From positions 1,116,001 to 1,180,000 of the forward strand of contig OY282455.1 of NCBI GenBank assembly GCA_958296195.1: a DNA stretch of 64,000 nt, in the 5' to 3' direction. The notes below the pieces were generated by a model. That model was not told the origin of the DNA, searched no databases, and saw only the letters and a list, made by a program, of their open reading frames with translations. The translations under genes were made by a program, and so were the position numbers. Of this stretch, positions 1 to 64,000 are shown piece after piece. Source of the DNA: an uncultured Pseudomonadales bacterium. GTDB lineage: Bacteria > Pseudomonadota > Gammaproteobacteria > Pseudomonadales > Azotimanducaceae. Position 1 is the stretch's first letter, and each line of letters opens with the position of its first letter.

Positions 1-1
1 C

Positions 2-400
2 ATGGACAGCGACGTGTACAGCTTTGACGATCCCGAACTCAATTGGTTCGGCAAGCGCCTGCGCGACCAACACGATCTCTGGCACACGCTGACCCAGTAT
101 GGGCGCGACCCGTTCGGCGAGGCCTGCCTGCTGGCGTTCACTTACGCGCAGGGCCGCAACCGCGGCATCGGCCTGATCGCCATCGCCGCCGGTTGGAAGC
201 TAAGCCAAGAAATCGGCAGCGGCGTCTTCAAGGCTATGTGGCAAGCCTATCGGGCTGGCCAGCGGGCAAGCTGGTTGCCGGGGCAGGATTGGGACAGCTT
301 GCTGCCCCTGCCGCTGTCGGAAATGCGCCGTCTGCTGCTGATTCAACCGCCGTCCGCATACTTCGCCATGCGCCCCGCGCCCGCCGCCCAACCCGCTTGA
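2..400 (+). CDS. coq4: Ubiquinone biosynthesis protein Coq4, 3' part
   Basis: This is the C-terminal part of a Coq4-family protein; the gene enters from before the window, so the first ATG is probably internal. Coq4 is a scaffold or decarboxylase/hydroxylase component of ubiquinone synthesis that works at the membrane. The family's zinc-ligand signature HDxxH-x11-E is complete: HDLWH near residue 24, eleven residues, then the E of GEACLLAF. The hydrophobic alpha-helical segments that follow also fit. The Ala/Pro-rich tail after MRPAPAA looks unconserved. The next gene on the same strand is a TonB receptor 124 bp downstream and is probably a separate unit. Family call from motif; confident. 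Confidence 0.85.
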   Translation: MDSDVYSFDDPELNWFGKRLRDQHDLWHTLTQYGRDPFGEACLLAFTYAQGRNRGIGLIAIAAGWKLSQEIGSGVFKAMWQAYRAGQRASWLPGQDWDSLLPLPLSEMRRLLLIQPPSAYFAMRPAPAAQPA

Positions 401-524
401 ATCGGTTTAAGGCTGGCGGACTGCAGTTCGCCGGATTACCCGATCTGAAGTGTTTGCACCGTTTTGGTGCGGGCTTGACGCCCAGATGCGAAGTTGCCAA
501 AGTAACGCCTATTTAGAGGGGGAA

Positions 525-3002
525 ATGAACATGTTGGCTAAGAAATTCCGTTGCCGGCTGGCGGTGACGCCGCTCTTTGCCGCGGCCATCTACGCGCTGC
601 AGGCGGCAGCGCCGGCTTGGGGGGCGGCGGTCGCTACGGAAGGACCGATGATGATGGAGGAGATCATCGTAACGGCCCGCAAGCGGGCGGAGAGCGTCCA
701 AGACGTGCCAGCCGCGGTGAGCGCCTTCAGCGCTAATGATCTTCAGGAGCGCGGCGTGGAGAACATCACGGAAATCGCCCGCCAGACGCCGAACATCACC
801 ATCAACGAAACCAGTGGCCTGGTCGCCGGCGCGGTGCAGGTGTTCATTCGCGGCATCGGCAACGACCCTGGTTTTGACCAAGGCGTGGGCATTTACGTGG
901 ATGACGTTTACCTCAACCGCACGTCGGGCGCGTTGCTGGAGGTTTACGACGTGCAGCGCATTGAGGTGCTCAAGGGGCCGCAAGGCCACCTGTACGGGCG
1001 CAACACCATCGGCGGCGCGTTGAAGTACGTCAGCCACGAACCGGACGGCGAGCCCCGCGGCGCGCTCGAGGCCAAGGTGGGCAGCGACAGCCTGCGCAAG
1101 TTCAAGGCCAGCTTCTCCGGTCCCTTGGCGGAGGACCGGTTGTTCGGTGGCTTGGCCGTTTCCGCCACGGACCGCGACGGCTACCAAACCAACCGGTTTG
1201 ATGGTGGGGAGTGGGGTGCCGCGGACACCATGGCGGCCCGGGCTTCACTGATTTGGGATGCCTCGGATGCCCTTAGGATCAAGCTGGTTGGCGATTACTT
1301 CAAGGACGATTCCGCCCCGCTCATCCCCAAGCGGGTGGCCGTGCAGCGGGGCGGACCGGCCGGTCTCGGCGCCTTTGAGGCGCTGATGAGCACCGCCAAC
1401 CTGTTCGTGCCGGGCGCCGGCTTTCTGGCGCCGGGGCAGACGCTCGACGCCGCCATTGATCCCGATTTGGACAGCGTGAACACCGCATTCCTTGAGGACG
1501 GCTACAACGAATTCAAGATCAAGTCCCAGGGCCTCGCTTTGACGGCGGATTGGGAGCTCAACGAGGCTTGGTCGCTGAAGTCGATCACCGCTTCCCGCTG
1601 GCTCGACAACAACACGCCCTACGACTTTGACGGCTCGGATCAGCTGTTCATCAACACTCTGATACGAGCCGAAGCCCAGGACTTCAGCGAAGAGCTGCAG
1701 CTGAACTACGCCGGCGACGACCTCAATGGCGTGTTCGGTTTCTACTATCTGAACGGGGAGCAGGACTGGCCCACTCTGACCACCCAAAGTCCACTCCTGC
1801 GCCTGACCACTTCCCATGTGAAGGACATGTCCAAGGACGAGCGCAAGATCAAGTCCCTGTCCTTCTACGCCAACCTCGACTGGGACTTAAGCGAGCAATG
1901 GCAGCTGTCCTTCGGCGGCCGGTACACTCGGGACGAGAAGACGCTGGACCAGGTGGCGACGGTCACTCTGACCCAGCATGTGGCCGCCTTCGTCAACCTG
2001 CCCGGCCTGCAGCAAGCCCCGCTTCTGCTTTCGCCATTAGGTGCGCAAGTTCTGCCCCGCCTGCCCTTCTTCAACTTCTTCCTGCCGCACCGGGACCAGC
2101 GGGGGAACATCATCGGCCGCGGCAACGTCGAAACGGTGACCTCCTATCCCGAACCCAAGATCGGGGACGAGGACTGGTCCAAATTCACGCCTAGCGTCAA
2201 GCTGCGCTACCGCCCAAACGACGGCACCATTCTGTACGCCGGCGTTTCCACCGGCTTTAAGGCTGGCGGCTTCGACTCCAGGGGCGAGGATCTGAACGCG
2301 CCGACCTACAAGCCCGAGACCGTCACCAGTTACGCCTTGGGCCTGAAAACCACCTTGGCGGAGGGCAGCTTGCGCATCAATGCGGAAGGCTTCTTCAACA
2401 ATTACAACGAAAAGCAGCTTCGCTCCATTGTCCTAACGGACGCGAATCGACTGCTGCAAGTTATCGACAACGTGGGCAAAGTGGAGTCCTTGGGGGCGGA
2501 AGTGGAGATTCTGTGGCTGCCGCCTGTGGAGGGCTTGGTCTTGAACCTCAACGTCGGTTGGCTGGACTCGGACATCAAGGAGTTCATTGAGGTGCAGGAT
2601 CAGGCTGCTGGGCCGGTTGAGGTGAACATCGCCGACTCAAGAGCCCTTGGCTTCGCGCCCAAGTGGAACGTGCAGGCCCGGGCGCAGTACAGCTTCCCCC
2701 TCGGCGACGCTGGCGCCATGACGGTCGGTGCGGACTTGGCCTACCGATCGGAGATGTACACCAATTCGCCGGTGGACGTCACAGATCCGTTCCTAGTCCA
2801 ATCCCTAGCGAAGGACAACACCACCTGGAACGCCTTCCTCACCTACAGGTCCACCGACGAACGCTGGCGCGTCACCTTGGAGGGCAAGAACCTAAGCGAC
2901 AAGCGCATCCTGCAAAACACCTTCCAAGTCTCCAACTTCATACTCGGCGGCTATTCGCGGGGCAGGACTTGGGGGCTCACGATGGCCTATAACTTCGAAT
3001 AA
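525..3002 (+). CDS. TonB-dependent outer-membrane receptor
   Basis: An 825-residue outer-membrane receptor that would import a ligand using TonB/ExbBD energy. The start is ATG 525, chosen because an AGAGGGGG Shine-Dalgarno lies just upstream and a signal peptide (about residues 1-33, ending AAPAWGA) follows; an in-frame ATG at 450 has neither. The mature N-terminus carries a TonB-box-like EEIIVTARKR and then the plug (VPAAVSAFSANDLQERG, FIRGIGNDPGF). The rest is a 22-strand-type barrel ending in alternating aromatic residues (TMAYNF). It resembles the iron-complex/sterol-like receptor class common in marine proteobacteria. The ligand cannot be read from the sequence, and I saw no Fur box upstream. 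Confidence 0.92.
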   Translation: MNMLAKKFRCRLAVTPLFAAAIYALQAAAPAWGAAVATEGPMMMEEIIVTARKRAESVQDVPAAVSAFSANDLQERGVENITEIARQTPNITINETSGLVAGAVQVFIRGIGNDPGFDQGVGIYVDDVYLNRTSGALLEVYDVQRIEVLKGPQGHLYGRNTIGGALKYVSHEPDGEPRGALEAKVGSDSLRKFKASFSGPLAEDRLFGGLAVSATDRDGYQTNRFDGGEWGAADTMAARASLIWDASDALRIKLVGDYFKDDSAPLIPKRVAVQRGGPAGLGAFEALMSTANLFVPGAGFLAPGQTLDAAIDPDLDSVNTAFLEDGYNEFKIKSQGLALTADWELNEAWSLKSITASRWLDNNTPYDFDGSDQLFINTLIRAEAQDFSEELQLNYAGDDLNGVFGFYYLNGEQDWPTLTTQSPLLRLTTSHVKDMSKDERKIKSLSFYANLDWDLSEQWQLSFGGRYTRDEKTLDQVATVTLTQHVAAFVNLPGLQQAPLLLSPLGAQVLPRLPFFNFFLPHRDQRGNIIGRGNVETVTSYPEPKIGDEDWSKFTPSVKLRYRPNDGTILYAGVSTGFKAGGFDSRGEDLNAPTYKPETVTSYALGLKTTLAEGSLRINAEGFFNNYNEKQLRSIVLTDANRLLQVIDNVGKVESLGAEVEILWLPPVEGLVLNLNVGWLDSDIKEFIEVQDQAAGPVEVNIADSRALGFAPKWNVQARAQYSFPLGDAGAMTVGADLAYRSEMYTNSPVDVTDPFLVQSLAKDNTTWNAFLTYRSTDERWRVTLEGKNLSDKRILQNTFQVSNFILGGYSRGRTWGLTMAYNFE

Positions 3003-3078
3003 GCCTTGCAGTGGGGGTGCCCTTCGCTAGACGGCGCCCTTTAGCCGGAGGCATCCGCTTGAGGGCTCGGCTCCAGAG

Positions 3079-5403
3079 TCAGCCCGGTGCCTTCTCCAGC
3101 GCCACGGCAAGCACTTCCGGAAGGTTTTCGGCCAAGGTGATGGCCATCTCGTCGCGGACGCTTTCCGGCAGCTTGGTCAGATCGGCTTCGTTGTCCTTGG
3201 GCAAAATCACGTGGCGCAGGCCTGAGCGGTGGGCGGCCAGCACTTTCTCCTTGACGCCGCCCACCGGCAGCACCAAACCGGAGAGGGTGAGTTCGCCGGT
3301 CATGGCCAAGTTGTTGCAGACGCTCTTGCCGCTGTAGGCGGAGAAGAGCGCCGTGGCCATGGTGACGCCGGCCGAAGGCCCGTCCTTGGGCACGGCGCCG
3401 GCCGGCACATGGATGTGGACGCCGCTGTCCTCAATGGTGGCCCGGTCGATGCCGAGCTGGTCGGCGATGGACCAAATGTAGCTGCGCGCCGCCTTGGCGG
3501 ACTCCTGCATGACTTGGCCTAGATGGCCGGTCAGGGTGATCTTCTCGTCCTTTTGGGTCAGGGCGGCCTCCACATAGAGCACGTCCCCGCCGGACTCCGT
3601 CCAGGCGAGACCGGCGGCCACCCCGGGCACGAGGTGCTCGCGGCTCTTGTCGGACTTGAATTTTTCCGGCCCCAGCAACTCCCTGACCTGAACGACCTTG
3701 ATGCGGCCGGTGGCTTCCTTTTCCTCCACCACTTGGCGCGCCCGCTTGCGCGCCAAGCCGCCAATCACCCGCTCCAGTTCGCGCACCCCGGCTTCCCGAG
3801 TGTAGCGGCGCACCATGTAGCTGAGCGCCGTCTTGTCGATGTCGAGTTGTTCGGCGCTGAGGCCGGCATCCGCCTGCTGCCGGGGAATGAGGTATTCCCG
3901 GGCGATAACGCGCTTCTCCGCATCGCTGTATCCTGAAAGCTCCAGCACCTCGATGCGGTCCAGCAGGGGGCGGGGAATGCCCTCCAGAGTGTTGGCGGTA
4001 GTGATGAAAAGCACCGCGGAGAGGTCGTAGGGCAGGTTCAGGTAGTTGTCCCGAAACTCCTTGTTCTGCGCCGGATCGAGAATTTCCATCAGCGCCGCCG
4101 CCGGGTCTCCCCTGAAGTCCCGCCCTAGCTTGTCGATCTCATCGAGCATCAGGATGGGGTTGGTGACGCCGGCACGGCGCACTCCTTGCAGGATGCGGCC
4201 CGGCATGGCGCCGACGTAGGTGCGGCGGTGGCCGCGCAGTTCGGACTCGTCGTGCAGGCCGCCTAGGCTCATGCGCTCGAACTTGCGCCCCATGGCCCGG
4301 GCTATGGACTGGCCTAGGGAGGTCTTGCCCACCCCCGGCGGGCCGACGAAGCAAAGAATCGGCGCCTTGGCGTCCGGATTGAGCTGCATGACGGCGAGGG
4401 ACTCGAGAATGCGCTCCTTGATGTCCTCCAAGCCGTAGTGGTCTTCGTCGAGGACGCCTTTAGCATGGGCTAGGTCCAGCTGGTCCTCCGTCTGCCCGCT
4501 CCAGGGCAGCTCAGCGACCAACTCCAGGTAGGAGCGGGCGATCTGGTAGTCCGCCGAGTGGTTGGACATGCGCCCTAGGCGCTTGAGCTCCCGGTCCACT
4601 TCGCCCTTGACGTTCTCCGGCAGCTTGGCTTCGTCAATCTGCCGCCGCAGCTCCGCCACGTCCTCGTCGTCCTCTTCGCCCAAGGCTTCTTCAATGGCGC
4701 GCTTTTGCTGGCGCAGCAGATGCTCCCGCTGCTGCTGGTCGATGTCCTCGCGGGCCTGCTCGGCAATTTGGCGGCGCAGTTCGGTGACCTTCAACTCGTG
4801 GCGCAGAATCTCATGCACATGCTCCATCAGGGCCTTGGCGGTGTCGCATTCCAGCACCGCCTGCTCCTGCTCCAAGGAGATGTTCGCCAAGTTGGCGATG
4901 CGGTACATCTGCGTGACCGGATCGTTGATGGAGCCGATGAGCTGCTGAAAGATCTGGTCGCCGTTGTCACCGCTGTAGAGGTGCGCAATGCGTTTGGAAA
5001 GCTCCAGGTTCTCGCGCAGCAGCGCATCCACATGGGCGGCGTCGGCGCCCACCTCCTCCAGGCTGATGTGGGGCAGCCGTTCGTACTCCGCCTCAAGGTA
5101 GTCGCCATGATGCGCCACCGGGCGCAGGCGAACCCGCTCCGCTCCCTGCACGATCACTTGGGAGCCTTTGTCCCGCCTTTCTATGTGGTTGATGGTGGCA
5201 ATGGTGGCGACTTCAAAGAGGTCCTCCCAAGCCGGGTCCTCCTTGCCGGCCTGCTTCTGCGCGGCGGTGATGATGCGCTGCTCCGCATCGACGCCGGCCT
5301 TGACCGCGGCCAAGGACTTGGTTCGGCCCACCGCCAGCGGAATGACGATCTGCGGATAGACCACCGTGTTTTTCAACGGCAGGACGGGATAGGTTTCAGC
5401 CAT
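3079..5403 (-). CDS. lon: ATP-dependent Lon protease
   Basis: A 774-residue cytoplasmic AAA+ serine protease that degrades misfolded and regulatory proteins; the length is normal for LonA. The N-terminal substrate-binding domain (residues ~8-200, beginning YPVLPLKNTVVYP) is followed by a coiled-coil region. Then come Walker A GPPGVGKT (354-361) and Walker B ILMLDE (417-422). The protease domain has the Ser-Lys dyad at S677 (KDGPSAGV) and K720 (GGVKEK), 43 residues apart as in E. coli. Both functions therefore look intact. A heat-shock-type promoter candidate lies 33-61 bp upstream. The gene is convergent with the TonB receptor. Confidence 0.97.
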   Translation of the reverse strand: MAETYPVLPLKNTVVYPQIVIPLAVGRTKSLAAVKAGVDAEQRIITAAQKQAGKEDPAWEDLFEVATIATINHIERRDKGSQVIVQGAERVRLRPVAHHGDYLEAEYERLPHISLEEVGADAAHVDALLRENLELSKRIAHLYSGDNGDQIFQQLIGSINDPVTQMYRIANLANISLEQEQAVLECDTAKALMEHVHEILRHELKVTELRRQIAEQAREDIDQQQREHLLRQQKRAIEEALGEEDDEDVAELRRQIDEAKLPENVKGEVDRELKRLGRMSNHSADYQIARSYLELVAELPWSGQTEDQLDLAHAKGVLDEDHYGLEDIKERILESLAVMQLNPDAKAPILCFVGPPGVGKTSLGQSIARAMGRKFERMSLGGLHDESELRGHRRTYVGAMPGRILQGVRRAGVTNPILMLDEIDKLGRDFRGDPAAALMEILDPAQNKEFRDNYLNLPYDLSAVLFITTANTLEGIPRPLLDRIEVLELSGYSDAEKRVIAREYLIPRQQADAGLSAEQLDIDKTALSYMVRRYTREAGVRELERVIGGLARKRARQVVEEKEATGRIKVVQVRELLGPEKFKSDKSREHLVPGVAAGLAWTESGGDVLYVEAALTQKDEKITLTGHLGQVMQESAKAARSYIWSIADQLGIDRATIEDSGVHIHVPAGAVPKDGPSAGVTMATALFSAYSGKSVCNNLAMTGELTLSGLVLPVGGVKEKVLAAHRSGLRHVILPKDNEADLTKLPESVRDEMAITLAENLPEVLAVALEKAPG

Positions 5404-5435
5404 TGGGGTTCAATGCCTCGAGTGGTAACTGAGTT

Positions 5436-5464
5436 ATATGGCGGCTAGCAGTCTGGACTTCAAG
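5436..5464 (-). promoter_or_regulatory. Candidate sigma-32 (RpoH) promoter of lon
   Basis: Read on the minus strand there is CTTGAAG (5464-5458), a 14-nt spacer, then CGCCATAT (5443-5436). The heat-shock consensus is CTTGAAA, 13-15 nt, CCCCATnT, so only one mismatch falls in each element. It would start transcription about 25 nt before the lon ATG. lon is a classical sigma-32 target. Site inferred by eye only. Confidence 0.5.
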
Positions 5465-5476
5465 CGTCGGCAGCGG

Positions 5477-6538
5477 TCATGCCGCCAAATTCTGCGCCCG
5501 GGCGGCTTCCTCGCGCACCAGCTCCGGGGTGCCAAGGGCTTGACGATTGAAGCCGATGCGCTTGAACCAATAGTGCAGCCCCAGCAAGTCGGTGAAGCCC
5601 ATGCCGCCATGCACTTCCGTGGCCGTCCGCGCCACGAAGGCGCCCACTTCCGCCAAATGGGCCTTGGCGTGGCAGGCGACTAAGTGCGCCTCATCCGGCG
5701 CTGCGCTCAGGGCGTGGGCGGCGTACCAAACCAAGGCGCGGCAAGGCTCCAGCTGGGCAGCCATTTCGGCGCACAGGTGCTTGACCGCCTGAAAGGAGCC
5801 GATGGGCCGGTTGAACTGCTCCCGCTCCTTGGCGTAGGCCACCGCCTGGTCAAGCATGTTCTGAGCAGCGCCCAGAGTGTCCGCGGCGAGCATCACCCAA
5901 GCGGTGTCGATGAGGGTGTGCAGGCAGTCGGGATCTTCGCTCAGCAGGGTGGCCGGCGTCTCTTGGAAAACCAGTTCGCCGACGGTGCGGGTCCTATCCA
6001 CTGTGGCTAGCGGCTGATGTGCAACAGCGGCGGCGGCGACTAGGTAAAGCCTCCGCTCGGCGTCCGCCGCCAAGTACTCCTCCGCGCCGTAGTCAAGCAC
6101 ATAGAGGGACTTGCCGGAGAGCTTGCCGCCCTTGGCGACCAAGCCGGCGTCGGCTCTAGCGCCCACCGCTTCGGCGAAGGCTAGGCCAATGGTCAACTCG
6201 CCGGCCGCCAACTGCTGCAGCCGCTCCGTTTGCCCTCCGGCCAAGGTCAAGGCCAAGGGCGCCACTACCGATGAGCCCAGAAAAGGCGCTGGCGTGACAT
6301 GGTGGCCTAGGCATTCGGCGGCCACCGCCGCGTCCATGGGCGCCAAGCCAACGCCGCCATGCCGTTCCGCAATCAAGAGGCCGGAGAGGCCGAACTCGAC
6401 GAGTTCGCGCCGGAGGGCCTGTGGGTCCTCCTTCCCGGCAGCGATGCGCCGCACCCGCTCCAAGCCGACCCGGTCGCCCAAATAGGCGTCCAGGCTGTCT
6501 TGGAACAGGCTTTGCTCTTCTGAAAGTCCGAAATCCAT
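5477..6538 (-). CDS. Acyl-CoA dehydrogenase, small-subunit type
   Basis: A 353-residue flavoprotein of the acyl-CoA dehydrogenase family (FAD-dependent alpha,beta-desaturation of acyl-CoA). The N-terminal helical domain begins MDFGLSEEQ. C-terminal landmarks include AYAKEREQFNRPIGSFQ and EVHGGMGFTDLLGLHYWFKR. The middle beta-domain is shortened and the usual catalytic-region glutamates are not obvious. It lies 30 bp downstream of a 398-residue dehydrogenase on the same strand. A long plus short adjacent pair is the pattern of alpha2-beta2 enzymes such as ChsE1/ChsE2 (FadE28/FadE29) in steroid side-chain oxidation. This one would be the shorter, possibly non-catalytic partner. The substrate is inferred, not seen. 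Confidence 0.85.
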   Translation of the reverse strand: MDFGLSEEQSLFQDSLDAYLGDRVGLERVRRIAAGKEDPQALRRELVEFGLSGLLIAERHGGVGLAPMDAAVAAECLGHHVTPAPFLGSSVVAPLALTLAGGQTERLQQLAAGELTIGLAFAEAVGARADAGLVAKGGKLSGKSLYVLDYGAEEYLAADAERRLYLVAAAAVAHQPLATVDRTRTVGELVFQETPATLLSEDPDCLHTLIDTAWVMLAADTLGAAQNMLDQAVAYAKEREQFNRPIGSFQAVKHLCAEMAAQLEPCRALVWYAAHALSAAPDEAHLVACHAKAHLAEVGAFVARTATEVHGGMGFTDLLGLHYWFKRIGFNRQALGTPELVREEAARAQNLAA

Positions 6539-6568
6539 AGCTCCAGTGCGCCGTGCTTCGTCGAATGC

Positions 6569-7765
6569 CTACCGCTTGAGCGGCGTTTGCGGCTTCGGCT
6601 CCCGGGGCAGGCCAAGGCCCCTTTCGCCAATGATGTTCTTTTGAATTTGTGACGTGCCGCCGCCGATGATGAGGCCCAAGTAAAACATGTAGTGCGACTG
6701 CCAGTTGCCGTGGTCCCGCAAGTGGGGGTTTTTGCCGTAGGCCAGCCCCAGTTCGCCCATGGCGTCGATGCCCAGCTGTTCAAGCTCATGGCGCAGTTCG
6801 GTGCCCTGCAGTTTCACGATCAGCCGCGCCAGCCCGGCGTCCTGGCCGTTGATGCGGGCCGAGAGCACCCGCATGTCGTTGAACCGCATGGCCATCACCC
6901 GGGCCTGAATCTTCATCAGCCGGTCCCTATAAACCGGATGGTCGAGCACTCTGCGGCCATCTATGGTTTCCGTCTGCATCAGCTTTGTCAGCGCATTCAG
7001 GCGTGAGAGGGTGAGGTTTGGGTCTCCCAAGGCGTCCCGCTCGTGGCCCAGAATTGCATTGGCCACCTTCCACCCCTCGCCGCGGGCGCCGACGATTTGC
7101 TGCTTGGGCACCCGCACATCGGCGAAGAAGACCTCGTTGAAGTTGGCGATGCCGGTCATATCGACCAAGGGGCGGACGTCGATGCCGGGCGAGTCCATGC
7201 GGAACAGCAAAAAGGAGATGCCTTGGTGCTTGGGCGCTTCCGGCTCCGTGCGCACCAGGCAGAAAATCCAGTCCGCCAAGTGCGCCGTGCTGGTCCAGAT
7301 CTTGTGGCCGTTGACCACCCACTCGTCGCCGTCGAGCACGGCGCTGGTGCGCAGGCTGGCCAAGTCGCTGCCGGCGTTTGGTTCTGAATAGCCTTGGCAC
7401 CAGACCATCTCGCCGTAAATGGTGGGGCGGATGAACTGCTGCTTTTGCGCCTCCGTGCCCACTTCGAGCAGGGTCGGCACCAGCATGGCAATGCCTTGCC
7501 CGCCTATGCCTTGGCTGACTTGGGCGGCGGCGAACTCCTCGGCGATGATGCGGGAAAGCAGTATGTCCGGCTTGGCGCCGAAGCCGCCGTAGGCTCGGGG
7601 AATGGTGCGGGCCGCGTAGCCGTTCTCTATGAGCAGCTTTTGCCAGTCGAGCACCTTGGGCGAGCGCGGCCCATCCCCCTTTGGGGCCTTGTGCCGATGG
7701 GTTTTGACGAAGCGCCGAACCGCGTCGCGGAAGGCCTTGTAGTCCGCCCCGTAGGACAGGTCCAT
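6569..7765 (-). CDS. Acyl-CoA dehydrogenase, large-subunit type
   Basis: A 398-residue acyl-CoA dehydrogenase, the first gene of a two-gene unit. Family features in order are the N-terminal helical domain, WCQGYSEPNAGSDLASL (FAD/substrate-binding beta-domain entry), VNGHKIWTSTAHLADW, FNEVFFADVRVPK, and a C-terminal helical domain ending with SQIQKNIIGERGLGLPRE. The length is normal. It is transcribed away from the dUTPase gene, with about 190 bp between them. The adjacency with a shorter homologue suggests a heteromeric enzyme acting on bulky CoA esters, possibly of sterol or branched chains (inference). Confidence 0.92.
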   Translation of the reverse strand: MDLSYGADYKAFRDAVRRFVKTHRHKAPKGDGPRSPKVLDWQKLLIENGYAARTIPRAYGGFGAKPDILLSRIIAEEFAAAQVSQGIGGQGIAMLVPTLLEVGTEAQKQQFIRPTIYGEMVWCQGYSEPNAGSDLASLRTSAVLDGDEWVVNGHKIWTSTAHLADWIFCLVRTEPEAPKHQGISFLLFRMDSPGIDVRPLVDMTGIANFNEVFFADVRVPKQQIVGARGEGWKVANAILGHERDALGDPNLTLSRLNALTKLMQTETIDGRRVLDHPVYRDRLMKIQARVMAMRFNDMRVLSARINGQDAGLARLIVKLQGTELRHELEQLGIDAMGELGLAYGKNPHLRDHGNWQSHYMFYLGLIIGGGTSQIQKNIIGERGLGLPREPKPQTPLKR

Positions 7766-7897
7766 GATGTGTTTCCCGGCTGCCGAAGAGCGGTTTTGCG
7801 GATGCTATCAGATTCGACCTGACAAGCGGCGACAGAGCGTTCTAGCGGTTGTTTCCACAAGGCATTGGCCTTTTTGGCGTCAACTTGCCTGTTCGCA

Positions 7898-7927
7898 TTG
7901 CCTTGGCGCTAAGCGGAAACTTAGAAT
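7898..7927 (+). promoter_or_regulatory. Candidate sigma-70 promoter for dUTPase/NUDIX unit
   Basis: TTGCCT (7898-7903), an 18-nt spacer and TAGAAT (7922-7927) form a plausible -35/-10 pair. Transcription would start near 7934, just before the strong AGGGGAGAG ribosome-binding site of the dUTPase gene. Confidence 0.4.
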
Positions 7928-7951
7928 CGTCGCTAAAGGTAGGGGAGAGCG

Positions 7952-8581
7952 ATGGACAAAGTCGCCATGCTGCAAGTCATGGCCGAGATGCAGGCGGCGC
8001 ACAACCAGCAGATTCATCCGGATTGGCGCAGCAAAGGCTATGAATACTACCGGGCCATTTGGGTCGAGTGCGCCGAGCTGCTTGATCATTTCGGCTGGAA
8101 GTGGTGGAAGCGTCAGCACAGTGACCTAGCCCAGGTGAAGCTGGAGTTGGTGGACATCTGGCACTTTGGCCTAAGCGATCTGCTGCGCCGAGGCGCACTC
8201 TCCGACTCCTTGATTGATCAGTTGGACGTCCAGCCCCGGCAGCCCTGCGGGGGCGAGGCGCTGCGCCAAACCGTCGAGGCGCTGGCGGCGGACTGCTTGA
8301 CCAGCCGTTCCTTCTCCGTTGCCCGCTTCGCCGCCGTGATGGCCACGCTGCCGTTGCCCTTTGACGACCTCTTCCGCCTCTATGTGGGCAAGAACGTGCT
8401 GAACCGCTTTCGCCAGGACCACGACTACCAAAAGGGGACCTACCGCAAGCTGTGGTGGGGGCGGGAGGACAACGAGCATCTGATGGAGCTGCTGACGGAC
8501 ATCGCCCAGCCGGAAACCGCGGCCGACGAACTCTACGCCAAGCTGGAGGCCCGCTATCGTCAGGCCGGTCGTGCATCCTGA
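7952..8581 (+). CDS. Dimeric dUTP diphosphatase (dUTPase_2 / MazG-like all-alpha)
   Basis: A 209-residue all-alpha NTP pyrophosphatase of the dimeric dUTPase type, which hydrolyses dUTP (and dUDP) to dUMP and keeps uracil out of DNA. The metal-binding signature is clear: VECAELLDHFGWKWWK (an ExxE/D-type helix) followed by VKLELVDIWHFGLSD, and later the LYVGKNVLNRFRQDHDY helix typical of this family. The ATG 7952 follows a strong AGGGGAGAG ribosome-binding site. It is unrelated to the trimeric Dut found in most gammaproteobacteria. The next gene, 21 bp downstream, is a NUDIX hydrolase, so the pair looks like a nucleotide-pool sanitation unit. Confidence 0.88.
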   Translation: MDKVAMLQVMAEMQAAHNQQIHPDWRSKGYEYYRAIWVECAELLDHFGWKWWKRQHSDLAQVKLELVDIWHFGLSDLLRRGALSDSLIDQLDVQPRQPCGGEALRQTVEALAADCLTSRSFSVARFAAVMATLPLPFDDLFRLYVGKNVLNRFRQDHDYQKGTYRKLWWGREDNEHLMELLTDIAQPETAADELYAKLEARYRQAGRAS

Positions 8582-8602
8582 TAAACCCCTAGGCGCCACC
8601 TT

Positions 8603-9151
8603 ATGAGCTGCGCCGGAAACGGCAAGGAGGTCAGTCCGGATGCAGCGCTGCGCTCGGAGCTGCGCCGCCGGTTGGCGACCTGGACGCCGGACAGAGTGGG
8701 CACCCTGATGTTCATCCGAGACGGGGGCCGGCTGTTGCTTATCCGCAAGAAACGCGGCCACGGGCGGGGCCGCATCAATGCGCCGGGCGGCAAGGTCGAA
8801 GCCGGCGAGTCGCTTCTGCGCTGCGCGGTGCGGGAGACCCAAGAGGAAGTGGGAGTCCGGGTGGCCGAGGCGGTTCCAATGGCCGAGTTGAAGTTCGTTG
8901 ACCAAGCGGATGAGCAGTGGTTGGGCCATGTCTTCTTGGCGTCCAACTACGAAGGCGTCCCGGTTGAAACCGCGGAGGCGGCACCCCTTTGGTTTCCGAT
9001 CGACGCCATTCCCTACGATGAAATGTGGGAGGACGACCGCCTCTGGCTGCCCCATGTGCTGTTAGGGCGCTGCGTGCGCGGGGCCTTTCTGTTCGATGCG
9101 GGAAAGCTGGTCGCCTATGAATTCGAGTGGGCGCGTAGCGATCCCTCCTGA
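8603..9151 (+). CDS. NUDIX hydrolase, MutT/MTH1-like
   Basis: A 182-residue NUDIX hydrolase. The Nudix box is complete: GGKVEAGESL then RETQEEVGV, i.e. Gx5Ex7REx2EExG. The preceding GRGRINAPGGK resembles the MTH1/8-oxo-dGTPase subgroup, and IPYDEMWEDDRLWLP near the C-terminus matches the same subgroup (WxDDxxW). Its likely job is removing oxidised purine nucleoside triphosphates. It follows the dUTPase gene by 21 bp in the same direction, which supports a role in dNTP cleansing. Substrate assignment is by subgroup resemblance only. Confidence 0.85.
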   Translation: MSCAGNGKEVSPDAALRSELRRRLATWTPDRVGTLMFIRDGGRLLLIRKKRGHGRGRINAPGGKVEAGESLLRCAVRETQEEVGVRVAEAVPMAELKFVDQADEQWLGHVFLASNYEGVPVETAEAAPLWFPIDAIPYDEMWEDDRLWLPHVLLGRCVRGAFLFDAGKLVAYEFEWARSDPS

Positions 9152-9222
9152 TGCGCATTTGACAATGCCCTGCAAACCGCGCATCGTGTCTACGGCAGTA
9201 TCCACATCAAGCGGTGAAGCTC

Positions 9223-9465
9223 ATGGAGGCTAGCGTCAAGAAGTGGGGCAACAGCCTTGCTCTACGAATTCCCCAAACCCTCGCACGCCAGATGAACATA
9301 GAGCAGGACTCTCGGGTCAGCCTGACGCTTCGCGGCGACAATCTGACCATCTCTCCGCTGCGGAGGCCCGCTGTGCGCTTGGAAGATATGCTGGCCGGTG
9401 TTAAAGCACACAACCGGCATGGCGAAATGGCGGCAGGCACGGCTTCGGGAGAAGAACCTTGGTGA
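9223..9465 (+). CDS. MazE/AbrB-type antitoxin
   Basis: An 80-residue SpoVT/AbrB-fold DNA-binding protein. The N-terminus MEASVKKWGNSLALRIPQ is the hallmark of MazE antitoxins. It is followed by the beta-rich swapped-hairpin domain and a charged, likely disordered C-terminal tail that would wrap the toxin. ATG 9223 is preferred to the GTG at 9214 because it gives the standard MazE start. The stop codon overlaps the toxin start by 4 bp (GTGA), so the two are translationally coupled. The pair probably represses its own promoter, the usual arrangement for type II systems. Confidence 0.85.
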   Translation: MEASVKKWGNSLALRIPQTLARQMNIEQDSRVSLTLRGDNLTISPLRRPAVRLEDMLAGVKAHNRHGEMAAGTASGEEPW

Positions 9466-9815
9466 GCGAAACACGGCTGGTCCCGCAAAGCGGGGATGCC
9501 GTATGGATCGACGTCAAGTCCTGGTCGGCCGGTGGTTTGGTTAGGCGGCGCCCCGCTGTCGTGCTGTCCCCAAGCACCTACAACAGCAAGGTTGGCATGG
9601 CGCTGCTCTGCCCAATCGTCAGCCGCGCCAAGGGCTGTCCTTTTGAAGTCGTCATACCTGCGGGCCTTGAGGTCAGCGGCGTGGTTCTAGCCGATCGAGT
9701 CAAGTGCCTAGGCTGGCGCACCTGCAATGCGGAAGTGATTGCGCGGCTCCCCAACCGAACTGTCGATGAGGTTCTGGAGAAGGTCGGAGCGCTGTTGAAA
9801 AGAAAACCCGGATGA
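9462..9815 (+). CDS. MazF/PemK-type endoribonuclease toxin
   Basis: A 117-residue toxin of the MazF/PemK family that cleaves mRNA at short motifs. Landmarks are the N-terminal GDAVWIDV, RRRPAVVLSPSTYN (the conserved RPavVlS strand), GMALLCPIVSRAKGCPFEVVIP and GVVLADRVKCLGW. The last resembles the VLaDqvkslDW signature, with G replacing the usual D. It starts at GTG 9462 inside the antitoxin stop codon; TTG 9459 is a possible alternative. The complete family core suggests an active toxin. Confidence 0.87.
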   Translation: MSETRLVPQSGDAVWIDVKSWSAGGLVRRRPAVVLSPSTYNSKVGMALLCPIVSRAKGCPFEVVIPAGLEVSGVVLADRVKCLGWRTCNAEVIARLPNRTVDEVLEKVGALLKRKPG

Positions 9816-9908
9816 GGGCGACCGCCTCCTTGCCTGCCGCCGAACTGGACATCCTGCATCCCTAGCCTGGATATTGCGCCAAGCCGCTTGTTCCTTGGAA
9901 AAGGCGCT

Positions 9909-10793
9909 CTAATCTGGGGCGGTCGCCAGCGCTGCGGCCCTTAGCCGCGCATCCTTGGTGCGCCATAGGTTTTCGATGAATGGCGCCAAAACCGCTCGTT
10001 GCGCTGCGGCATTCGGCCCCTGCATCGCCGCAGTGATCTCATGCGCCTCTACCCACATCTGCGCCCGGCGCCGTCGGCCGCCAAGAAACGCCCAGAAGCC
10101 TGGAGCGCCGTCTGGGTAGAAGATGGTGACGTCGATGAGTTGGCGCAGTTGCTGGTCGAGGCCGGCCAGTACATAGCTCAGGCCGCCGATCTTGGGATTT
10201 AAGAGGTGCTCAAACCGCGACTGCTGCGCCGTCCGCTTGGCCGGCGTGAAGCGGGTGCCCTCAAGAAAGCTCAACACAGCGGTTGGATGGTTGCGAAATA
10301 CGGCGCAGGCCGCCAGGGTGGCCTCCCGATCCTTGCTTGCGGCCTCGGCCCGGTTGCTGTCCACGACGCTGGGGCGACCGCGCCGAACATAGGGAAACCC
10401 AAGGAGCTTCATGGCCAAGCCGACCAGTGGCAGCCAAATGAGCTGCTGCTTGGTGAAGAACTTAAGCGGTGGCAGAGCGGGGCGCAGAACGGTTTGCAGC
10501 AGGAGAATGTCCGCCCAAGTCTGGTGGTTGCTGACGACCATGCACCACTGGTCCCGGCGCAGCGGCGCCTTCGGCCAGACCACTTCGAGATCGACCACGC
10601 GCAGCGCCTTCAGCAAGGCGCGGTTGGCGCTGACCCAAAGGTCGATGACCACGTCCATGCGCCGGGTGATCCCTCTGCGCCAACTGCCGACCAGCGGCAA
10701 CCGCAGCAGCGCCATCAAGTAGAGCGGGGCGCAGACCAAGATCGTGTTGACGGCGATGAACGCGATCGAAAGAGAGCCCTTTAACCAAGTCAT
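9909..10793 (-). CDS. Lysophosphatidic acid acyltransferase (PlsC-like, YihG type)
   Basis: A 294-residue inner-membrane acyltransferase of the 1-acyl-glycerol-3-phosphate family (phospholipid synthesis). It has one N-terminal hydrophobic segment (residues ~5-30) and the HX4D motif in SNHQTWADILLLQ. It also has the substrate motif FLEGTRFTPAKR and a FPYVRRGR segment. The long form with a C-terminal extension resembles YihG/PRK14014 proteins rather than essential PlsC. It is convergent with the mazEF pair and 86 bp downstream of the SLC13 gene on the same strand. Confidence 0.87.
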   Translation of the reverse strand: MTWLKGSLSIAFIAVNTILVCAPLYLMALLRLPLVGSWRRGITRRMDVVIDLWVSANRALLKALRVVDLEVVWPKAPLRRDQWCMVVSNHQTWADILLLQTVLRPALPPLKFFTKQQLIWLPLVGLAMKLLGFPYVRRGRPSVVDSNRAEAASKDREATLAACAVFRNHPTAVLSFLEGTRFTPAKRTAQQSRFEHLLNPKIGGLSYVLAGLDQQLRQLIDVTIFYPDGAPGFWAFLGGRRRRAQMWVEAHEITAAMQGPNAAAQRAVLAPFIENLWRTKDARLRAAALATAPD

Positions 10794-10879
10794 CCGGCGT
10801 TCATAGCACAGGCAAGGGGACGGTTCCAGCGTCGCGCCCTAGGCCGCCGGAGCTCGCGACTCAGCGACTGTTCCCGAGA

Positions 10880-12259
10880 TTAGGTGAGCAGCAGGTAGCA
10901 AAGGCTGGAAATGACCGCTGCGCCGATCAGGTTCAGCACGAAGCCTTCGCGGGCCATGACTTCGGCGGGCACTCGGCCGGTGCCGAACACGATGACGTTG
11001 GGGGCGGTGGCCACCGGCAGCATGAAGGCGCAGGAAGCGCTCATGGCGGCGGGAATCATCAGCAGTTGAGGGTCCATTCCGGCGCCCAGCGCCGCAGCGG
11101 CCAGGATGGGCATCAACAGGGTTGTGGTGGCCGTGTTGCTGGTGGTTTCCGTCAAAAAGGTGACGCCTAGGCAGATCACCGCCATGATCGCCAGCACCGG
11201 CCAAACGGCAAGGCCGGCCAAGGCGCCGCCTATGTCCTCGCTTAGGCCGGAAGCGGTGAAGGCTTGGGCGATGCTGATGCCGGCCCCGAACAGAATGAGC
11301 ATGCCCCAAGGAATCTTCACTGCGGTTTCCCAGTCCAGCAGGCGGCCGCCGCGCCCATCCGGGGTGAGGAACATGGCCACAGCCGCCAAAAAGGCGACGA
11401 TGGCGTCGCTGGAGTAAGGCAGTCCGAACCATTGGGTCCAGCCGCCGAAAGGCTCCTTGCGGGTCACCCAAGCCAAGGCCGTCAGGCTGAACAGGGCAAC
11501 CACTCGAACTTCAGCAGCGCTCCAAGCGCTAGGCGCCGGCGCCTCGAACTTGCTCCGGTGGGACAGATGGCGGGTCAGCCACAGGCCGATCAGGGGCACC
11601 AACACGACCACAACAGGAATGCCAATGACCATCCATTGCAGGAAACTGAACTCCGCACCGACCAAATCGCCGTAAACGCCCATGAAGATCACGTTCGGCG
11701 GTGTGCCGATGGGTGTGCCGATGCCGCCGACGCTGGCCGCATGGGCGATGCCAAGCAGCAGCGGCCACGCCAAGTCAGGGTCTTCGGACTTCTCCAAAAC
11801 CGCCGCCGCCACCGGCAGCAGCATGAGCGTGGTCGCGGTGTTGGATATCCACATGCTCAGCAGCGCCGACGCCGCCATGAAGCCAAACACGAGCCGGCGG
11901 CTGCTGCCGCCGCCGAAGGCGCGCACCATCGCCATCGCCATGCGCTGGTGGGCGCCGCTTTTCTCCAGCGCCCGGGCCAAAATGAAGCCGCCGAGCAGCA
12001 ACAGAACGATGGGATGGCCGTAGGCGGCGCCGACTTCCGTGGCCGTCAGCACGCCAGTCAGGGGTAGAATGGCCAACGGCACAAGGGAAGTGGCTGGAAT
12101 GGGGATGGGTTCGCACACCCACCAAACTACGCACAGCACGGTGACGCCCAAGGTGATGGCCGCCGCTGCCGCGAAACCCGCGTTGAGCATGAACAGCGCC
12201 GCCAAAATCGCCAAAATGGGGCCGACCGGCCCAGCGAGCTTTCTGATTGAGGGGGACAT
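10880..12259 (-). CDS. SLC13-family divalent anion:Na+ symporter
   Basis: A 459-residue polytopic membrane carrier of the DASS/SLC13 group (dicarboxylates or sulfate with Na+). Both signature re-entrant motifs are visible: SNTATTLMLLPVAAA in the first half and TETTSNTATTTLLMPIL in the second. GGIGTPIGTPPNVIFMG lies between them. ATG 12259 is chosen; an upstream in-frame TTG at 12310 would add an unconserved 17 residues. The substrate is unknown. The gene is divergent from sbcB. Confidence 0.9.
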   Translation of the reverse strand: MSPSIRKLAGPVGPILAILAALFMLNAGFAAAAAITLGVTVLCVVWWVCEPIPIPATSLVPLAILPLTGVLTATEVGAAYGHPIVLLLLGGFILARALEKSGAHQRMAMAMVRAFGGGSSRRLVFGFMAASALLSMWISNTATTLMLLPVAAAVLEKSEDPDLAWPLLLGIAHAASVGGIGTPIGTPPNVIFMGVYGDLVGAEFSFLQWMVIGIPVVVVLVPLIGLWLTRHLSHRSKFEAPAPSAWSAAEVRVVALFSLTALAWVTRKEPFGGWTQWFGLPYSSDAIVAFLAAVAMFLTPDGRGGRLLDWETAVKIPWGMLILFGAGISIAQAFTASGLSEDIGGALAGLAVWPVLAIMAVICLGVTFLTETTSNTATTTLLMPILAAAALGAGMDPQLLMIPAAMSASCAFMLPVATAPNVIVFGTGRVPAEVMAREGFVLNLIGAAVISSLCYLLLT

Positions 12260-12397
12260 GGCGACAAGATTGCCGAACCGGAGCGGGTGTTGCAATGCGC
12301 CATCGAGCAACGGCGGAACAAAGCGGCAAGTCCATCCGGTCGGGGCCGGGCGTCAAGGGTGGCACCCAACCAAACAGTCGGTTGGGGGAAGGGGAGT

Positions 12398-13804
12398 TTG
12401 AGCAGCATCTATTGGTATGACTTGGAGACCACCGGCGCGGCGCCCCGGTGGGATCGCATCGTGCAGTTCGCCGGCTTGCGCACCGACCTCAATTTGGAGC
12501 CCATCGGCGACGAGCACAGCACCTACATCCGTCCGCCGGATGACGTCATTCCCGACCCGGACGCCGCCCTAGTCACCGGCATCACCCCGCAGTTGGCCGT
12601 GCGCGAAGGTGCCTCGGAATGGGCCGCCTTAAGCCGCATCAACGAGTTGTTTTCGGAACCTGGAACCTGCGTTGCCGGCTACAACAACCTGCGTTTCGAC
12701 GACGAGTTCATCCGCTTCGGGCTGTATCGCAACCTGATGGATCCCTATGCCCGGGAGTGGCGCGACGGCAACACGCGCTGGGACATTTTGGATTTGGCTC
12801 GAGCCGCCGGGGCTTTGCGCCCGGAAGGGATGGAGTGGCCCAGGGACGACGAGGGGCTGCCCTTCTACAGCTTGGAGGCGCTGGCCGTCGCCAACGGCTT
12901 GGACCACGGCCAGCCTCACGACGCGCTGTTCGACGTCCGCGCCACCTTGGCGCTGGCCCGGCTGCTGCGGCAGCGCCAGCCAAGGCTGTTTGACTACTGC
13001 TTCAGCGCCCGTCTAAAGGCCAAGCTGCGGCAAATGCTGGAACCCTATGGTGAGCAAGTGCTGGCTTGCATCTCCGGTAGGTATCCCCGCCGCCGCTATT
13101 GCTTTGCGCCAGTGGTTTCGATCTGCGCCCATCCGGTGAACGCCAACTCCGTCATCGTGGCGAATGTTAGTGAAGGTATCGAGCCGCTGCTCGACTGGAC
13201 GGAGGCGCAAATTCGGGATGCCCTGTTCGGCCTTGATGCAGAGCGCCGCCCGCCTTTGAAGGAGGTGCGCCTGAACCGCTGCCCCTTCTTGGCGCCCCTT
13301 TCCGTTATCAGGCGCGCGGACGCCGCCCGCCTTGGTTTTGACGCCGAAGAGGCCGAACGACGGCGGCGGCGCCTCGGCCAGCCCGCCTTGGCGGACAAGA
13401 TTCGTCGGGTTTATGGGGCACAGACCCAACCGGCTTCCCAGGATGTGGAGGCGGCCCTCTATGACGGCTTTGTCAGCGACGCGGACCGGGACCTTTGCGC
13501 ACGGCTGCAGGCGGCGCTGGCGCAGGGCCAATGGCTGAACCAAAACTATCTGGATGCGCGTTTGGCTGAGTTGGCGGTGCGCTTGAAGGCGCGCAATTTC
13601 CCGGAACGCCTCACTGCGGGAGAGCAGGCGGATTGGCGCTCTTGGGTTCGCGCCAAGATCACCGCCCCGCAGGCGCCCTGGCGCACGTTGGCCGGAGCGC
13701 AAGCGCGGCTGCGGGAGGTCGAGGCATCGGGTGTGGCCCCCGCCGCAGTCTTGGCAGGCTTGAGCACGCACTTTCGCCGGCTGAAAATCGAGTACGACTG
13801 TTGA
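12398..13804 (+). CDS. sbcB: Exodeoxyribonuclease I
   Basis: A 468-residue 3'-5' single-strand DNA exonuclease (E. coli ExoI has 475). The DnaQ-like exonuclease core begins YWYDLETTG (DxE motif), then FAGLRTD, CVAGYNNLRFDDEFIR, and HDALFDVRATLALARLL with the catalytic HxxxxD. The SH3-like and C-terminal helical extensions follow. The start is TTG 12398, directly after a purine-rich GGGGGAAGGGGAG ribosome-binding site; the longer frame to 12287 adds an unconserved N-terminus. Its stop codon overlaps the start of the ABC ATPase gene, an unusual partnership for a repair nuclease. Confidence 0.95.
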   Translation: MSSIYWYDLETTGAAPRWDRIVQFAGLRTDLNLEPIGDEHSTYIRPPDDVIPDPDAALVTGITPQLAVREGASEWAALSRINELFSEPGTCVAGYNNLRFDDEFIRFGLYRNLMDPYAREWRDGNTRWDILDLARAAGALRPEGMEWPRDDEGLPFYSLEALAVANGLDHGQPHDALFDVRATLALARLLRQRQPRLFDYCFSARLKAKLRQMLEPYGEQVLACISGRYPRRRYCFAPVVSICAHPVNANSVIVANVSEGIEPLLDWTEAQIRDALFGLDAERRPPLKEVRLNRCPFLAPLSVIRRADAARLGFDAEEAERRRRRLGQPALADKIRRVYGAQTQPASQDVEAALYDGFVSDADRDLCARLQAALAQGQWLNQNYLDARLAELAVRLKARNFPERLTAGEQADWRSWVRAKITAPQAPWRTLAGAQARLREVEASGVAPAAVLAGLSTHFRRLKIEYDC

Positions 13805-14529
13805 GCATCGTTGCGCAATTGATCGACGTCGGCAAGGCGTTCACCGGGCGCTGGGTGCTTAAGGGGCTGAACCTGAGCTTCCCGGCTGGCCTGACCACCG
13901 CCGTTGTCGGCGGCAGCGGCAGCGGCAAAACCACGCTCCTGCAACTGATAAACGGCGTGTTGCGAGCGGACCGCGGCGAAGTGCGGGTTTTCGGCGAGCC
14001 GATTCCCCAGAATCGCCCGGAGCCGTTTCGACGCCGCATCGGCTACGCCGTCCAAGGCGCCGGACTGTTCCCCCATCTCACTAGCCGGCGAAACGTCGTT
14101 CTGGTGGCGGAGCTGGAGGGCTGGTCGAAGGACGTGATCAACGCCCGATACGCTGAATTGATCGAGGAAATGGGGTTGCCCGCAGAGATTGCGGAACGCT
14201 ATCCGCAGCAGTTGTCCGGCGGCCAGCAGCAACGGCTGGGGCTGTGCCGCGCCTTGATGCTGCGCCCCGGTTTGCTGCTGCTTGATGAACCCTTCTCCGC
14301 GGTTGATCCCATCACCAGAGTGGGCATCTACGAGCGTTTTGAGCATGTGCAGCGGCACGAGGGCGTGAGCGCCCTGCTGGTCACCCATGACATGCGCGAA
14401 GCGGTGCGCCTCGGCGACCGCCTGATCATCCTGAAGGAGGGGCGGGTGGTGCGCAGCGGGCCAACCGAGGAAGTGGTGCGGGCGCCCAACGACCCGTACG
14501 CGGAGCAACTCGTGAACCAGCACCTGTGA
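13801..14529 (+). CDS. ABC importer ATPase, osmoprotectant/betaine (OpuCA-like) type
   Basis: A 242-residue nucleotide-binding subunit. Walker A GGSGSGKTT, Q-loop YAVQGAGLFPHLT, signature LSGGQQQR, Walker B LLLLDEPF and the switch histidine in VTHDMREA are all present, so it should be active. The Q-loop sequence (GLFPHLT) is typical of quaternary-amine and osmoprotectant importers. It lacks the C-terminal CBS domains of OpuCA/ProV. The TTG start at 13801 overlaps the sbcB stop (TTGA), and its own stop overlaps the GTG of the next gene. The three genes are therefore translationally coupled. Confidence 0.9.
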   Translation: MSIVAQLIDVGKAFTGRWVLKGLNLSFPAGLTTAVVGGSGSGKTTLLQLINGVLRADRGEVRVFGEPIPQNRPEPFRRRIGYAVQGAGLFPHLTSRRNVVLVAELEGWSKDVINARYAELIEEMGLPAEIAERYPQQLSGGQQQRLGLCRALMLRPGLLLLDEPFSAVDPITRVGIYERFEHVQRHEGVSALLVTHDMREAVRLGDRLIILKEGRVVRSGPTEEVVRAPNDPYAEQLVNQHL

Positions 14530-16016
14530 GCCGCAAGTCCATTGACGGCAGGCGTCCTTGGCGAATCTGGTGCTTGGCCGCGCTGCTGGCTGGGTCCGCC
14601 GCCGCCGATCCCATCCACATCGGCAGCAAGAACAGCAACGAGTCCTACCTGCTTTCCGAAATGGCGGCTCAGCTTCTTGAGTCCGAAGGGTTCGTGGTGG
14701 AGCGGCGCTTCGGCTTGGGCGGCACGCTCATCGCCTTTGACGCCCTTGCTGCGGGGGAAATAGACCTGTACATGGAGTACACCGGCACCCTCAGCCAAGC
14801 GATTCTGAAATTAGGGCGGGACGCGGAGAGGCCGGAAATCAACCGGCTGTTGGCCCCTAGGCAGCTACGCTTGCTGCGTCCCTTGGGCTTCAACAACACC
14901 TACGCCATAGCGGTTCGGCGGCGGCAGGCGCAAGCGCTCGGCCTGCGCAGCATCGGCGATCTGGCCGACCATCCGGCCTTGAGAGTAGCCTTCAGCCACG
15001 AGTTTCTGGAGCGGCGGGACGGTTGGCCGGGCTTGGCCCAAGCCTATGGCTTGCACCTCAGCGCCACGGGAATTGAACACGCCTTGGCCTACCAAGCCAT
15101 TGCCGAAGGCGCCATTGACGTAACGGATGCCTACTCCACCGACGGCGAACTGCTGCGTTACGACTTGGCGCAACTGCGCGACGACCGGCGGTTCTTTCCC
15201 CAATACTTGGCGGCGCCCTTAGTGCGGAGCGATATCGGCGACAAAGTGGTGAAGCTCCTCAATGGCTTGGGCGGTTCTTTAACCGACGGCCGAATCCAAG
15301 CCTTGAACGCCGCCGTGGTGGTCGATGGCCGGAGCTTCGCTGATGTCGCCGCCGGTTTTTTGAGCGAACGCGGCATTGGCGCCGGCGCAAAGCCGGATGA
15401 TCTTTGGCCTAGCTTGGCCGCCAATACGGTGCAGCACCTCAAGCTGACCTTCAGCGCTCTCGGTGCGGCGGTGGCGGTCGGTCTGACGCTGAGCCTGCTC
15501 ATCTTTCGCCATGCGATCCTGGCGCGCTGCGTCATCTATGCGTGCGGGCTCCTGCAAACCGTGCCGAGCATCGCCCTTCTGGCGTTGCTGATCCCCCTGT
15601 TTGGCATCGGCGCCGCACCAGCGGTGCTGGCCTTGTTTCTATATTCGCTGCTGCCGATTCTGCGCAACACCGTCATGGCGCTCTGCGCCATAGATCCCAC
15701 ACTGCTGCGGGTTGCGGCGGCGTTGGGCTTGTCCCGCCGCGAGCAGATCCGGCATGTCTATCTGCCCTTGTCGATGCCGAGCGTATTGGCCGGCATCCGC
15801 ACGGCGGCGGTGATCACCATTGGCACGGCCACCCTGGCCGCCTTCATTGGCGCCGGCGGGTTGGGCGACCCCATCGTCACCGGGCTTGCCCTGAACGATG
15901 TTTCGCTCATCCTGCAGGGTGCCATCCCCGCCGCCATCCTAGCCATCGTGACGGAGCTGGCGTTTGAAGCCGTGGAGCGCACCCTCGTTCCCGGCCATCT
16001 ACGGGTGGTCCAGTAG
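14526..16016 (+). CDS. Fused substrate-binding protein and permease of osmoprotectant-type ABC importer
   Basis: A 496-residue two-domain protein starting at GTG 14526 (4-bp overlap with the ATPase stop). Residues ~1-27 form a signal peptide. Residues ~28-290 are an OpuAC-like ligand-binding domain (IHIGSKNSNESYLLSEM, DLYMEYTGTL, GFNNTYAIAVRRR, DVTDAYSTDG). Residues ~305-490 are a BPD-type permease with several membrane helices and the coupling loop AAALGLSRREQIRHVYLPLS. In the better-known fusions (OpuABC, EgtU) the permease comes first; here the binding domain is N-terminal and would sit in the periplasm. The ligand could be glycine betaine, choline, carnitine or ergothioneine and cannot be decided by eye. 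Confidence 0.88.
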   Translation: MSRKSIDGRRPWRIWCLAALLAGSAAADPIHIGSKNSNESYLLSEMAAQLLESEGFVVERRFGLGGTLIAFDALAAGEIDLYMEYTGTLSQAILKLGRDAERPEINRLLAPRQLRLLRPLGFNNTYAIAVRRRQAQALGLRSIGDLADHPALRVAFSHEFLERRDGWPGLAQAYGLHLSATGIEHALAYQAIAEGAIDVTDAYSTDGELLRYDLAQLRDDRRFFPQYLAAPLVRSDIGDKVVKLLNGLGGSLTDGRIQALNAAVVVDGRSFADVAAGFLSERGIGAGAKPDDLWPSLAANTVQHLKLTFSALGAAVAVGLTLSLLIFRHAILARCVIYACGLLQTVPSIALLALLIPLFGIGAAPAVLALFLYSLLPILRNTVMALCAIDPTLLRVAAALGLSRREQIRHVYLPLSMPSVLAGIRTAAVITIGTATLAAFIGAGGLGDPIVTGLALNDVSLILQGAIPAAILAIVTELAFEAVERTLVPGHLRVVQ

Positions 16017-16027
16017 AGCGCTCTCCT

Positions 16028-16339
16028 TCACCTCAGAAGAGTAACCAGGGCCTTTTGCCGGGACGAATCCAAACGGCGGAAGATCTTGATCAACGACTGC
16101 TCGGTCTCGCTGAGCGTACTGCGGAAAATTGCCTCCATATGCGGGTGCAGCGGCGGCTCCAACTGCTGTTCGGTGGTGCCCTGCGGGAGGGTGCCGAAGG
16201 ATTGCTCCAGCCGGGCCACTATCTCTGAATTCATGCTTCGGCGGTAATGCTTGGCGGCTTCGGCGATCTGCTCGCGCATGGGAGCTGGAAGGCGCACCAC
16301 GAATTTGTACGGTTCCTGTCGCATGGTTTTTCCGCGCAT
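16028..16339 (-). CDS. Arc-type ribbon-helix-helix DNA-binding protein
   Basis: A 103-residue protein (98 if started at the second ATG, 16324). The N-terminal 50 residues match the Arc/MetJ ribbon-helix-helix fold. FVVRLPAPMREQIAEAA gives the beta strand and first helix, and HYRRSMNSEIVARLEQSF is the second helix with the conserved SMNSEI pattern. The C-terminal half is a helical extension of unknown role. It is probably a small transcriptional regulator. It sits 20 bp downstream of the CBS gene on the same strand and is convergent with the ABC importer. Confidence 0.8.
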   Translation of the reverse strand: MRGKTMRQEPYKFVVRLPAPMREQIAEAAKHYRRSMNSEIVARLEQSFGTLPQGTTEQQLEPPLHPHMEAIFRSTLSETEQSLIKIFRRLDSSRQKALVTLLR

Positions 16340-16359
16340 GGGGCTCTTGCCGGCTTTGG

Positions 16360-16797
16360 CTAGGGCACTTCGCCGCGCACATAGTGCTCCAGGTGCTCGA
16401 TGGTGTCCGCCTGCTCGTCAATGATGGCGGAGAAGAGATCGCGCAGGCTCAACATGCCCACCACTACGCCCTCGTCGATCACCGGCAGGTGGCGGATGTG
16501 GTGGCGCTTCATCAAGGCTACGCACTCATCAATGTGCATCTCGGAAGTGACCGAAATAACGCCTGTCGTCATGATCTCCGAGACGAGGGCGGCCTTTGAC
16601 GACCGGTCCTTGAGGATCACTTTGCGGGTGTAGTCCCGTTCGGAAATGATGCCCACGGGCTGGCCGCTGTCCATCACTAGAAGCGCCCCCACCTCCTTTT
16701 CCGCCATCGTGTCGATGGCTTCGTAAACCGTGGCGCCGGGCGCCACGCTGAAGATGCCGCCGCCCTTGTGCTTGAGGATGTTTTGGACCAGTTGCAT
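16360..16797 (-). CDS. Tandem CBS-domain protein
   Basis: A 145-residue protein made of two CBS domains, a Bateman module that binds adenosyl ligands. CBS1 (~20-70) reads TVYEAIDTMAEKEVGALLVM then VGIISERDYTRKV. CBS2 (~85-135) reads CVALMKRHHIRHLPVIDEG then GMLSLRDL. ATG 16797 is chosen because GAGGGAGGCGG lies 7-10 nt upstream; ATG 16836 is in frame but has no such site. Stand-alone CBS proteins usually regulate a partner or sense energy charge. The partner is not evident here. Confidence 0.87.
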   Translation of the reverse strand: MQLVQNILKHKGGGIFSVAPGATVYEAIDTMAEKEVGALLVMDSGQPVGIISERDYTRKVILKDRSSKAALVSEIMTTGVISVTSEMHIDECVALMKRHHIRHLPVIDEGVVVGMLSLRDLFSAIIDEQADTIEHLEHYVRGEVP

Positions 16798-16974
16798 TGC
16801 CGCCTCCCTCGCCCGAATAAGCTGGTGAGGAGCCAATCTGCCATGCTTGGGCGAGAAATTAAAGCGCTTGTCGCCCCGGTGCGCGGCGCTGTGGGGCGGC
16901 GAACCTTCACTTTGGCCTTTGCGCAGTGGGGCCGATGGCGGTCTGTCGGCAATGAGCCCGGCAAGGCCGCTGCA

Positions 16975-17002
16975 TTGACGAAGAATTGAATTTCATCATA
17001 AA
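16975..17002 (+). promoter_or_regulatory. Candidate sigma-70 promoter upstream of the YhcG-family gene
   Basis: TTGACG (16975-16980), a 16-nt spacer and CATAAA (16997-17002) sit in a locally AT-rich stretch. Transcription would start close to 17009, ahead of both plausible start codons of the nuclease gene. Confidence 0.4.
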
Positions 17003-17050
17003 TTGCGACATCAAATACCGCATGGGTCTGGGATGATAGCGGTGACGAAC

Positions 17051-18073
17051 ATGAGCTTAACCGTGGCCGCCGCGGATTACGGCAACTTACTCGCCGTCGT
17101 GAGGGAGCGCATTCGATCCGCACAGTACCAGGCGTTGCGGGCGGTGAACAAGGAAATGGTCGGCCTGTACTGGGACATTGGTCGGCTGATCGTGGAGCGG
17201 CAGCAGATGGAGGGCTGGGGTAAGGCGGTGGTGCAGCGACTAGCTGCGGACCTGCGTGTCGAGTTCTCGGGCGTTGGTGGCTTCTCGGCTTCCAATCTGT
17301 GGCGGATGAAGGCACTAGTCGAAGCCTACGATGAGTCGCCAAAACTCGCACCGCTGGTGCGAGAAATAGCGTGGAGCCACAACCTAGTCATCCTCGAGCG
17401 CTGCAAGGTGCCGCAAGAGCGCGAATTCTACATCCGCATGACGCGCAAGTTCGGCTGGACGAAGAACGTCCTTATCCACCAAATTGAGAACCAGACCTAC
17501 GAGAAGTCTCTGCTCAGCCAGACGAACTTCGACGGTGCGCTAACACCGGAACTGCGCATGCAGGCGAAGCTGGCCGTTCGAGACGAATACACCTTCGACT
17601 TTCTGGAACTTGGCGAACAGCACAGCGAGCGTGAGTTGGAACGGGCGCTCATCGTCAAAGTGGACGATTTCCTGCGCACGATGGGTGGCATGTTCGCATT
17701 TGTCGGTAGTCAGTTTCGGCTTGCAGTGGATGGCGATGAGTTCTTCATCGACCTCGTGCTGTTCCACCGCCGGCTACGCGCTCTAGTGGCGATGGACCTC
17801 AAGGTCGGCAAATTCCGCCCAGAGCATGTCGGCAAGATGCAGTTCTACCTCACCGCCCTCGACCGCCAAGTGCGCGAGGACGGAGAGAACCCGCCCATCG
17901 GCATCATCCTCTGCAAGGAGAAGAACCGCACCGTTGTCGAATACGCACTGTACGACGCCACCAAACCCATCGGCGTAGCCACCTACCGCATGAGGAAGCG
18001 CTTGCCGAAGGAACTCGAAGGCCAGCTACCTTCGCCGCAGCAGATCATTCGGCTGTTGGATGCGATCAAGTAA
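17051..18073 (+). CDS. DUF1016 / YhcG-family PDDEXK nuclease
   Basis: A 340-residue protein of the YhcG (DUF1016) family. The N-terminal part (YGNLLAVVRERIRSAQ, VGLYWDIGRLI, LWRMKALVEAY) is the DUF1016_N helical domain. The C-terminal part is a PDDEXK-like nuclease domain with FFIDLVLFHRRLRALVAMDLKVGKF, which supplies the D and DxK catalytic residues, followed by KMQFYLTALD. ATG 17051 is preferred because GGTGA lies 5 nt upstream and homologues start just before the DY motif; ATG 17033 is possible. The family is often linked to defence or DNA repair islands, but here it stands alone. Base composition looks slightly less GC-rich than its neighbours, which may mark transfer (impression only). 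Confidence 0.85.
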   Translation: MSLTVAAADYGNLLAVVRERIRSAQYQALRAVNKEMVGLYWDIGRLIVERQQMEGWGKAVVQRLAADLRVEFSGVGGFSASNLWRMKALVEAYDESPKLAPLVREIAWSHNLVILERCKVPQEREFYIRMTRKFGWTKNVLIHQIENQTYEKSLLSQTNFDGALTPELRMQAKLAVRDEYTFDFLELGEQHSERELERALIVKVDDFLRTMGGMFAFVGSQFRLAVDGDEFFIDLVLFHRRLRALVAMDLKVGKFRPEHVGKMQFYLTALDRQVREDGENPPIGIILCKEKNRTVVEYALYDATKPIGVATYRMRKRLPKELEGQLPSPQQIIRLLDAIK

Positions 18074-18367
18074 AGGAGTGGCCGCATGCGCCCCGGCGTC
18101 AACCAATGCTGAACTCTGCGCCCGAGTTCCTGGATTTCGCGTTGCGTGGTTCGGCCAGTGTCGTCGTCTGCCCGGCGCGAGGCGTTGGTCGAATGCGCCT
18201 CGCAAGCCGCTGGCAAAAACCGCTTGAAGACGGACGGCTGCTTAATTTGTTCTCGACACACAAGGTGGACGGGGAGTGCGATATGGGCTACCTTGCTCTT
18301 GGCGTTTCAGAGAGGCGCCTAGCAATGCGTCGGCATCCCGCTGCGCAACGAACCGGGCGCCAGTGCC

Positions 18368-18775
18368 ATGTCAGGAACCAATCTCAAAAAGGCCGGCCTC
18401 AAAGTGACCTTGCCGCGCCTCAAGGTGCTTGAAGTGCTGGAGGGCGTGGAGCCTCACCATGTTAGCGCGGAGGACGTCTATCGGCGCCTGATCGAGCAGG
18501 ATGAATCCGTAGGCTTGGCCACGGTGTATCGGGTGCTCACCCAATTTGAGTCGGCCGGCATTGTCGAGCGGCACAATTTTGATGATGGGCACGCCGTTTA
18601 CGAGTTGGCGGTGGAGGATCATCACGACCACATGGTGGATGTGGATACCGGCCAAGTCACCGAGTTCGTCAATGAACAGATCGAAGCCTTGCAGTGCGAC
18701 ATCGCCGCCGAACACGGTTTTGATCTGGTGGACCATGAACTGGTGCTGTACGTCCGCAAGAAGTCGCCCGCCTAG
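18368..18775 (+). CDS. fur: Ferric uptake regulator Fur
   Basis: A 135-residue metal-dependent repressor of iron uptake genes. The winged-helix domain (LKVTLPRLKVLEVL, HVSAEDVYRRL, GLATVYRVLTQFESAGIV) and the metal-binding HHDH (residues 85-88) with the downstream E/H ligands are present. Like Pseudomonas Fur it lacks both CxxC structural zinc motifs; its only cysteine is near residue 110, and the position after HHDHMV is Asp. Fur usually neighbours bamE in gammaproteobacteria. Here it directly precedes feoAB, whose promoter carries a Fur-box-like palindrome. Confidence 0.92.
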   Translation: MSGTNLKKAGLKVTLPRLKVLEVLEGVEPHHVSAEDVYRRLIEQDESVGLATVYRVLTQFESAGIVERHNFDDGHAVYELAVEDHHDHMVDVDTGQVTEFVNEQIEALQCDIAAEHGFDLVDHELVLYVRKKSPA

Positions 18776-18915
18776 AGCTAATCTGGTTGGTGTTAACAGC
18801 AGCATGACGCTTCCCTCGGGAGTGGCGTTGGCGCACAAGTTCATGGGCATCTTCAAGTCGCGGGTGCTGGTGGTCCTTCGAGTGCGCCCCGCTGGACCAT
18901 GGAATGCTCGTGCGT

Positions 18916-18936
18916 AAATGAGAATTGATTGCATTT
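18916..18936 (+). promoter_or_regulatory. Candidate Fur box upstream of feoAB
   Basis: A 21-bp AT-rich imperfect palindrome with arms AAATG (18916-18920) and CATTT (18932-18936) around GAGAATTGATTG. It resembles the GATAATGATAATCATTATC consensus in its AATnAnAAT core. It overlaps the -35 element of a promoter, the right place for repression. Confidence 0.6.
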
Positions 18937-18957
18937 AATGGGGTGATGTTGTTATAT
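18929..18957 (+). promoter_or_regulatory. Candidate feoAB promoter
   Basis: TTGCAT (18929-18934), a 17-nt spacer and TTATAT (18952-18957) make a good sigma-70 promoter that overlaps the Fur-box palindrome. The leader to the feoA ATG would be about 63 nt. Confidence 0.55.
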
Positions 18958-19026
18958 CGGCTGCCCCCTCTGCCAGGAGCCTTGGGCAGCCGGGCGACCT
19001 CAGGTCGGCCATGCCTCACAGCAGCT

Positions 19027-19263
19027 ATGGAGAAGTGCTTGCGTCCCCGCGACTTGCATCCCGGAGAATGCGCCCGCGTTGTCGGCTACGCGGGTCAGTC
19101 CCCCTATAGCCAGCGTCTTGTCCGCCTAGGACTGGTGGCGGGCACCGAACTCGTGGTGCAGCGCCGGGCGCCCCTTGGCGACCCAGTGGAGATTCGTTTT
19201 CGCGGCTATTCGTTGGCCTTGCGCCCTGCCGAGGCGGACTGCCTGCTCTTGGAGAAAACATGA
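19027..19263 (+). CDS. feoA: Ferrous iron transport accessory protein FeoA
   Basis: A 78-residue SH3-like cytoplasmic protein that assists FeoB. Typical features are LRPRDLHPGECARVVGY at the N-terminus, SQRLVRLGLVAGTELVVQRRAPLGDP, and the closing FRGYSLALRPAEADCLLLE. ATG 19027 gives the normal FeoA length; the frame is open upstream to 18925, but that part crosses the promoter. Its stop overlaps the feoB start by 4 bp (ATGA), so the two are coupled. Transcription is probably Fur-controlled. Confidence 0.9.
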   Translation: MEKCLRPRDLHPGECARVVGYAGQSPYSQRLVRLGLVAGTELVVQRRAPLGDPVEIRFRGYSLALRPAEADCLLLEKT

Positions 19264-21413
19264 CCACCATCGCCTTGGCCGGCAACCCCAACTGCGGCAA
19301 GACGACGCTGTTCAACGACCTCACCGGCGCCCGGCAGCGCGTGGGCAACTGGCCCGGCGTCACCGTTGAGCGCAAAACCGGCGCGTATCGGCGCAAGGGC
19401 GGCGAAGTCTGGGTGCAGGACTTGCCCGGCGTTTACGCCTTGGACGGCCCCGACGAAGCCCTTGACGAACGCATCGCCCGACAATATTTGGCGGCGGGTG
19501 AAGCGGATGTGGTCGTTAACGTCATCGACGCCTCATCCATTGGCCGAGGGCTTTATTTGACGCTGGAGTTGCTGGAAAGCCATCCGCTGGTGGTGGCGCT
19601 GAACATGATGGACGTGGCGCAGCGGGATGGTCTGCAAATCGATGTCGGGGTGCTGTCGCAGAAGCTCGGCTGTCCGGTGGTGCCGCTGGTGGCCAGCCGC
19701 GGCGAGGGCGTTGCGGAACTGATGGATGCCGCCGAAACGGTGGCCCGCTCGCCGGGAGGCGCCACTGCGCAGCCTTGGCCGCGTACGCCGGAAGCCCGCT
19801 ACCAAACCATCGACGGGCTGCTGCAAGCCTGCTTGTCGAAAGCGCCCAGTGCGGGAGCGCCGCCGGGCCTTGGGTCGGACGCTGGGCCTAAACTTGCGGC
19901 TGGGCAAGCGCGGCCGCCACGCTCTCCCACCGACGCCATCGATGCGGTGGCGCTGCACCGCTACCTCGCCTTTCCCATCTTTCTTGGCGTCATGTACCTG
20001 ATGTTCATGTTCGCCATCAATGTCGGCTCAGCCTTCATCGACTTTTTCGACCAAGCGGGCGCCGTGCTGTTTGTTGAAGCGCCGCGGCTCCTGTGGGTGG
20101 CCTTGGGTCTGCCGGATTGGCTAACGGTCTTCTTGGCGGACGGCGTGGGCGGCGGCGTCGCCTTGGTCGCCACCTTCATTCCGGTCATCGCCTGTCTGTT
20201 CCTAGCCCTGTCGCTGCTTGAGGACTCCGGCTACATGGCGCGAGTGGCGTTCATTTTTGATCGGCTGCTGCGCGGCCTCGGATTGCCCGGCAAGTCCTTT
20301 GTGCCTTTGCTCGTCGGCTTCGGCTGCAACGTGCCGGCGGTGATGGCGACGCGCACCTTGGAGAACGAACCGGACCGAATTCTCACGGCCATCATGGCGC
20401 CCTACATGTCCTGCGGCGCCCGGTTGACGGTCTATGCGCTGTTCGCCGCCGCCTTCTTCCAAAACAACGGCCAGAACATCGTCTTTGGACTGTATTTAAT
20501 CGGCATCCTCTTGGCGGTGCTGTCCGCCATGGTCGTCAAAAGGCACCTCATCAAGGCGCCGCCAAGCGTCTTCGTGATGGAGTTGCCGAGCTACCACCTG
20601 CCCACTCCTAGGGGCATCGCCATGCAAACTTGGCAGCGGCTCAAGGGGTTTGTGCTGCGCGCCGGCAAGGCCATCGTGGCGGTGGTGGTGGTGCTGAACC
20701 TAGTCAACTCCATCGGCGCGGACGGTTCCATCGGCAACGAGAACAGCGAAAAGTCCCTGCTTGCGGTGATCGGCAAGGCCATCACCCCGGCGTTCCATCC
20801 CATGGGCATTGACGAGGACAACTGGCCGGCGACCGTGGGCATCTTCACCGGCATCTTCGCCAAGGAGGTGGTGGTGGGCACCTTGGACGCCCTCTACGCC
20901 CCGGCGGACGGTCCCGCCGATGCAGACCTGCTGGGCGCTCTGGGTGAGGCCGTCGCCAGCGTGCCGCGCAACCTAGGAGAACTGGGCGGCGCCTTGGCCG
21001 ATCCGTTGGGCTTGGACATCGGCGCCGTCGCAGATCCGGAGGCAGCGGCGGCGGAGCAGGGCGTGGCGCTGGGCACCATCGCCGCCATGCGAGCCCTGTT
21101 TCACGGTGAAATTGGCGCCTTCAGCTACCTGCTGTTCATTTTGCTCTACATGCCCTGCGTGGCGACCATTGGCGTCATCTACAAGGAAATCGGCGCTTTC
21201 TGGGCGGCGTTCTCCACGGGCTGGTCGGTCATCATGGCCTACAGCGTCGCCGTGGTCTGCTACCAGATCGGCACTTTCGGCGCGGATCCGGCCGCCGCCC
21301 TCGGTTGGCTCGCGTTTGCGGCGGCGCTGGCGGCCACTGGATTTGGCCTGCTGATCTTCTGGGGGCGGCGCCGGTCGGCGAGCCGCTTGATCCCGCTGGT
21401 GGAGGTGCATTGA
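19260..21413 (+). CDS. feoB: Ferrous iron transporter FeoB
   Basis: A 717-residue inner-membrane Fe2+ transporter with an N-terminal G domain. G1 is GNPNCGKTTLFN, G2 GNWPGVTVE, G3 DLPGVYAL and G4 NMMD. The helical domain and linker follow (residues ~170-235). The membrane part (~240-700) includes the GFGCNVPAVMATR segment and two Gate-like regions. It is somewhat shorter than E. coli FeoB (773), mainly at the C-terminus. FeoC was not seen downstream. Confidence 0.96.
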   Translation: MTTIALAGNPNCGKTTLFNDLTGARQRVGNWPGVTVERKTGAYRRKGGEVWVQDLPGVYALDGPDEALDERIARQYLAAGEADVVVNVIDASSIGRGLYLTLELLESHPLVVALNMMDVAQRDGLQIDVGVLSQKLGCPVVPLVASRGEGVAELMDAAETVARSPGGATAQPWPRTPEARYQTIDGLLQACLSKAPSAGAPPGLGSDAGPKLAAGQARPPRSPTDAIDAVALHRYLAFPIFLGVMYLMFMFAINVGSAFIDFFDQAGAVLFVEAPRLLWVALGLPDWLTVFLADGVGGGVALVATFIPVIACLFLALSLLEDSGYMARVAFIFDRLLRGLGLPGKSFVPLLVGFGCNVPAVMATRTLENEPDRILTAIMAPYMSCGARLTVYALFAAAFFQNNGQNIVFGLYLIGILLAVLSAMVVKRHLIKAPPSVFVMELPSYHLPTPRGIAMQTWQRLKGFVLRAGKAIVAVVVVLNLVNSIGADGSIGNENSEKSLLAVIGKAITPAFHPMGIDEDNWPATVGIFTGIFAKEVVVGTLDALYAPADGPADADLLGALGEAVASVPRNLGELGGALADPLGLDIGAVADPEAAAAEQGVALGTIAAMRALFHGEIGAFSYLLFILLYMPCVATIGVIYKEIGAFWAAFSTGWSVIMAYSVAVVCYQIGTFGADPAAALGWLAFAAALAATGFGLLIFWGRRRSASRLIPLVEVH

Positions 21414-21597
21414 GCCAAGGTCTGGCGACAGGTTTTGGTTCGGTTGCAGCCATTTCGCGTTCTGCGGCTTAGCGTCCGCGGCAAAGGCGGCTTATGATTT
21501 GCCGGCAAGGCGTGGCGGAATACGGGGGCCGCCGCCAGTTTGACTTGACGCCACCCTTGGTTCCCAAGATTCTCAGGCATTTTTGGAGGGAGCATCC

Positions 21598-23151
21598 ATG
21601 CCCGACATGTTAACCGCGCTCGCCGAGCAGTTAGGCGACAAGCCGGCTTTGATTGACGATCGGCCGGACGGCACGGTCATAACCTGGAGCTACGCAGAGC
21701 TGGAGGCCAACGCCAACCGTCTGGCCAACGTTTTTCTGGCGCATGGCGTCAACCTTGGCGACAAGGTGCTTTGGTGCGGCCAAAATTCGATGTGGCCCGT
21801 GGCCTGCGGCCATGCGGCGCGTAAGGTGGGGGCGGTGTCCGTGCCGCTGAACTATCGGCTCACCGACGAGGAAGCCGCCTACGTCACCCACAACTCGGAC
21901 GCCAAGATCGTCTTTGTGGATGCCGAATACGCTCCCTTGTTCGAGCGCATCCGCCGGCGTATTCCCCAAGTGGCCCATGTGGTGGTGTTCGATGGGGCCG
22001 CCGGCGAGGGCCAGCACGATGCCGCGGCGCTGCTAGCGGACGCCGCGGCGAAGCCAGTGGAGGCCGACAGCGGCCAAACCGCCTCCGGCACCATGATCTA
22101 CACCTCCGGCACTACCGGCAAGCCCAAGGGCGCCGTGCGCAACAGCGTCGGAGATCCCGAGCAAATGACAAAAATGGTCGAGATTTACGGTTGGCGGCCT
22201 GACGACGTTTACCTCACCACCGGGCCGCTGTACCACTCCGGCCCCGGAGGTTTTTTGGCCTTGGGCCAATTGCTCGGCAACACCGCCGTGCTGCAGCGGG
22301 CCTTTGACGCCGAAGACTGGCTGCGCTTATTGGACAAGTACGCAGTCACCGCCAGCTTCGCAGCACCCACGCCCATCCGCCGCGTCTGCCAGCTTCCCGA
22401 CGAAGTGCTGGCGAAATACCGCAGGGACAGCTTGCGCATCATGATCGCCAACGCCGCGCCCTGGTCCTACGCCTTGAAGCTGGACTATCTGGAGCGCTTT
22501 CCGGAACGATCGTTGTTTGAGGTTTACGGCTCCACCGAACTCGGCGTCAACACCATCATGACCCCGCAGTTCCAGCGCAGCAAGCCTGGCTCCTGCGGCC
22601 AGCCGGCGCCTGGGGTGGAAATTCGGCTGTATGCCGAAGATGGCGGCGTGGTTGATGAACCCCACCAGCCGGGCGAACTCTTCGTGCGTTCGGCCGGCAT
22701 ATTCAGCACCTACCACAAGGCCCACGACAAGTTCATGGAGGAGCGGCGCGACGGCTGGCAGACGGTGGGGGACATCGCCTATTTCGACGCGGACGGCTTC
22801 TACTACATCTGCGACCGCAAGAAGGACATGATTATTTCCGGCGGCGTGAACATCTATCCCGCCGAGGTGGAGGCCGCCTTGGAGCGCCATCCGCAGGTGC
22901 TCGAGGCGGCGGTGTTCGGCATTCCCAGCGAAGAATGGGGCGAGAGCGTCCATGCGGTGCTGGTGGCGCGACCCGGCGCCGGCTTGGACACCGCCGCCGT
23001 GCAGGGCTTCGCCCGGGAGCACTTGGCCGGCTACAAGGTGCCTAGGTCGGTGGAGTTCGTGGATGAAATTCCCAAAACCGGTTCCGGCAAGATTCTAAAG
23101 CGCGAACTGCGGGCGCCCTTTTGGAAGGGCCAGCAGTCTGGAGTGGGCTAG
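21598..23151 (+). CDS. Acyl-CoA synthetase (AMP-forming)
   Basis: A 517-residue ANL-family enzyme that adenylates a carboxylic acid and transfers it to CoA. The P-loop is MIYTSGTTGKPKGAV, the A5 motif is EVYGSTELGV, A7/A8 are GDIAYFDADGFYYICDRKKD and SGGVNIYPAEVE, and the catalytic lysine region is TGSGKILKREL. ATG 21598 is preceded by GGAGGGAG. It resembles FadD-like ligases from terpenoid and steroid degradation in overall length, but the acid cannot be predicted. It stands alone between feoB and a convergent regulator. Confidence 0.9.
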   Translation: MPDMLTALAEQLGDKPALIDDRPDGTVITWSYAELEANANRLANVFLAHGVNLGDKVLWCGQNSMWPVACGHAARKVGAVSVPLNYRLTDEEAAYVTHNSDAKIVFVDAEYAPLFERIRRRIPQVAHVVVFDGAAGEGQHDAAALLADAAAKPVEADSGQTASGTMIYTSGTTGKPKGAVRNSVGDPEQMTKMVEIYGWRPDDVYLTTGPLYHSGPGGFLALGQLLGNTAVLQRAFDAEDWLRLLDKYAVTASFAAPTPIRRVCQLPDEVLAKYRRDSLRIMIANAAPWSYALKLDYLERFPERSLFEVYGSTELGVNTIMTPQFQRSKPGSCGQPAPGVEIRLYAEDGGVVDEPHQPGELFVRSAGIFSTYHKAHDKFMEERRDGWQTVGDIAYFDADGFYYICDRKKDMIISGGVNIYPAEVEAALERHPQVLEAAVFGIPSEEWGESVHAVLVARPGAGLDTAAVQGFAREHLAGYKVPRSVEFVDEIPKTGSGKILKRELRAPFWKGQQSGVG

Positions 23152-23203
23152 GGCTGGCCAAAGCCGCCCTGGTCGGTCGGCCGCTGGGCGCCGCCGGCAG
23201 GGC

Positions 23204-24043
23204 CTAGGATCCCTCCCGCTGCAGCAGCCGCTGATACTGCTGTCGATGGCGCCGATAGGCCAGTTCATCCCCCCTTTGGTGGAATATGCGCGCCAAGTTG
23301 TAGTGGGCGTCCGGCACGTCGGGTGCCTTGCGGTAGAAGTTCGCCGCCAGCTCGCCTTCGCTGAGTTCATCGAACAACGTGCCTAGGTTGTAGTGGGCGA
23401 GTTGATGGCGGGGGGATGCCTCCACCGCCATCTCGTAATGGCGTTTGGCGTTCTTAAGGTTGCCTTTGAGTTGATAGAGCCGTCCGATGTTGACATGGGC
23501 GTCGGCGTTGTTCGGGTTCAGTGTTATTGCGCGTTCATAAGCCTCGAACGCCTTGCTGGCGTCCCAGTCCTCCAAGTCCACCCCGAGTTGGCGCCATTCG
23601 TCGCTGTCCAGCTCTTCGGGATTGCGCAGTTCCTCTTCGACGCCGTTCCACAGCGCCGCCAAGCTCTGGCCATTGCAGCGGCCAGGGCTGGAGGGGGTGA
23701 ACTCCAGGCAGCCTTGCCCGGTGTGGGCGTTCCAGAGCTTGTCATCATTGCGAATGACCACGGCGCCGCTATGCGCCTCCATCCGCAGGGAGGACAACAT
23801 GGGAGGCGTTCTGGCCCCGGCCTTCAATCTGCGCAGCGCCCGGAAGAGGTCCCGAATGCTGATGTCAGACTCGATCAAGCCTTTGGCGGTGCGCAGCAAT
23901 ACGAGATCCTGGAAGGCGAAGTGGTATTCGCCCCTGCGCCCCTTGTGGGGATCCAAGAGTTTGCGCCGAACGAAGTGGCGCACCTGAGCCGGCTTCATGC
24001 CAACCAGCTGGGCGACTTCTTGGGTGCTGTAGCCGTTCATCAA
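23204..24043 (-). CDS. MerR-type HTH protein fused to TPR repeats
   Basis: A 279-residue two-part protein. Residues ~4-75 are a MerR-like winged helix (YSTQEVAQLVGMKPAQVRHFVR, then KGRRGEYHFAFQDLVLLRTAKGL). Residues ~155-270 hold at least three TPR-like repeats (FEAYERAITLNPNNADAHVN, GRLYQLKGNLKNAKRHYEMA, LAHYNLGTLFDELSEGELAA). The middle links them without obvious catalytic residues. MerR proteins normally carry a ligand-binding or coiled-coil effector part, so the TPR part may instead bind a partner protein. It is probably a transcription regulator of unknown target. Confidence 0.8.
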   Translation of the reverse strand: MMNGYSTQEVAQLVGMKPAQVRHFVRRKLLDPHKGRRGEYHFAFQDLVLLRTAKGLIESDISIRDLFRALRRLKAGARTPPMLSSLRMEAHSGAVVIRNDDKLWNAHTGQGCLEFTPSSPGRCNGQSLAALWNGVEEELRNPEELDSDEWRQLGVDLEDWDASKAFEAYERAITLNPNNADAHVNIGRLYQLKGNLKNAKRHYEMAVEASPRHQLAHYNLGTLFDELSEGELAANFYRKAPDVPDAHYNLARIFHQRGDELAYRRHRQQYQRLLQREGS

Positions 24044-24167
24044 GCCTGATTAGGATGTTGCGTTCTCAATTTAGCTCCGAAACCTTGGCGGCAGCTACAG
24101 CCGAACGCTGATGTGCGCGTAAGATAATCGCGTCAGCACAATGAAGCAATCTCCCACGGCGTTCGAG

Positions 24168-24617
24168 CTATCGCCTACGCAGCGCGGCCTGCAGCATGGT
24201 GAGCTGCTCCTCGGTGATCTGCTGAAAGCCGGGAATGAAGCAGGGCGGGCCTAGGCGTCCCTCGTTCATGCCAAAGCGGGTCAGCCCGCGAATGACGTCC
24301 TGCCGGCAAAGGGAGATGCCGTTCAGGCTTTCATAGGCTACAGGGTCGTTTCTGCGCAAGCTTGGGCAGCGGTGCTTGAACTGCACTAGATAGAGATCGT
24401 TGCGGCCTATGCGAAACGTGACATGGCGATTATCCAAAGCCTTGACTTCGCGGATGCGGCGAACCGGCACGCAGCGCTCCTCGGCGGCGTAGTCCGAGGG
24501 CGCGGCTGGGGTGGACAGGATGGCTTCGACCTCCGGCGGCGCATCCGTCTGGTTGCTTGGGGCGGATGGCTCTCCGGCGCTGGACGAGGCCAGGACGAAA
24601 CTAGCGGCGGCGAACAT
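24168..24617 (-). CDS. Secreted hypothetical protein, DUF6491-like
   Basis: A 149-residue protein starting at ATG 24617, giving a signal peptide (MFAAASFVLASSSAGE). The open frame extends to a TTG at 24707, but that part is unconserved in character. The core has AAEERCVPVRRIREVKALDN, then VTFRIGRNDLYLVQFKHRC and SLCRQDVIRGLTRFG. The Cys-R-I-R-x-x-x-V-L-D pattern and the later LCRxD resemble DUF6491 proteins. The function of that family is unknown. Assignment is tentative. Confidence 0.6.
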   Translation of the reverse strand: MFAAASFVLASSSAGEPSAPSNQTDAPPEVEAILSTPAAPSDYAAEERCVPVRRIREVKALDNRHVTFRIGRNDLYLVQFKHRCPSLRRNDPVAYESLNGISLCRQDVIRGLTRFGMNEGRLGPPCFIPGFQQITEEQLTMLQAALRRR

Positions 24618-24833
24618 CCACCGCACCGGGCCGGGCGCCGGCAAAAGCAGCCTGGTCAAACTTCCGAACAGATTTGCCAACGAAGGTTTCAATCGCCCCT
24701 TGCCCAAGGTCCGTTGACGCTGCCTAGGTCAGCAAACCCTCGACTCCACGTCAAGCCGTTGCCAATAATAATGCACCTTAGCAGCGGTTTTTGGCAAAGG
24801 GTTTCGGTGCCGCCCTGGTTTCGACCAAGCAGC

Positions 24834-26180
24834 TCAGGTCTCGCTTGGTTGCGGGAGGCGCTTTGGGGGGCGGGCTAGAACGAAACAAACGGAGCCGACC
24901 AGCGCCATTAGCGCCAGCAGGGTGAACCCGCTTCGGTAGTCGCCGGAGACGTCCGCCATGTAGCCGGCGACGATGGGGCCGGCGGACATGCCCAGCATCA
25001 CCACTAGGGACGAAAAGCCCATGATGGTGCCGAACGAGGAAGGGCCGAAGTAGTCCGCCCGCAGGGCCACCATCTGCGGGCCGCGGATGCCCCAAGCGCC
25101 GCCGTGCAGCGCGGCGAACAGGACAATCATCCAAAGATCGATTGCGAACGCGACGAGCAGCAGGCCGGCGCAGTGCGCCACCATGCAGAGCACACAGATC
25201 AGGCGCTTGTCGAAACGGTCGCCCAGATAGCCGCCGGCCACCTGCCCGGCCAGTTGGCAAGCCGTCATCAACGCCACGACCAAGCCGGCCTCCGCCAGCG
25301 AGTAGTCCAAGCCCTCCGTTAGGTGGGGCACCAAATGCACCAGCAGCGAGGACACGGTCAACAGCGCGAACGCATGGCCGAAGGAGATCAGCCAAAACGT
25401 CCAGGTGCGCATGGCCTGCCGGGCGGTGAAGTCCTGGGTGGAGGACAGCCTGGACGCGCCTGCCTGATCCGAACTCCGTACGCCGTCCGCAACCTCGCCG
25501 TAGTCCTCCGGTCGGTGGCGCACCAAGGACACCAGCGGCAAACTGACGGCGATGACGAGCACTCCGGAAAGGAACGCCGTGGTGCGCCAACCGAAGGCCT
25601 CTAAGCAGAAGATGATCGCCGGCACCGACAGGCCGCCCACCGAATAGCCCATTTGGGAAATGGAGACCGCCTTGGCCCGGTGTTGATCGAACCAGTTCAC
25701 GATGGAAACCATGAGCGTGGCGAAGCCGCCTAGACTGGAGCCCAAGGCGATCAAGGCGAAAGTGAGGTAGAAGCCCAGCAGTGAATCCACCTGGCTGAAC
25801 AGCATGAAGCCAACGCCGAACAGCAGGATGCCGATCACCAGAATGATGCGCGGGCCAAAGCGGTCCACCAGCCAACCCTGCAAGGGGCCGAGGATGCCGC
25901 TCTCGATCCGCGTCAGCGCAAACGCGCCGGCCATCAGCGTCTTGCTCCAGCCGAAGTCCCCTTGCAGGACCACCACATAGGCGCCGTAGGACTGCATCCA
26001 CAGAACGGCGGCCAGCCACTGCAAGCCGCCGCTGGCGGCGACGATCCACCAGCCGAAGAAGACCCGCCCGGAGGGGCGCACCAGCCGGTCCAACTTGGAG
26101 AGTGCGCTGTTTGGCTCGTTGCTGGCAGAAATGTTTTTATATTTCAATGCATTATCTACATTCTGGGAACTTTCGGGCAC
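24834..26180 (-). CDS. MFS transporter, monocarboxylate/oxalate-formate type
   Basis: A 448-residue major facilitator with about 12 membrane helices. The first helix follows GRVFFGWWIVAASGGLQ. Family motif A is seen in GWLVDRFGPR, with a second copy in GGYLGDRFDKR between the two six-helix halves. The overall pattern (GWSKTLMAGAFALTR near helix 2) is typical of the monocarboxylate/OFA branch. The substrate is unknown. It is convergent with the preceding DUF6491-like gene's neighbourhood and about 96 bp from the slipin gene end. Confidence 0.85.
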   Translation of the reverse strand: MPESSQNVDNALKYKNISASNEPNSALSKLDRLVRPSGRVFFGWWIVAASGGLQWLAAVLWMQSYGAYVVVLQGDFGWSKTLMAGAFALTRIESGILGPLQGWLVDRFGPRIILVIGILLFGVGFMLFSQVDSLLGFYLTFALIALGSSLGGFATLMVSIVNWFDQHRAKAVSISQMGYSVGGLSVPAIIFCLEAFGWRTTAFLSGVLVIAVSLPLVSLVRHRPEDYGEVADGVRSSDQAGASRLSSTQDFTARQAMRTWTFWLISFGHAFALLTVSSLLVHLVPHLTEGLDYSLAEAGLVVALMTACQLAGQVAGGYLGDRFDKRLICVLCMVAHCAGLLLVAFAIDLWMIVLFAALHGGAWGIRGPQMVALRADYFGPSSFGTIMGFSSLVVMLGMSAGPIVAGYMADVSGDYRSGFTLLALMALVGSVCFVLARPPKRLPQPSET

Positions 26181-26276
26181 GTCTATAGGCCAAATTCCAT
26201 CAATAGCAGGCGGGGAAAACCTGCTTGCAGCGGAGTGTCTTTGCCGGCGAGCTAGGCGCTAAGCGGATGGATGTGA

Positions 26277-27047
26277 CTACTTCTCGGAAGGCGCCGCGGC
26301 CCCCGCCAGCTTCTGCAGTCCCTCAAGCATGGACACCGGCAAGGGAAAGACGATGGTGGAGCTTTTTTCCCCGGCGATCTCGGTTAGCGTCTGCAAGTAG
26401 CGCAACTGCATGGCGCCGCCTTCGGCGCTGAGCTCCCGCGCCGCCTCGACCAGCTTCTGCGCGGCCTGCTGCTCGCCGTCCGCATGGATGATCTTGGCGC
26501 GACGCTCCCGTTCCGCCTCCGCCTGCCTGGCGATGGCGCGGATCATGCTCTCGTCGATGTCAACGTGCTTGATTTCCACATTGGACACCTTGATGCCCCA
26601 TTGGTCGGTCTGCTGGTCAAGGATCGTCTGAACGTCCCGGTTGAGGCGCTCCCGCTCGGCTAGCAGCTCGTCGAGCTCGTGCTGCCCGAGCACCGAACGC
26701 AGGGTGGTTTGGGCCAGTTGGCCCGTGGCGTCCATGAAGTTCTCCACGTTGATGATGGCCGGCTTGGAGTCCACCACCCGAAAGTACAGCACCGCATTCA
26801 CCTTGACCGATACGTTGTCCCGGGTGATCAAGTCCTGGGTGGGGATGTCCAGCACCACGGTTCTCAAGTCCACCCGCACCATCTGCTGAATGACCGGTAT
26901 GATGATGACCAACCCCGGCCCCTTGACCTTGTAGAAGCGCCCAAGCATGAACACGACGGCGCGTTCGTACTCGCGCAGGATTCTGAACGAGCTGGCCAAC
27001 AAGGCCAGCAGCGAGACGATTGTGACGATGGCGGTGACGAACTCCAT
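26277..27047 (-). CDS. Slipin (stomatin/SPFH-domain membrane protein)
   Basis: A 256-residue SPFH protein with one N-terminal membrane segment (residues ~5-25). The family core follows: [89 protein letters not shown] and a C-terminal coiled coil. Slipins form microdomain scaffolds and work with NfeD proteases. Here nfeD is immediately upstream (NfeD stop, 3 nt, slipin ATG), the standard pairing. Confidence 0.94.
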
Positions 27048-27050
27048 GAG

Positions 27051-28415
27051 TTATTCCTCCTGTTCCACAGTGAGCACAAGGCCCTGCACGGCCGTGACCC
27101 GCACCTTGGCGCCCTTCGCCAAGGGCCTGTCGGACTGCGCTTGCCAGACTTCGCCAAAGGCCCGCACTTGGCCTTGGCCGGTAAAGTCCTGCAGCGCCAA
27201 ACCGGTGCCGCCGACCATGCTTTCCGGCCCGGTGGCCACGGCTTGCCGTCGAGCGCGGATGGCGCTGCCTACGACCAGAAAGGCGATGGCGGCGCCGGCA
27301 ATGGCGAAGCCGCCGATGATCGGCAAGGGCAGTTGATAGCCGGGGACCTCCGTATCCATCAACATGATCGAGCCGGCGACGAAGGCGACCACGCCGCCCA
27401 CGCCAAGCACGCCGTAGGTTGGCGTGACCGCTTCGGCGATCAACATGCCTAGGCCGATCAGAATCAGGGCGAGGCCGGCGTAGTTGATCGGCAGCATCTG
27501 CAGGCCGTAGGCGCCGAGCAGCAGGCAGATGACGCCAGTGACCGCTGGGAACAGCATGCCGGGGTTGTAGAACTCCAGAATCAAACCATACACTCCGATG
27601 ATCAGCAGGCCGTAGGCGATGGAGGGGTCGGTGATGATGGACAGCAGTTCATGGCGCCAATCGGCTTCAACAAAGACCAATTCCGCGTCGGCGGTGGCCA
27701 ATGCGCGCGCTTCGTCGTTCAGGGTGATCGTGCGGCCGTCGAGTTGGTTGAGCAGGTCCCCTAGATCTTGCGCCACCAGATCGATCACGTTCCGCTCCAA
27801 GGCTGCACTGGCCCGCAGGTTGGCCCCTTCGCGCACGGTCTTCTCAGCCCATTCGATGTTGCGGCCGCGCAATTCGGCGAGGCTTTGCAGGTAGGCGACG
27901 GCGTCGTTCACGATCTTCTTGGTCATGGCGTCGCCGGCCGCGGCCGGCGGTGCCTCCGCTTGCTCCTCCTCCGCATCTTCGCCTTCCGAAGCCGGTGGGT
28001 TCGGCACGGGCTGGGGAGCGCCCGGCGCCAAGCTGACGGGCGTGGAGGAGCCGATGTTGGTGGCCGGCGCCATGGCCGCCACATGGCTGGCGTAGGCGAT
28101 GTAGGTGCCGGCGCTGGCCGCTCGGGCGCCGTCTGGGGAGACGTAGGTGACCACCGGCACCTCGGCCGCCAGTATCGCCTTGACCAGATCCCGCATGGAC
28201 TTGTCGAGTCCTCCCGGCGTGTCCATGCGAATCACCAAGGCCGCGGCCGCGGCGGCTTCGGCGTCCTCAATGGCGCGGATGACCAGGTCGGCGCTGGCGG
28301 GGCCGACCGGGCCGTCCAAGGCAACCACCCAGACTTGGGCGGCCAAGCCCTTCCCGGCGGCGGCGATCGAGGCGCCGAGCAAGGCGGTGTTGAGCAGCAG
28401 TCGCAAGCGCATCAT
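27051..28415 (-). CDS. NfeD-family membrane serine protease (long form)
   Basis: A 454-residue long NfeD protein. A signal segment (~1-25) is followed by a ClpP-like periplasmic protease domain: MDTPGGLDKSMRDLVKAIL, then SPDGARAASAGTYIAYASH with the catalytic serine. A lysine-bearing helix follows at TKKIVNDAVAYLQSLAELRGRN. An acidic Pro/Ala-rich loop (about residues 140-165) interrupts this domain. Then come four to five membrane helices and the C-terminal NfeD OB-fold (QVRAFGEVWQAQSD, VRVTAVQGLVLTVE). Its ATG directly follows the stop of the CoA ligase gene and precedes slipin, giving a three-gene coupled unit. Confidence 0.93.
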   Translation of the reverse strand: MMRLRLLLNTALLGASIAAAGKGLAAQVWVVALDGPVGPASADLVIRAIEDAEAAAAAALVIRMDTPGGLDKSMRDLVKAILAAEVPVVTYVSPDGARAASAGTYIAYASHVAAMAPATNIGSSTPVSLAPGAPQPVPNPPASEGEDAEEEQAEAPPAAAGDAMTKKIVNDAVAYLQSLAELRGRNIEWAEKTVREGANLRASAALERNVIDLVAQDLGDLLNQLDGRTITLNDEARALATADAELVFVEADWRHELLSIITDPSIAYGLLIIGVYGLILEFYNPGMLFPAVTGVICLLLGAYGLQMLPINYAGLALILIGLGMLIAEAVTPTYGVLGVGGVVAFVAGSIMLMDTEVPGYQLPLPIIGGFAIAGAAIAFLVVGSAIRARRQAVATGPESMVGGTGLALQDFTGQGQVRAFGEVWQAQSDRPLAKGAKVRVTAVQGLVLTVEQEE

Positions 28416-30068
28416 TCAGCCGGCCTTGATGCGCAGATCCGGAAGTTGGTAGCCCTGTTCGGCCAAGTTCGCGCGCACCGCCTTCTTGTCCATCTTGCCG
28501 GTGGAGGTCAGCGGAATGCCCTCGACTGGGATGATGTCGTCGGGAAGCTGCCAACGCGCGAAGGCGGTGGCGCAGTGCTCCAGGACTTGCTGTGCGTTGA
28601 CGGACATGCCCGGCGCCACCACGATGAGCGCCACTGGGCGTTCATCCCATTTCGGATGCGGCTGCGCCACTACGCAGGCTTGGGCGACGCCGTCCATGGC
28701 GACGATGTGGTTCTCCAAGTCCACGCTGGATATCCATTCGCCGCCGCTTTTTACCAAATCCTTGGAGCGGTCGGAGATGATGAGGTACTCCTCGGGGTCG
28801 ATCTTGCCCACGTCGCCGGTGATCAGCCAGCCGTCATGAAAGCGCTCCGGCTGTGGGTTGCGGTAGTACTCGGAGCAGATCCAAGGCCCGCGCACCAGGA
28901 TTTCGCCGACGCTCTCGCCATCGTGGGGCAGGCGGTTAAAGTCTTCGTCGAAAATGTCCAGATCCAGCCCGGGCATGATTTGACCGGCCTTGGCCAAGTT
29001 GGCGAACCGCTCTTCGTCGCTGAGCTTTAGCTGGCTGCGCTTCATCACGCGCCGGGACAGGGCCGCCAGGGGCGAGGTCTCGGTCATGCCCCAGCCTTGC
29101 ACCATCTCCACGCCCAGCGTCTCCCAGTACCAGCGAATCAGGGATGGCGGCGGCGCCGAACCACCGCAGGTGACACGGGACAGGCAAGAAAGGTCGTAAG
29201 CGCCGGGATTGGTCTCAACCAAGCCCTTAACGCCCTGCCAGATGGTCGGCACCCCGGCGGAAAGGGTGACTCCTTCGGAAACCATGAGGTCGAGCAGCCG
29301 CGCCGGGTTCATGAAGCGATGCGGCATGACCTGCTTGCAGCCGAGCATCAGGGCGGACCAGGGGACGCCCCAGCCCATGGCGTGGAACATCGGCACGATG
29401 CCGAGGATCACGTCCGCTGCCGAAAGGGCCATGGAGTCGGTCATGCACTGGGTGAGCGTGTGCAGGTATTGGGAGCGGTGCTCGTACTCCACGCCCTTGG
29501 GATGGCCGGTGGTGCCGCTGGTGTAGCAGAGCCCGAGCGGGGCGCATTCATCCATCTGCGGCCAATCGTAGTGCGGCGGCTGGCCCTTGATGAAGGCTTC
29601 GTAGTCGATGGCGCCCGGCAGGTTCGTGGACCAGCCCGCGAAGCCTTGCTCCGCCGCCACCACCACCTGCCGCACACTGGGGATGACGGCCTGCAGGGCT
29701 TCAAGCAGCGGCAGCAGGTCCGCGTCAATGATGATGAGCTTGTCCTCGGCGTGGTTGATGATGTATTCGAGGTCCTTAGCGCCGAGGCGAATGTTCAGCG
29801 TGTGCAGCACGGCGCCCATGCCGGCGCAAGCGTGATAAGCCTCCAGATGGCGGGCGCCGTTCCACATGAAGGTGCCCACCCGGTCCCCCATGCCGATGCC
29901 GGCGGCTTGGAGCGCATGGGCTAGCTGGTGGGCGCGGTTGCGGGTCTCCCGGTAGGTTTGGCGGCGCACACCCTGCTCCGTGGCGGTCACGATCTCTTCC
30001 TCCGGCGCCACCTTGGCGCCGCGGTCGAGAATGTTGGACATCAACAGCGGGGTGCGTTGCATCGCCAT
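28416..30068 (-). CDS. Medium/long-chain fatty-acid-CoA ligase (AlkK-like)
   Basis: A 550-residue ANL-family CoA ligase. Motifs are LCYTSGTTGHPKGVEYEHRS (P-loop), GWGMTETSPL, TGDVGKIDPEEYLIISDRSKD, SGGEWISSVDLEN and TSTGKMDKKAVR. The ETSP/GGEWIS pattern fits the AlkK/fatty-acid branch. It is the first gene of a unit with nfeD and slipin: the TGA stop is followed at once by the NfeD ATG. That linkage of acyl activation with membrane quality control is unusual and may reflect membrane lipid turnover (inference). Confidence 0.92.
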   Translation of the reverse strand: MAMQRTPLLMSNILDRGAKVAPEEEIVTATEQGVRRQTYRETRNRAHQLAHALQAAGIGMGDRVGTFMWNGARHLEAYHACAGMGAVLHTLNIRLGAKDLEYIINHAEDKLIIIDADLLPLLEALQAVIPSVRQVVVAAEQGFAGWSTNLPGAIDYEAFIKGQPPHYDWPQMDECAPLGLCYTSGTTGHPKGVEYEHRSQYLHTLTQCMTDSMALSAADVILGIVPMFHAMGWGVPWSALMLGCKQVMPHRFMNPARLLDLMVSEGVTLSAGVPTIWQGVKGLVETNPGAYDLSCLSRVTCGGSAPPPSLIRWYWETLGVEMVQGWGMTETSPLAALSRRVMKRSQLKLSDEERFANLAKAGQIMPGLDLDIFDEDFNRLPHDGESVGEILVRGPWICSEYYRNPQPERFHDGWLITGDVGKIDPEEYLIISDRSKDLVKSGGEWISSVDLENHIVAMDGVAQACVVAQPHPKWDERPVALIVVAPGMSVNAQQVLEHCATAFARWQLPDDIIPVEGIPLTSTGKMDKKAVRANLAEQGYQLPDLRIKAG

Positions 30069-30328
30069 TGCCGACGTTCTCCTTGAAAATGGTTGGAACG
30101 GCGCATCAGTTTACCGCAAGGTCTCATGACCTTCAGCGATGGATTGCTGCGGTGCCGGTCTCCTTGGGGACTGCGGGTTTCTCTGGCCAGTTTCGCCAAA
30201 TTGTGGCTATTTTCTTAACTCCGCTGGCCGTTCTTCTGCATGGGAGTCAGTCTAAAGCCACTTTTCTCGGAGTTGGCACGACTATTGACTGTGAACGCCT
30301 AGTCAGAACTCACATGGAGCTTGCCGAC

Positions 30329-30526
30329 ATGCAACCAGCTTTCCGACTGTCCCGCGTCAACCAGCCTAGAGCGACGGGCTGGGCCATGTTGCTGCTGATT
30401 GGCGTATTCGTGGCCCTTGGCTTGGCGGCCGATCAGGTGGCGTCGGCCGGCGCTGCACAGGCTCGTCCAGCGCTGTCCCCCGATCTCGCCTACCCGGCGT
30501 GCTGCATCTTTTGGGAGCGGCAATGA
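30329..30526 (+). CDS. Small membrane protein coupled to PspC
   Basis: A short open frame of 65 residues with one predicted membrane segment (TGWAMLLLIGVFVALGLAA) and a short tail containing two adjacent cysteines (YPACCIFWERQ). ATG 30329 is preceded by GGAG at a suitable distance; ATG 30314 is also in frame. Its stop overlaps the PspC ATG by 4 bp (ATGA), which argues that it is translated. I do not recognise the family. Confidence 0.5.
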   Translation: MQPAFRLSRVNQPRATGWAMLLLIGVFVALGLAADQVASAGAAQARPALSPDLAYPACCIFWERQ

Positions 30527-30729
30527 TGGCGAAGAAATTGGCCCGCCGGCTGTCCGCATGGCGTCTTGACAAGGCGAACGGCTGGGTCGCCGGCGTCTGC
30601 GCCGGGCTGGCCGCCGCTTGGCGCCTTGACCCGGCCTTGGTGCGGGTGGCGTTCGTCGTCGCCGCCCTGTTCGCACCCACTCTAGTCATCGCCGTCTATT
30701 TGATTGCCTGGGTGGTGTTGGACGGCTAG
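30523..30729 (+). CDS. PspC-domain envelope-stress protein
   Basis: A 68-residue protein consisting of a PspC domain: RRLSAWRLDKANGWVAGVCAGLAAAWRLDPALVRVAFV, then a hydrophobic helix ending LIAWVVLDG. PspC proteins sit in the inner membrane and respond to envelope stress. This stand-alone short form without PspA/B is common. Coupled to the small membrane protein just before it. Confidence 0.85.
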   Translation: MMAKKLARRLSAWRLDKANGWVAGVCAGLAAAWRLDPALVRVAFVVAALFAPTLVIAVYLIAWVVLDG

Positions 30730-30886
30730 CGTTGGGCTTTGCGCCTCATCCCGCCATCAATTGGCCCTCGCAACCTTGAGGTGGGCTAGGCTTGCCGCCA
30801 TTCCCCATTGCGTATTGGCCGCGGCTCAAATAGAGTGCGGCAATTGGTTTGGGCGGATGAGAGCGCAGCACGGCAGGAGGGAATTC

Positions 30887-32302
30887 ATGAGCGGATACGG
30901 TTTCGACGGTTTTGGGCGCAGGGGCGTTCGCTGGGTGGCGGCGTTTGCGGGTTTGGCGCTGACGATGTTGGCCGGCGCAGCCTATGCGGAGATCAGCGAG
31001 GAGGGGCAGTTCGTCCTGAACACCTTCTCCTTCCTGATTTGGGGCGCCTTGGTGATGTGGATGTGCGCCGGCTTCACCATGCTGGAGTCCGGCTCCGTGC
31101 GCACCAAGAACGCCTCCATGATCTGCCTCAAGAACATTGGCCTCTACGCCATCGCTGGGCTGGGCTACTTCGTCATCGGCTACAACCTGATGTACGTTGA
31201 TGTGGGGTCGCTGGTTGGCTCCTTCAGCCCCTTCTACGGCTCTTCGGAGGCGGAAATTGCCCTCCTGTCGCTTGGCGAGGACGCCTCCGCCGCGGCAGTG
31301 CAAGCCGCCAAGGACGCGGTCATCGCCAACGGCTACTCGACCATGTCGGACTGGTTCTTTCAAATGGTTTTCGTCGCCACCGCCGCCTCCATCGTTTCCG
31401 GCGCCTTGGCGGAGCGGGTGAAGCTCTGGTCCTTCTTTGCGTTTGTGGCGCTTTTGACGTCGGTCATCTACCCCATCGTCGGCGCTTGGACTTGGGGTGG
31501 GGGCTGGCTCAGCCAGATGGGTTTCCAGGATTTCGCCGGGTCAACCATCGTCCACTCCACTGGCGGCTGGGCCGCCTTGGCCGGGGCCTTGGTGGTGGGG
31601 CCAAGGCTCGGCAAGTTCAGGGCGGACGGCAGCGTCAAATCGACGCCCCCCTCCAACATTCCCGCCGTGACCCTAGGCGTTTTCATCCTTTGGTTGGGCT
31701 GGTTCGGCTTCAACGGCGGCTCGCAACTGGCGCTGGCCGGCGCCATCGACGCGGTGGCCATGAGCAATGTGCTGGTGAACACCAACCTCGCCGCCGCCGC
31801 CGGAGTGCTGGCCGCCGTCAGCATCTCCAGGCCGGTCTTGGGACGGGTTGACTTGCTGGCCTCCCTGAACGGCGCCATCGCTGGGCTGGTGGCCATCACC
31901 GCCGGGCCGGACATCGTGAACCATGTCTGGGCCATCGTCATCGGCGCCGTTGGCGGGGTTCTCTGCACGTTCGGCATAAAGCTCCTGGAAAGCCTGAAAG
32001 TTGACGACGTGGTCGGCGCCGTGCCGGCCCACCTTTTCGCCGGCGTTTGGGGCACCCTCGCCGTCTGCATAGCCGCCGGCGGCGACCTCGTTGTGCAGTT
32101 GACCGGCATCGTCAGCATAGGCGTCTTCGTGTTCACCTTTTCCGGTCTGGTGTGGCTGGTTCTGGACAAGACGCTTGGCGCTCGGGTCAGCGCTTCCGTC
32201 GAGGAAATGGGCCAGGACGTAGCGGAGCTTGGCATTGAAGCCTATCCGGAATTCGTGGTCATGGCGGACGCGGACGACCTCAGCGAGATGAGCGCCAAGT
32301 AG
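30887..32302 (+). CDS. amt: Ammonium transporter
   Basis: A 471-residue Amt/Rh channel with an N-terminal signal sequence (residues ~1-32, ending GAAYAE). Then FLIWGALVMWMCAGFTMLESG, TKNASMICLKNIGLYAIAG, FQMVFVATAASIVSGALAERV, DFAGSTIVHSTGGWAALAGALVVGPR, and PAHLFAGVWGTLAV carry the conserved twin-histidine pore and gate residues. ATG 30887 has a strong AGGAGGGA ribosome-binding site. No glnK follows, although amt-glnK pairing is usual; I found no convincing sigma-54 site. Confidence 0.95.
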   Translation: MSGYGFDGFGRRGVRWVAAFAGLALTMLAGAAYAEISEEGQFVLNTFSFLIWGALVMWMCAGFTMLESGSVRTKNASMICLKNIGLYAIAGLGYFVIGYNLMYVDVGSLVGSFSPFYGSSEAEIALLSLGEDASAAAVQAAKDAVIANGYSTMSDWFFQMVFVATAASIVSGALAERVKLWSFFAFVALLTSVIYPIVGAWTWGGGWLSQMGFQDFAGSTIVHSTGGWAALAGALVVGPRLGKFRADGSVKSTPPSNIPAVTLGVFILWLGWFGFNGGSQLALAGAIDAVAMSNVLVNTNLAAAAGVLAAVSISRPVLGRVDLLASLNGAIAGLVAITAGPDIVNHVWAIVIGAVGGVLCTFGIKLLESLKVDDVVGAVPAHLFAGVWGTLAVCIAAGGDLVVQLTGIVSIGVFVFTFSGLVWLVLDKTLGARVSASVEEMGQDVAELGIEAYPEFVVMADADDLSEMSAK

Positions 32303-32376
32303 CTGCCGGCGGCTCTGGGCTGGTTGGCCTATAACACACTTGCCGCCAAAGCACTCTGTAGCGTTGGAGCGGAAGC

Positions 32377-33153
32377 GTGTTGTTGCAGGGCAAAGTCATC
32401 GTCGTCAGCGGCGTCGGGCCGGGTCTTGGACAGGCGCTGGCTAGGCTGGCCGCGGCGGAGGGCGCCAGGGTGGCCTTGGGCGCCCGCAATGGCGCCTACC
32501 TGCAGGAGACCGCGGAGGGCGTGAATGCGGCCGGCGGGGAGGCGGTGTGGCGCTCCACCGACGTCACCCAAGCCGAACAGTGCGCAGCGCTGGCGCAAGC
32601 GGCGGTGCAGGCGTTTGGGCGCATTGACGGGCTGGTCAACAGCGCCTACAACCACGGCGATTGGGCCACCTGCGACGTCGCCAATCCCGAAACTTGGCGG
32701 GACGCCTATGAGGTCAACTGCGTCGGCGCCCTGCGCATGGCCCAAGCCGTGCTTCCAGCCATGCAGGCCGCCGGCGGCGCCATCGTCAACGTTTCGACCA
32801 TGAGCACGGTCAACCCCTTTCCGGGCGAGAGCGCCTACGCCGCCAGCAAGGGTGCGCTCAACGCGATGACCCGCCACATGGCCCAGGATTTCGGCCGCTT
32901 CAACATTCGCGTCAACGCCGTGCGCTTGGGCTGGATCCACGGCGCTCCGGTGCGCGCCTACATCGATGCGCAGGCGGCCGGCGGGCGCCGCCGGGACGAG
33001 GTGGTCGGTGAAATTGCCGGGCGCATCCCGCTGGGCGTCATCCCGCCCGAAGACGATTGCGCCAAGTCCGTGCTGTTCTTTGTTTCCGACTACGCCAAGG
33101 TGGTGACTGGTGCCTCGCTGGACGTCAACGGCGGCCAGTACATGGCGCCCTAG
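32377..33153 (+). CDS. Short-chain dehydrogenase/reductase
   Basis: A 258-residue Rossmann-fold NAD(P) oxidoreductase starting at GTG 32377, after GGAG. The cofactor loop is VSGVGPGLGQALA (a TGxxxGxG variant). NSAYNHGD replaces the common NNAG, NVSTMSTVN supplies the catalytic Ser region, and YAASKGALNAMTR gives YxxxK. C-terminal DVNGGQYMAP is typical. It is the first gene of a close-packed five-gene cluster, so its substrate is probably the same as that of the SnoaL and SRPBCC proteins. Confidence 0.9.
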   Translation: MLLQGKVIVVSGVGPGLGQALARLAAAEGARVALGARNGAYLQETAEGVNAAGGEAVWRSTDVTQAEQCAALAQAAVQAFGRIDGLVNSAYNHGDWATCDVANPETWRDAYEVNCVGALRMAQAVLPAMQAAGGAIVNVSTMSTVNPFPGESAYAASKGALNAMTRHMAQDFGRFNIRVNAVRLGWIHGAPVRAYIDAQAAGGRRRDEVVGEIAGRIPLGVIPPEDDCAKSVLFFVSDYAKVVTGASLDVNGGQYMAP

Positions 33154-33177
33154 GCGCCGCCGGCGTCAACTCACCAC

Positions 33178-33675
33178 ATGGCCAACCCAACGGCTGAACT
33201 CGAAGCGCGCATCGCACAGCTACAGGCGGAGAGCGACATTCGCCGCCTCAAGGCCCGCTACCTCAACGCTTGCGACGCCAAGGACCTGGCGGCGATGAGG
33301 GGTTGCTTCACCGAGGATGCGGAGATCCTCTACCCCCCGCTGGGCCGCTTCGATCTTGACGGCCTGATGGAGATATTCGAGCGGCTGGCCACGACCACCG
33401 CCGTAGTCGACGTGCATCAGGGCCACAACGCCGACATCGAGATTCGTGGAGATGAGGCTTCGGCGACTTGGAGTCTCGGCTTCTCCACCTACAACCCGGA
33501 GGATGGATCGTTCCGCCTGCTGGCCGGCTTCTACTTTGACCGCTACCGCAAGACACCCGCCGGCTGGCGCATTTGCTACACTGAATCCCGCCCCCGCACG
33601 ATCGTTGACGGAGCGCTGGCGGAGGGCGGATTGCAGGCCAACTGGGTGGAGAAAGACAATGCAGTGGACGGCTGA
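33178..33675 (+). CDS. SnoaL/NTF2-like domain protein
   Basis: A 165-residue cone-shaped alpha+beta protein of the NTF2-like superfamily. The fold signs are IRRLKARYLNACDAKDLAAMRGCFTEDAEI (helix pair then first strand), HQGHNADIEIRGDEASATW, and RYRKTPAGWRICYTESRP. Members act as small isomerases, hydrolases or dehydratases (SnoaL, ketosteroid isomerase, scytalone dehydratase). The catalytic residues cannot be assigned by eye. It lies 24 bp after the SDR and overlaps the next gene by 17 bp. Confidence 0.82.
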   Translation: MANPTAELEARIAQLQAESDIRRLKARYLNACDAKDLAAMRGCFTEDAEILYPPLGRFDLDGLMEIFERLATTTAVVDVHQGHNADIEIRGDEASATWSLGFSTYNPEDGSFRLLAGFYFDRYRKTPAGWRICYTESRPRTIVDGALAEGGLQANWVEKDNAVDG

Positions 33676-34174
33676 AGAACAGGACCCGAGGCTCGCGTAC
33701 AACCCGGACGCGGTGGTGGTTTCGGTGCAGGTGGAGATCGATGCGCCGGCCTCCTTGGTGTGGGAGGTGCTCACGGACTTGCCCCGCTACGGGGAGTGGA
33801 ACCCGTTTTGCTTCCAATGCGAATCCACCTTGGAAATGGGCGCCCCGGTGGTGATGAAGCTGAACAGCTACCAAGGCGACGGCGCGGTGCTGGACAACTG
33901 CGAATACGTCTGCGCCTTCGAGCCGGAAAGGCTCCTGTCCTGGCGATTTCCCCACGACGACAATTGGCCCTATCCGGCTCGGCGCGATCAAATCATCGAA
34001 TCCCTCGGCCGCGAACGCTGCGCCTACCACTCGACGGACGCCTTCCTCGGCCCCAACGGCATTCATGTGATGCGGTTCGCGGGGGGCTGGGTGAAGCGGG
34101 CCTTTGATGACACGGCTAGGGCTTTGCAGGCGCGGGCCGAGGCGCTGCAGGCGGAGCGCAGCAAGGCGCACTGA
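33659..34174 (+). CDS. SRPBCC (START/Bet v1-like) ligand-binding protein
   Basis: A 171-residue member of the polyketide-cyclase/SRPBCC group. Signs are VEIDAPASLVWEVLTDLPRYGEWNPF and LLSWRF, then a long C-terminal helix (GGWVKRAFDDTARALQARAEAL). It starts at ATG 33659, inside the end of the SnoaL-like gene, and its stop is followed immediately by the ATG of the DUF1214 gene. It probably binds a bulky hydrophobic ligand in its helix-grip cavity. Confidence 0.85.
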   Translation: MQWTAEEQDPRLAYNPDAVVVSVQVEIDAPASLVWEVLTDLPRYGEWNPFCFQCESTLEMGAPVVMKLNSYQGDGAVLDNCEYVCAFEPERLLSWRFPHDDNWPYPARRDQIIESLGRERCAYHSTDAFLGPNGIHVMRFAGGWVKRAFDDTARALQARAEALQAERSKAH

Positions 34175-35254
34175 ATGAGCGCCATGCGCAGTCAATGGCA
34201 TCGCTTTTGCGACGAATTGAAGTCGCTGGGCGACCTCGTGGAGGCGGAAGGCGAAGTTGGTGAACTCGACCGGGCGGAGGGCTACCGCTATCTCACGCGG
34301 CTGCTGCGGCTGGCCTTGGAGATGAACCTTGAGCACGGCAGCACCCGCCACCCTTCGTTCTACAGCCTGTCCCACGAGACGGCGAAGATCGGTGCCGACA
34401 ACCCGGACAACCTGTACCTGAACGCCCGCATCGACGGTCGGTACGCCTACGAGGTCACCGGCAACGTTGGCGGCGCCCCCTACTTAAGCCTCGGCACCAA
34501 GGAGAACCGCTACGCCATCGACGGGCGCATGATCTCCACAGGCGAAGTCGATTTGGCGGATTTGCAGGTTGCGCCGGACGGCGCCCTGCGCCTCCTCGTG
34601 TCGGCAAGCCCGGCGGACGGCAACTGGCTGCCGATGAGCGAACGAAGCAACATGCTGATCGTGCGGCAAACGTTCAACGACCGGGCGCGGGAGGCGCCGG
34701 CGCGGCTGGCCATTCGCCGGCTGGAACCGGACCCGGAATGCGACCTGCTGAGCCCGGCGCTTCTCGACGCACAACTGCGCAGTGCATTGGCCTTCGTCGG
34801 CGGCACCGCGAAGACCTTTTGGGGTTGGGTGGAGCGCTTCCGGCGCGAGCACCGCAACGAATTCAAGCTGGGTGATCAGTCCTTCTTCCAAGCCGCCGGG
34901 GGCGACCCGAACATCTGCTACATCTACGCCTTCTGGGAGATGGCGGCGGACGAGGTGCTGCTGGTGCGTTCGTCCGTGCCGCGCTGCGACTACTGGAACT
35001 TCCAACTCACCAACCTCTGGATGGAGTCCTTGGACTATCGCTTCCATCCCGTGCATTTGAACCATGCCAACGCCGTGCTGGATGCGGACGGCAAGCTGAC
35101 CATTCACGTCTCCCCTGAGTCCATTGCCGGGCTGCGCAACAACTTGGTGACCACGGGCCACAATCAAGGCGTCATGCTCATGCGCTGGGTCGGCGCGGAG
35201 GAGCATCCCGTACCGGAGCTGCGGCGGCTGAAACGGAGCGAGGTGACGGCGTGA
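34175..35254 (+). CDS. DUF1214-domain protein
   Basis: A 359-residue protein whose second half fits DUF1214 (NICYIYAFWEMAADEVLLVRSS, PRCDYWNFQLTNLWMESLDY, DGKLTIHVS, NNLVTTGHNQGVMLMRWV). The first half resembles the region that precedes DUF1214 in similar bacterial proteins (GYRYLTRLLRLALEMNLEH, NLYLNARIDGRYAYEVTGNVG). No signal peptide is seen. The biochemical role is unknown. It is translationally coupled on both sides. Confidence 0.8.
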   Translation: MSAMRSQWHRFCDELKSLGDLVEAEGEVGELDRAEGYRYLTRLLRLALEMNLEHGSTRHPSFYSLSHETAKIGADNPDNLYLNARIDGRYAYEVTGNVGGAPYLSLGTKENRYAIDGRMISTGEVDLADLQVAPDGALRLLVSASPADGNWLPMSERSNMLIVRQTFNDRAREAPARLAIRRLEPDPECDLLSPALLDAQLRSALAFVGGTAKTFWGWVERFRREHRNEFKLGDQSFFQAAGGDPNICYIYAFWEMAADEVLLVRSSVPRCDYWNFQLTNLWMESLDYRFHPVHLNHANAVLDADGKLTIHVSPESIAGLRNNLVTTGHNQGVMLMRWVGAEEHPVPELRRLKRSEVTA

Positions 35255-36396
35255 CCCTGCTGGCGGCCGACCTCCTAGCGGCTGCGACGGACCAGGTGGG
35301 ACGGGACGATTTCGGCAACCCGCAGTTCATTTGCGGCTTGGAAGTGCTCGTCGAGTCCATCAACGCTGAAGCGGCGCTCACCGAAGGCGGCGCGGCGGCG
35401 CAGCGCCAGCGCATCCTCGGTTTGCTCGCCAACCGGCTGCGCCTGCAGCAGGCGCTTGCCGAGCATCCCGAAATTCGCAGCGAACGCATCGCAGCGCCCA
35501 TCGTGATCGTCGGCCTGCCGCGCACCGGCAGCACCATGACCCACCGGCTGCTCGCCAGCGACCCAGCGCATACGGCGATGCTCTGGTGGGAGGGCCGCCA
35601 TCCGGCCATGCTGCCCGGCGAGCGGCGCGGCGAGCCAACCGAGCGGCGCGAACTAGGCCGGGCGGAGGTCGAGGCGGTGGTGGCGGCTTCGCCGCAGGCC
35701 ATGAGCATCCATCCTTGGGACTTCGAGGGTGCCGACGAGGAGGTGCTGCTCATCGAGCACAGCTTCCACAGCTCGGTGCCGGAGGCGCACATGCATCTGC
35801 CGAGCTACTCGCGTTGGGTGGAGGCGCAGAACCATGCGCCCGTTTACCGCGACCTTTTGGCGATGCTGCAGCACCTGCAGTGGCAAACGCCTGGGCGGAG
35901 GGCCAAGCGCTGGGTGCTGAAGTCCCCCCATCACCTGGGTTACATGGATGCGCTGTTCGAGGTGTTCCCAGACGCAAAGGTCATCCAGACCCACAGGGAC
36001 CCAATGCAGACCGTGCCCTCGCTCTGCTCCATGTGCGCCAACCTAGCCACCCCCTTAACGCGGGCGCCGGATCCGCAAGCCATCGGCGCCCATTGGCTGC
36101 GCAAGCTAAGCCGCAACCTGAACGCCTGCATGAAGGCGGCGACGCGCCGGCCCGACAACTTTTTGGACTTGCACTTCCGAGCAATGGTGCAGGACCCCAT
36201 CGCGCAGATGACGCGGGTGTATGAATTCGCCGGCGAGCGCTTCGGCGACCGCGCCGAGGCGGCCATGCGCGCCTACCGGGAGGACGACGCCCACCAAGCG
36301 GACGCCCACGCCTACAACTTGGCGGAATACGGCCTGAGCGAGGCGCAGATCGACTCGCTGTTCGGCGCCTACATCGAGCGCTACGAACTGCGCTAG
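35251..36396 (+). CDS. PAPS-dependent sulfotransferase family protein
   Basis: A 381-residue sulfotransferase (Sulfotransfer_3-like). The 5'-phosphosulfate loop is IVIVGLPRTGSTMTHRLLASD. WVLKSPHHLGYMDALFEVFPDAKVIQTHRDP gives the second PAPS element and the conserved RDP. DLHFRAMVQDPIAQMTRVYEF and the C-terminal YxLaEYGLSE region complete the family pattern. GTG 35251 overlaps the DUF1214 stop (GTGA). It is the last gene of the cluster. It would move sulfate onto a hydroxyl group, possibly one produced by the SDR (inference). Confidence 0.87.
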   Translation: MTLLAADLLAAATDQVGRDDFGNPQFICGLEVLVESINAEAALTEGGAAAQRQRILGLLANRLRLQQALAEHPEIRSERIAAPIVIVGLPRTGSTMTHRLLASDPAHTAMLWWEGRHPAMLPGERRGEPTERRELGRAEVEAVVAASPQAMSIHPWDFEGADEEVLLIEHSFHSSVPEAHMHLPSYSRWVEAQNHAPVYRDLLAMLQHLQWQTPGRRAKRWVLKSPHHLGYMDALFEVFPDAKVIQTHRDPMQTVPSLCSMCANLATPLTRAPDPQAIGAHWLRKLSRNLNACMKAATRRPDNFLDLHFRAMVQDPIAQMTRVYEFAGERFGDRAEAAMRAYREDDAHQADAHAYNLAEYGLSEAQIDSLFGAYIERYELR

Positions 36397-36494
36397 CGCA
36401 GCGTCGCCCGGGCGATGCCCAACCGATGGTCCCCGGCATCGCCAATGCCCCTAGCCGCCCCGGTGACCAAGGCTTTCTTGTCCTTGATGTCCAC
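36393..36494 (-). pseudogene. SDR gene remnant (N-terminal stub)
   Basis: Minus-strand GTG 36494 follows a strong GAGGAGGGAGGCA ribosome-binding site. It begins VDIKDKKALVTGAARGIG, the unmistakable N-terminal cofactor loop of a short-chain dehydrogenase. The frame then leaves the family (DAGDHRLGIARATLR) and stops after about 33 codons. The rest of the gene is absent. It is a truncated gene, not a functional SDR. Confidence 0.75.
36401..36418. repeat. 18-bp near-perfect palindrome
   Basis: GCGTCGCCCGGGCGATGC, with only G-T type mismatches, lies 5 bp after the sulfotransferase stop and within the SDR remnant. No T-run follows, so it is not a typical intrinsic terminator. Confidence 0.4.
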
Positions 36495-36630
36495 TGCCTC
36501 CCTCCTCACTAGCAACTGCTTAGCCCGGACCCCGGATGCAGGAACGCTGGTGGCGCTCAAAGGCGTGTGCGGTAGGGGCATCCATTAGTGCAAGGGGGCA
36601 CCTGGGCAACGCGCTCCTTGCCGCCGGGCG

Positions 36631-37212
36631 TCAGGGCGTTGCCGTTTGTTCAGCTTCGACGGATTGAGCCTTTTTTAGGTCAAGCGGCTGTGCATTGAAG
36701 GGTTGATCCTCTTCAAAGCTAAGCAGCTCCACATCGAAAATCAGGGTTGCGCCTGGGCCAATGAGTTCGCCGGCGCCTCGGTCGCCGTAGGCTAGTTCCG
36801 GTGGAATGGTGAGCCGCCACTTGGCGCCGGGGGACATCAACTGCAATGCTTCGGTCCAGCCGGGAATGACCTGGTCCAAGCGGAAATTGGTGGGTGCGCG
36901 CCGGTCATAGGAACTGTCAAAAACGGTGCCGTCCACCAAGCGGCCCTCGTAATGCACAACCACTGCGTCTGTGGCCTTCGGACGGGGACCGTCGGCGGCC
37001 ACCAACACTTGGTAGCGCAGTCCCGAGGGTAGGCTGACGATTTCGGGTGCGTCTTCGGCGACCGACCCGGCTGGAGCGGTCTCCTCCGCTGCCGGCGCAT
37101 CCGTCGCGGCCCCTTCGCCAGCCTGTGGCGACGCTTCCTCGCCGGTTCCACCGCAGCCGGCAACGACCAGAACCGCTAACCCAAACCAAACTGAAACCTC
37201 TTTGCACCTCAT
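36631..37212 (-). CDS. FKBP-type peptidyl-prolyl isomerase lipoprotein
   Basis: A 193-residue lipoprotein: signal FGLAVLVVAGC with the lipidated Cys at residue 20, then a ~40-residue Ala/Glu-rich linker. A single FKBP domain follows (LPSGLRYQVL, VVVHYEGRLVDGTVFDSSYDR, IPGWTEALQLMSPGAKWRLTIPPELAYGDRG, LIFDVELLS). A short charged tail ends the protein. It should be anchored in the envelope and catalyse prolyl isomerisation during protein folding. The N-terminal dimerisation domain of FkpA/Mip is missing. It is divergent from prc. Confidence 0.92.
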   Translation of the reverse strand: MRCKEVSVWFGLAVLVVAGCGGTGEEASPQAGEGAATDAPAAEETAPAGSVAEDAPEIVSLPSGLRYQVLVAADGPRPKATDAVVVHYEGRLVDGTVFDSSYDRRAPTNFRLDQVIPGWTEALQLMSPGAKWRLTIPPELAYGDRGAGELIGPGATLIFDVELLSFEEDQPFNAQPLDLKKAQSVEAEQTATP

Positions 37213-37426
37213 GGACTGTCCTCTTGAAGTTAACTTTGAGCCTGCCGCCAGCCTGGCCTTGGATGATCAGTGTGCCCATTTACGGGACAGCACACTAGCG
37301 CAGCCGTCGCTATAATAACAGCCTGTCGCCCCGCCAATAAGTGCGTCGGCGCAAGGCGCTTGCCTTGCATGGATGCCCCTGTTTGCGGGACGGTGTGCCC
37401 ATGCTTGCAGTCACTAGAGTGTGCCC

Positions 37427-39568
37427 ATGCCACGGACTCGAACCTTTGTTGCCCCAGCCCTTGCCGCGGTCGGTGCCGCGGCGCTCGCCCTTTGGGCCGC
37501 CGCCGAGGCGCCCATTCTCGCTCCCTTGGACGTCCACAAGCGCACCAGCCTGGCCATCGTTGAGCAGTTGCGCCACAACCACTATTTGCGCAAGTCCCTG
37601 AACGATGAGACGTCCAGCGAGATTTTTGACAACTACCTGAACACGCTCGACGGCGCCCGCCTGTACTTCAGCGCCGCCGACATCGCCGCCATTGAGGAGT
37701 ACCGCCACCGGCTGGACGACGCCTTGAAGCGCGGCGACTTGCGGCCGGCGTTTGACATCTTCAATCGCTACCAGCAGCGCGTGGTCGAGCGGTTGGAGTA
37801 TCTGCTGTCCGAGCTGGACAAGGGCGTTGGCGTCTTCGACTTCACGCTTGACGACGCCATCCTGCTGGACCGCAGCGAAACGCCTTGGCTGGCCGACGCC
37901 GCAGCGGTTAACGAAAGTTGGCGCAAACGCCTCAAGAGCGCGGTGCTCAACATGAAGCTCAGCGGCAAGGCGGACGCGGAAATTCAGGAGCTTCTGACCA
38001 AGCGCTACGGCAACCGCTTGAAGCAGGCCCTGCAAACCACCAGCGAAGACGCTTTCGGCCTGTACGCCAACGCCTTCACTAGCGTCTATGACCCGCACAC
38101 CAGATATTTTTCGCCGCGCACCTCGCAAAACTTCAACATCAACATGTCGCTCTCGCTGCAAGGCATCGGCGCGGTGCTGCGCAGCGAGGATGACTACACC
38201 TCCGTGGTGCGCTTGGTGCCGGCCGGGCCGGCCGCCAAGTCCGGCCGGATCAAGCCGTCGGACCGCATCATCAGCGTGGGCCAAGGCCGGCGCGGCCCCT
38301 TGATCGACGTGGTGGGCTGGCGGCTTGACGACGTTGTGGAGCTGATTCGCGGGCCTAAGGGCTCAACGGTGCGTCTTGAAGTGGTGCCGGAGGAGTCCAA
38401 GGAACAGGTCGCCAAAGTGGTCCAGCTCATGCGCAACACCGTGAAGCTGGAGGAGCAGGCGGCGCAAAAGAAACTCTTGACCCTGAACCGAGACGGGCGC
38501 AGCTATCGGCTTGGCGTTGTCGAAATTCCAACTTTCTACGCAGACCTCAAGGCCATTAGAGATGGCGACTCAAACTACCGCAGCACCGCCACCGACGTGG
38601 AGCGGCTGGTCCGGGAACTGGACGCCGAAGGCATTGACGGCTTGGTGGTGGACTTGCGCAACAACGGCGGCGGTTCGCTGCAGGAAGCCGACCGGCTTAC
38701 GGGCCTGTTCATCCAATCCGGACCGACCGTGCAAGTGAAGGCCACCCGTCGCCAACCCAACATCTATGAAGACGTTGACGATGGGGTGGTCTGGGCCGGA
38801 CCTTTGGCGATCATGGTGAATCGGCTTTCCGCCTCCGCTTCGGAGATCTTCGCCGGCGCCATTCAGGACTACGGGCGCGGCCTCATCGTCGGCAGCCGCA
38901 CCTTTGGCAAGGGTACGGTGCAGACGCTTGTGCCCCTCAACCGCGGACAGCTAAAACTCACCGCCGCCAAGTTTTACCGGGTTTCCGGGCGGAGCACCCA
39001 ACATCGGGGCATCCTCCCCGACATAGAGTTTCCAGACATCTACAACGCGGAGCACATTGGCGAGAGCAGTCTGGAGGGCGCCATGCCTTGGGATCAAATC
39101 CAGCCGGCGGCCTACCGCCAGGCCAGCAACATAAGACCCGCTCTGACCTATCTGCGCACCCGCCACGGGGAGCGGGCGGCCGACAATCCGGACTTCGTTT
39201 ATATGCGCCGCCTAGCGGAGCGGGTAGAGCACGATGCGGCCACGGAACAGCTATCGCTGAATGAAGCGGAGCGCCGCCGCGAAAAGGCGGACTGGGAGGC
39301 TTGGCGCCTTGAGCTGGAAAACGCCTTGCGCTTGGCCAAGGGCGAGCCGCCTCTGCAGAGCTTGGACGACTTGGAAACGGATGACGACTTGGCCGCCACG
39401 GAAGAAGACCTGCCGCCCGCCGAAGATCCCATGCTGGCGGAAGCCGGCCAAGTGCTGCTGGACTTGATCGGCTTCGGGCGCCAAGTGGCGATGCTGGACT
39501 CCGGCCCCGTGGAAAACCTGGCGGCTAGGAGCATCGCTGACCCAATCGCCGCGGACATTGCGGACTAG
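37427..39568 (+). CDS. prc: Tail-specific C-terminal processing protease Prc/Tsp
   Basis: A 713-residue periplasmic protease with an N-terminal signal segment (~1-25). Domains in order are an N-terminal helical part (~30-220), a PDZ domain (~230-310, IGAVLRSEDDYTSVVRLVPAG), and an S41 protease core with Ser470 (RLSASASEIFAGAI) and Lys495 (TFGKGTVQ), 25 residues apart as in E. coli Tsp. A C-terminal DUF3340-like part and an acidic tail follow. The start is taken as ATG 37427; GTG 37421 is two codons upstream. It would trim or degrade periplasmic proteins by C-terminal tails. Confidence 0.95.
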   Translation: MPRTRTFVAPALAAVGAAALALWAAAEAPILAPLDVHKRTSLAIVEQLRHNHYLRKSLNDETSSEIFDNYLNTLDGARLYFSAADIAAIEEYRHRLDDALKRGDLRPAFDIFNRYQQRVVERLEYLLSELDKGVGVFDFTLDDAILLDRSETPWLADAAAVNESWRKRLKSAVLNMKLSGKADAEIQELLTKRYGNRLKQALQTTSEDAFGLYANAFTSVYDPHTRYFSPRTSQNFNINMSLSLQGIGAVLRSEDDYTSVVRLVPAGPAAKSGRIKPSDRIISVGQGRRGPLIDVVGWRLDDVVELIRGPKGSTVRLEVVPEESKEQVAKVVQLMRNTVKLEEQAAQKKLLTLNRDGRSYRLGVVEIPTFYADLKAIRDGDSNYRSTATDVERLVRELDAEGIDGLVVDLRNNGGGSLQEADRLTGLFIQSGPTVQVKATRRQPNIYEDVDDGVVWAGPLAIMVNRLSASASEIFAGAIQDYGRGLIVGSRTFGKGTVQTLVPLNRGQLKLTAAKFYRVSGRSTQHRGILPDIEFPDIYNAEHIGESSLEGAMPWDQIQPAAYRQASNIRPALTYLRTRHGERAADNPDFVYMRRLAERVEHDAATEQLSLNEAERRREKADWEAWRLELENALRLAKGEPPLQSLDDLETDDDLAATEEDLPPAEDPMLAEAGQVLLDLIGFGRQVAMLDSGPVENLAARSIADPIAADIAD

Positions 39569-39665
39569 GCGCCCAACCGAAAACCACGTTTTCCCTGCAA
39601 CGGACGGCGATTCCGGTAGGTACACCTAAGGACTTGCGCCTAGTGTTGGTGCCGGGCTGGCTGCC

Positions 39666-41675
39666 CTACTCAGGCAACAGAAACTCCAGGGAGCGGCTTT
39701 CGATGGTGTTCAGCAAGGCCGCTTGAAACGCCGCGAAGCTTAAAGTGTGCTGTGCTTTTTGGCCGTAGCGCCGCAGCGTGACCTTGCCTTCCGCCGCTTC
39801 CCGCTCGCCGACCACCAAGAGGTTCGGAATCTTCATGGTCACGCCTTGGCGAATCTTCTTGGGCACGGTGTCACTGGATGGCGCCAGCTCGGCGCGCACC
39901 ATGCGCTCCCGCAGGCCGGCGACGATCGTCTTCGCATAGCTGTCAAAGCGCTCCGACACCGTGATGACCTGCACCTGCACCGGCGCCAGCCAAGTGGGGA
40001 AGGCACCGCCATAGTGCTCCAGCAGAAAGGCCACCATGCGCTCGTGGGTGCTCAGGGGCGCTCGATGGATGCAGTAGGGCGTGTGCAGTTCCCCGTCGGC
40101 GCCGACGTAGCGCAAGCCGAGTGACTCCGGCTGGGAGAAGTCCAACTGCACGGTGGAAAGGGATTCCTCCCGGCCGGTGACCGTGGTGAACTGAATGTCG
40201 ATCTTCGGGCCGTAGAAGGCCGCTTCGCCAACGCCATCCACATAGTTGACGCCCATTTCCCGCAGCACCTCCGCCAGGATGGCTTCCGAGCGGGCCCAGG
40301 CGCCGGGGTTGTCAACATACTTGTCGCGGCCCTTGGGGTCCTCCGGGTCCCAGCGGGACAGGCGCACGACGTAATTGTCCAGCCCCAGCACCGCATAGGC
40401 TCGCTGGTAAAGGCGCATCACCGCCTTGAACTCGTCCTTGATCTGGGTCTCGGTGCAGTAGATGTGGGCGTCGTTCATGCACATGCCCCGCACCCGCAGC
40501 AGGCCGCCGACGGCGCCGGAGTCCTCCCAGCGATAAACATGCCCGTACTCGGCAAGGCGCATGGGCAGTTCCCGATAGCTGCGGGGGGAGGCGGCAAACA
40601 CCTTGTGGTGGTGCGGGCAGTTCATGGGCCGCAGGCGGTAGGCATCCTTGACAGAGAGGGTCGCACGGTCCCTTAGCCCCACCGAGGAACCAATGCTGAC
40701 GGCCATCTTCTCAACGCCATCGCCTTGCCTGCTGCCTTGCCTCGGAGAATCCGCTTCGTCCGCCCCTGTCTGCCCAGCATTGTCGTTCAAACCTGGAGCT
40801 GATTCTTCGTCCTCTTCGGATTCGTCGTCCAAGCGGCGACTCTCCACCACCTGCATGGCCGGATACATGTCCTCGGCGTAGTAGGGCAGATGCCCGGACT
40901 TGAAGTACAGCGCCTCCCGCGCCAGTTGCGGCGTGGCGACGCGCTGGTAGCCGGCCTTGAACTCCAGCTCCTTGGCCAGCTTCTCCAATTCGTCTCGAAT
41001 CACCGTGCCGTTGGGTAGCCACAGCGGCAGCCCCCGGCCCACTTCGTTGTCTATGGCGAAGATGCCCAGCTCCCGGCCCAGCTTCTTGTGGTCCCGCTCC
41101 TGAGCCAGCCGCCAGCGCTCCACATGGGCCTCCAACGCCTCCCGGTCGGCGAAGGCCCATGCGTAGATGCGGGTCATCATTCGGTTGCGGGAGTCGCCTC
41201 GCCAATAGGCGCCGGCGACGCTGCGCAGCTTGAAGGCGTCCCGGGGGATATCCTTGGTGGTATGCACATGGGGGCCCTCGCACATGTCTAGGAAGGGGCC
41301 GTTGCGGTAGAAGGAGAGTTCCTGCAAGCCGTGCTTCTCGAGCAACTCCGCCCCGTACTCCCGCTTGTAGGGCTCCCCCATTTCGTCAATGCGGGCGAGG
41401 GCCGCGGCGGCCGGCAGGTCCTCCCGATAGAAGCGCTGGCCCTTCTTGATGATTTTCCTCATGCGCCGCTCGATTTCCGGGAAGTCCGCCTCGGTGAGCG
41501 GCTCGCTTAGGATGAAGTCGTAGTAGAAGCCGTCCTTGATGGGGGGGCCGAAGCCGAGGGTGGCGCCGGGCTGCATATCCAGCACCGCTTGCGCCAGCAC
41601 ATGGGCTAGGCTATGGCGAACCCTGTGTAGTTCGTCATCCCGCCGCTCATCGCCGCTGTGTTCAAAGGACGCCAT
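39666..41675 (-). CDS. thrS: Threonyl-tRNA synthetase, TGS-less with acidic insertion
   Basis: A 669-residue class II synthetase. The N-terminal TGS domain is absent: the protein opens near the editing/SAD domain (HSLAHVLAQAV and CEGPHVHTT, giving HxxxH and CxxxH). The catalytic zinc site is intact (RPMNCPHH, then CIHRAPLSTHERM), and motif 2 is EYGHVYRWEDSG. The C-terminal anticodon-binding domain (QVQVITVSERFDSYA onward) is complete. Between YAEDMYPAM and YRLRPMNCP there are about 60 extra residues, mostly acidic and Ser/Gly-rich (about 40644-40850). ATG 41675 is preferred to TTG 41699. No infC-rpmI-rplT follows, unlike many gammaproteobacteria. Confidence 0.93.
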   Translation of the reverse strand: MASFEHSGDERRDDELHRVRHSLAHVLAQAVLDMQPGATLGFGPPIKDGFYYDFILSEPLTEADFPEIERRMRKIIKKGQRFYREDLPAAAALARIDEMGEPYKREYGAELLEKHGLQELSFYRNGPFLDMCEGPHVHTTKDIPRDAFKLRSVAGAYWRGDSRNRMMTRIYAWAFADREALEAHVERWRLAQERDHKKLGRELGIFAIDNEVGRGLPLWLPNGTVIRDELEKLAKELEFKAGYQRVATPQLAREALYFKSGHLPYYAEDMYPAMQVVESRRLDDESEEDEESAPGLNDNAGQTGADEADSPRQGSRQGDGVEKMAVSIGSSVGLRDRATLSVKDAYRLRPMNCPHHHKVFAASPRSYRELPMRLAEYGHVYRWEDSGAVGGLLRVRGMCMNDAHIYCTETQIKDEFKAVMRLYQRAYAVLGLDNYVVRLSRWDPEDPKGRDKYVDNPGAWARSEAILAEVLREMGVNYVDGVGEAAFYGPKIDIQFTTVTGREESLSTVQLDFSQPESLGLRYVGADGELHTPYCIHRAPLSTHERMVAFLLEHYGGAFPTWLAPVQVQVITVSERFDSYAKTIVAGLRERMVRAELAPSSDTVPKKIRQGVTMKIPNLLVVGEREAAEGKVTLRRYGQKAQHTLSFAAFQAALLNTIESRSLEFLLPE

Positions 41676-42050
41676 GCGCCACCCGCTCAGCAAAACCAAC
41701 CCAGCGCGGCCCGCAAGGGGCCGCCGTCAAGCGCCAAACGCAAATGATATCGGCAGGGCCGAGGCTTTCCCACCGCTTAATGGCGGCAAGTGGATGCTTC
41801 GCTAGTTCCCGACCGCTTGGGAGGGTGGCGGCAAGCGCCGCCCCCATAGCAGTTTCCTCGTGATCACTTGCTCATTTGCGCCAGTGACAAAGCGCCCTTT
41901 GCTCCGCCAAAGGCACATTAAGAGTAAACTAAAGCGTTCGCTTTTTAAGAGCGACGCCGTGAAAAGACTGCGGCAATTAGGCGTTGTCATTTCGGCGGCA
42001 GTGCGCTAAACAGGCCCTTTGCGCCACCTTCGCCGAGCGCCCCGACCGCC
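41676..42050. other. Divergent intergenic region between thrS and SLC13/TrkA_C gene
   Basis: This 375-bp stretch has no supportable gene. It should hold the promoters of two divergent genes. A local AT-rich patch (about 41918-41950) contains an imperfect hairpin with arms GCGTTCGCT (41934-41942) and AGCGACGC (41950-41957). No T-box or other recognisable leader was found. Confidence 0.5.
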
Positions 42051-43846
42051 ATGCCCGACATTCCCAATCCGCACGCTTTGGCGTCCATGTTGCTGACGGT
42101 GGTCGCCTTGATCTTGTTTAGCCGCGAGAGGTTGCGGCTGGAGATCACCAGCCTTGGCCTGATCTGCGTTCTGGCGATGGGCTTCTCCCTCTTTCCGTTT
42201 GGCGACTTCAAGCCCACGGACTTCTTCTTCGGCTTCGGCCACGAAGCCCTGATCGCCGTCAGCGCCCTGATGGTGCTGGGCCAGGGGTTGGTGCAAACCG
42301 CCGCGTTGGAGCCGGTGGGGCGGCTGCTGGGACGCTTTTGGGTGCGGCTGCCCTATCTCTCGTTCATGCTCACCTTGGCGCTCGGCGCGGTGCTGTCCGC
42401 CTTCGTGAACAACACGCCCATCGTGGTGCTGCTGCTGCCCATTCTGGTGAGCGTGTGCCTGCGGGCCAAAACCTCCCCTTCCAAGATTCTCATGCCGATG
42501 GGATTCGCCACGCTGATCGGCGGCATGGGCACCACCATCGGCACCTCGACCAACCTGCTGGTGGTCAGCGTCGCCTCTGATCTGGGTTTGGAGCGGTTCG
42601 GCCTGTTCGACTTCTTCTATCCGGCGGCCATTGGCGGCTTGGTGGGCTTGGCCTATCTTTGGCTGGTCGCGCCGTTGCTGCTGCCGTCGCGGGATATTGA
42701 GCTCAGCGACGCATCGCCACGACTGTTCGATGGGCGCCTGCACCTCCCGGCCGAATCCCCCGCCATCGGCAAAACCCTCTCGGAGGCGGCTGACCTGTGC
42801 GAGGGCAAGCTGGAGGTGATGCGCATTCGCCGCGGCGAGGCGGCGATTCTGCCCTTCCCGGACGTCATCCTGCGGGTCGGGGACCGGCTGCGGGTGCGGG
42901 ACACGCCGCAGCACTTGAAGTTGTTTGAGGACGCCCTGAGGGCGACCCTGCACGACGCCCACCCGAACAACGAGGCGCAAAACCCGCTGGCGGCGGAGCA
43001 CCAAAGCCTGGCCGAAATCGCCGTGGTGGCCGGCTCGCGCCTGGACCGCACCAGCCTAAGCGCGGTTCGTTTTCTCGATCAGTTCCAGCTGGTCGCGTTG
43101 GCCCTGCACCGGGCCGGTCGGGAAATTCTCGGCAGCGACGACAACATCGAGCGCACCCTGCTGCGGCCTGGCGACATTCTGCTGGTGCAGGGCGCCCGGG
43201 AGCATATCGCCCGCCTGAAGAAGAGCGCCGAATTCCTGGTGCTGGACGCCACGGTGGATTTGCCCCAATCGCGCAAGGCGCCCATCGCGCTGGGCATCTT
43301 CGTGGCGGTCATCGCCGCCGCCGCCACCGGCCTCATGCCCATCGCCGTCAGCGCCGTCACCGGCGCCTGCCTGCTGCTGCTGACCCGTTGCCTGACCATC
43401 AACCGGGCCATCCGAGCCATCAACTCGTCGGTCTTCTTCGTGGTGGTCGCCAGCCTAGCGCTAGGCCGCGCCCTCGTGGAAACGGGCGCGACGGACTACC
43501 TGACGGACGCCTTCCTGTTCGCCACCTGGGGTGCGCACCCTTTAGTTATATTGGGGGCCCTGATGGCGCTTCTTGCCCTGCTGACCAACGTGGTGTCCAA
43601 CAACGCCGCCGCGGTGGTCGGCACGCCCATCGCCATCGGCATCGCCCAACGCCTTGGCTTGCCACCGGAGCCTTTCGTGCTGGCGGTGCTGTTCGGCGCC
43701 AACATGAGCTACGTCACGCCCATGTCCTACCAAACCAACCTGTTGGTGATGAGCGCCGGCAACTACCGGTTTGCAGAGTTCGTCAAGGTCGGGGCGCCGC
43801 TGACCGTTCTGATGCTGGTCGCCCTAACCTGGGCGTTGGCGGAGAT

Positions 43847-43856
<10 letters not shown>
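42051..43856 (+). CDS. SLC13-type permease with two TrkA_C (RCK_C) domains
   Basis: A 601-residue membrane carrier. The N-terminal half has the re-entrant motif AFVNNTPIVVLLLPIL and GGMGTTIGTSTNLLVVS; the C-terminal half has LTNVVSNNAAAVVGTPIAIG. Between them lie two cytoplasmic TrkA_C modules (about residues 215-300 and 315-400: VILRVGDRLRVRDTP, LRPGDILLVQG). This architecture is that of putative sulfate, selenite or citrate carriers (YbaR/SAC1-like). The TrkA_C parts probably sense a nucleotide or ion. Its 3' end overlaps the 3' end of convergent acnA by 10 bp. Confidence 0.9.
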
Positions 43857-46528
<2,672 letters not shown>

Positions 46529-46696
46529 GCGCATTCCCCACTGCACCCACCCGGAAAGCTGCAAACAAGGCGCCGCAGCGGCGGCGGGAAAAGTGAGGCA
46601 TTTTAACCCGGTCTGCGCCGCTTTTCGTGAGGCGTGGAAGGGGCCTGTGCGCCGTCGCTCTCGATGGGCGTTCGGCGCACAGGCGGCTCTCCGTGG

Positions 46697-47113
46697 TCAA
46701 TGCACATCCACCGAGATGGTGCGGGGCAGAACCTCTTGCCGCTTGCGCACACTGAGGCTCAGCGACCCGTCCTTGACGGTGGCGGCGATGCTGTTGTCAT
46801 CCACATCCTCCGGCAGGCGGAAGCTGCGGAAGAACTCGCCGTAGCGTCGCTCCACCCGATGCCGGCGGGCGTCGCCGTTGCTTTCGGACTTGCGCTCGCC
46901 GCTGACCGTCAGAACGCCGTCCTTCACCGTGACGTTGATGGCGTCACGAGGCACGGAGGGCAGGTCCAGCTCGATCAGATAGGCTTCGTCCGTCTCCGAG
47001 ATGTCCGCCGCCGGCGACCACTGCACCGGCCCGGCCGGCTCGTCGCCAAAAACGCCGTAGCGCGGAAAGATGCGATCAAGCTCCCGAAAGGGGCTCCAGC
47101 TCATCATGTTCAT
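46697..47113 (-). CDS. Small heat-shock protein, Hsp20/IbpA family
   Basis: A 138-residue alpha-crystallin-domain chaperone that holds unfolding proteins. WSPFRELDRIF opens the protein, and the domain runs from PAADISETDEAYLIELDLPSV through GVLTVSGERK and ERRYGEFFRSFRLPEDVD to ATVKDGSLSLSVRK (A-x-x-x-n-G-v-L signature). The C-terminal I-x-I/V anchor is ISVDV. ATG 47113 is preceded by AAGGAGA. The 5' leader can pair with this ribosome-binding site (see separate entry). Confidence 0.93.
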   Translation of the reverse strand: MNMMSWSPFRELDRIFPRYGVFGDEPAGPVQWSPAADISETDEAYLIELDLPSVPRDAINVTVKDGVLTVSGERKSESNGDARRHRVERRYGEFFRSFRLPEDVDDNSIAATVKDGSLSLSVRKRQEVLPRTISVDVH

Positions 47114-47120
47114 GGTTCGT

Positions 47121-47151
47121 CTCCTTGCAGTTGAAGTTGCGACAGGAGCAA
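47121..47151 (-). promoter_or_regulatory. Possible RNA thermometer in the hsp20 leader
   Basis: On the minus strand the leader contains TTGCTCCT (47151-47144), then a 17-nt loop, then AAGGAG (47126-47121), the ribosome-binding site of hsp20. CTCCT can pair with AGGAG and hide it. ROSE-type thermometers of small heat-shock genes use a UUGCU anti-Shine-Dalgarno element, which is present here. Only this one short stem was checked. Confidence 0.4.
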
Positions 47152-47180
47152 TGTGGGTGCGATTGAGAAAAACCAAAGAT

Positions 47181-47208
47181 CTTGAAAATGAATAATTTCT
47201 CCCCACTG
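47181..47208 (+). promoter_or_regulatory. Sigma-32-like promoter on the plus strand
   Basis: CTTGAAA (47181-47187), a 13-nt spacer and CCCCACTG (47201-47208) closely match the heat-shock consensus. It points away from hsp20, into the methyltransferase remnant and the giant gene. CCCCACTGGGG here is also a palindrome. Confidence 0.4.
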
Positions 47209-47751
47209 GGGCAAGATTTTTTCCCGCAAGACCCTCTCTGCAGGCCAATCATCACCTGCTCGATCGGCTGCCGCGCCCATGCCTCCATGCCGCTATCCTC
47301 ACGCAATCTACGCCGCATCCGCCAATCCAGACCGGGCGGCTCTTGGAAGGACTGGGACGAATATCTCGTGAACCCCTGCCACACGGCCACCTACTATCCC
47401 GCGCCGTACGGCCGCCTGCGATGGGATGCGCCGGCACCGACCATCACCACGCAATTCTGCTACTACAGCACGGGGCGCTTCGGCCACCCGGAACAGGATC
47501 GCGCCATCTCCGTGCGCGAAGGCGCACTCCTGCAAACCTTCCCCGCTGACTACGATCTGATAGAGGGCGACGATCCCTTCCTCATATGCAACCTCGCCCG
47601 ACACATCGGCAAGCTCTCCCTGTTCTCAATCGCCAATAAATTCGCAGCGCCCAGCAAACCCCAAAACGCGACCCAAACGCCCACGGGTCCTTGGCGTCAG
47701 TTCGGACCACCGCCAAACGCCCTCCAACTCCACCCAGCAGATCCTTATTAG
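47182..47751 (+). pseudogene. C5 cytosine DNA methyltransferase, C-terminal remnant
   Basis: The conserved part runs from about 47290 to 47620 and reads LSSRNLRRIRQSRPGGS. It continues YGRLRWDAPAPTITTQF (motif IX neighbourhood), GRFGHPEQDRAISVREGALLQTFP and ARHIGK (start of motif X). These are the last ~110 residues of a Dcm-type methyltransferase. The catalytic PCQ loop, the ENV motif and the SAM-binding motifs are all missing upstream. Motif X fails after IGK (normally GNAVPV). No partner restriction gene is seen. This is a dead fragment. Confidence 0.75.
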
Positions 47752-47817
47752 GGGATTAGGCGGGTTGCTTTTGTGATTTCACTTCGCAGAATACGAGGCA
47801 TTGACGAGAAACGAACC

Positions 47818-50800
47818 ATGAAAATCCCAACCACAATCACTGCCCTTCTGTCGACGGGGCTCGCCTTTGCGCTTGCGCTCCTCGCGCATGCGGCGGCGGC
47901 CGAGCATTTCGTGCCGTTGTTCCCGGCGGCGGCGGACCCGGTCCGCCAAGGCTTCGTGCGGGTCATCAACCACTCTGGACGCTCAGGCGAGGTTCAGATC
48001 CGGGCGATGGATGACGAAGGAATCCGCTTCGGCCCGACGACGCTTTCCATCGACGCCAACCAGACGGTCCATTTCAATTCCACGGACCTCGAATACGGAA
48101 ACGCGGCGAAAGGCATGCCCAGAGGCATCGGGTCGGGTGCCGGCGATTGGTGGCTGACGGCCTCGAGCGGCCTCGACATAGAGGTTCTGTCCTATGTGCG
48201 CACCCCCGCGGACGGCTTCCTCACCTCAATGCACGACCTAGTGCGGGTGGATGAGAACGACCGCTACCGGGTGGCTGTGTTCAATCCGGCGGACAACCTC
48301 AACCAGCAGAGCCGGCTACGGATGATCAACGCGGGCGAGCAGGTGGCGAACCTGACAATTACGGGCATTGACGGACAGGGCGAATCTCCTGGCAGCTCGG
48401 TTCGGCTCTCCATCCCCTCTGGTGCCGTGGAAACGCTCGATGCCAAGGAATTGGAGTCAGGCAGCCCCAAGTTCCAAGGCGCACTTGGCGACGGCGCGAG
48501 CAAGTGGCAGCTAGTCGTCGAGTCGGACCAGCCGATCTTTGTGATGAGCCTGCTCTTGAGCCCGACGAGCCACCTGACGAATCTGTCGACCGCGCCGGCG
48601 AACGCTGACGAGGGTGCGCACACGGTGTCGATGTTCCCGGCGGCCTCCGATCCGCTTGAGCGGCAGGGTTTCGTTCGGGTCATCAACCACGCCGCAGAGT
48701 CCGGCGAGGTGTTCATCAACGCCTTTGACGACACCAATAGGGACTACCCCCGTTTGACGTTGAGTCTGGACTCTGACGAGACCGTGCATATCAACTCGGA
48801 CGACTTGGAGATGGGCAATGCGGCGAAGGGGCTCGTTGGCGGCACCGGCGCGGGCGAAGGCGACTGGCGCTTGGAGTTCTCCAGCGGCCTTGACATCGAG
48901 GTGCTGGCCTACATCCGCACCAAGCGCGACGGTTTCCTGACGTCGATGCACGACAGAGTGCCGCGGGAGGGGAAACGGCACCGGGTGCCGGTGTTCAACC
49001 CCGCCGCCAACGTCAACCAAGCGAGCAGACTGCGGCTGGTCAACGCCGGCGAGAATACCGCCGAAGTGGTGATCGCGGGCATTGACGACCGAGGTGCGCG
49101 GTCGACGGGCCGCGTGTCCGTGTCCGTTCCCGCGGGAACGTCGCGGACGCTGACTGCCTTGGAACTGGAGGCGGGCGGCGACGGATTCGAAGGCGAGCTG
49201 GGCGCTGGCGCGGGCAAGTGGCAGCTGGTCGTCGAGTCGGAGCAGCCGATCATCGTGATGAGCCTGCTGGCGAGCCCGACGGGTCACCTGACGAACCTGT
49301 CCACGGCGCCGGCGGTGGACTTCGCCCCGACCGACGCGGCCGTGTTCGACGACCGCTTCGTTGGCGGTCGCGTCGTCAAAGACGTTCCGACGAACTATGT
49401 GGATTTCCTCGCCGGGGGTCGCTTCCGGAAGACCGAAGGTGCCGAAATTGACAGTGGCGATCACACTTACACGCGCGTCGAACCGAACAAGGCGACCATC
49501 GTCTTGGACTACGACGATGGTGGCCGTTGCACCTACGAATTCAGGTTCCGCTCGCGCACGGCGGGCGATCTCAGCTACGACTGCGCCGACGACTCCGGCG
49601 AGTCGGGTTGGCACCTTGCTGAGACCCCATCGGCTGATGACAGTGGGGACGCCCACTGCCGACCGAACGACATCATTGATCCAGGCGAATCTTGCGACCT
49701 CTACGGCACCGGCTTCACCTTTGATGTCGAGTCGAGCGGCAGGTCTTGCCTGCGGGCCGGCGGGTTCATTAGCTGCTCGGGAAACCGGCAGAACTTGTCC
49801 AACTTGACCATCAACGGCGTTCGGATCACGTTGGTGGCGGCTCGCAACCAAGACAACAGTTGGACGATAGAAAATGTCGATCCCATACCCCCGGACAGCG
49901 CCGTCTCAGGACCGGACTTGGTCGTCTCGTCCGCCTCCGCCAGCGACAGCAGGCCGGCGCCGGGGGCATCGTTCAAGCTGACCGCCGTCGTTCGCAACAG
50001 GGGCACCGACACGTCTGCCGCCACCACCCTGCGCTACTACCGGTCGAACGACGCTAGGATATCCAGGACGGATACCGAGGTCGGTGCGCAGGCCGTCGCC
50101 GAACTCGCGGCCGCGGCGAGGCTCGACCGGTCGACCACCGTCACGGTGCCGGACGCGGGAACGTTCTACTACGGCGCCTGCGTCGACGCCGTCGCCGCGG
50201 AATCCGACACGGGGAACAACTGCTCTAGCGGCGTGCGGGTTTCTGTGGCGGGGGGCCGCACGACGGGAGGGGATTTCGACCTGGCTGGTGACAACAGAGC
50301 GCCCGACTGCATCGCCCACGCCAACGGGCGGTTCTATGTGTGCGACTCGTACGACGACAAGGTCTACGCCTACGCGACAAACGGCCAGCGCGACGCCGCC
50401 GCCGACCTCGACCTGGCTGGTGACAACGGCTTTCCCGTCGGCATCGCCCACGCCAACGGGCGGTTCCACGTTGTGGACACAATCGATGGCAAGGTCTACG
50501 CCTACGCGACAAACGGCCAGCGCGACGCCGCCGCCGACTTCGACCTGGCTGGTGACAACGACTCTCCCGCCGGCATCGCCCACGCCAACGGGCGGTTCTA
50601 CGTTGTGAACGCTTTCCCCCACAAGGTCTACGCCTATTGGGCCAATGGCCAGCGCGACGCCGCGGCCGACTTCGACTTGGCTGGTGACAACGGCTTTCCC
50701 GTCGGCATCGCCCACGCCAACGGGCGGTTCTACGTTGTGGACAATTCCGACGACAAGGTCTACGCCTACGCGACGAACGGCGAGCGCGACGCCGCCGCCG

Positions 50801-53800
50801 ACTTCGACCTAGATGGTGACAATAGTCAACCTCGGGGCATCGCCCACGCCAACGGGCTGTTCTACGTTGTGGACTGGAGCGACGAAAAAGTCTACAAAGT
50901 CTACGCCTACGATCTGGCGCACCCCCGCCCTGCAGGATCGGATCTGGTCGTCGCCTCCCCTTCGGTCAGCGATGCCACGCCGGATGTCGGGGCGGTCTTC
51001 CAGCTTCGCGCCACGGTCAGCAACCGCGGAAAATCCCGGTCCGCCGCGACGACATTGCGTTACTACCGCTCGGACGACGACACGATTTCTGTCGCCGACA
51101 GCGAAGTCGGTTCGGAGGCGGTCGATCCGCTCGACGCCGCCGGCACCAGGGAGTTCTCCATCGAGGTGACCGCGCCATCAAGTTCCGGCACACATTACTA
51201 CGGCGCCTGCGTCGATGCGGTATTTGGCGAATCCGCGAGCCGCAGCAACTGCTCTAGCGGCGTGCGGGTTTCTGTGGCGGGGGGCGTCACGACGGGAGGG
51301 GATTTCGACCTGGCCCGTGACAACGGCGCTCCCCAAGGCATCGCCCACGCCAACGGGCGGTTCTATGTGCCTGACCATACCGCCTACAAGGTCTACGCCT
51401 ACGCGACAAACGGCCAGCGCGACGCCGCCGCCGACTTCGACCTGGCTCGTGACAACGACCACCCATCCGGCATCGCCCACGCCAACGGGCGGTTCTACGT
51501 TGTGAACACTTTCGACAGCAAGGTCTACGCCTACGCGACAAACGGCGAACGCGACGCCGCCGCCGACTTCGACCTGGCTGGTGGCGGCTCCGGCATCGCC
51601 CACGCCAACGGGCGGTTCTATGTGGCTGACCGTACCGACGACAAGGTCTACGCCTATTGGGCCAATGGACAGCGCGACGCCGCGGCCGACTTCGATCTGG
51701 ATGGTGACAACGACTCCCCCTCCGGCATCGCCCACGCCAACGGGCGGTTCTACGTTGTGGACTGGTTCGACAGCAATGTCTACGCCTACGCGACAAACGG
51801 CGAGCGCGACGCCGCCGCCGACTTCGATCTGGATGGTGACAACGACTCCCCCTCCGGCATCGCCCACGCCAACGGGCGGTTCTACGTTGTGGACTGGAGC
51901 GACGACAAGGTCTACGCCTACAATCCGAATCCGGCAGGACCGGACTTGGTCGTCGCCTCCCCTTCCGTCAGCGATGCCACGCCGGATGTCGGGGCGGTCT
52001 TCCGGCTTCGCGCCACGGTCAGCAACCGCGGAAAATCCCGGTCCGCCGCGACGACATTGCGTTACTACCGCTCGGACGACGACACGATTTCTGTCGCCGA
52101 CAGCGCGGTCGGCTCGGAGGCGGTCGATGCGCTCGACGCCGCCGGCGCCAGGGAGTTCTCCATCGAGGTGACCGCGCCATCGAGTTCCGGCACACATTAC
52201 TACGGCGCCTGCGTCGACTCCGTTCGTGGCGAGACGGACGTGGCGAACAACTGTTCGACGGCGGTAATGGTCACGGTCGGCGGTGGCGGTTCGGGTGCGC
52301 CGGACCTGGTGGTGGAATCGCCCTCGGTCAGCGACGCGGAACCCGACGCCGGCGCGTCCTTTGCGCTGTCGGTGGTCGTCCGCAATCAAGGCGATGGCCG
52401 CTCCTCCAGCACGATGCTGCGCTACTACCGCTCGAACGACGCCGGGATATCCAGGACGGATACCGAGGTCAGTGCGCAGGCCGTCGCCGAACTCGCGGCC
52501 GCGGCGAGGCTCGACCGGTCGACCACCGTCACGGCGGCGGACGCGGGAACGTTCTACTACGGCGCCTGCGTCGACGCCGTTCGTGGCGAGACGGACGTGG
52601 CGAACAACTGTTCGACGGCGGTAATGGTCACGGTCGGCGGTGGCGTTTCGGCCGCGCCGGACCTGGTGGTGGAATCACCCTCGGTCAGCGATGCGGAACC
52701 CGACGCCGGCGCGTCCTTTGCGCTGTCGGTGGTCGTCCGCAATCAAGGCGATGGCCGCTCCTCCAGCACGATGCTGCGCTACTACCGCTCGAACGACGCC
52801 GGGATATCCAGGACGGATACCGAGGTCGGTGCGCAGGCCGTCGCCGAACTCGCGGCCGCGGCGAGGCTCGACCGGTCGACCACCGTCACGGCGGCGGACG
52901 CGGGAACGTTCTACTACGGCGCCTGCGTCGACGCCGTTCGTGGCGAGACGGACGTGGCGAACAACTGTTCGACAGCGGTAATGGTCACGGTCGGCGGTGG
53001 CGGTTCGGGTGCGCCGGACCTGGTGGTGGAATCGCCCTCGGTCAGCGACGCGGAACCCGACGCCGGCGCGTCCTTTGCGCTGTCGGTGGTCGTCCGCAAT
53101 CAAGGCGATGGCCGCTCCTCCAGCACGATGCTGCGCTACTACCGCTCGAACGACGCCGGGATATCCAGGACGGATACCGAGGTCGGTGCGCAGGCCGTCG
53201 CCGAACTCGCGGCCGCGGCGAGGCTCGACCGGTCGACCACCGTCACGGCGGCGGACGCGGGAACGTTCTACTACGGCGCCTGCGTCGACGCCGTTCGTGG
53301 CGAGACGGACGTGGCGAACAACTGTTCGACGGCGGTAATGGTCACGGTCGGCGGTGGCGTTTCGGCCGCGCCGGACCTGGTGGTGGAATCACCCTCGGTC
53401 AGCGATGCGGAACCCGACGCCGGCGCGTCCTTTGCGCTGTCGGTGGTCGTCCGCAATCAAGGCGATGGCCGCTCCTCCAGCACGATGCTGCGCTACTACC
53501 GCTCGAACGACGCCGGGATATCCAGGACGGATACCGAGGTCGGTGCGCAGGCCGTCGCCGAACTCGCGGCCGCGGCGAGGCTCGACCGGTCGACCACCGT
53601 CACGGCGGCGGACGCGGGAACGTTCTACTACGGCGCCTGCGTCGACGCCGTCGCCGCGGAATCCGATACGGGGAACAACTGCTCTAGCGGCGTGCGGGTT
53701 TCTGTGGCGGAGGGCGGCACAACGGGAGGGGGGGATTTCTACCTAGCTGGTGACAACGGCTCTCCCGCCGGCATCGCCCACGCCAACGGGCGGTTCTATG

Positions 53801-56067
53801 TGGTTGACCGTGGCGACGACAAGGTCTACGCGTACCGGACCAACGGGCAACGCGACGATGGTGCCGACTTCGATCTGGCTGGTGACAATAGCTCCCCCCA
53901 CGGCATCGCCCACGCCAACGGACGGTTCTACGTTGTGGACAATTCCGACGACAAGGTCTACGCCTACGCGACAAACGGCCAGCGCGACGCCGCCGCCGAT
54001 TTCGATCTGGATGGCCACAACAGCTATCCTTACATGGCCCACGCCAACGGGCGGTTCTACATTTCGGACTATTCCGACGACAAGGTCTACGCCTATGCGA
54101 CAAACGGCCAGCGCGACGCCGCCGCCGACTTCGACCTGGCTGGTGACAACGGCTCTCCCACCGGCATCGCCCACGCCAACGGGCTGTTCTACGTTGTGGA
54201 CTGGGGCGACGACAAGGTCTACGCCTACGCGACAAACGGCCAGCGCGACGCCGCCGCCGACTTCGACCTGGCTGGTGACAACGGCTCTCCCGCCGGCATC
54301 GCCCACGCCAACGGATGGTTCTACGTTGTGGACGATTCCGACGACAAGGGCTACGCCTACAATCCGAATCCGGCAGGACCGGACTTGGTCGTCGCCTCCC
54401 CTTCGGTCAGCGATGCCACGCCGGATATTGGGGCGGTCTTCCAGCTTCGCGCCACGGTCAGCAACCGCGGAAAATCCCGGTCCGCCGCGACGACATTGCG
54501 TTACTACCGCTCGGACGATAGCACGATTTCTGTCGCCGACAGCGAAGTCGGCTCGGAGGCGGTCGGTGCGCTCGACGCCGCCGGTGCCAGGGAGTTCTCC
54601 ATCGAGGTGACCGCGCCATCGGTCGTCGGCACCTATTACTACGGCGCGTGCACGGACTCGGTTGCCGGGGAGCCCACCGGTCAGAACAACTGCTCACCGG
54701 GGGTTCGCGTACGCGTGGGCGAGGGGTTTAATCTCGCTGGCGACAATAGCGACGCCCTCGGCATCGCCTACGCCAACGGGCGGTTCTACGTTGTGGACCG
54801 GACCGACGACAAGGTCTACGCCTACGCGACAAACGGCCAGCGCGACGCCGCTGCCGATTTCGATCTGGATGGTGACAACGGCCACGCCAACGGCATCACC
54901 CACGCCAACAGGCGGTTCTACGTTGTGGACCGGACCGACGACAAGGTCTACGCCTACGCGACAAACGGCCAGCGCGACGCCGCGGCCGACTTCGACCTGG
55001 CTGGTGACAACGGCTACGCCACCGGCATCGCCTACGCCACCGGACGGTTCTATGTGGTTGACTCTACCGACAGCAAGGTCTACGCCTACGCGACAAACGG
55101 CCAGCGCGACGCCGCGGCCGACTTCGACCTGGCTGGTGACAACGGCTACGCCACCGGCATCGCCTACGCCACCGGACGGTTCTATGTGGTTGACTCTACC
55201 GACGGCAAGGTCTACGCCTATTGGGCCAATGGACAGCGCGACGCCGCGGCCGACTTCGATCTGGAGGGTGACAACCGCTACCCCACCGGCATCGCCCACG
55301 CCAATGTCATGTTGTACGTGATCGACAGTTCCGACGAGGGGGTGTACGCGTATTCCCCGCCACCCGATTCCGACGGCCCGGACTTGGTCGTGCAGTCTCC
55401 CTCAACGAGCGAGGGCGCACCGGAAGCGGGCGAGTCCTTCACCTTCAGCGCCACCGTCCGCAACCGCGGCAACCGCCAATCGCCGGCTGCGACGCTGCGC
55501 TACTTCCGCTCCACGGACGCCGCGATATCGCCGGACGACACGGAACTGGGTTCCGATTCGCTAGGCGGGCTTTCGGCCTCGGCCTCGCGGAATCGTTCGG
55601 TCAGCTTGACCGCACCCGACCAGGAGGGCTGCTACTTCTGCGGCGCATGTGTTGACACCGTCGAAGGCGAAAGCTCCACCGCGAACAACTGCTCCCGCGC
55701 TGTCGAGATCCTAGTGGGAGAACGGCCGGATCTGGCTGTGACGCGCGCCGTTCTTCACTACCCGTACTATGGTCGCATCGGTGAATCGATTTCCATGACC
55801 GTAGACGTGACGAATGAAGGCGCAAGCATCTCGAGACCCGCAAAGTTGAGGTTCTCCAATGGCACCGAGGTCGAGATTCCGTCGCTGGCGCCAAACGAGA
55901 CCACGACCGTCGAGGGACACACGGTGGGTTCGGTCCAGCTAGGGACGAGCACATATACGGCATGTATTGCTGACGTGCCTTGCGAGCAGGAAACCACGAA
56001 CAACTGCGAGTCCAAGTCGGTCACCTATGCGAGTCCAAGTCGGTCACCTATGACTAGGGCGCGTTGA
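47818..56067 (+). CDS. Giant secreted CARDB / propeller-repeat protein
   Basis: A 2749-residue exported protein. Residues 1-28 are a signal peptide (cut after AHAAAA). 29-261 and 267-499 are two copies of an unnamed 233-residue domain; 500-698 is a Cys-containing unique part. Ten CARDB-like domains begin near 699, 1041, 1375, 1495, 1614, 1733, 1852, 2188, 2521 and 2637. Most carry LRYYRS, YYGACVD and NNCS, whose two cysteines may bond. Four cassettes at 819, 1162, 1973 and 2304 each hold five repeats of the type GIAHANGRFYVVD...DKVYAYATNGQRDAAADFDL. The start is ATG 47818; GTG 47773 lacks a signal sequence. No membrane anchor or known secretion tail is seen. The last 12 residues are read in a shifted frame after a 23-bp duplication. 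Probably a surface or matrix adhesin (inference). Confidence 0.85.
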   Translation: MKIPTTITALLSTGLAFALALLAHAAAAEHFVPLFPAAADPVRQGFVRVINHSGRSGEVQIRAMDDEGIRFGPTTLSIDANQTVHFNSTDLEYGNAAKGMPRGIGSGAGDWWLTASSGLDIEVLSYVRTPADGFLTSMHDLVRVDENDRYRVAVFNPADNLNQQSRLRMINAGEQVANLTITGIDGQGESPGSSVRLSIPSGAVETLDAKELESGSPKFQGALGDGASKWQLVVESDQPIFVMSLLLSPTSHLTNLSTAPANADEGAHTVSMFPAASDPLERQGFVRVINHAAESGEVFINAFDDTNRDYPRLTLSLDSDETVHINSDDLEMGNAAKGLVGGTGAGEGDWRLEFSSGLDIEVLAYIRTKRDGFLTSMHDRVPREGKRHRVPVFNPAANVNQASRLRLVNAGENTAEVVIAGIDDRGARSTGRVSVSVPAGTSRTLTALELEAGGDGFEGELGAGAGKWQLVVESEQPIIVMSLLASPTGHLTNLSTAPAVDFAPTDAAVFDDRFVGGRVVKDVPTNYVDFLAGGRFRKTEGAEIDSGDHTYTRVEPNKATIVLDYDDGGRCTYEFRFRSRTAGDLSYDCADDSGESGWHLAETPSADDSGDAHCRPNDIIDPGESCDLYGTGFTFDVESSGRSCLRAGGFISCSGNRQNLSNLTINGVRITLVAARNQDNSWTIENVDPIPPDSAVSGPDLVVSSASASDSRPAPGASFKLTAVVRNRGTDTSAATTLRYYRSNDARISRTDTEVGAQAVAELAAAARLDRSTTVTVPDAGTFYYGACVDAVAAESDTGNNCSSGVRVSVAGGRTTGGDFDLAGDNRAPDCIAHANGRFYVCDSYDDKVYAYATNGQRDAAADLDLAGDNGFPVGIAHANGRFHVVDTIDGKVYAYATNGQRDAAADFDLAGDNDSPAGIAHANGRFYVVNAFPHKVYAYWANGQRDAAADFDLAGDNGFPVGIAHANGRFYVVDNSDDKVYAYATNGERDAAADFDLDGDNSQPRGIAHANGLFYVVDWSDEKVYKVYAYDLAHPRPAGSDLVVASPSVSDATPDVGAVFQLRATVSNRGKSRSAATTLRYYRSDDDTISVADSEVGSEAVDPLDAAGTREFSIEVTAPSSSGTHYYGACVDAVFGESASRSNCSSGVRVSVAGGVTTGGDFDLARDNGAPQGIAHANGRFYVPDHTAYKVYAYATNGQRDAAADFDLARDNDHPSGIAHANGRFYVVNTFDSKVYAYATNGERDAAADFDLAGGGSGIAHANGRFYVADRTDDKVYAYWANGQRDAAADFDLDGDNDSPSGIAHANGRFYVVDWFDSNVYAYATNGERDAAADFDLDGDNDSPSGIAHANGRFYVVDWSDDKVYAYNPNPAGPDLVVASPSVSDATPDVGAVFRLRATVSNRGKSRSAATTLRYYRSDDDTISVADSAVGSEAVDALDAAGAREFSIEVTAPSSSGTHYYGACVDSVRGETDVANNCSTAVMVTVGGGGSGAPDLVVESPSVSDAEPDAGASFALSVVVRNQGDGRSSSTMLRYYRSNDAGISRTDTEVSAQAVAELAAAARLDRSTTVTAADAGTFYYGACVDAVRGETDVANNCSTAVMVTVGGGVSAAPDLVVESPSVSDAEPDAGASFALSVVVRNQGDGRSSSTMLRYYRSNDAGISRTDTEVGAQAVAELAAAARLDRSTTVTAADAGTFYYGACVDAVRGETDVANNCSTAVMVTVGGGGSGAPDLVVESPSVSDAEPDAGASFALSVVVRNQGDGRSSSTMLRYYRSNDAGISRTDTEVGAQAVAELAAAARLDRSTTVTAADAGTFYYGACVDAVRGETDVANNCSTAVMVTVGGGVSAAPDLVVESPSVSDAEPDAGASFALSVVVRNQGDGRSSSTMLRYYRSNDAGISRTDTEVGAQAVAELAAAARLDRSTTVTAADAGTFYYGACVDAVAAESDTGNNCSSGVRVSVAEGGTTGGGDFYLAGDNGSPAGIAHANGRFYVVDRGDDKVYAYRTNGQRDDGADFDLAGDNSSPHGIAHANGRFYVVDNSDDKVYAYATNGQRDAAADFDLDGHNSYPYMAHANGRFYISDYSDDKVYAYATNGQRDAAADFDLAGDNGSPTGIAHANGLFYVVDWGDDKVYAYATNGQRDAAADFDLAGDNGSPAGIAHANGWFYVVDDSDDKGYAYNPNPAGPDLVVASPSVSDATPDIGAVFQLRATVSNRGKSRSAATTLRYYRSDDSTISVADSEVGSEAVGALDAAGAREFSIEVTAPSVVGTYYYGACTDSVAGEPTGQNNCSPGVRVRVGEGFNLAGDNSDALGIAYANGRFYVVDRTDDKVYAYATNGQRDAAADFDLDGDNGHANGITHANRRFYVVDRTDDKVYAYATNGQRDAAADFDLAGDNGYATGIAYATGRFYVVDSTDSKVYAYATNGQRDAAADFDLAGDNGYATGIAYATGRFYVVDSTDGKVYAYWANGQRDAAADFDLEGDNRYPTGIAHANVMLYVIDSSDEGVYAYSPPPDSDGPDLVVQSPSTSEGAPEAGESFTFSATVRNRGNRQSPAATLRYFRSTDAAISPDDTELGSDSLGGLSASASRNRSVSLTAPDQEGCYFCGACVDTVEGESSTANNCSRAVEILVGERPDLAVTRAVLHYPYYGRIGESISMTVDVTNEGASISRPAKLRFSNGTEVEIPSLAPNETTTVEGHTVGSVQLGTSTYTACIADVPCEQETTNNCESKSVTYASPSRSPMTRAR
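47902..49314 (+). repeat. Tandem duplication encoding two 233-residue N-terminal domains
   Basis: Copies run 47902-48600 and 48616-49314, each 699 bp, separated by 15 bp. Both encode FPAA-DP-RQGFVRVINH, GNAAKG, DIEVL-Y-RT-DGFLTSMHD, the W-L-V-ES-QPI-VMSLL core and -LTNLSTAPA. The DNA has diverged well beyond the later 357-bp repeats, so this is an older duplication. Confidence 0.85.
50272..50937 (+). repeat. Propeller-like cassette A (five repeats)
   Basis: Five consecutive units of about 132 bp (44 residues) built on DLAGDN..P.GIAHANGRFYVVD...DKVYAYATNGQRDAA. The last unit is altered at its end (VYKVYAYDLAHPRPAG), where it joins CARDB 2. Confidence 0.85.
51301..51939 (+). repeat. Propeller-like cassette B (five repeats)
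   Basis: Five units of the same type as cassette A. The third has lost three residues (DLAGGGSGIAHANG in place of DLAGDN..P.GIAHANG). The fifth ends in YNPNPAG before CARDB 3. Confidence 0.85.
52300..53727 (+). repeat. Four near-identical 357-bp tandem CARDB units
   Basis: Units start at 52300, 52657, 53014 and 53371 and differ at only a few positions; for example the first encodes EVSAQ where the others have EVGAQ. Linkers alternate GGGGSGA, GGGVSAA, GGGGSGA, GGGVSAA going into units 1-4, which marks a 714-bp higher-order repeat. Unit 4 ends with the DAVAAESDTGNNC sequence of CARDB 1 in place of DAVRGETDVANNC. Confidence 0.92.
53734..54378 (+). repeat. Propeller-like cassette C (five repeats)
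   Basis: Five units of the shared 44-residue type. The third is degenerate (DLDGHNSYPYMAHANGRFYI), and the fifth (GWFYVVDDSDDKGYAYNPNPAG) leads into CARDB 8. Confidence 0.85.
54727..55374 (+). repeat. Propeller-like cassette D (five repeats)
   Basis: Five units. Units three and four are near-identical copies of each other (GYATGIAYATGRFYVVDSTD), a recent local duplication. The fifth is the most diverged (GIAHANVMLYVIDSSDEGVYAY). Confidence 0.85.
56006..56051 (+). repeat. 23-bp tandem duplication at the 3' end of the giant gene
   Basis: Two perfect 23-bp copies (56006-56028 and 56029-56051) are followed by GACTAG. With one copy the frame would read CESKSVTYD and stop at TAG 56055-56057. Because 23 is not a multiple of three, the second copy shifts the frame, which now reads on to TGA 56065. 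Confidence 0.9.
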
Positions 56068-56773
56068 CAATTATGCCAGTGCGAGCCAGACGGCGACGTG
56101 GATCATCGCGTTGCCTACGGGCGGTTGCTTTATGGCAGCTTAGCGCTCCGCCTGTTCGGCAGATTCTTCAACGACAACGAGAACTGGCGAGCGTTGGGTG
56201 AAAACGACGTGAATGGTTGGTTGCGACACGCCATCGCCGCCCTGATCGAAGTGAAGGCACCGTGCTCTCGGAAATCGACCGCGGCGTAGATCGCCAGCGC
56301 ATGGAAACCACGTTGGAGGAAGCCCTGCATCGGCTTCTGACGCACTTGCGCGAGTGCGAAGAGCGCAATCTTGCCGACCCGACGAGACATCAGTTCACCG
56401 TTCACTGGTGCGCTGCGAAGTTGCCTCGGACCGCCCGATGAGATCATGCAGCCCGCCCCACGATCCGGCAGGGCTTCCACTTCCGCGTCCAATGCTCATC
56501 AGTTTGCACGTGCGCTATGCGTACGCTCTTGCAAACGCTGTCCTGAAACTCCGTCGCCTGGAATCCTCGCGCCAACCTCATCACGACGCCTTCCCGCTCG
56601 CCCTCAAGGGTGGAAGGCTCGTCGTGCGCCTCCGACATGAAAGCGCTGATCTCGGCGACCGACTGAAAGTGTCCCCTGAACAGAACCGGGCAGTGTAGCA
56701 GTTTAACTTTACAGCCCTTTACTTTCAGTGCAGTCTGGATATCTAGAATCGCGGGGATTCAGGCAGCGGCAAA
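56068..56773. other. 706-bp gap with decayed or unassigned sequence
   Basis: No gene can be supported with confidence. On the minus strand a frame is open for about 105 codons (56758 to 56444) and reads like real coding sequence (VKLLHCPVLFRGHFQSVAEI, then LARGFQATEFQDSVCKSV). It has no good start near its 5' end; the first ATG, at 56638, is well inside. Another open minus-strand frame of 120 codons (56130-56492) has no recognisable family. The stretch 56700-56745 is AT-rich, with a repeated TTTA-CTTT pattern. Remnants of a lost gene or insertion are possible. Confidence 0.4.
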
Positions 56774-57436
56774 TCAAGCATTTTTGACGATGCGGTAGGC
56801 GCGTTGCACAACGGTCTTCAAGCCTTGCGCCTGGAAATGGGGGGGCAGGTCGGTTGTGGCTTCGTTGCTCAGTTCGTGAATGGTGCAACGGGTGCCGTAG
56901 AGGGCCTGCACTTCCTCGGCGGGGACGGAGAATGGCGGCCCCGGCGCTTTGGTTTGATCGTACTCCAGGGTGAGCAGCAGCACTTGGGTGCCTTCCGGCA
57001 GAATGCGCTGCATGTGGTCGGCATACACGGCCCGTTGCGCCGAGGGCAGGGCGATCAAGGCGCCCCGGTCAAAGGCACCTGGGGCGTCCTCCAGATGGGC
57101 GGCGCTGAGTTGCAGATAGTCGCCGCAGTAGATGTGGATGCCGCCGCCGCTGAAGCGGGGCAGGTTGTTCGGCGTGTTCACCATCTTGAAGGAGGCGCCG
57201 CGTTCCTCGAAGAAGCTGCGCACCGCATCCTCCACCAACTCCACGCCTATGACCCGGTGCCCGGCTTGGCGCAGCCAAACCATGTCCAAGGACTTGCCGC
57301 ACAGGGGTACGAACACTAGGCAGTTGGGCGGCAGGTTCAGGGAGGGCCAATGCTGGACCAGCGCCGAGTTAACCTCAGCCTGATGCCAACCCGTCGCACC
57401 GCTGCGCCACCGCTCTCGCCAAAATTCCGCTTTCAT
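56774..57436 (-). CDS. tpm: Thiopurine S-methyltransferase
   Basis: A 220-residue SAM-dependent methyltransferase of the bacterial TPMT type. It begins MKAEFWRERWRSGATGWHQ, followed by the SAM motif VFVPLCGKSLDMVWLRQAGHRV and GVELVEDAV. It continues with IHIYCGDYLQL, FDRGALIALPSAQR and LLLTLEYDQ. The bacterial enzymes methylate thiopurines and also selenium and tellurium oxyanions. It follows the ggt gene by 33 bp on the same strand, so glutathione-conjugate breakdown and thiol methylation may be linked (inference). Confidence 0.93.
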   Translation of the reverse strand: MKAEFWRERWRSGATGWHQAEVNSALVQHWPSLNLPPNCLVFVPLCGKSLDMVWLRQAGHRVIGVELVEDAVRSFFEERGASFKMVNTPNNLPRFSGGGIHIYCGDYLQLSAAHLEDAPGAFDRGALIALPSAQRAVYADHMQRILPEGTQVLLLTLEYDQTKAPGPPFSVPAEEVQALYGTRCTIHELSNEATTDLPPHFQAQGLKTVVQRAYRIVKNA

Positions 57437-57469
57437 CCCGTCGCGCCTCCCGGCTTCAGGGTTCCCGGT

Positions 57470-59242
57470 TCAAGGCCCCTTCAACGTTCCAGATCCCGCA
57501 ACTACGGAAGCCACGCCCACCGCGCCGCCGGCGTTGCGTGGGTCCGACATGCCGTAGAAGCCGTCCGCGCCGCGCAGGGCGGAGTTGGCGTCGCCGATGC
57601 CGCGCCCGAAAGTGTAGGGAAGCAGGTTTTCGTGCCCCATCGCCCGCAGCTTGGCCAAGGTGTCCGGGGAGAAGCCCGGCGTTTCGTAAATCACCCGGTC
57701 CGGCCGCCATTGATGGTGGAAGCGCGGTTGGCCCACGGCGTCGGGAAGGCTCATGCCGTGATCGATCAGATTGACGATGACCTGCAGCGTGGTGGTGATG
57801 ATGGTGCTGCCGCCGGGGGAGCCGGTGGCCAACAGCACCTCGCCGTCCTTGACCACCAAGGTCGGTGACATGGAACTCAGCATGCGCTTGCCTGGGGCGA
57901 TGGCGTTGGCTTCTCCGCCGACTAGCCCGTAGGCGTTGGGGGCGCCGGGCTTGGCGGAGAAGTCGTCCATTTCGTTGTTCAGCAGGATGCCGGTTCCCGC
58001 GGCGACGATCTTGGCGCCGAAGTAGAGGTTGAGCGTGGTGGTGAAGGCCACGGCGTTGCCTTCTGCGTCGATCACCGAAACATGGGTGGTGTCCGGGCTT
58101 TCCGCAGGCGGCATGGCGCCGGCGCCGATGTCCGTGGAGCGGCTGGCCCGATTTGCGTCGAAGTCCGCAAAGCGCTCGCGGGCATAGACCTTGTCGGTCA
58201 ATCGGGAGATGGGCACCGGGTAGAAGTCCGAGTCTCCCAAGTGTTTGGCCCGGTCGGCGTAGGCGCGGCGCTCCGCTTCGATGATGTGGTGCATGGCGGC
58301 GGCGCTGCCGAAGCCCATGCCGCCGATGTCGTAGGCTTCCAGCATGTTGAGCATCTGCACCAGCAGGACGCCGCCGGAGGACGGCGGCGGCATGGAGATG
58401 ATCTCATGGCCGCGGTAGGTGCCGAGAATGGGTGTGCGCCAAACGCTGCGGTAGTTGGCCAAGTCCGCATGGGTGATGAGGCCGCCGCCGCGCTGCATTT
58501 CCGCCACCAGCAAGTCGGCGGTTTCGCCGCTGTAGAAGCCCTCCCGCCCCTTGGTCTGAATGCGCTTCAGGCTGGCCGCCAGATCTGGCTGGCGGAAGGT
58601 CTCCCCAGCGGCGTAAGGTTCGCCGTCGGCCTTGAAGAACGCTGTGGCGCTGCCCGGATGCTTGGCGAAGTCCTCCCGTTTGTCCAGAAAGGACAGAGCG
58701 ATGTCCCTAGGCAGGGGAAAACCGTTTTCGGCGAGGTCGATGGCCGGTTGCAACAGGTCTTGCCGCCCCAAGGTGCCGAACCTTTCCAAAACGGCGAGCA
58801 GGCCATCGACGGAGCCGGGTACGCCCACCGCCAAGTGGGAGTCGGTCGAAAGGCCCGCCACCACTTCGCCGTTCTCGTCTTGGTACATTTTCCGGGAGGC
58901 GGCCCCAGGCGCGGTCTCCCGATGGTCGTTGGCCGCCACCGTGCCGTCCGCCATGCGAATGACCATGAAGCCGCCGCCGCCTAGGTTGCCGGCCGCGGGA
59001 TAGGTCACCGCCAAGGCGAATCCGACGGCCACGGCGGCATCCACTGCGTTGCCGCCTTTGCCCAAAACATCCGCGCCCACTTGGGAGGCGAGCATCGACC
59101 GGGAGGCCACAACGCCATTGGCGCCGTACACCGCCTCCGGGCTGACTGGGTGGGAAAGCGCCGGCGCCAGAAGCAGCGCCGCGAACGCCCAAGACAAGGC
59201 CACCCGCAGCCAAGTACACATTGGCCCAAAACCGGCGATCAT
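57470..59242 (-). CDS. ggt: Gamma-glutamyltranspeptidase
   Basis: A 590-residue periplasmic Ntn-hydrolase precursor. ATG 59242 gives a clear signal peptide (WLRVALSWAFAALLLAPALS); the longer frame to 59404 has an unconserved N-terminus. Motifs are NLGGGGFMVIR, HRETAPGAAS and MPPPSSGGVLLVQMLNMLE. The self-processing site is PDTTHVSVIDAEGNAVAFTTTLN, with the catalytic Thr near residue 385. A glycine-rich tail (LATGSPGGSTIITTTLQVI) closes the active site. It hydrolyses glutathione and gamma-glutamyl conjugates. Confidence 0.95.
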   Translation of the reverse strand: MIAGFGPMCTWLRVALSWAFAALLLAPALSHPVSPEAVYGANGVVASRSMLASQVGADVLGKGGNAVDAAVAVGFALAVTYPAAGNLGGGGFMVIRMADGTVAANDHRETAPGAASRKMYQDENGEVVAGLSTDSHLAVGVPGSVDGLLAVLERFGTLGRQDLLQPAIDLAENGFPLPRDIALSFLDKREDFAKHPGSATAFFKADGEPYAAGETFRQPDLAASLKRIQTKGREGFYSGETADLLVAEMQRGGGLITHADLANYRSVWRTPILGTYRGHEIISMPPPSSGGVLLVQMLNMLEAYDIGGMGFGSAAAMHHIIEAERRAYADRAKHLGDSDFYPVPISRLTDKVYARERFADFDANRASRSTDIGAGAMPPAESPDTTHVSVIDAEGNAVAFTTTLNLYFGAKIVAAGTGILLNNEMDDFSAKPGAPNAYGLVGGEANAIAPGKRMLSSMSPTLVVKDGEVLLATGSPGGSTIITTTLQVIVNLIDHGMSLPDAVGQPRFHHQWRPDRVIYETPGFSPDTLAKLRAMGHENLLPYTFGRGIGDANSALRGADGFYGMSDPRNAGGAVGVASVVAGSGTLKGP

Positions 59243-59421
59243 GCCCTCATGCAACCCCTGCTCTCCTCGTCGCTGGATACGGAAGGTGCGCAAATGCGGC
59301 CTACGGCGTCCCCACCAACCCGCGGTCGGCCCAAACCATCGCCAAGTCGGTTCCGACGCGGGCTCCGCCACGCAAGGCAAGCCAGTCCGGTGATTGATGT
59401 ACATTTACGCCTCCTGGGAAA

Positions 59422-60624
59422 GTGGGTGATTCTGACTTGATTCTTGACAAAGGCAAGCTCCGCCGCATCGCCTTGGATCAGCAAGGCCTGTTGCGCCAGG
59501 CGAACTTCGGGCGCGGCAAGGGGGCCGTGCTGCGGGCCATTGAGCAACTCGGCTATGTGCAGATCGACACCATCTCCGTGGTGGAGCGGGCGCATCATCA
59601 TGTGCTGCGCAGCCGGGTGCCCAACTACCGCCCCGCCTTTCTCGATCAGCTGCAGCGGGAGGGAAAGGTCTTTGAATACTGGTACCACGCGGCGGCCTAC
59701 CTCCCGATGCGGGACTACCGCTTCGCCAAGCGGGACATGCAGGCGGCCAAGCGGGGCGAGCAGGACTGGGTGCGCACCCGTGACCGCAAGCTGATGCAGC
59801 GCATCCTGGACCGGGTACGCCTGGAGGGGCCGCTGAAATCCCGGGATTTCGAGGACAACCGAACCTCCAAGGAAGGCTGGTGGGACTGGAAGCCGGCCAA
59901 GCGGGCCCTCGAACAGCTCTTCATCGATGGCGACCTGATGGTCACCAAGCGCGACGGCTTCCAGAAAACCTACGACCTGCCGGAACGCGCCCTGCCCCCG
60001 AACGTTTCCACCGAGGCCGCCACCTTAGATGAGTTCGCCGCCTACCTAGTGCGCAACTGCCTGCGCAGCCACGGCTTCGCCACCCGCAAGTCCTTCACCC
60101 ACCTCCGCTCCGGGGCGGGCATTCGCGAGGCGGTGACGACGGTTCTTGAGGAAGGCGTGGCCGCCGGCAAGCTATGCCAGTTCAACACCAAGGGCGGCGA
60201 CACCTATTGGGGCGACGCGGAACTCTTGGACCGCCGGGCGCCGTCGGCCGCGGCCAGAGTGCGCATCCTCTCCCCCTTCGACAACGCCGTCATCCTGCGC
60301 CACCGGGTGAAGGCTATGTTCGACTTCGACTATCAGGTGGAGTGTTACGTCAAGGCGGAAAATCGTCGCTACGGCTACTTCTGCCTGCCGATCCTTTATC
60401 GGGACCGGCTGGTGGGCCGCATGGACTGCAAGACCCATCGCGCCAGCGGCGAATTCAACATCAAGCAGTTGCACATTGAGCGGTCCGTGGACGATGGGTT
60501 CATCGCCGCCTTCGTCCAAGCGGTGTGGGACTTCACCGCCTTCAACGGCTGCGGCCAGACCACTCTAAGCCAGTGCCAACCCAAGCGGCTGCAAGCTGAG
60601 GTTGCCGCTGCCCTTGCCGGCTAG
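59422..60624 (+). CDS. YcaQ-family (HTH_42) DNA glycosylase
   Basis: A 400-residue protein of the AlkX/YcaQ family, whose members excise bulky lesions and unhook interstrand crosslinks. Landmarks are VLRAIEQLGYVQIDTISVVERAHHHVL, where the family's catalytic QxQ is QID here (residues 47-49), then FEYWYHAAAYLPM. Winged-helix regions follow, and the C-terminal part has RILSPFDNAVILRHRVKAMFDFDY and GRMDCKTHRASGEF. The start could be GTG 59422 or TTG 59437, the latter with GGGTGA 6 nt before it. It is divergent from ggt. Confidence 0.88.
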   Translation: MGDSDLILDKGKLRRIALDQQGLLRQANFGRGKGAVLRAIEQLGYVQIDTISVVERAHHHVLRSRVPNYRPAFLDQLQREGKVFEYWYHAAAYLPMRDYRFAKRDMQAAKRGEQDWVRTRDRKLMQRILDRVRLEGPLKSRDFEDNRTSKEGWWDWKPAKRALEQLFIDGDLMVTKRDGFQKTYDLPERALPPNVSTEAATLDEFAAYLVRNCLRSHGFATRKSFTHLRSGAGIREAVTTVLEEGVAAGKLCQFNTKGGDTYWGDAELLDRRAPSAAARVRILSPFDNAVILRHRVKAMFDFDYQVECYVKAENRRYGYFCLPILYRDRLVGRMDCKTHRASGEFNIKQLHIERSVDDGFIAAFVQAVWDFTAFNGCGQTTLSQCQPKRLQAEVAAALAG

Positions 60625-61018
60625 GGCCTTTTAACATCGCTCGCGTTGGGCTGGGCAGGTGCCGCCTTCCGCTCAGGGCATAGCGGCGGCGCTTGGTAGT
60701 CCAAGCCCAGCAGGCGAAAGTAGTTCTGGCCGAGGGCGATGCGGCGTTGGCGAAATCGTTCTTCAGGGTGGGCGCCACCGGTGCGGCGGAGCAGTCCAGA
60801 TAATCGACGACTTCCACAAAGGGGATGGCGGGGCCGCCGAACGGGCGGAAGTGCAGGTGGGCATCCACCAACGCGGTTTACGGTTGGCTGGCCCGGTCAT
60901 AGCAAGGGAGGCCGACTCGGAGGCCATCCAACGTCGGCTTGGCGGCGCAACCAGCCAAGCCGAGCGCACAGGAAAAGAGGAGCGACCAGAACAGTATTGG
61001 CTTGCAAACGGCCACCAT
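60621..61018 (-). pseudogene. Decayed amidohydrolase lipoprotein gene
   Basis: On the minus strand ATG 61018 follows AAGGTGGGAG and starts a lipoprotein signal (CALGLAGC) then LRVGLPCYDRASQP. An in-frame TAA stops it at 60880-60878. The same frame resumes TALVDAHLHFRPFGGPAIPF and EVVDYL, the metal-binding HxH region of an amidohydrolase, and then APTLKNDFANAA. Most of the barrel is deleted. A C-terminal piece (RRIALGQNYFRLLGLDYQAP) lies in another frame and ends at 60621. One nonsense codon, at least one deletion and a frameshift make this a pseudogene. Its stop overlaps that of the YcaQ gene. Confidence 0.75.
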
Positions 61019-61149
61019 CTCCCACCTTGAAGGTCAATTGAACTGGTGCATTCCGCCGCCACCATCCCGCAAATCACAAGAGGACCGCCCAACTCGACAA
61101 ACCGAGCAGCCTGTCGGACTCGGATGCGCCATCGTGCAGCCCTATATGA

Positions 61150-61173
61150 CGATGGCCATATATTCAGCCATCG
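61150..61173. repeat. 7-bp perfect inverted repeat before the NhaC gene
   Basis: CGATGGC (61150-61156) and GCCATCG (61167-61173) flank a 10-nt AT-rich spacer, just ahead of the proposed ATG at 61181. It could be an operator or a leader hairpin. Confidence 0.4.
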
Positions 61174-61180
61174 AGGGACA

Positions 61181-62584
61181 ATGGTATTCTCGCGGCACTC
61201 GCGGGAACTGAATTGTTTCCGGTTGGCGGGGGAGGAACAGACCATCAGCGCAACTTCGTTGCTGCCCACGGCCGTGGTCGTAATGGTCGCAATCGGTACG
61301 CGGCGGCCTCTTCATGCGCTGTTCGCCGGGGTGCTGGTCGGCCACCTGATGCTTGGCGGCGCTGGTTTCTTCGGATCCTTCACCGACGGTGCTTTGGCCA
61401 CCATGCAGGAGGAGATCACCGGCTGGATAACCATCACCGCGGGCATGTTCGGCAGCCTGATCGCGCTGCTGATGCGGGGCGGCGCTGTTTCGGCCTTCGG
61501 CACCAGCATGGGTCCCAAAATGAAAAGCCGCGCCCATGCAGTCATCATGACTTGGCTGATGGGCATCGTCATCTTCATAGATGACTATTTGAACGCCATG
61601 ATGGTTGGCTCCAGCGTCAAGTCGCTCACCGACCGCTTCAAGGTTTCCCGGGAAATGCTCGCCTACATTGTGGATTCAACCGCCGCGCCGATTTGCATTT
61701 TGATCCCCATCACGTCCTGGGCGCTTGTGGTGATGGGTCTGCTGGAAACCAACAACGCCGCGCCGGAGGGCGGCGGCTTCATAGCCTACTTGGAAGCCAT
61801 CCCCTACATGTTTTACGCATGGGCTACGGTTTTGATGGTGCCGTTGGTGGGAATGCGGGCGATTCCCCTCATCGGTCCGATGCGATCTTTTGAATTGCGG
61901 ACGGAACGGGGTGAGGAGCGGTCCTCCGAACCCGGCATCGAACTCGGCGAACATACCGAGGATGAGGGCCGGCTGCGCAACTTCCTGGTTCCCATCGGCG
62001 CACTGGTGGTTTCGTTCTGGCTGTTTTCCGATGGCCTTGAGGTCGATATTCTGCAAAGCATGGTGGCCACGGTGCTGTTCACGGCTGTGTTCTATGTTGC
62101 GCAAGGCGTCATGAAGTGGGACGAAGCGGTTGCAGCCATCAAGGATGGGTTCATCTTCATGATACCGCTGCTGGTGCTGATCGCCGTGACCTTCATGCTG
62201 CGGGACATCAACGAACAATTGCAACTGGCGGAGTACGTCATTCAGACCGTCACGCCCATCATGACGCCGCAGTGGATGCCCGCCGTTGTCTTTCTCGCCC
62301 TTTCCCTGGTGACCTTCACGGCTGCTACCTTTTGGGGAGTCATCGCCATCTCGTTGCCTATCGTGGTACCGCTGGCGGTGGCGATGGATGTTCCCTTGCC
62401 GATCGTGGTCGGCGCGGTGGTGTCCGCCGGCGCATTCGGCAGCCACGCCTGCTTCTACGCAGACGCCACCATTCTGTCCGCCAGGGCGAGCGGCTGCGAC
62501 CCTATGGACCATGCGTTCTCGCAATTTCCCTATGCGCTGATTGCGGCCTTTATAGCCACGGCGTGCTTTTTCGCCTTCGCCTGA
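61181..62584 (+). CDS. NhaC-type Na+/H+ antiporter family protein
   Basis: A 467-residue polytopic membrane protein. MTWLMGIVIFIDDYLNAMMVGSSVKSLTDRF and SREMLAYIVDSTAAPICILIPITSWA carry the DDYxN and DSTAAP signatures of the NhaC superfamily. FGSHACFYADATILSA closes the second half. About 11 helices are expected. The start is uncertain. ATG 61181 has GAGGGA close upstream, but the best ribosome-binding site (GGGGGAGGA) sits 7-8 nt before an in-frame ATC at 61244, exactly where homologues begin (SATSLLP). The substrate could be Na+/H+ or an organic acid. Confidence 0.85.
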   Translation: MVFSRHSRELNCFRLAGEEQTISATSLLPTAVVVMVAIGTRRPLHALFAGVLVGHLMLGGAGFFGSFTDGALATMQEEITGWITITAGMFGSLIALLMRGGAVSAFGTSMGPKMKSRAHAVIMTWLMGIVIFIDDYLNAMMVGSSVKSLTDRFKVSREMLAYIVDSTAAPICILIPITSWALVVMGLLETNNAAPEGGGFIAYLEAIPYMFYAWATVLMVPLVGMRAIPLIGPMRSFELRTERGEERSSEPGIELGEHTEDEGRLRNFLVPIGALVVSFWLFSDGLEVDILQSMVATVLFTAVFYVAQGVMKWDEAVAAIKDGFIFMIPLLVLIAVTFMLRDINEQLQLAEYVIQTVTPIMTPQWMPAVVFLALSLVTFTAATFWGVIAISLPIVVPLAVAMDVPLPIVVGAVVSAGAFGSHACFYADATILSARASGCDPMDHAFSQFPYALIAAFIATACFFAFA

Positions 62585-62857
62585 AGGCGTTGGGGACGTA
62601 AAGCGTATCCCGGAAACCAACTTCCCCCAACCTTCCCCACCCCAAAACGCAGGACCGAGCACAACAGCTTCGCCAGAAAACGACTGCAAAATTGCCCCGG
62701 GTGATCCCGTACAGTGGGTTCCATCTTGGCTGCGTTTGCCGTATCTTGACCGCCGATCGTGCGGATTGGCGGCTCAACGAAACCTGAGCCTGCCGGGGCT
62801 TGGAATTCATCGTTTTCCGCTGGAGTCAAATCAACAACTGCTTTGAGGTTTATCGAC

Positions 62858-63919
62858 ATGAAAACTTTTTTGAGTGCTCTTTTTGCCGCCGTTGCCGCCA
62901 AGTTCGCGGCGATCCTGTGTCTTCTGGCTGCCGGGGCCTTCTTTACCGTAGTGGGGTACGCACAGGAGCCGGAGGAAGATGACAATTTCGGCCGGAACCT
63001 TGCGCTTGGCTATGGCGCGGATGCTAGGGGCACCGACAGCACCAACGTTGCTCTGGGCGATGCGGCCAATGCTCGCGGCGGCAAGGTGGAAGGGGCGGAC
63101 GAAGGCGAAGGCAACGTCGCCATAGGCGCCAACGCCAACGCCAACAGCGAGGATGGCGCGGAGGGGGCAACCACCTCGGCCGGCAACATCGCCATCGGCC
63201 GCAACGCGGACGCTTCCGGGGCCGGCACCAACAATGTCGCCATTGGCAGCGGCACCTCCGCCTCGGGCGGCGGCATTGCCATAGGCGACGGCGCCGTTGC
63301 CGGCGAGAACGAGGTCGTCATCGGCGCAGCGGGAGATAGGCTAGTGCTTGGTGGACTGGATGTTGGCGCCTACGCCGCCTCCACTGCGGAGGCCATGGCC
63401 GCCACCTCGACCGCCATTGAGGGGAACGCCGGCGACATCGCCACCAATGCGGGGGCGATTCAAGCGAACGCCGGCAACATCGCCACCAATGCGGGGGCGA
63501 TTCAAGCGAACGCCGCAGGCGTGGCCGGCAACATGCGCAGCATCGAGATGAACAGCGGCGGCATCGCGGCGAATCGGGAAAGCATTGGCCTAAACGCCGG
63601 CAACATCATGAGCAATTCCAGAGACATCGCCACCAACACCACCGCCATCGCGGACTTGGACCGTCGGCTGCTCGACGTTGACGAGCGCGTCAAGCAGGTG
63701 GCCGCCATGGGCGCCGCCCTGAGCGCCGTGCCCAATGCAGTGTCCGGCGAAGGCAACTTCTTCCTTGGCGTTGGCTTTGGCAACTATGAAGGCGAGCAGG
63801 GCGTGGCGGCCGGCTTCTCGGCCCGTCTTGGCGAGGCCCGCAACGTGGTGGTCAATGCCGGCGTCGCCTCCTCAAGCGGCGAAACCGCCGTTCGGGCCGG
63901 CATTGGCTACGTTTGGTAG
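62858..63919 (+). CDS. Short trimeric autotransporter (YadA-like) adhesin
   Basis: A 353-residue surface protein. The signal peptide (~1-38) ends VVGYAQE. The head has YadA-type repeats with SVAIG-like turns (NLALGYGADARG, NVALGDAANARG, NVAIGANANANS, NIAIGRNADASG, NVAIGSGTSASG, GIAIGDGAVAGE). The stalk has 14-residue repeats (GDIATNAGAIQANA, twice in near-identical DNA), giving a coiled coil. The C-terminal ~75 residues form the four-strand anchor ending GETAVRAGIGYVW, with an aromatic last residue. ATG 62858 has GAGG 9 nt upstream. It would trimerise in the outer membrane. Confidence 0.9.
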   Translation: MKTFLSALFAAVAAKFAAILCLLAAGAFFTVVGYAQEPEEDDNFGRNLALGYGADARGTDSTNVALGDAANARGGKVEGADEGEGNVAIGANANANSEDGAEGATTSAGNIAIGRNADASGAGTNNVAIGSGTSASGGGIAIGDGAVAGENEVVIGAAGDRLVLGGLDVGAYAASTAEAMAATSTAIEGNAGDIATNAGAIQANAGNIATNAGAIQANAAGVAGNMRSIEMNSGGIAANRESIGLNAGNIMSNSRDIATNTTAIADLDRRLLDVDERVKQVAAMGAALSAVPNAVSGEGNFFLGVGFGNYEGEQGVAAGFSARLGEARNVVVNAGVASSSGETAVRAGIGYVW

Positions 63920-64000
63920 CTGCAATTCATGGACCAGCTCCGCGCTGGATGGCAGCACCGCCATGTTGTTGTCAATAACATTCGGATGCACTACGTCGAG

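Follow-up and report, generated by a model that had tools for sequence, protein, structure and literature searches.

A predicted secreted protein of 2,749 residues with CARDB domains and five-blade NHL-like propeller cassettes in an uncultured Pseudomonadales bacterium

A gene in a 64,000-nucleotide stretch of contig OY282455.1 (the whole stretch analysed, hereafter the window), from an uncultured bacterium of the Azotimanducaceae, was found to encode a giant protein in which CARDB domains are interspersed with four repeat cassettes, each of exactly five 44-residue blades (20 blades in all). The strongest new points are the five-blade count and a pattern of variable codons within the blades, while the function, proposed here as that of an exported binding protein, is one that we infer.

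Results

Gene and domain organisation

The frame is open from 47773 to 56067 (+ strand) and, with an ATG at 47818, encodes a protein of 2,749 amino acids. Base shuffling of the window (30 copies) gave no open frame longer than 397 codons, so the length of this frame is not due to chance. A perfect 23-bp tandem duplication lies in its last codons (56005-56052, +) and alters the reading of the final dozen residues.

A preliminary description of this DNA, made from the letters alone, had proposed a single frame of 2,749 residues with a signal peptide, two 233-residue N-terminal domains, ten CARDB-like domains and four cassettes of short repeats, and each of these elements was recovered. The frame was open throughout from the ATG at 47818, a typical signal peptide was visible by eye (residues 1-28; 47818-47901) and the N-terminal modules were located at residues 29-262 (47902-48603) and 267-500 (48616-49317). 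With module models, these were found to be followed by a module of approximately 100 residues (508-606; 49339-49635), which recurs in relatives and had no Pfam match, and by a cysteine-containing module of approximately 90 residues (607-695; 49636-49902), to which a region of the gammaproteobacterial locus L043 is similar. The remainder of the protein follows the order C-P-C-P-C-C-C-C-C-P-C-P-C-C, where C is a CARDB domain and P a cassette. The strict alternation of the two that had also been described was thus not found, as five CARDB domains stand consecutively in the middle of the protein; otherwise the earlier layout was sound, though it lacked the two small modules, the fixed blade number and the variable-codon pattern.

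The whole-protein Pfam scan matched 12 families, including DUF11 (53.8 bits, over cut-off); the tachylectin family, for which Pfam includes a model, was absent from these 12. A single repeat model, TIGR01451, was barely above cut-off in the NCBIfam scan (26.2 against 24). There was no model in either scan spanning the combination of CARDB domains and five-blade cassettes, nor was the architecture described in titles or abstracts among the literature matches listed. The earlier description had known of no named family with strict alternation of this kind; the protein is nevertheless not unique, since the plan is complete in five relatives (see below).

CARDB domains

Pfam matched CARDB (PF07705) at 294 bits against a cut-off of 22.7, over ten stretches. 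Both Pfam and the module model placed CARDB 1 (49915-50253), CARDB 2 (50941-51282), CARDB 3 (51943-52284), CARDB 8 (54382-54723), CARDB 9 (55381-55722) and the divergent, C-terminal CARDB 10 (55729-56031), all on the + strand; CARDB 8 and 9 were also modelled with AlphaFold2. When compared with known structures using Foldseek, the CARDB model matched 3idu (TMt 0.80), so that membership of the family is indicated both by a profile score above cut-off and by an Ig-like sandwich.

Four of the five consecutive domains (CARDB 4-7; 52303-53712, +) form a 357-bp tandem array, as seen by repeat comparison and the module model. A single base in 357 separates two units of the array; the third unit has 6-7 differences from both, and the fourth 40-43. 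Cysteine pairs 14 residues apart were observed in nine of the ten CARDB domains, which would fit an oxidising, extracytoplasmic location.

Blade number and fold of the cassettes

The blade profile located cassettes 1 (residues 819-1031; 50272-50910), 2 (1162-1371; 51301-51930), 3 (1973-2184; 53734-54369) and 4 (2303-2514; 54724-55359), all on the + strand. This profile was built from 14 window blades with one extension, in which matches from seven frames were added, five stretches of L048 among them, and was applied to all fetched frames; L085 (same contig as L044) was left out and L093 fell below threshold. Blade totals were a multiple of five in 19 of 22 frames, with 29 runs of five, one of ten (L046) and one of fifteen (L044). 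The exceptions were L097, with nine blades (ten at a looser threshold), and the frames of L098, with six and four, which look like one 2x5 protein broken across two frames. L048 was rejected as a relative, its repeats departing from the blade model, and because its stretches had entered the extended profile the count was repeated with a window-only profile. This gave a multiple of five in 18 of the 22, L044 and L083 each losing one blade and the first frame of L098 giving five. In reading these totals it should be borne in mind that L043, L044, L087 and L095 run past contig ends, and that the search for relatives relied on a five-blade profile, which may bias it towards proteins of five or more blades and would not exclude six or seven.

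The preliminary description had called for structure prediction of a cassette with its flanking CARDB domains. Using 13 sequences from the window and the relatives' loci, AlphaFold2 returned a confident model of such a CARDB-cassette-CARDB unit (cassette 4 with CARDB 8 and 9; mean pLDDT 88.9), in which both the propeller and the CARDB folds were matched to known structures; the pTM of 0.67 leaves the placement of the domains relative to one another uncertain. The best Foldseek match to the propeller was the NHL domain of TRIM71 (8j72; E 4.7e-12, TMt 0.57), and TMt values of 0.70 and 0.71, which partly reflect the length of these five-bladed targets, were obtained with the glutaminyl cyclase 3nol and its relative 3mbr. 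3nol is called five-bladed in PMC7948796.

At the level of sequence, the NHL family (PF01436) reached 35 bits summed over the whole protein against a cut-off of 20, with no single stretch passing, and in the Pfam scan at E 0.001 NHL was unlisted for the cassette frames of L059, L083, L091 and L087. The best sequence match in the PDB was TRIM3 (E 2.6e-7). Counting against five-bladed heads, a six-bladed model, DUF5128, was also above its Pfam cut-off (31.8 against 22.9). Solved NHL domains form a ring of six blades, whereas five per cassette were found in the window and in nearly all relatives. The structure model and the fold search support, short of proof, a predicted NHL-like five-bladed propeller between CARDB domains, with five-fold closure as the presumed form of the ring.

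Relationships among the blades

Each of the 20 window blades found its best match inside its own protein, compared to 0-4 blades per protein in 17 others with at least five blades, and mean blade identity was 0.74 in the window (20 blades) against 0.29-0.60 in the other proteins. Tree building placed 19 of these 20 in one group consisting of window blades only. Duplication of whole cassettes was considered as the source of the four propellers and was not supported: blades of the same index in different cassettes were as similar (0.809) as those of different index (0.808; permutation P = 0.35). The blades have probably been amplified or homogenised singly and recently, to judge from these sequence comparisons, and the retention of five at each amplification would most simply be explained by closure of the fold.

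Variable blade codons

Six blade positions (9, 10, 12, 26, 27 and 29) carried different residues in 70-92% of pairwise blade comparisons, where synonymous differences were rare (18 blades, the two with indels being dropped). Uncorrected pN/pS, calculated from the 14 full-length inner blades (four terminal blades and two with indels, 6 of the 20, being dropped), reached 2.09 for the six codons (5-95% range of a bootstrap over blades, 1.74-2.68) against 0.28 for the remaining 38, values which derive from related repeats in one gene rather than from independent sequences. As the six codons were picked after inspection, a cross-check was performed in which the six most variable codons were chosen on cassettes 1-2 and tested on cassettes 3-4, and the reverse; pN/pS was 1.46 compared to 0.24 for the remaining codons in one direction and 1.87 compared to 0.38 in the other. 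Positions 10, 12, 26, 27 and 29 were chosen in both sets, position 9 in neither, and 24 and 35 once each.

In the AlphaFold2 model, strands A, B and C of the blade occupy positions 11-17, 20-25 and 30-35. The six positions are at the start of A, the end of B and the start of C, and would therefore lie on one edge of the sheet and one face of the ring. Propellers usually bind their ligands on this face. Not all of the variability falls at this edge, as positions 24 (in strand B) and 35 (at the far end of strand C) are off it; the loops of the opposite edge are much less variable (16-19 and the greater part of 36-44). Position by position, variability in the 20 window blades correlated with that in other proteins (Spearman 0.75; 145 of 174 other blades, excluding those of L044, L046 and L047).

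Six pairs of related proteins were also compared between species, codon by codon, and pN/pS was 0.57-0.97 at the variable sites, 0.20-0.48 at other blade codons and 0.40-0.57 in the rest of the protein. The variable sites evolve faster, yet with a ratio below 1 between species, a result which relaxed constraint would fit too. Within the gene, the pattern suggests diversifying selection at the six codons.

N-terminal and small modules

When residues 29-511 were scanned alone, DUF5719 (PF18986) was matched at 33.2 bits (cut-off 26.2) with partial coverage of the profile; it was unlisted for the whole protein, a genome search with it gave three matches of which the window protein was not one, and the literature search returned no match for DUF5719. 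The match is weak. The N-terminal module itself matched 20 stretches of its own genome, that of the window included, some being pieces of one gene. They occur alone or beside leucine-rich repeats, a papain-like peptidase (L055) or a trypsin-like peptidase (L056), and the module looks like one that exported proteins have in common, not like a component of a binding head.

An AlphaFold2 model of the second N-terminal module with the small modules had a mean pLDDT of 58 and was usable for the N-terminal module only (46-91 over 10-residue blocks); Foldseek returned nothing at E <= 0.001 for it. Outside this threshold, stretches of approximately 100 residues resembled the Anabaena sensory rhodopsin transducer (TMt 0.61-0.81, E 0.011-0.019), which is noted as a lead.

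Other arrangements of this module were observed as well. At L050 (G000:C1:3308000-3327900) and L049, an N-terminal-module protein is present in three near-alike copies inside 20 kb, two of them interrupted, with another copy far off. At L055 (3127-7064, -), the papain-like peptidase carries CARDB and the same N-terminal modules precede it in another frame, possibly as a split gene.

Export and gene neighbourhood

No membrane anchor or sorting tail was seen in the sequence, as had been noted previously, and the mode of export had been left as a question. A search of the genome for the type II secretin matched the GspD model at 491.9 bits (NCBI cut-off 351). This makes the question slightly less open, although nothing ties the secretin to the protein, which would be exported past the inner membrane, perhaps by a type II system.

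By Pfam, the neighbouring genes encode HSP20, TPMT, gamma-glutamyltranspeptidase, a citrate-transporter-like protein and a methyltransferase fragment, while aconitase was read from its translation; none of the five scanned neighbours could be recognised as a partner. The methyltransferase frame, directly upstream (47185-47748, +), matches C5 DNA methyltransferases over their C-terminal part alone (PF00145 positions 247-298; 21.3 bits, cut-off 22) and is probably a gene remnant. In the genus g58, loci L084, L086 and L088 have neighbours in common, including an acyl-CoA dehydrogenase and a DUF3667 protein. Conserved partner genes were rejected, the five scanned neighbours in the window belonging to families other than those two.

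Relatives and distribution

The preliminary description had proposed searching for the same architecture elsewhere. Among 206 genomes of the family, 21 were matched at E <= 0.001, a count that includes the own genome and several weak matches. Its own genus contributed 2 of its 9 genomes and g58 contributed 12, while the other 7 were spread over four further genera. One of the eight other genomes of its own genus therefore has a cassette, and the protein is dispensable there. In g58, which belongs to the same family, the full order module-module-small module-P-C-P is present in five proteins (L084, L086, L088, L089 and L090), three of which add a further C, and a sixth (L095) stops at its contig end within the first P; pairwise identities among the g58 proteins sharing this plan, from six genomes, were 52-82%. 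The plan recurs in part in a Holophagales MAG (L045; P-CCCC-CC-P) and in the gammaproteobacterial MAG at L043 (cysteine module-P-C). The SB06xx MAGs are presumably from sponges.

Across the class, 74 of 369 sampled genomes, own included, matched the cassette profile at E <= 0.001 (at most 8 candidates per genome scored). The best match outside the own genome scored 50.6 bits against approximately 332 for the own cassettes, so a wide spread at class level was rejected and these matches were taken as ordinary propellers; with a narrower profile, many relatives in the family scored 190-250 bits. A viral origin was likewise rejected, as none of the 85 pattern matches found when viral contigs were scanned was a relative.

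Other arrangements of the same modules were also seen. The relative at L046 (5814-10097) has 10 blades between two N-terminal modules, and the start of its frame is what we take to be a sugar-dehydrogenase-like region. The g58 proteins at L083 and L091 (2,471 and 2,128 residues) have a similar plan, but their long C-terminal regions are matched by Pfam little or not at all, and they carry the ~100-residue module a second time.

Discussion

Each part of this protein has counterparts among known systems. It resembles NHL-repeat propellers (PF01436; the TRIM-NHL proteins, PknD and the designed Pizza) in its summed profile match and its TRIM3 and TRIM71 matches, but has five blades where those have six, as in the six-bladed NHL propeller PknD (PMC6805158), and repeats its cassettes among CARDB domains. 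With CARDB surface proteins (PF07705; PF1109 of Pyrococcus) it shares CARDB itself, seen here as ten stretches with a structural match to 3idu and termed cell-adhesion related in PMC8416519; here these domains are irregularly interleaved with five-blade cassettes. Highly repetitive beta-propellers were already known (Pereira and Lupas 2022, PMC9218822), and the window blades, apparently amplified singly like those, exceed on average the 60% pairwise identity given in that paper. The propellers described there form a continuum of blade numbers biased to the family median, whereas five is retained here across genera and in separate cassettes; the text makes no mention of NHL.

The five-bladed lectin Tachylectin-2, a binder of N-acetyl sugars, is alike in having five similar blades and differs in that four cassettes are present per chain here; Tachylectin-2 was placed near the VCBS propeller group in PMC9218822. 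A coral homologue of Tachylectin-2 was reported to show allelic variation and signs of positive selection, the selected sites lacking spatial clustering (PMC2880987). The receptor-binding protein of phage phi11 contains a five-bladed propeller with 3NOL as its best structural match and a cavity that could take GlcNAc (PMC4901313); this trimeric phage tail protein has another domain plan.

On balance, the probable role of the protein is that of an exported, multivalent, lectin- or adhesin-like binding protein with CARDB spacers and putative ligand-binding heads. The four small, closed, five-bladed NHL-like propellers would be the heads, each of which could present up to 30 variable residues on one face with a conserved scaffold beneath, and the Ig-like CARDB domains would space them along the chain. 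The N-terminal modules would probably serve a common task, for example surface association or assembly. Their ligands might be sugars or cell surfaces. It is presumed throughout that the ring closes at five blades, that its variable face binds the ligand and that the arrangement exists for the sake of multivalency. The notion of CARDB spacers and multivalent propellers, put forward in the preliminary description, agrees with the domain searches, the predicted fold and the distribution of variable codons, while "sensor-like", as the propellers had been termed, found no support.

A structural matrix or surface-layer-like spacer, with propellers and CARDB domains as stable bulk modules and the variable positions drifting in tolerant surface loops, would account for the ratios below 1 at variable sites between species and for CARDB units that grow by simple duplication, 1 of 357 bases apart, and drift is to be expected in exposed loops. 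The ratio of 2.1 at the named sites within the gene, the 1.5-1.9 at codons chosen on one half and measured on the other, and the much lower variability of the opposite-edge loops (16-19 and most of 36-44) argue against it, and we consider such a role unlikely. Slightly less probable still, and offered tentatively, is an extension of the binding reading: a diversity-generating recognition array, in which recombination inside the gene would spread and homogenise the 132-bp blade units while selection would keep some six codons per blade diverse, an arrangement analogous to fungal repeat receptors or variable lectins. If true, one chain would show four different five-bladed faces and its specificity would be quickly changeable.

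A role as an enzyme or carrier, in which a substrate would be bound or converted by the propellers or the N-terminal modules in the manner of the five-bladed bacterial glutaminyl cyclases, appears improbable: no catalytic family was recognised in the protein by the Pfam, NCBIfam and N-terminal region scans, and near-identical blades would leave scant room for one unique active site, even though those cyclases are among the nearest folds, proteins of the same genome with N-terminal modules carry peptidases (papain-like in L055, trypsin-like in L056) and L046 presumably begins with its sugar-dehydrogenase-like region. Least credible of all is that the repeats or their number are an artefact of assembly. 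The 357-bp CARDB copies, identical at up to 356 of 357 bases, are hard for short-read assembly, but the genome is a single 4.31 Mb contig, the window blades differ in their codons, no stop codon interrupts the frame, and both the plan and the number of blades recur in relatives from other assemblies.

The binding protein favoured here would represent a candidate class of adhesin or lectin in uncultured bacteria, and its five-blade count and variable edge lead directly to predictions about structure and binding. Its cassettes provide a natural NHL-like propeller that retains five blades across genera, with blade differences in the window gene mostly at few positions, and may serve as a test case for the rise of new propellers and binding sites through blade amplification.
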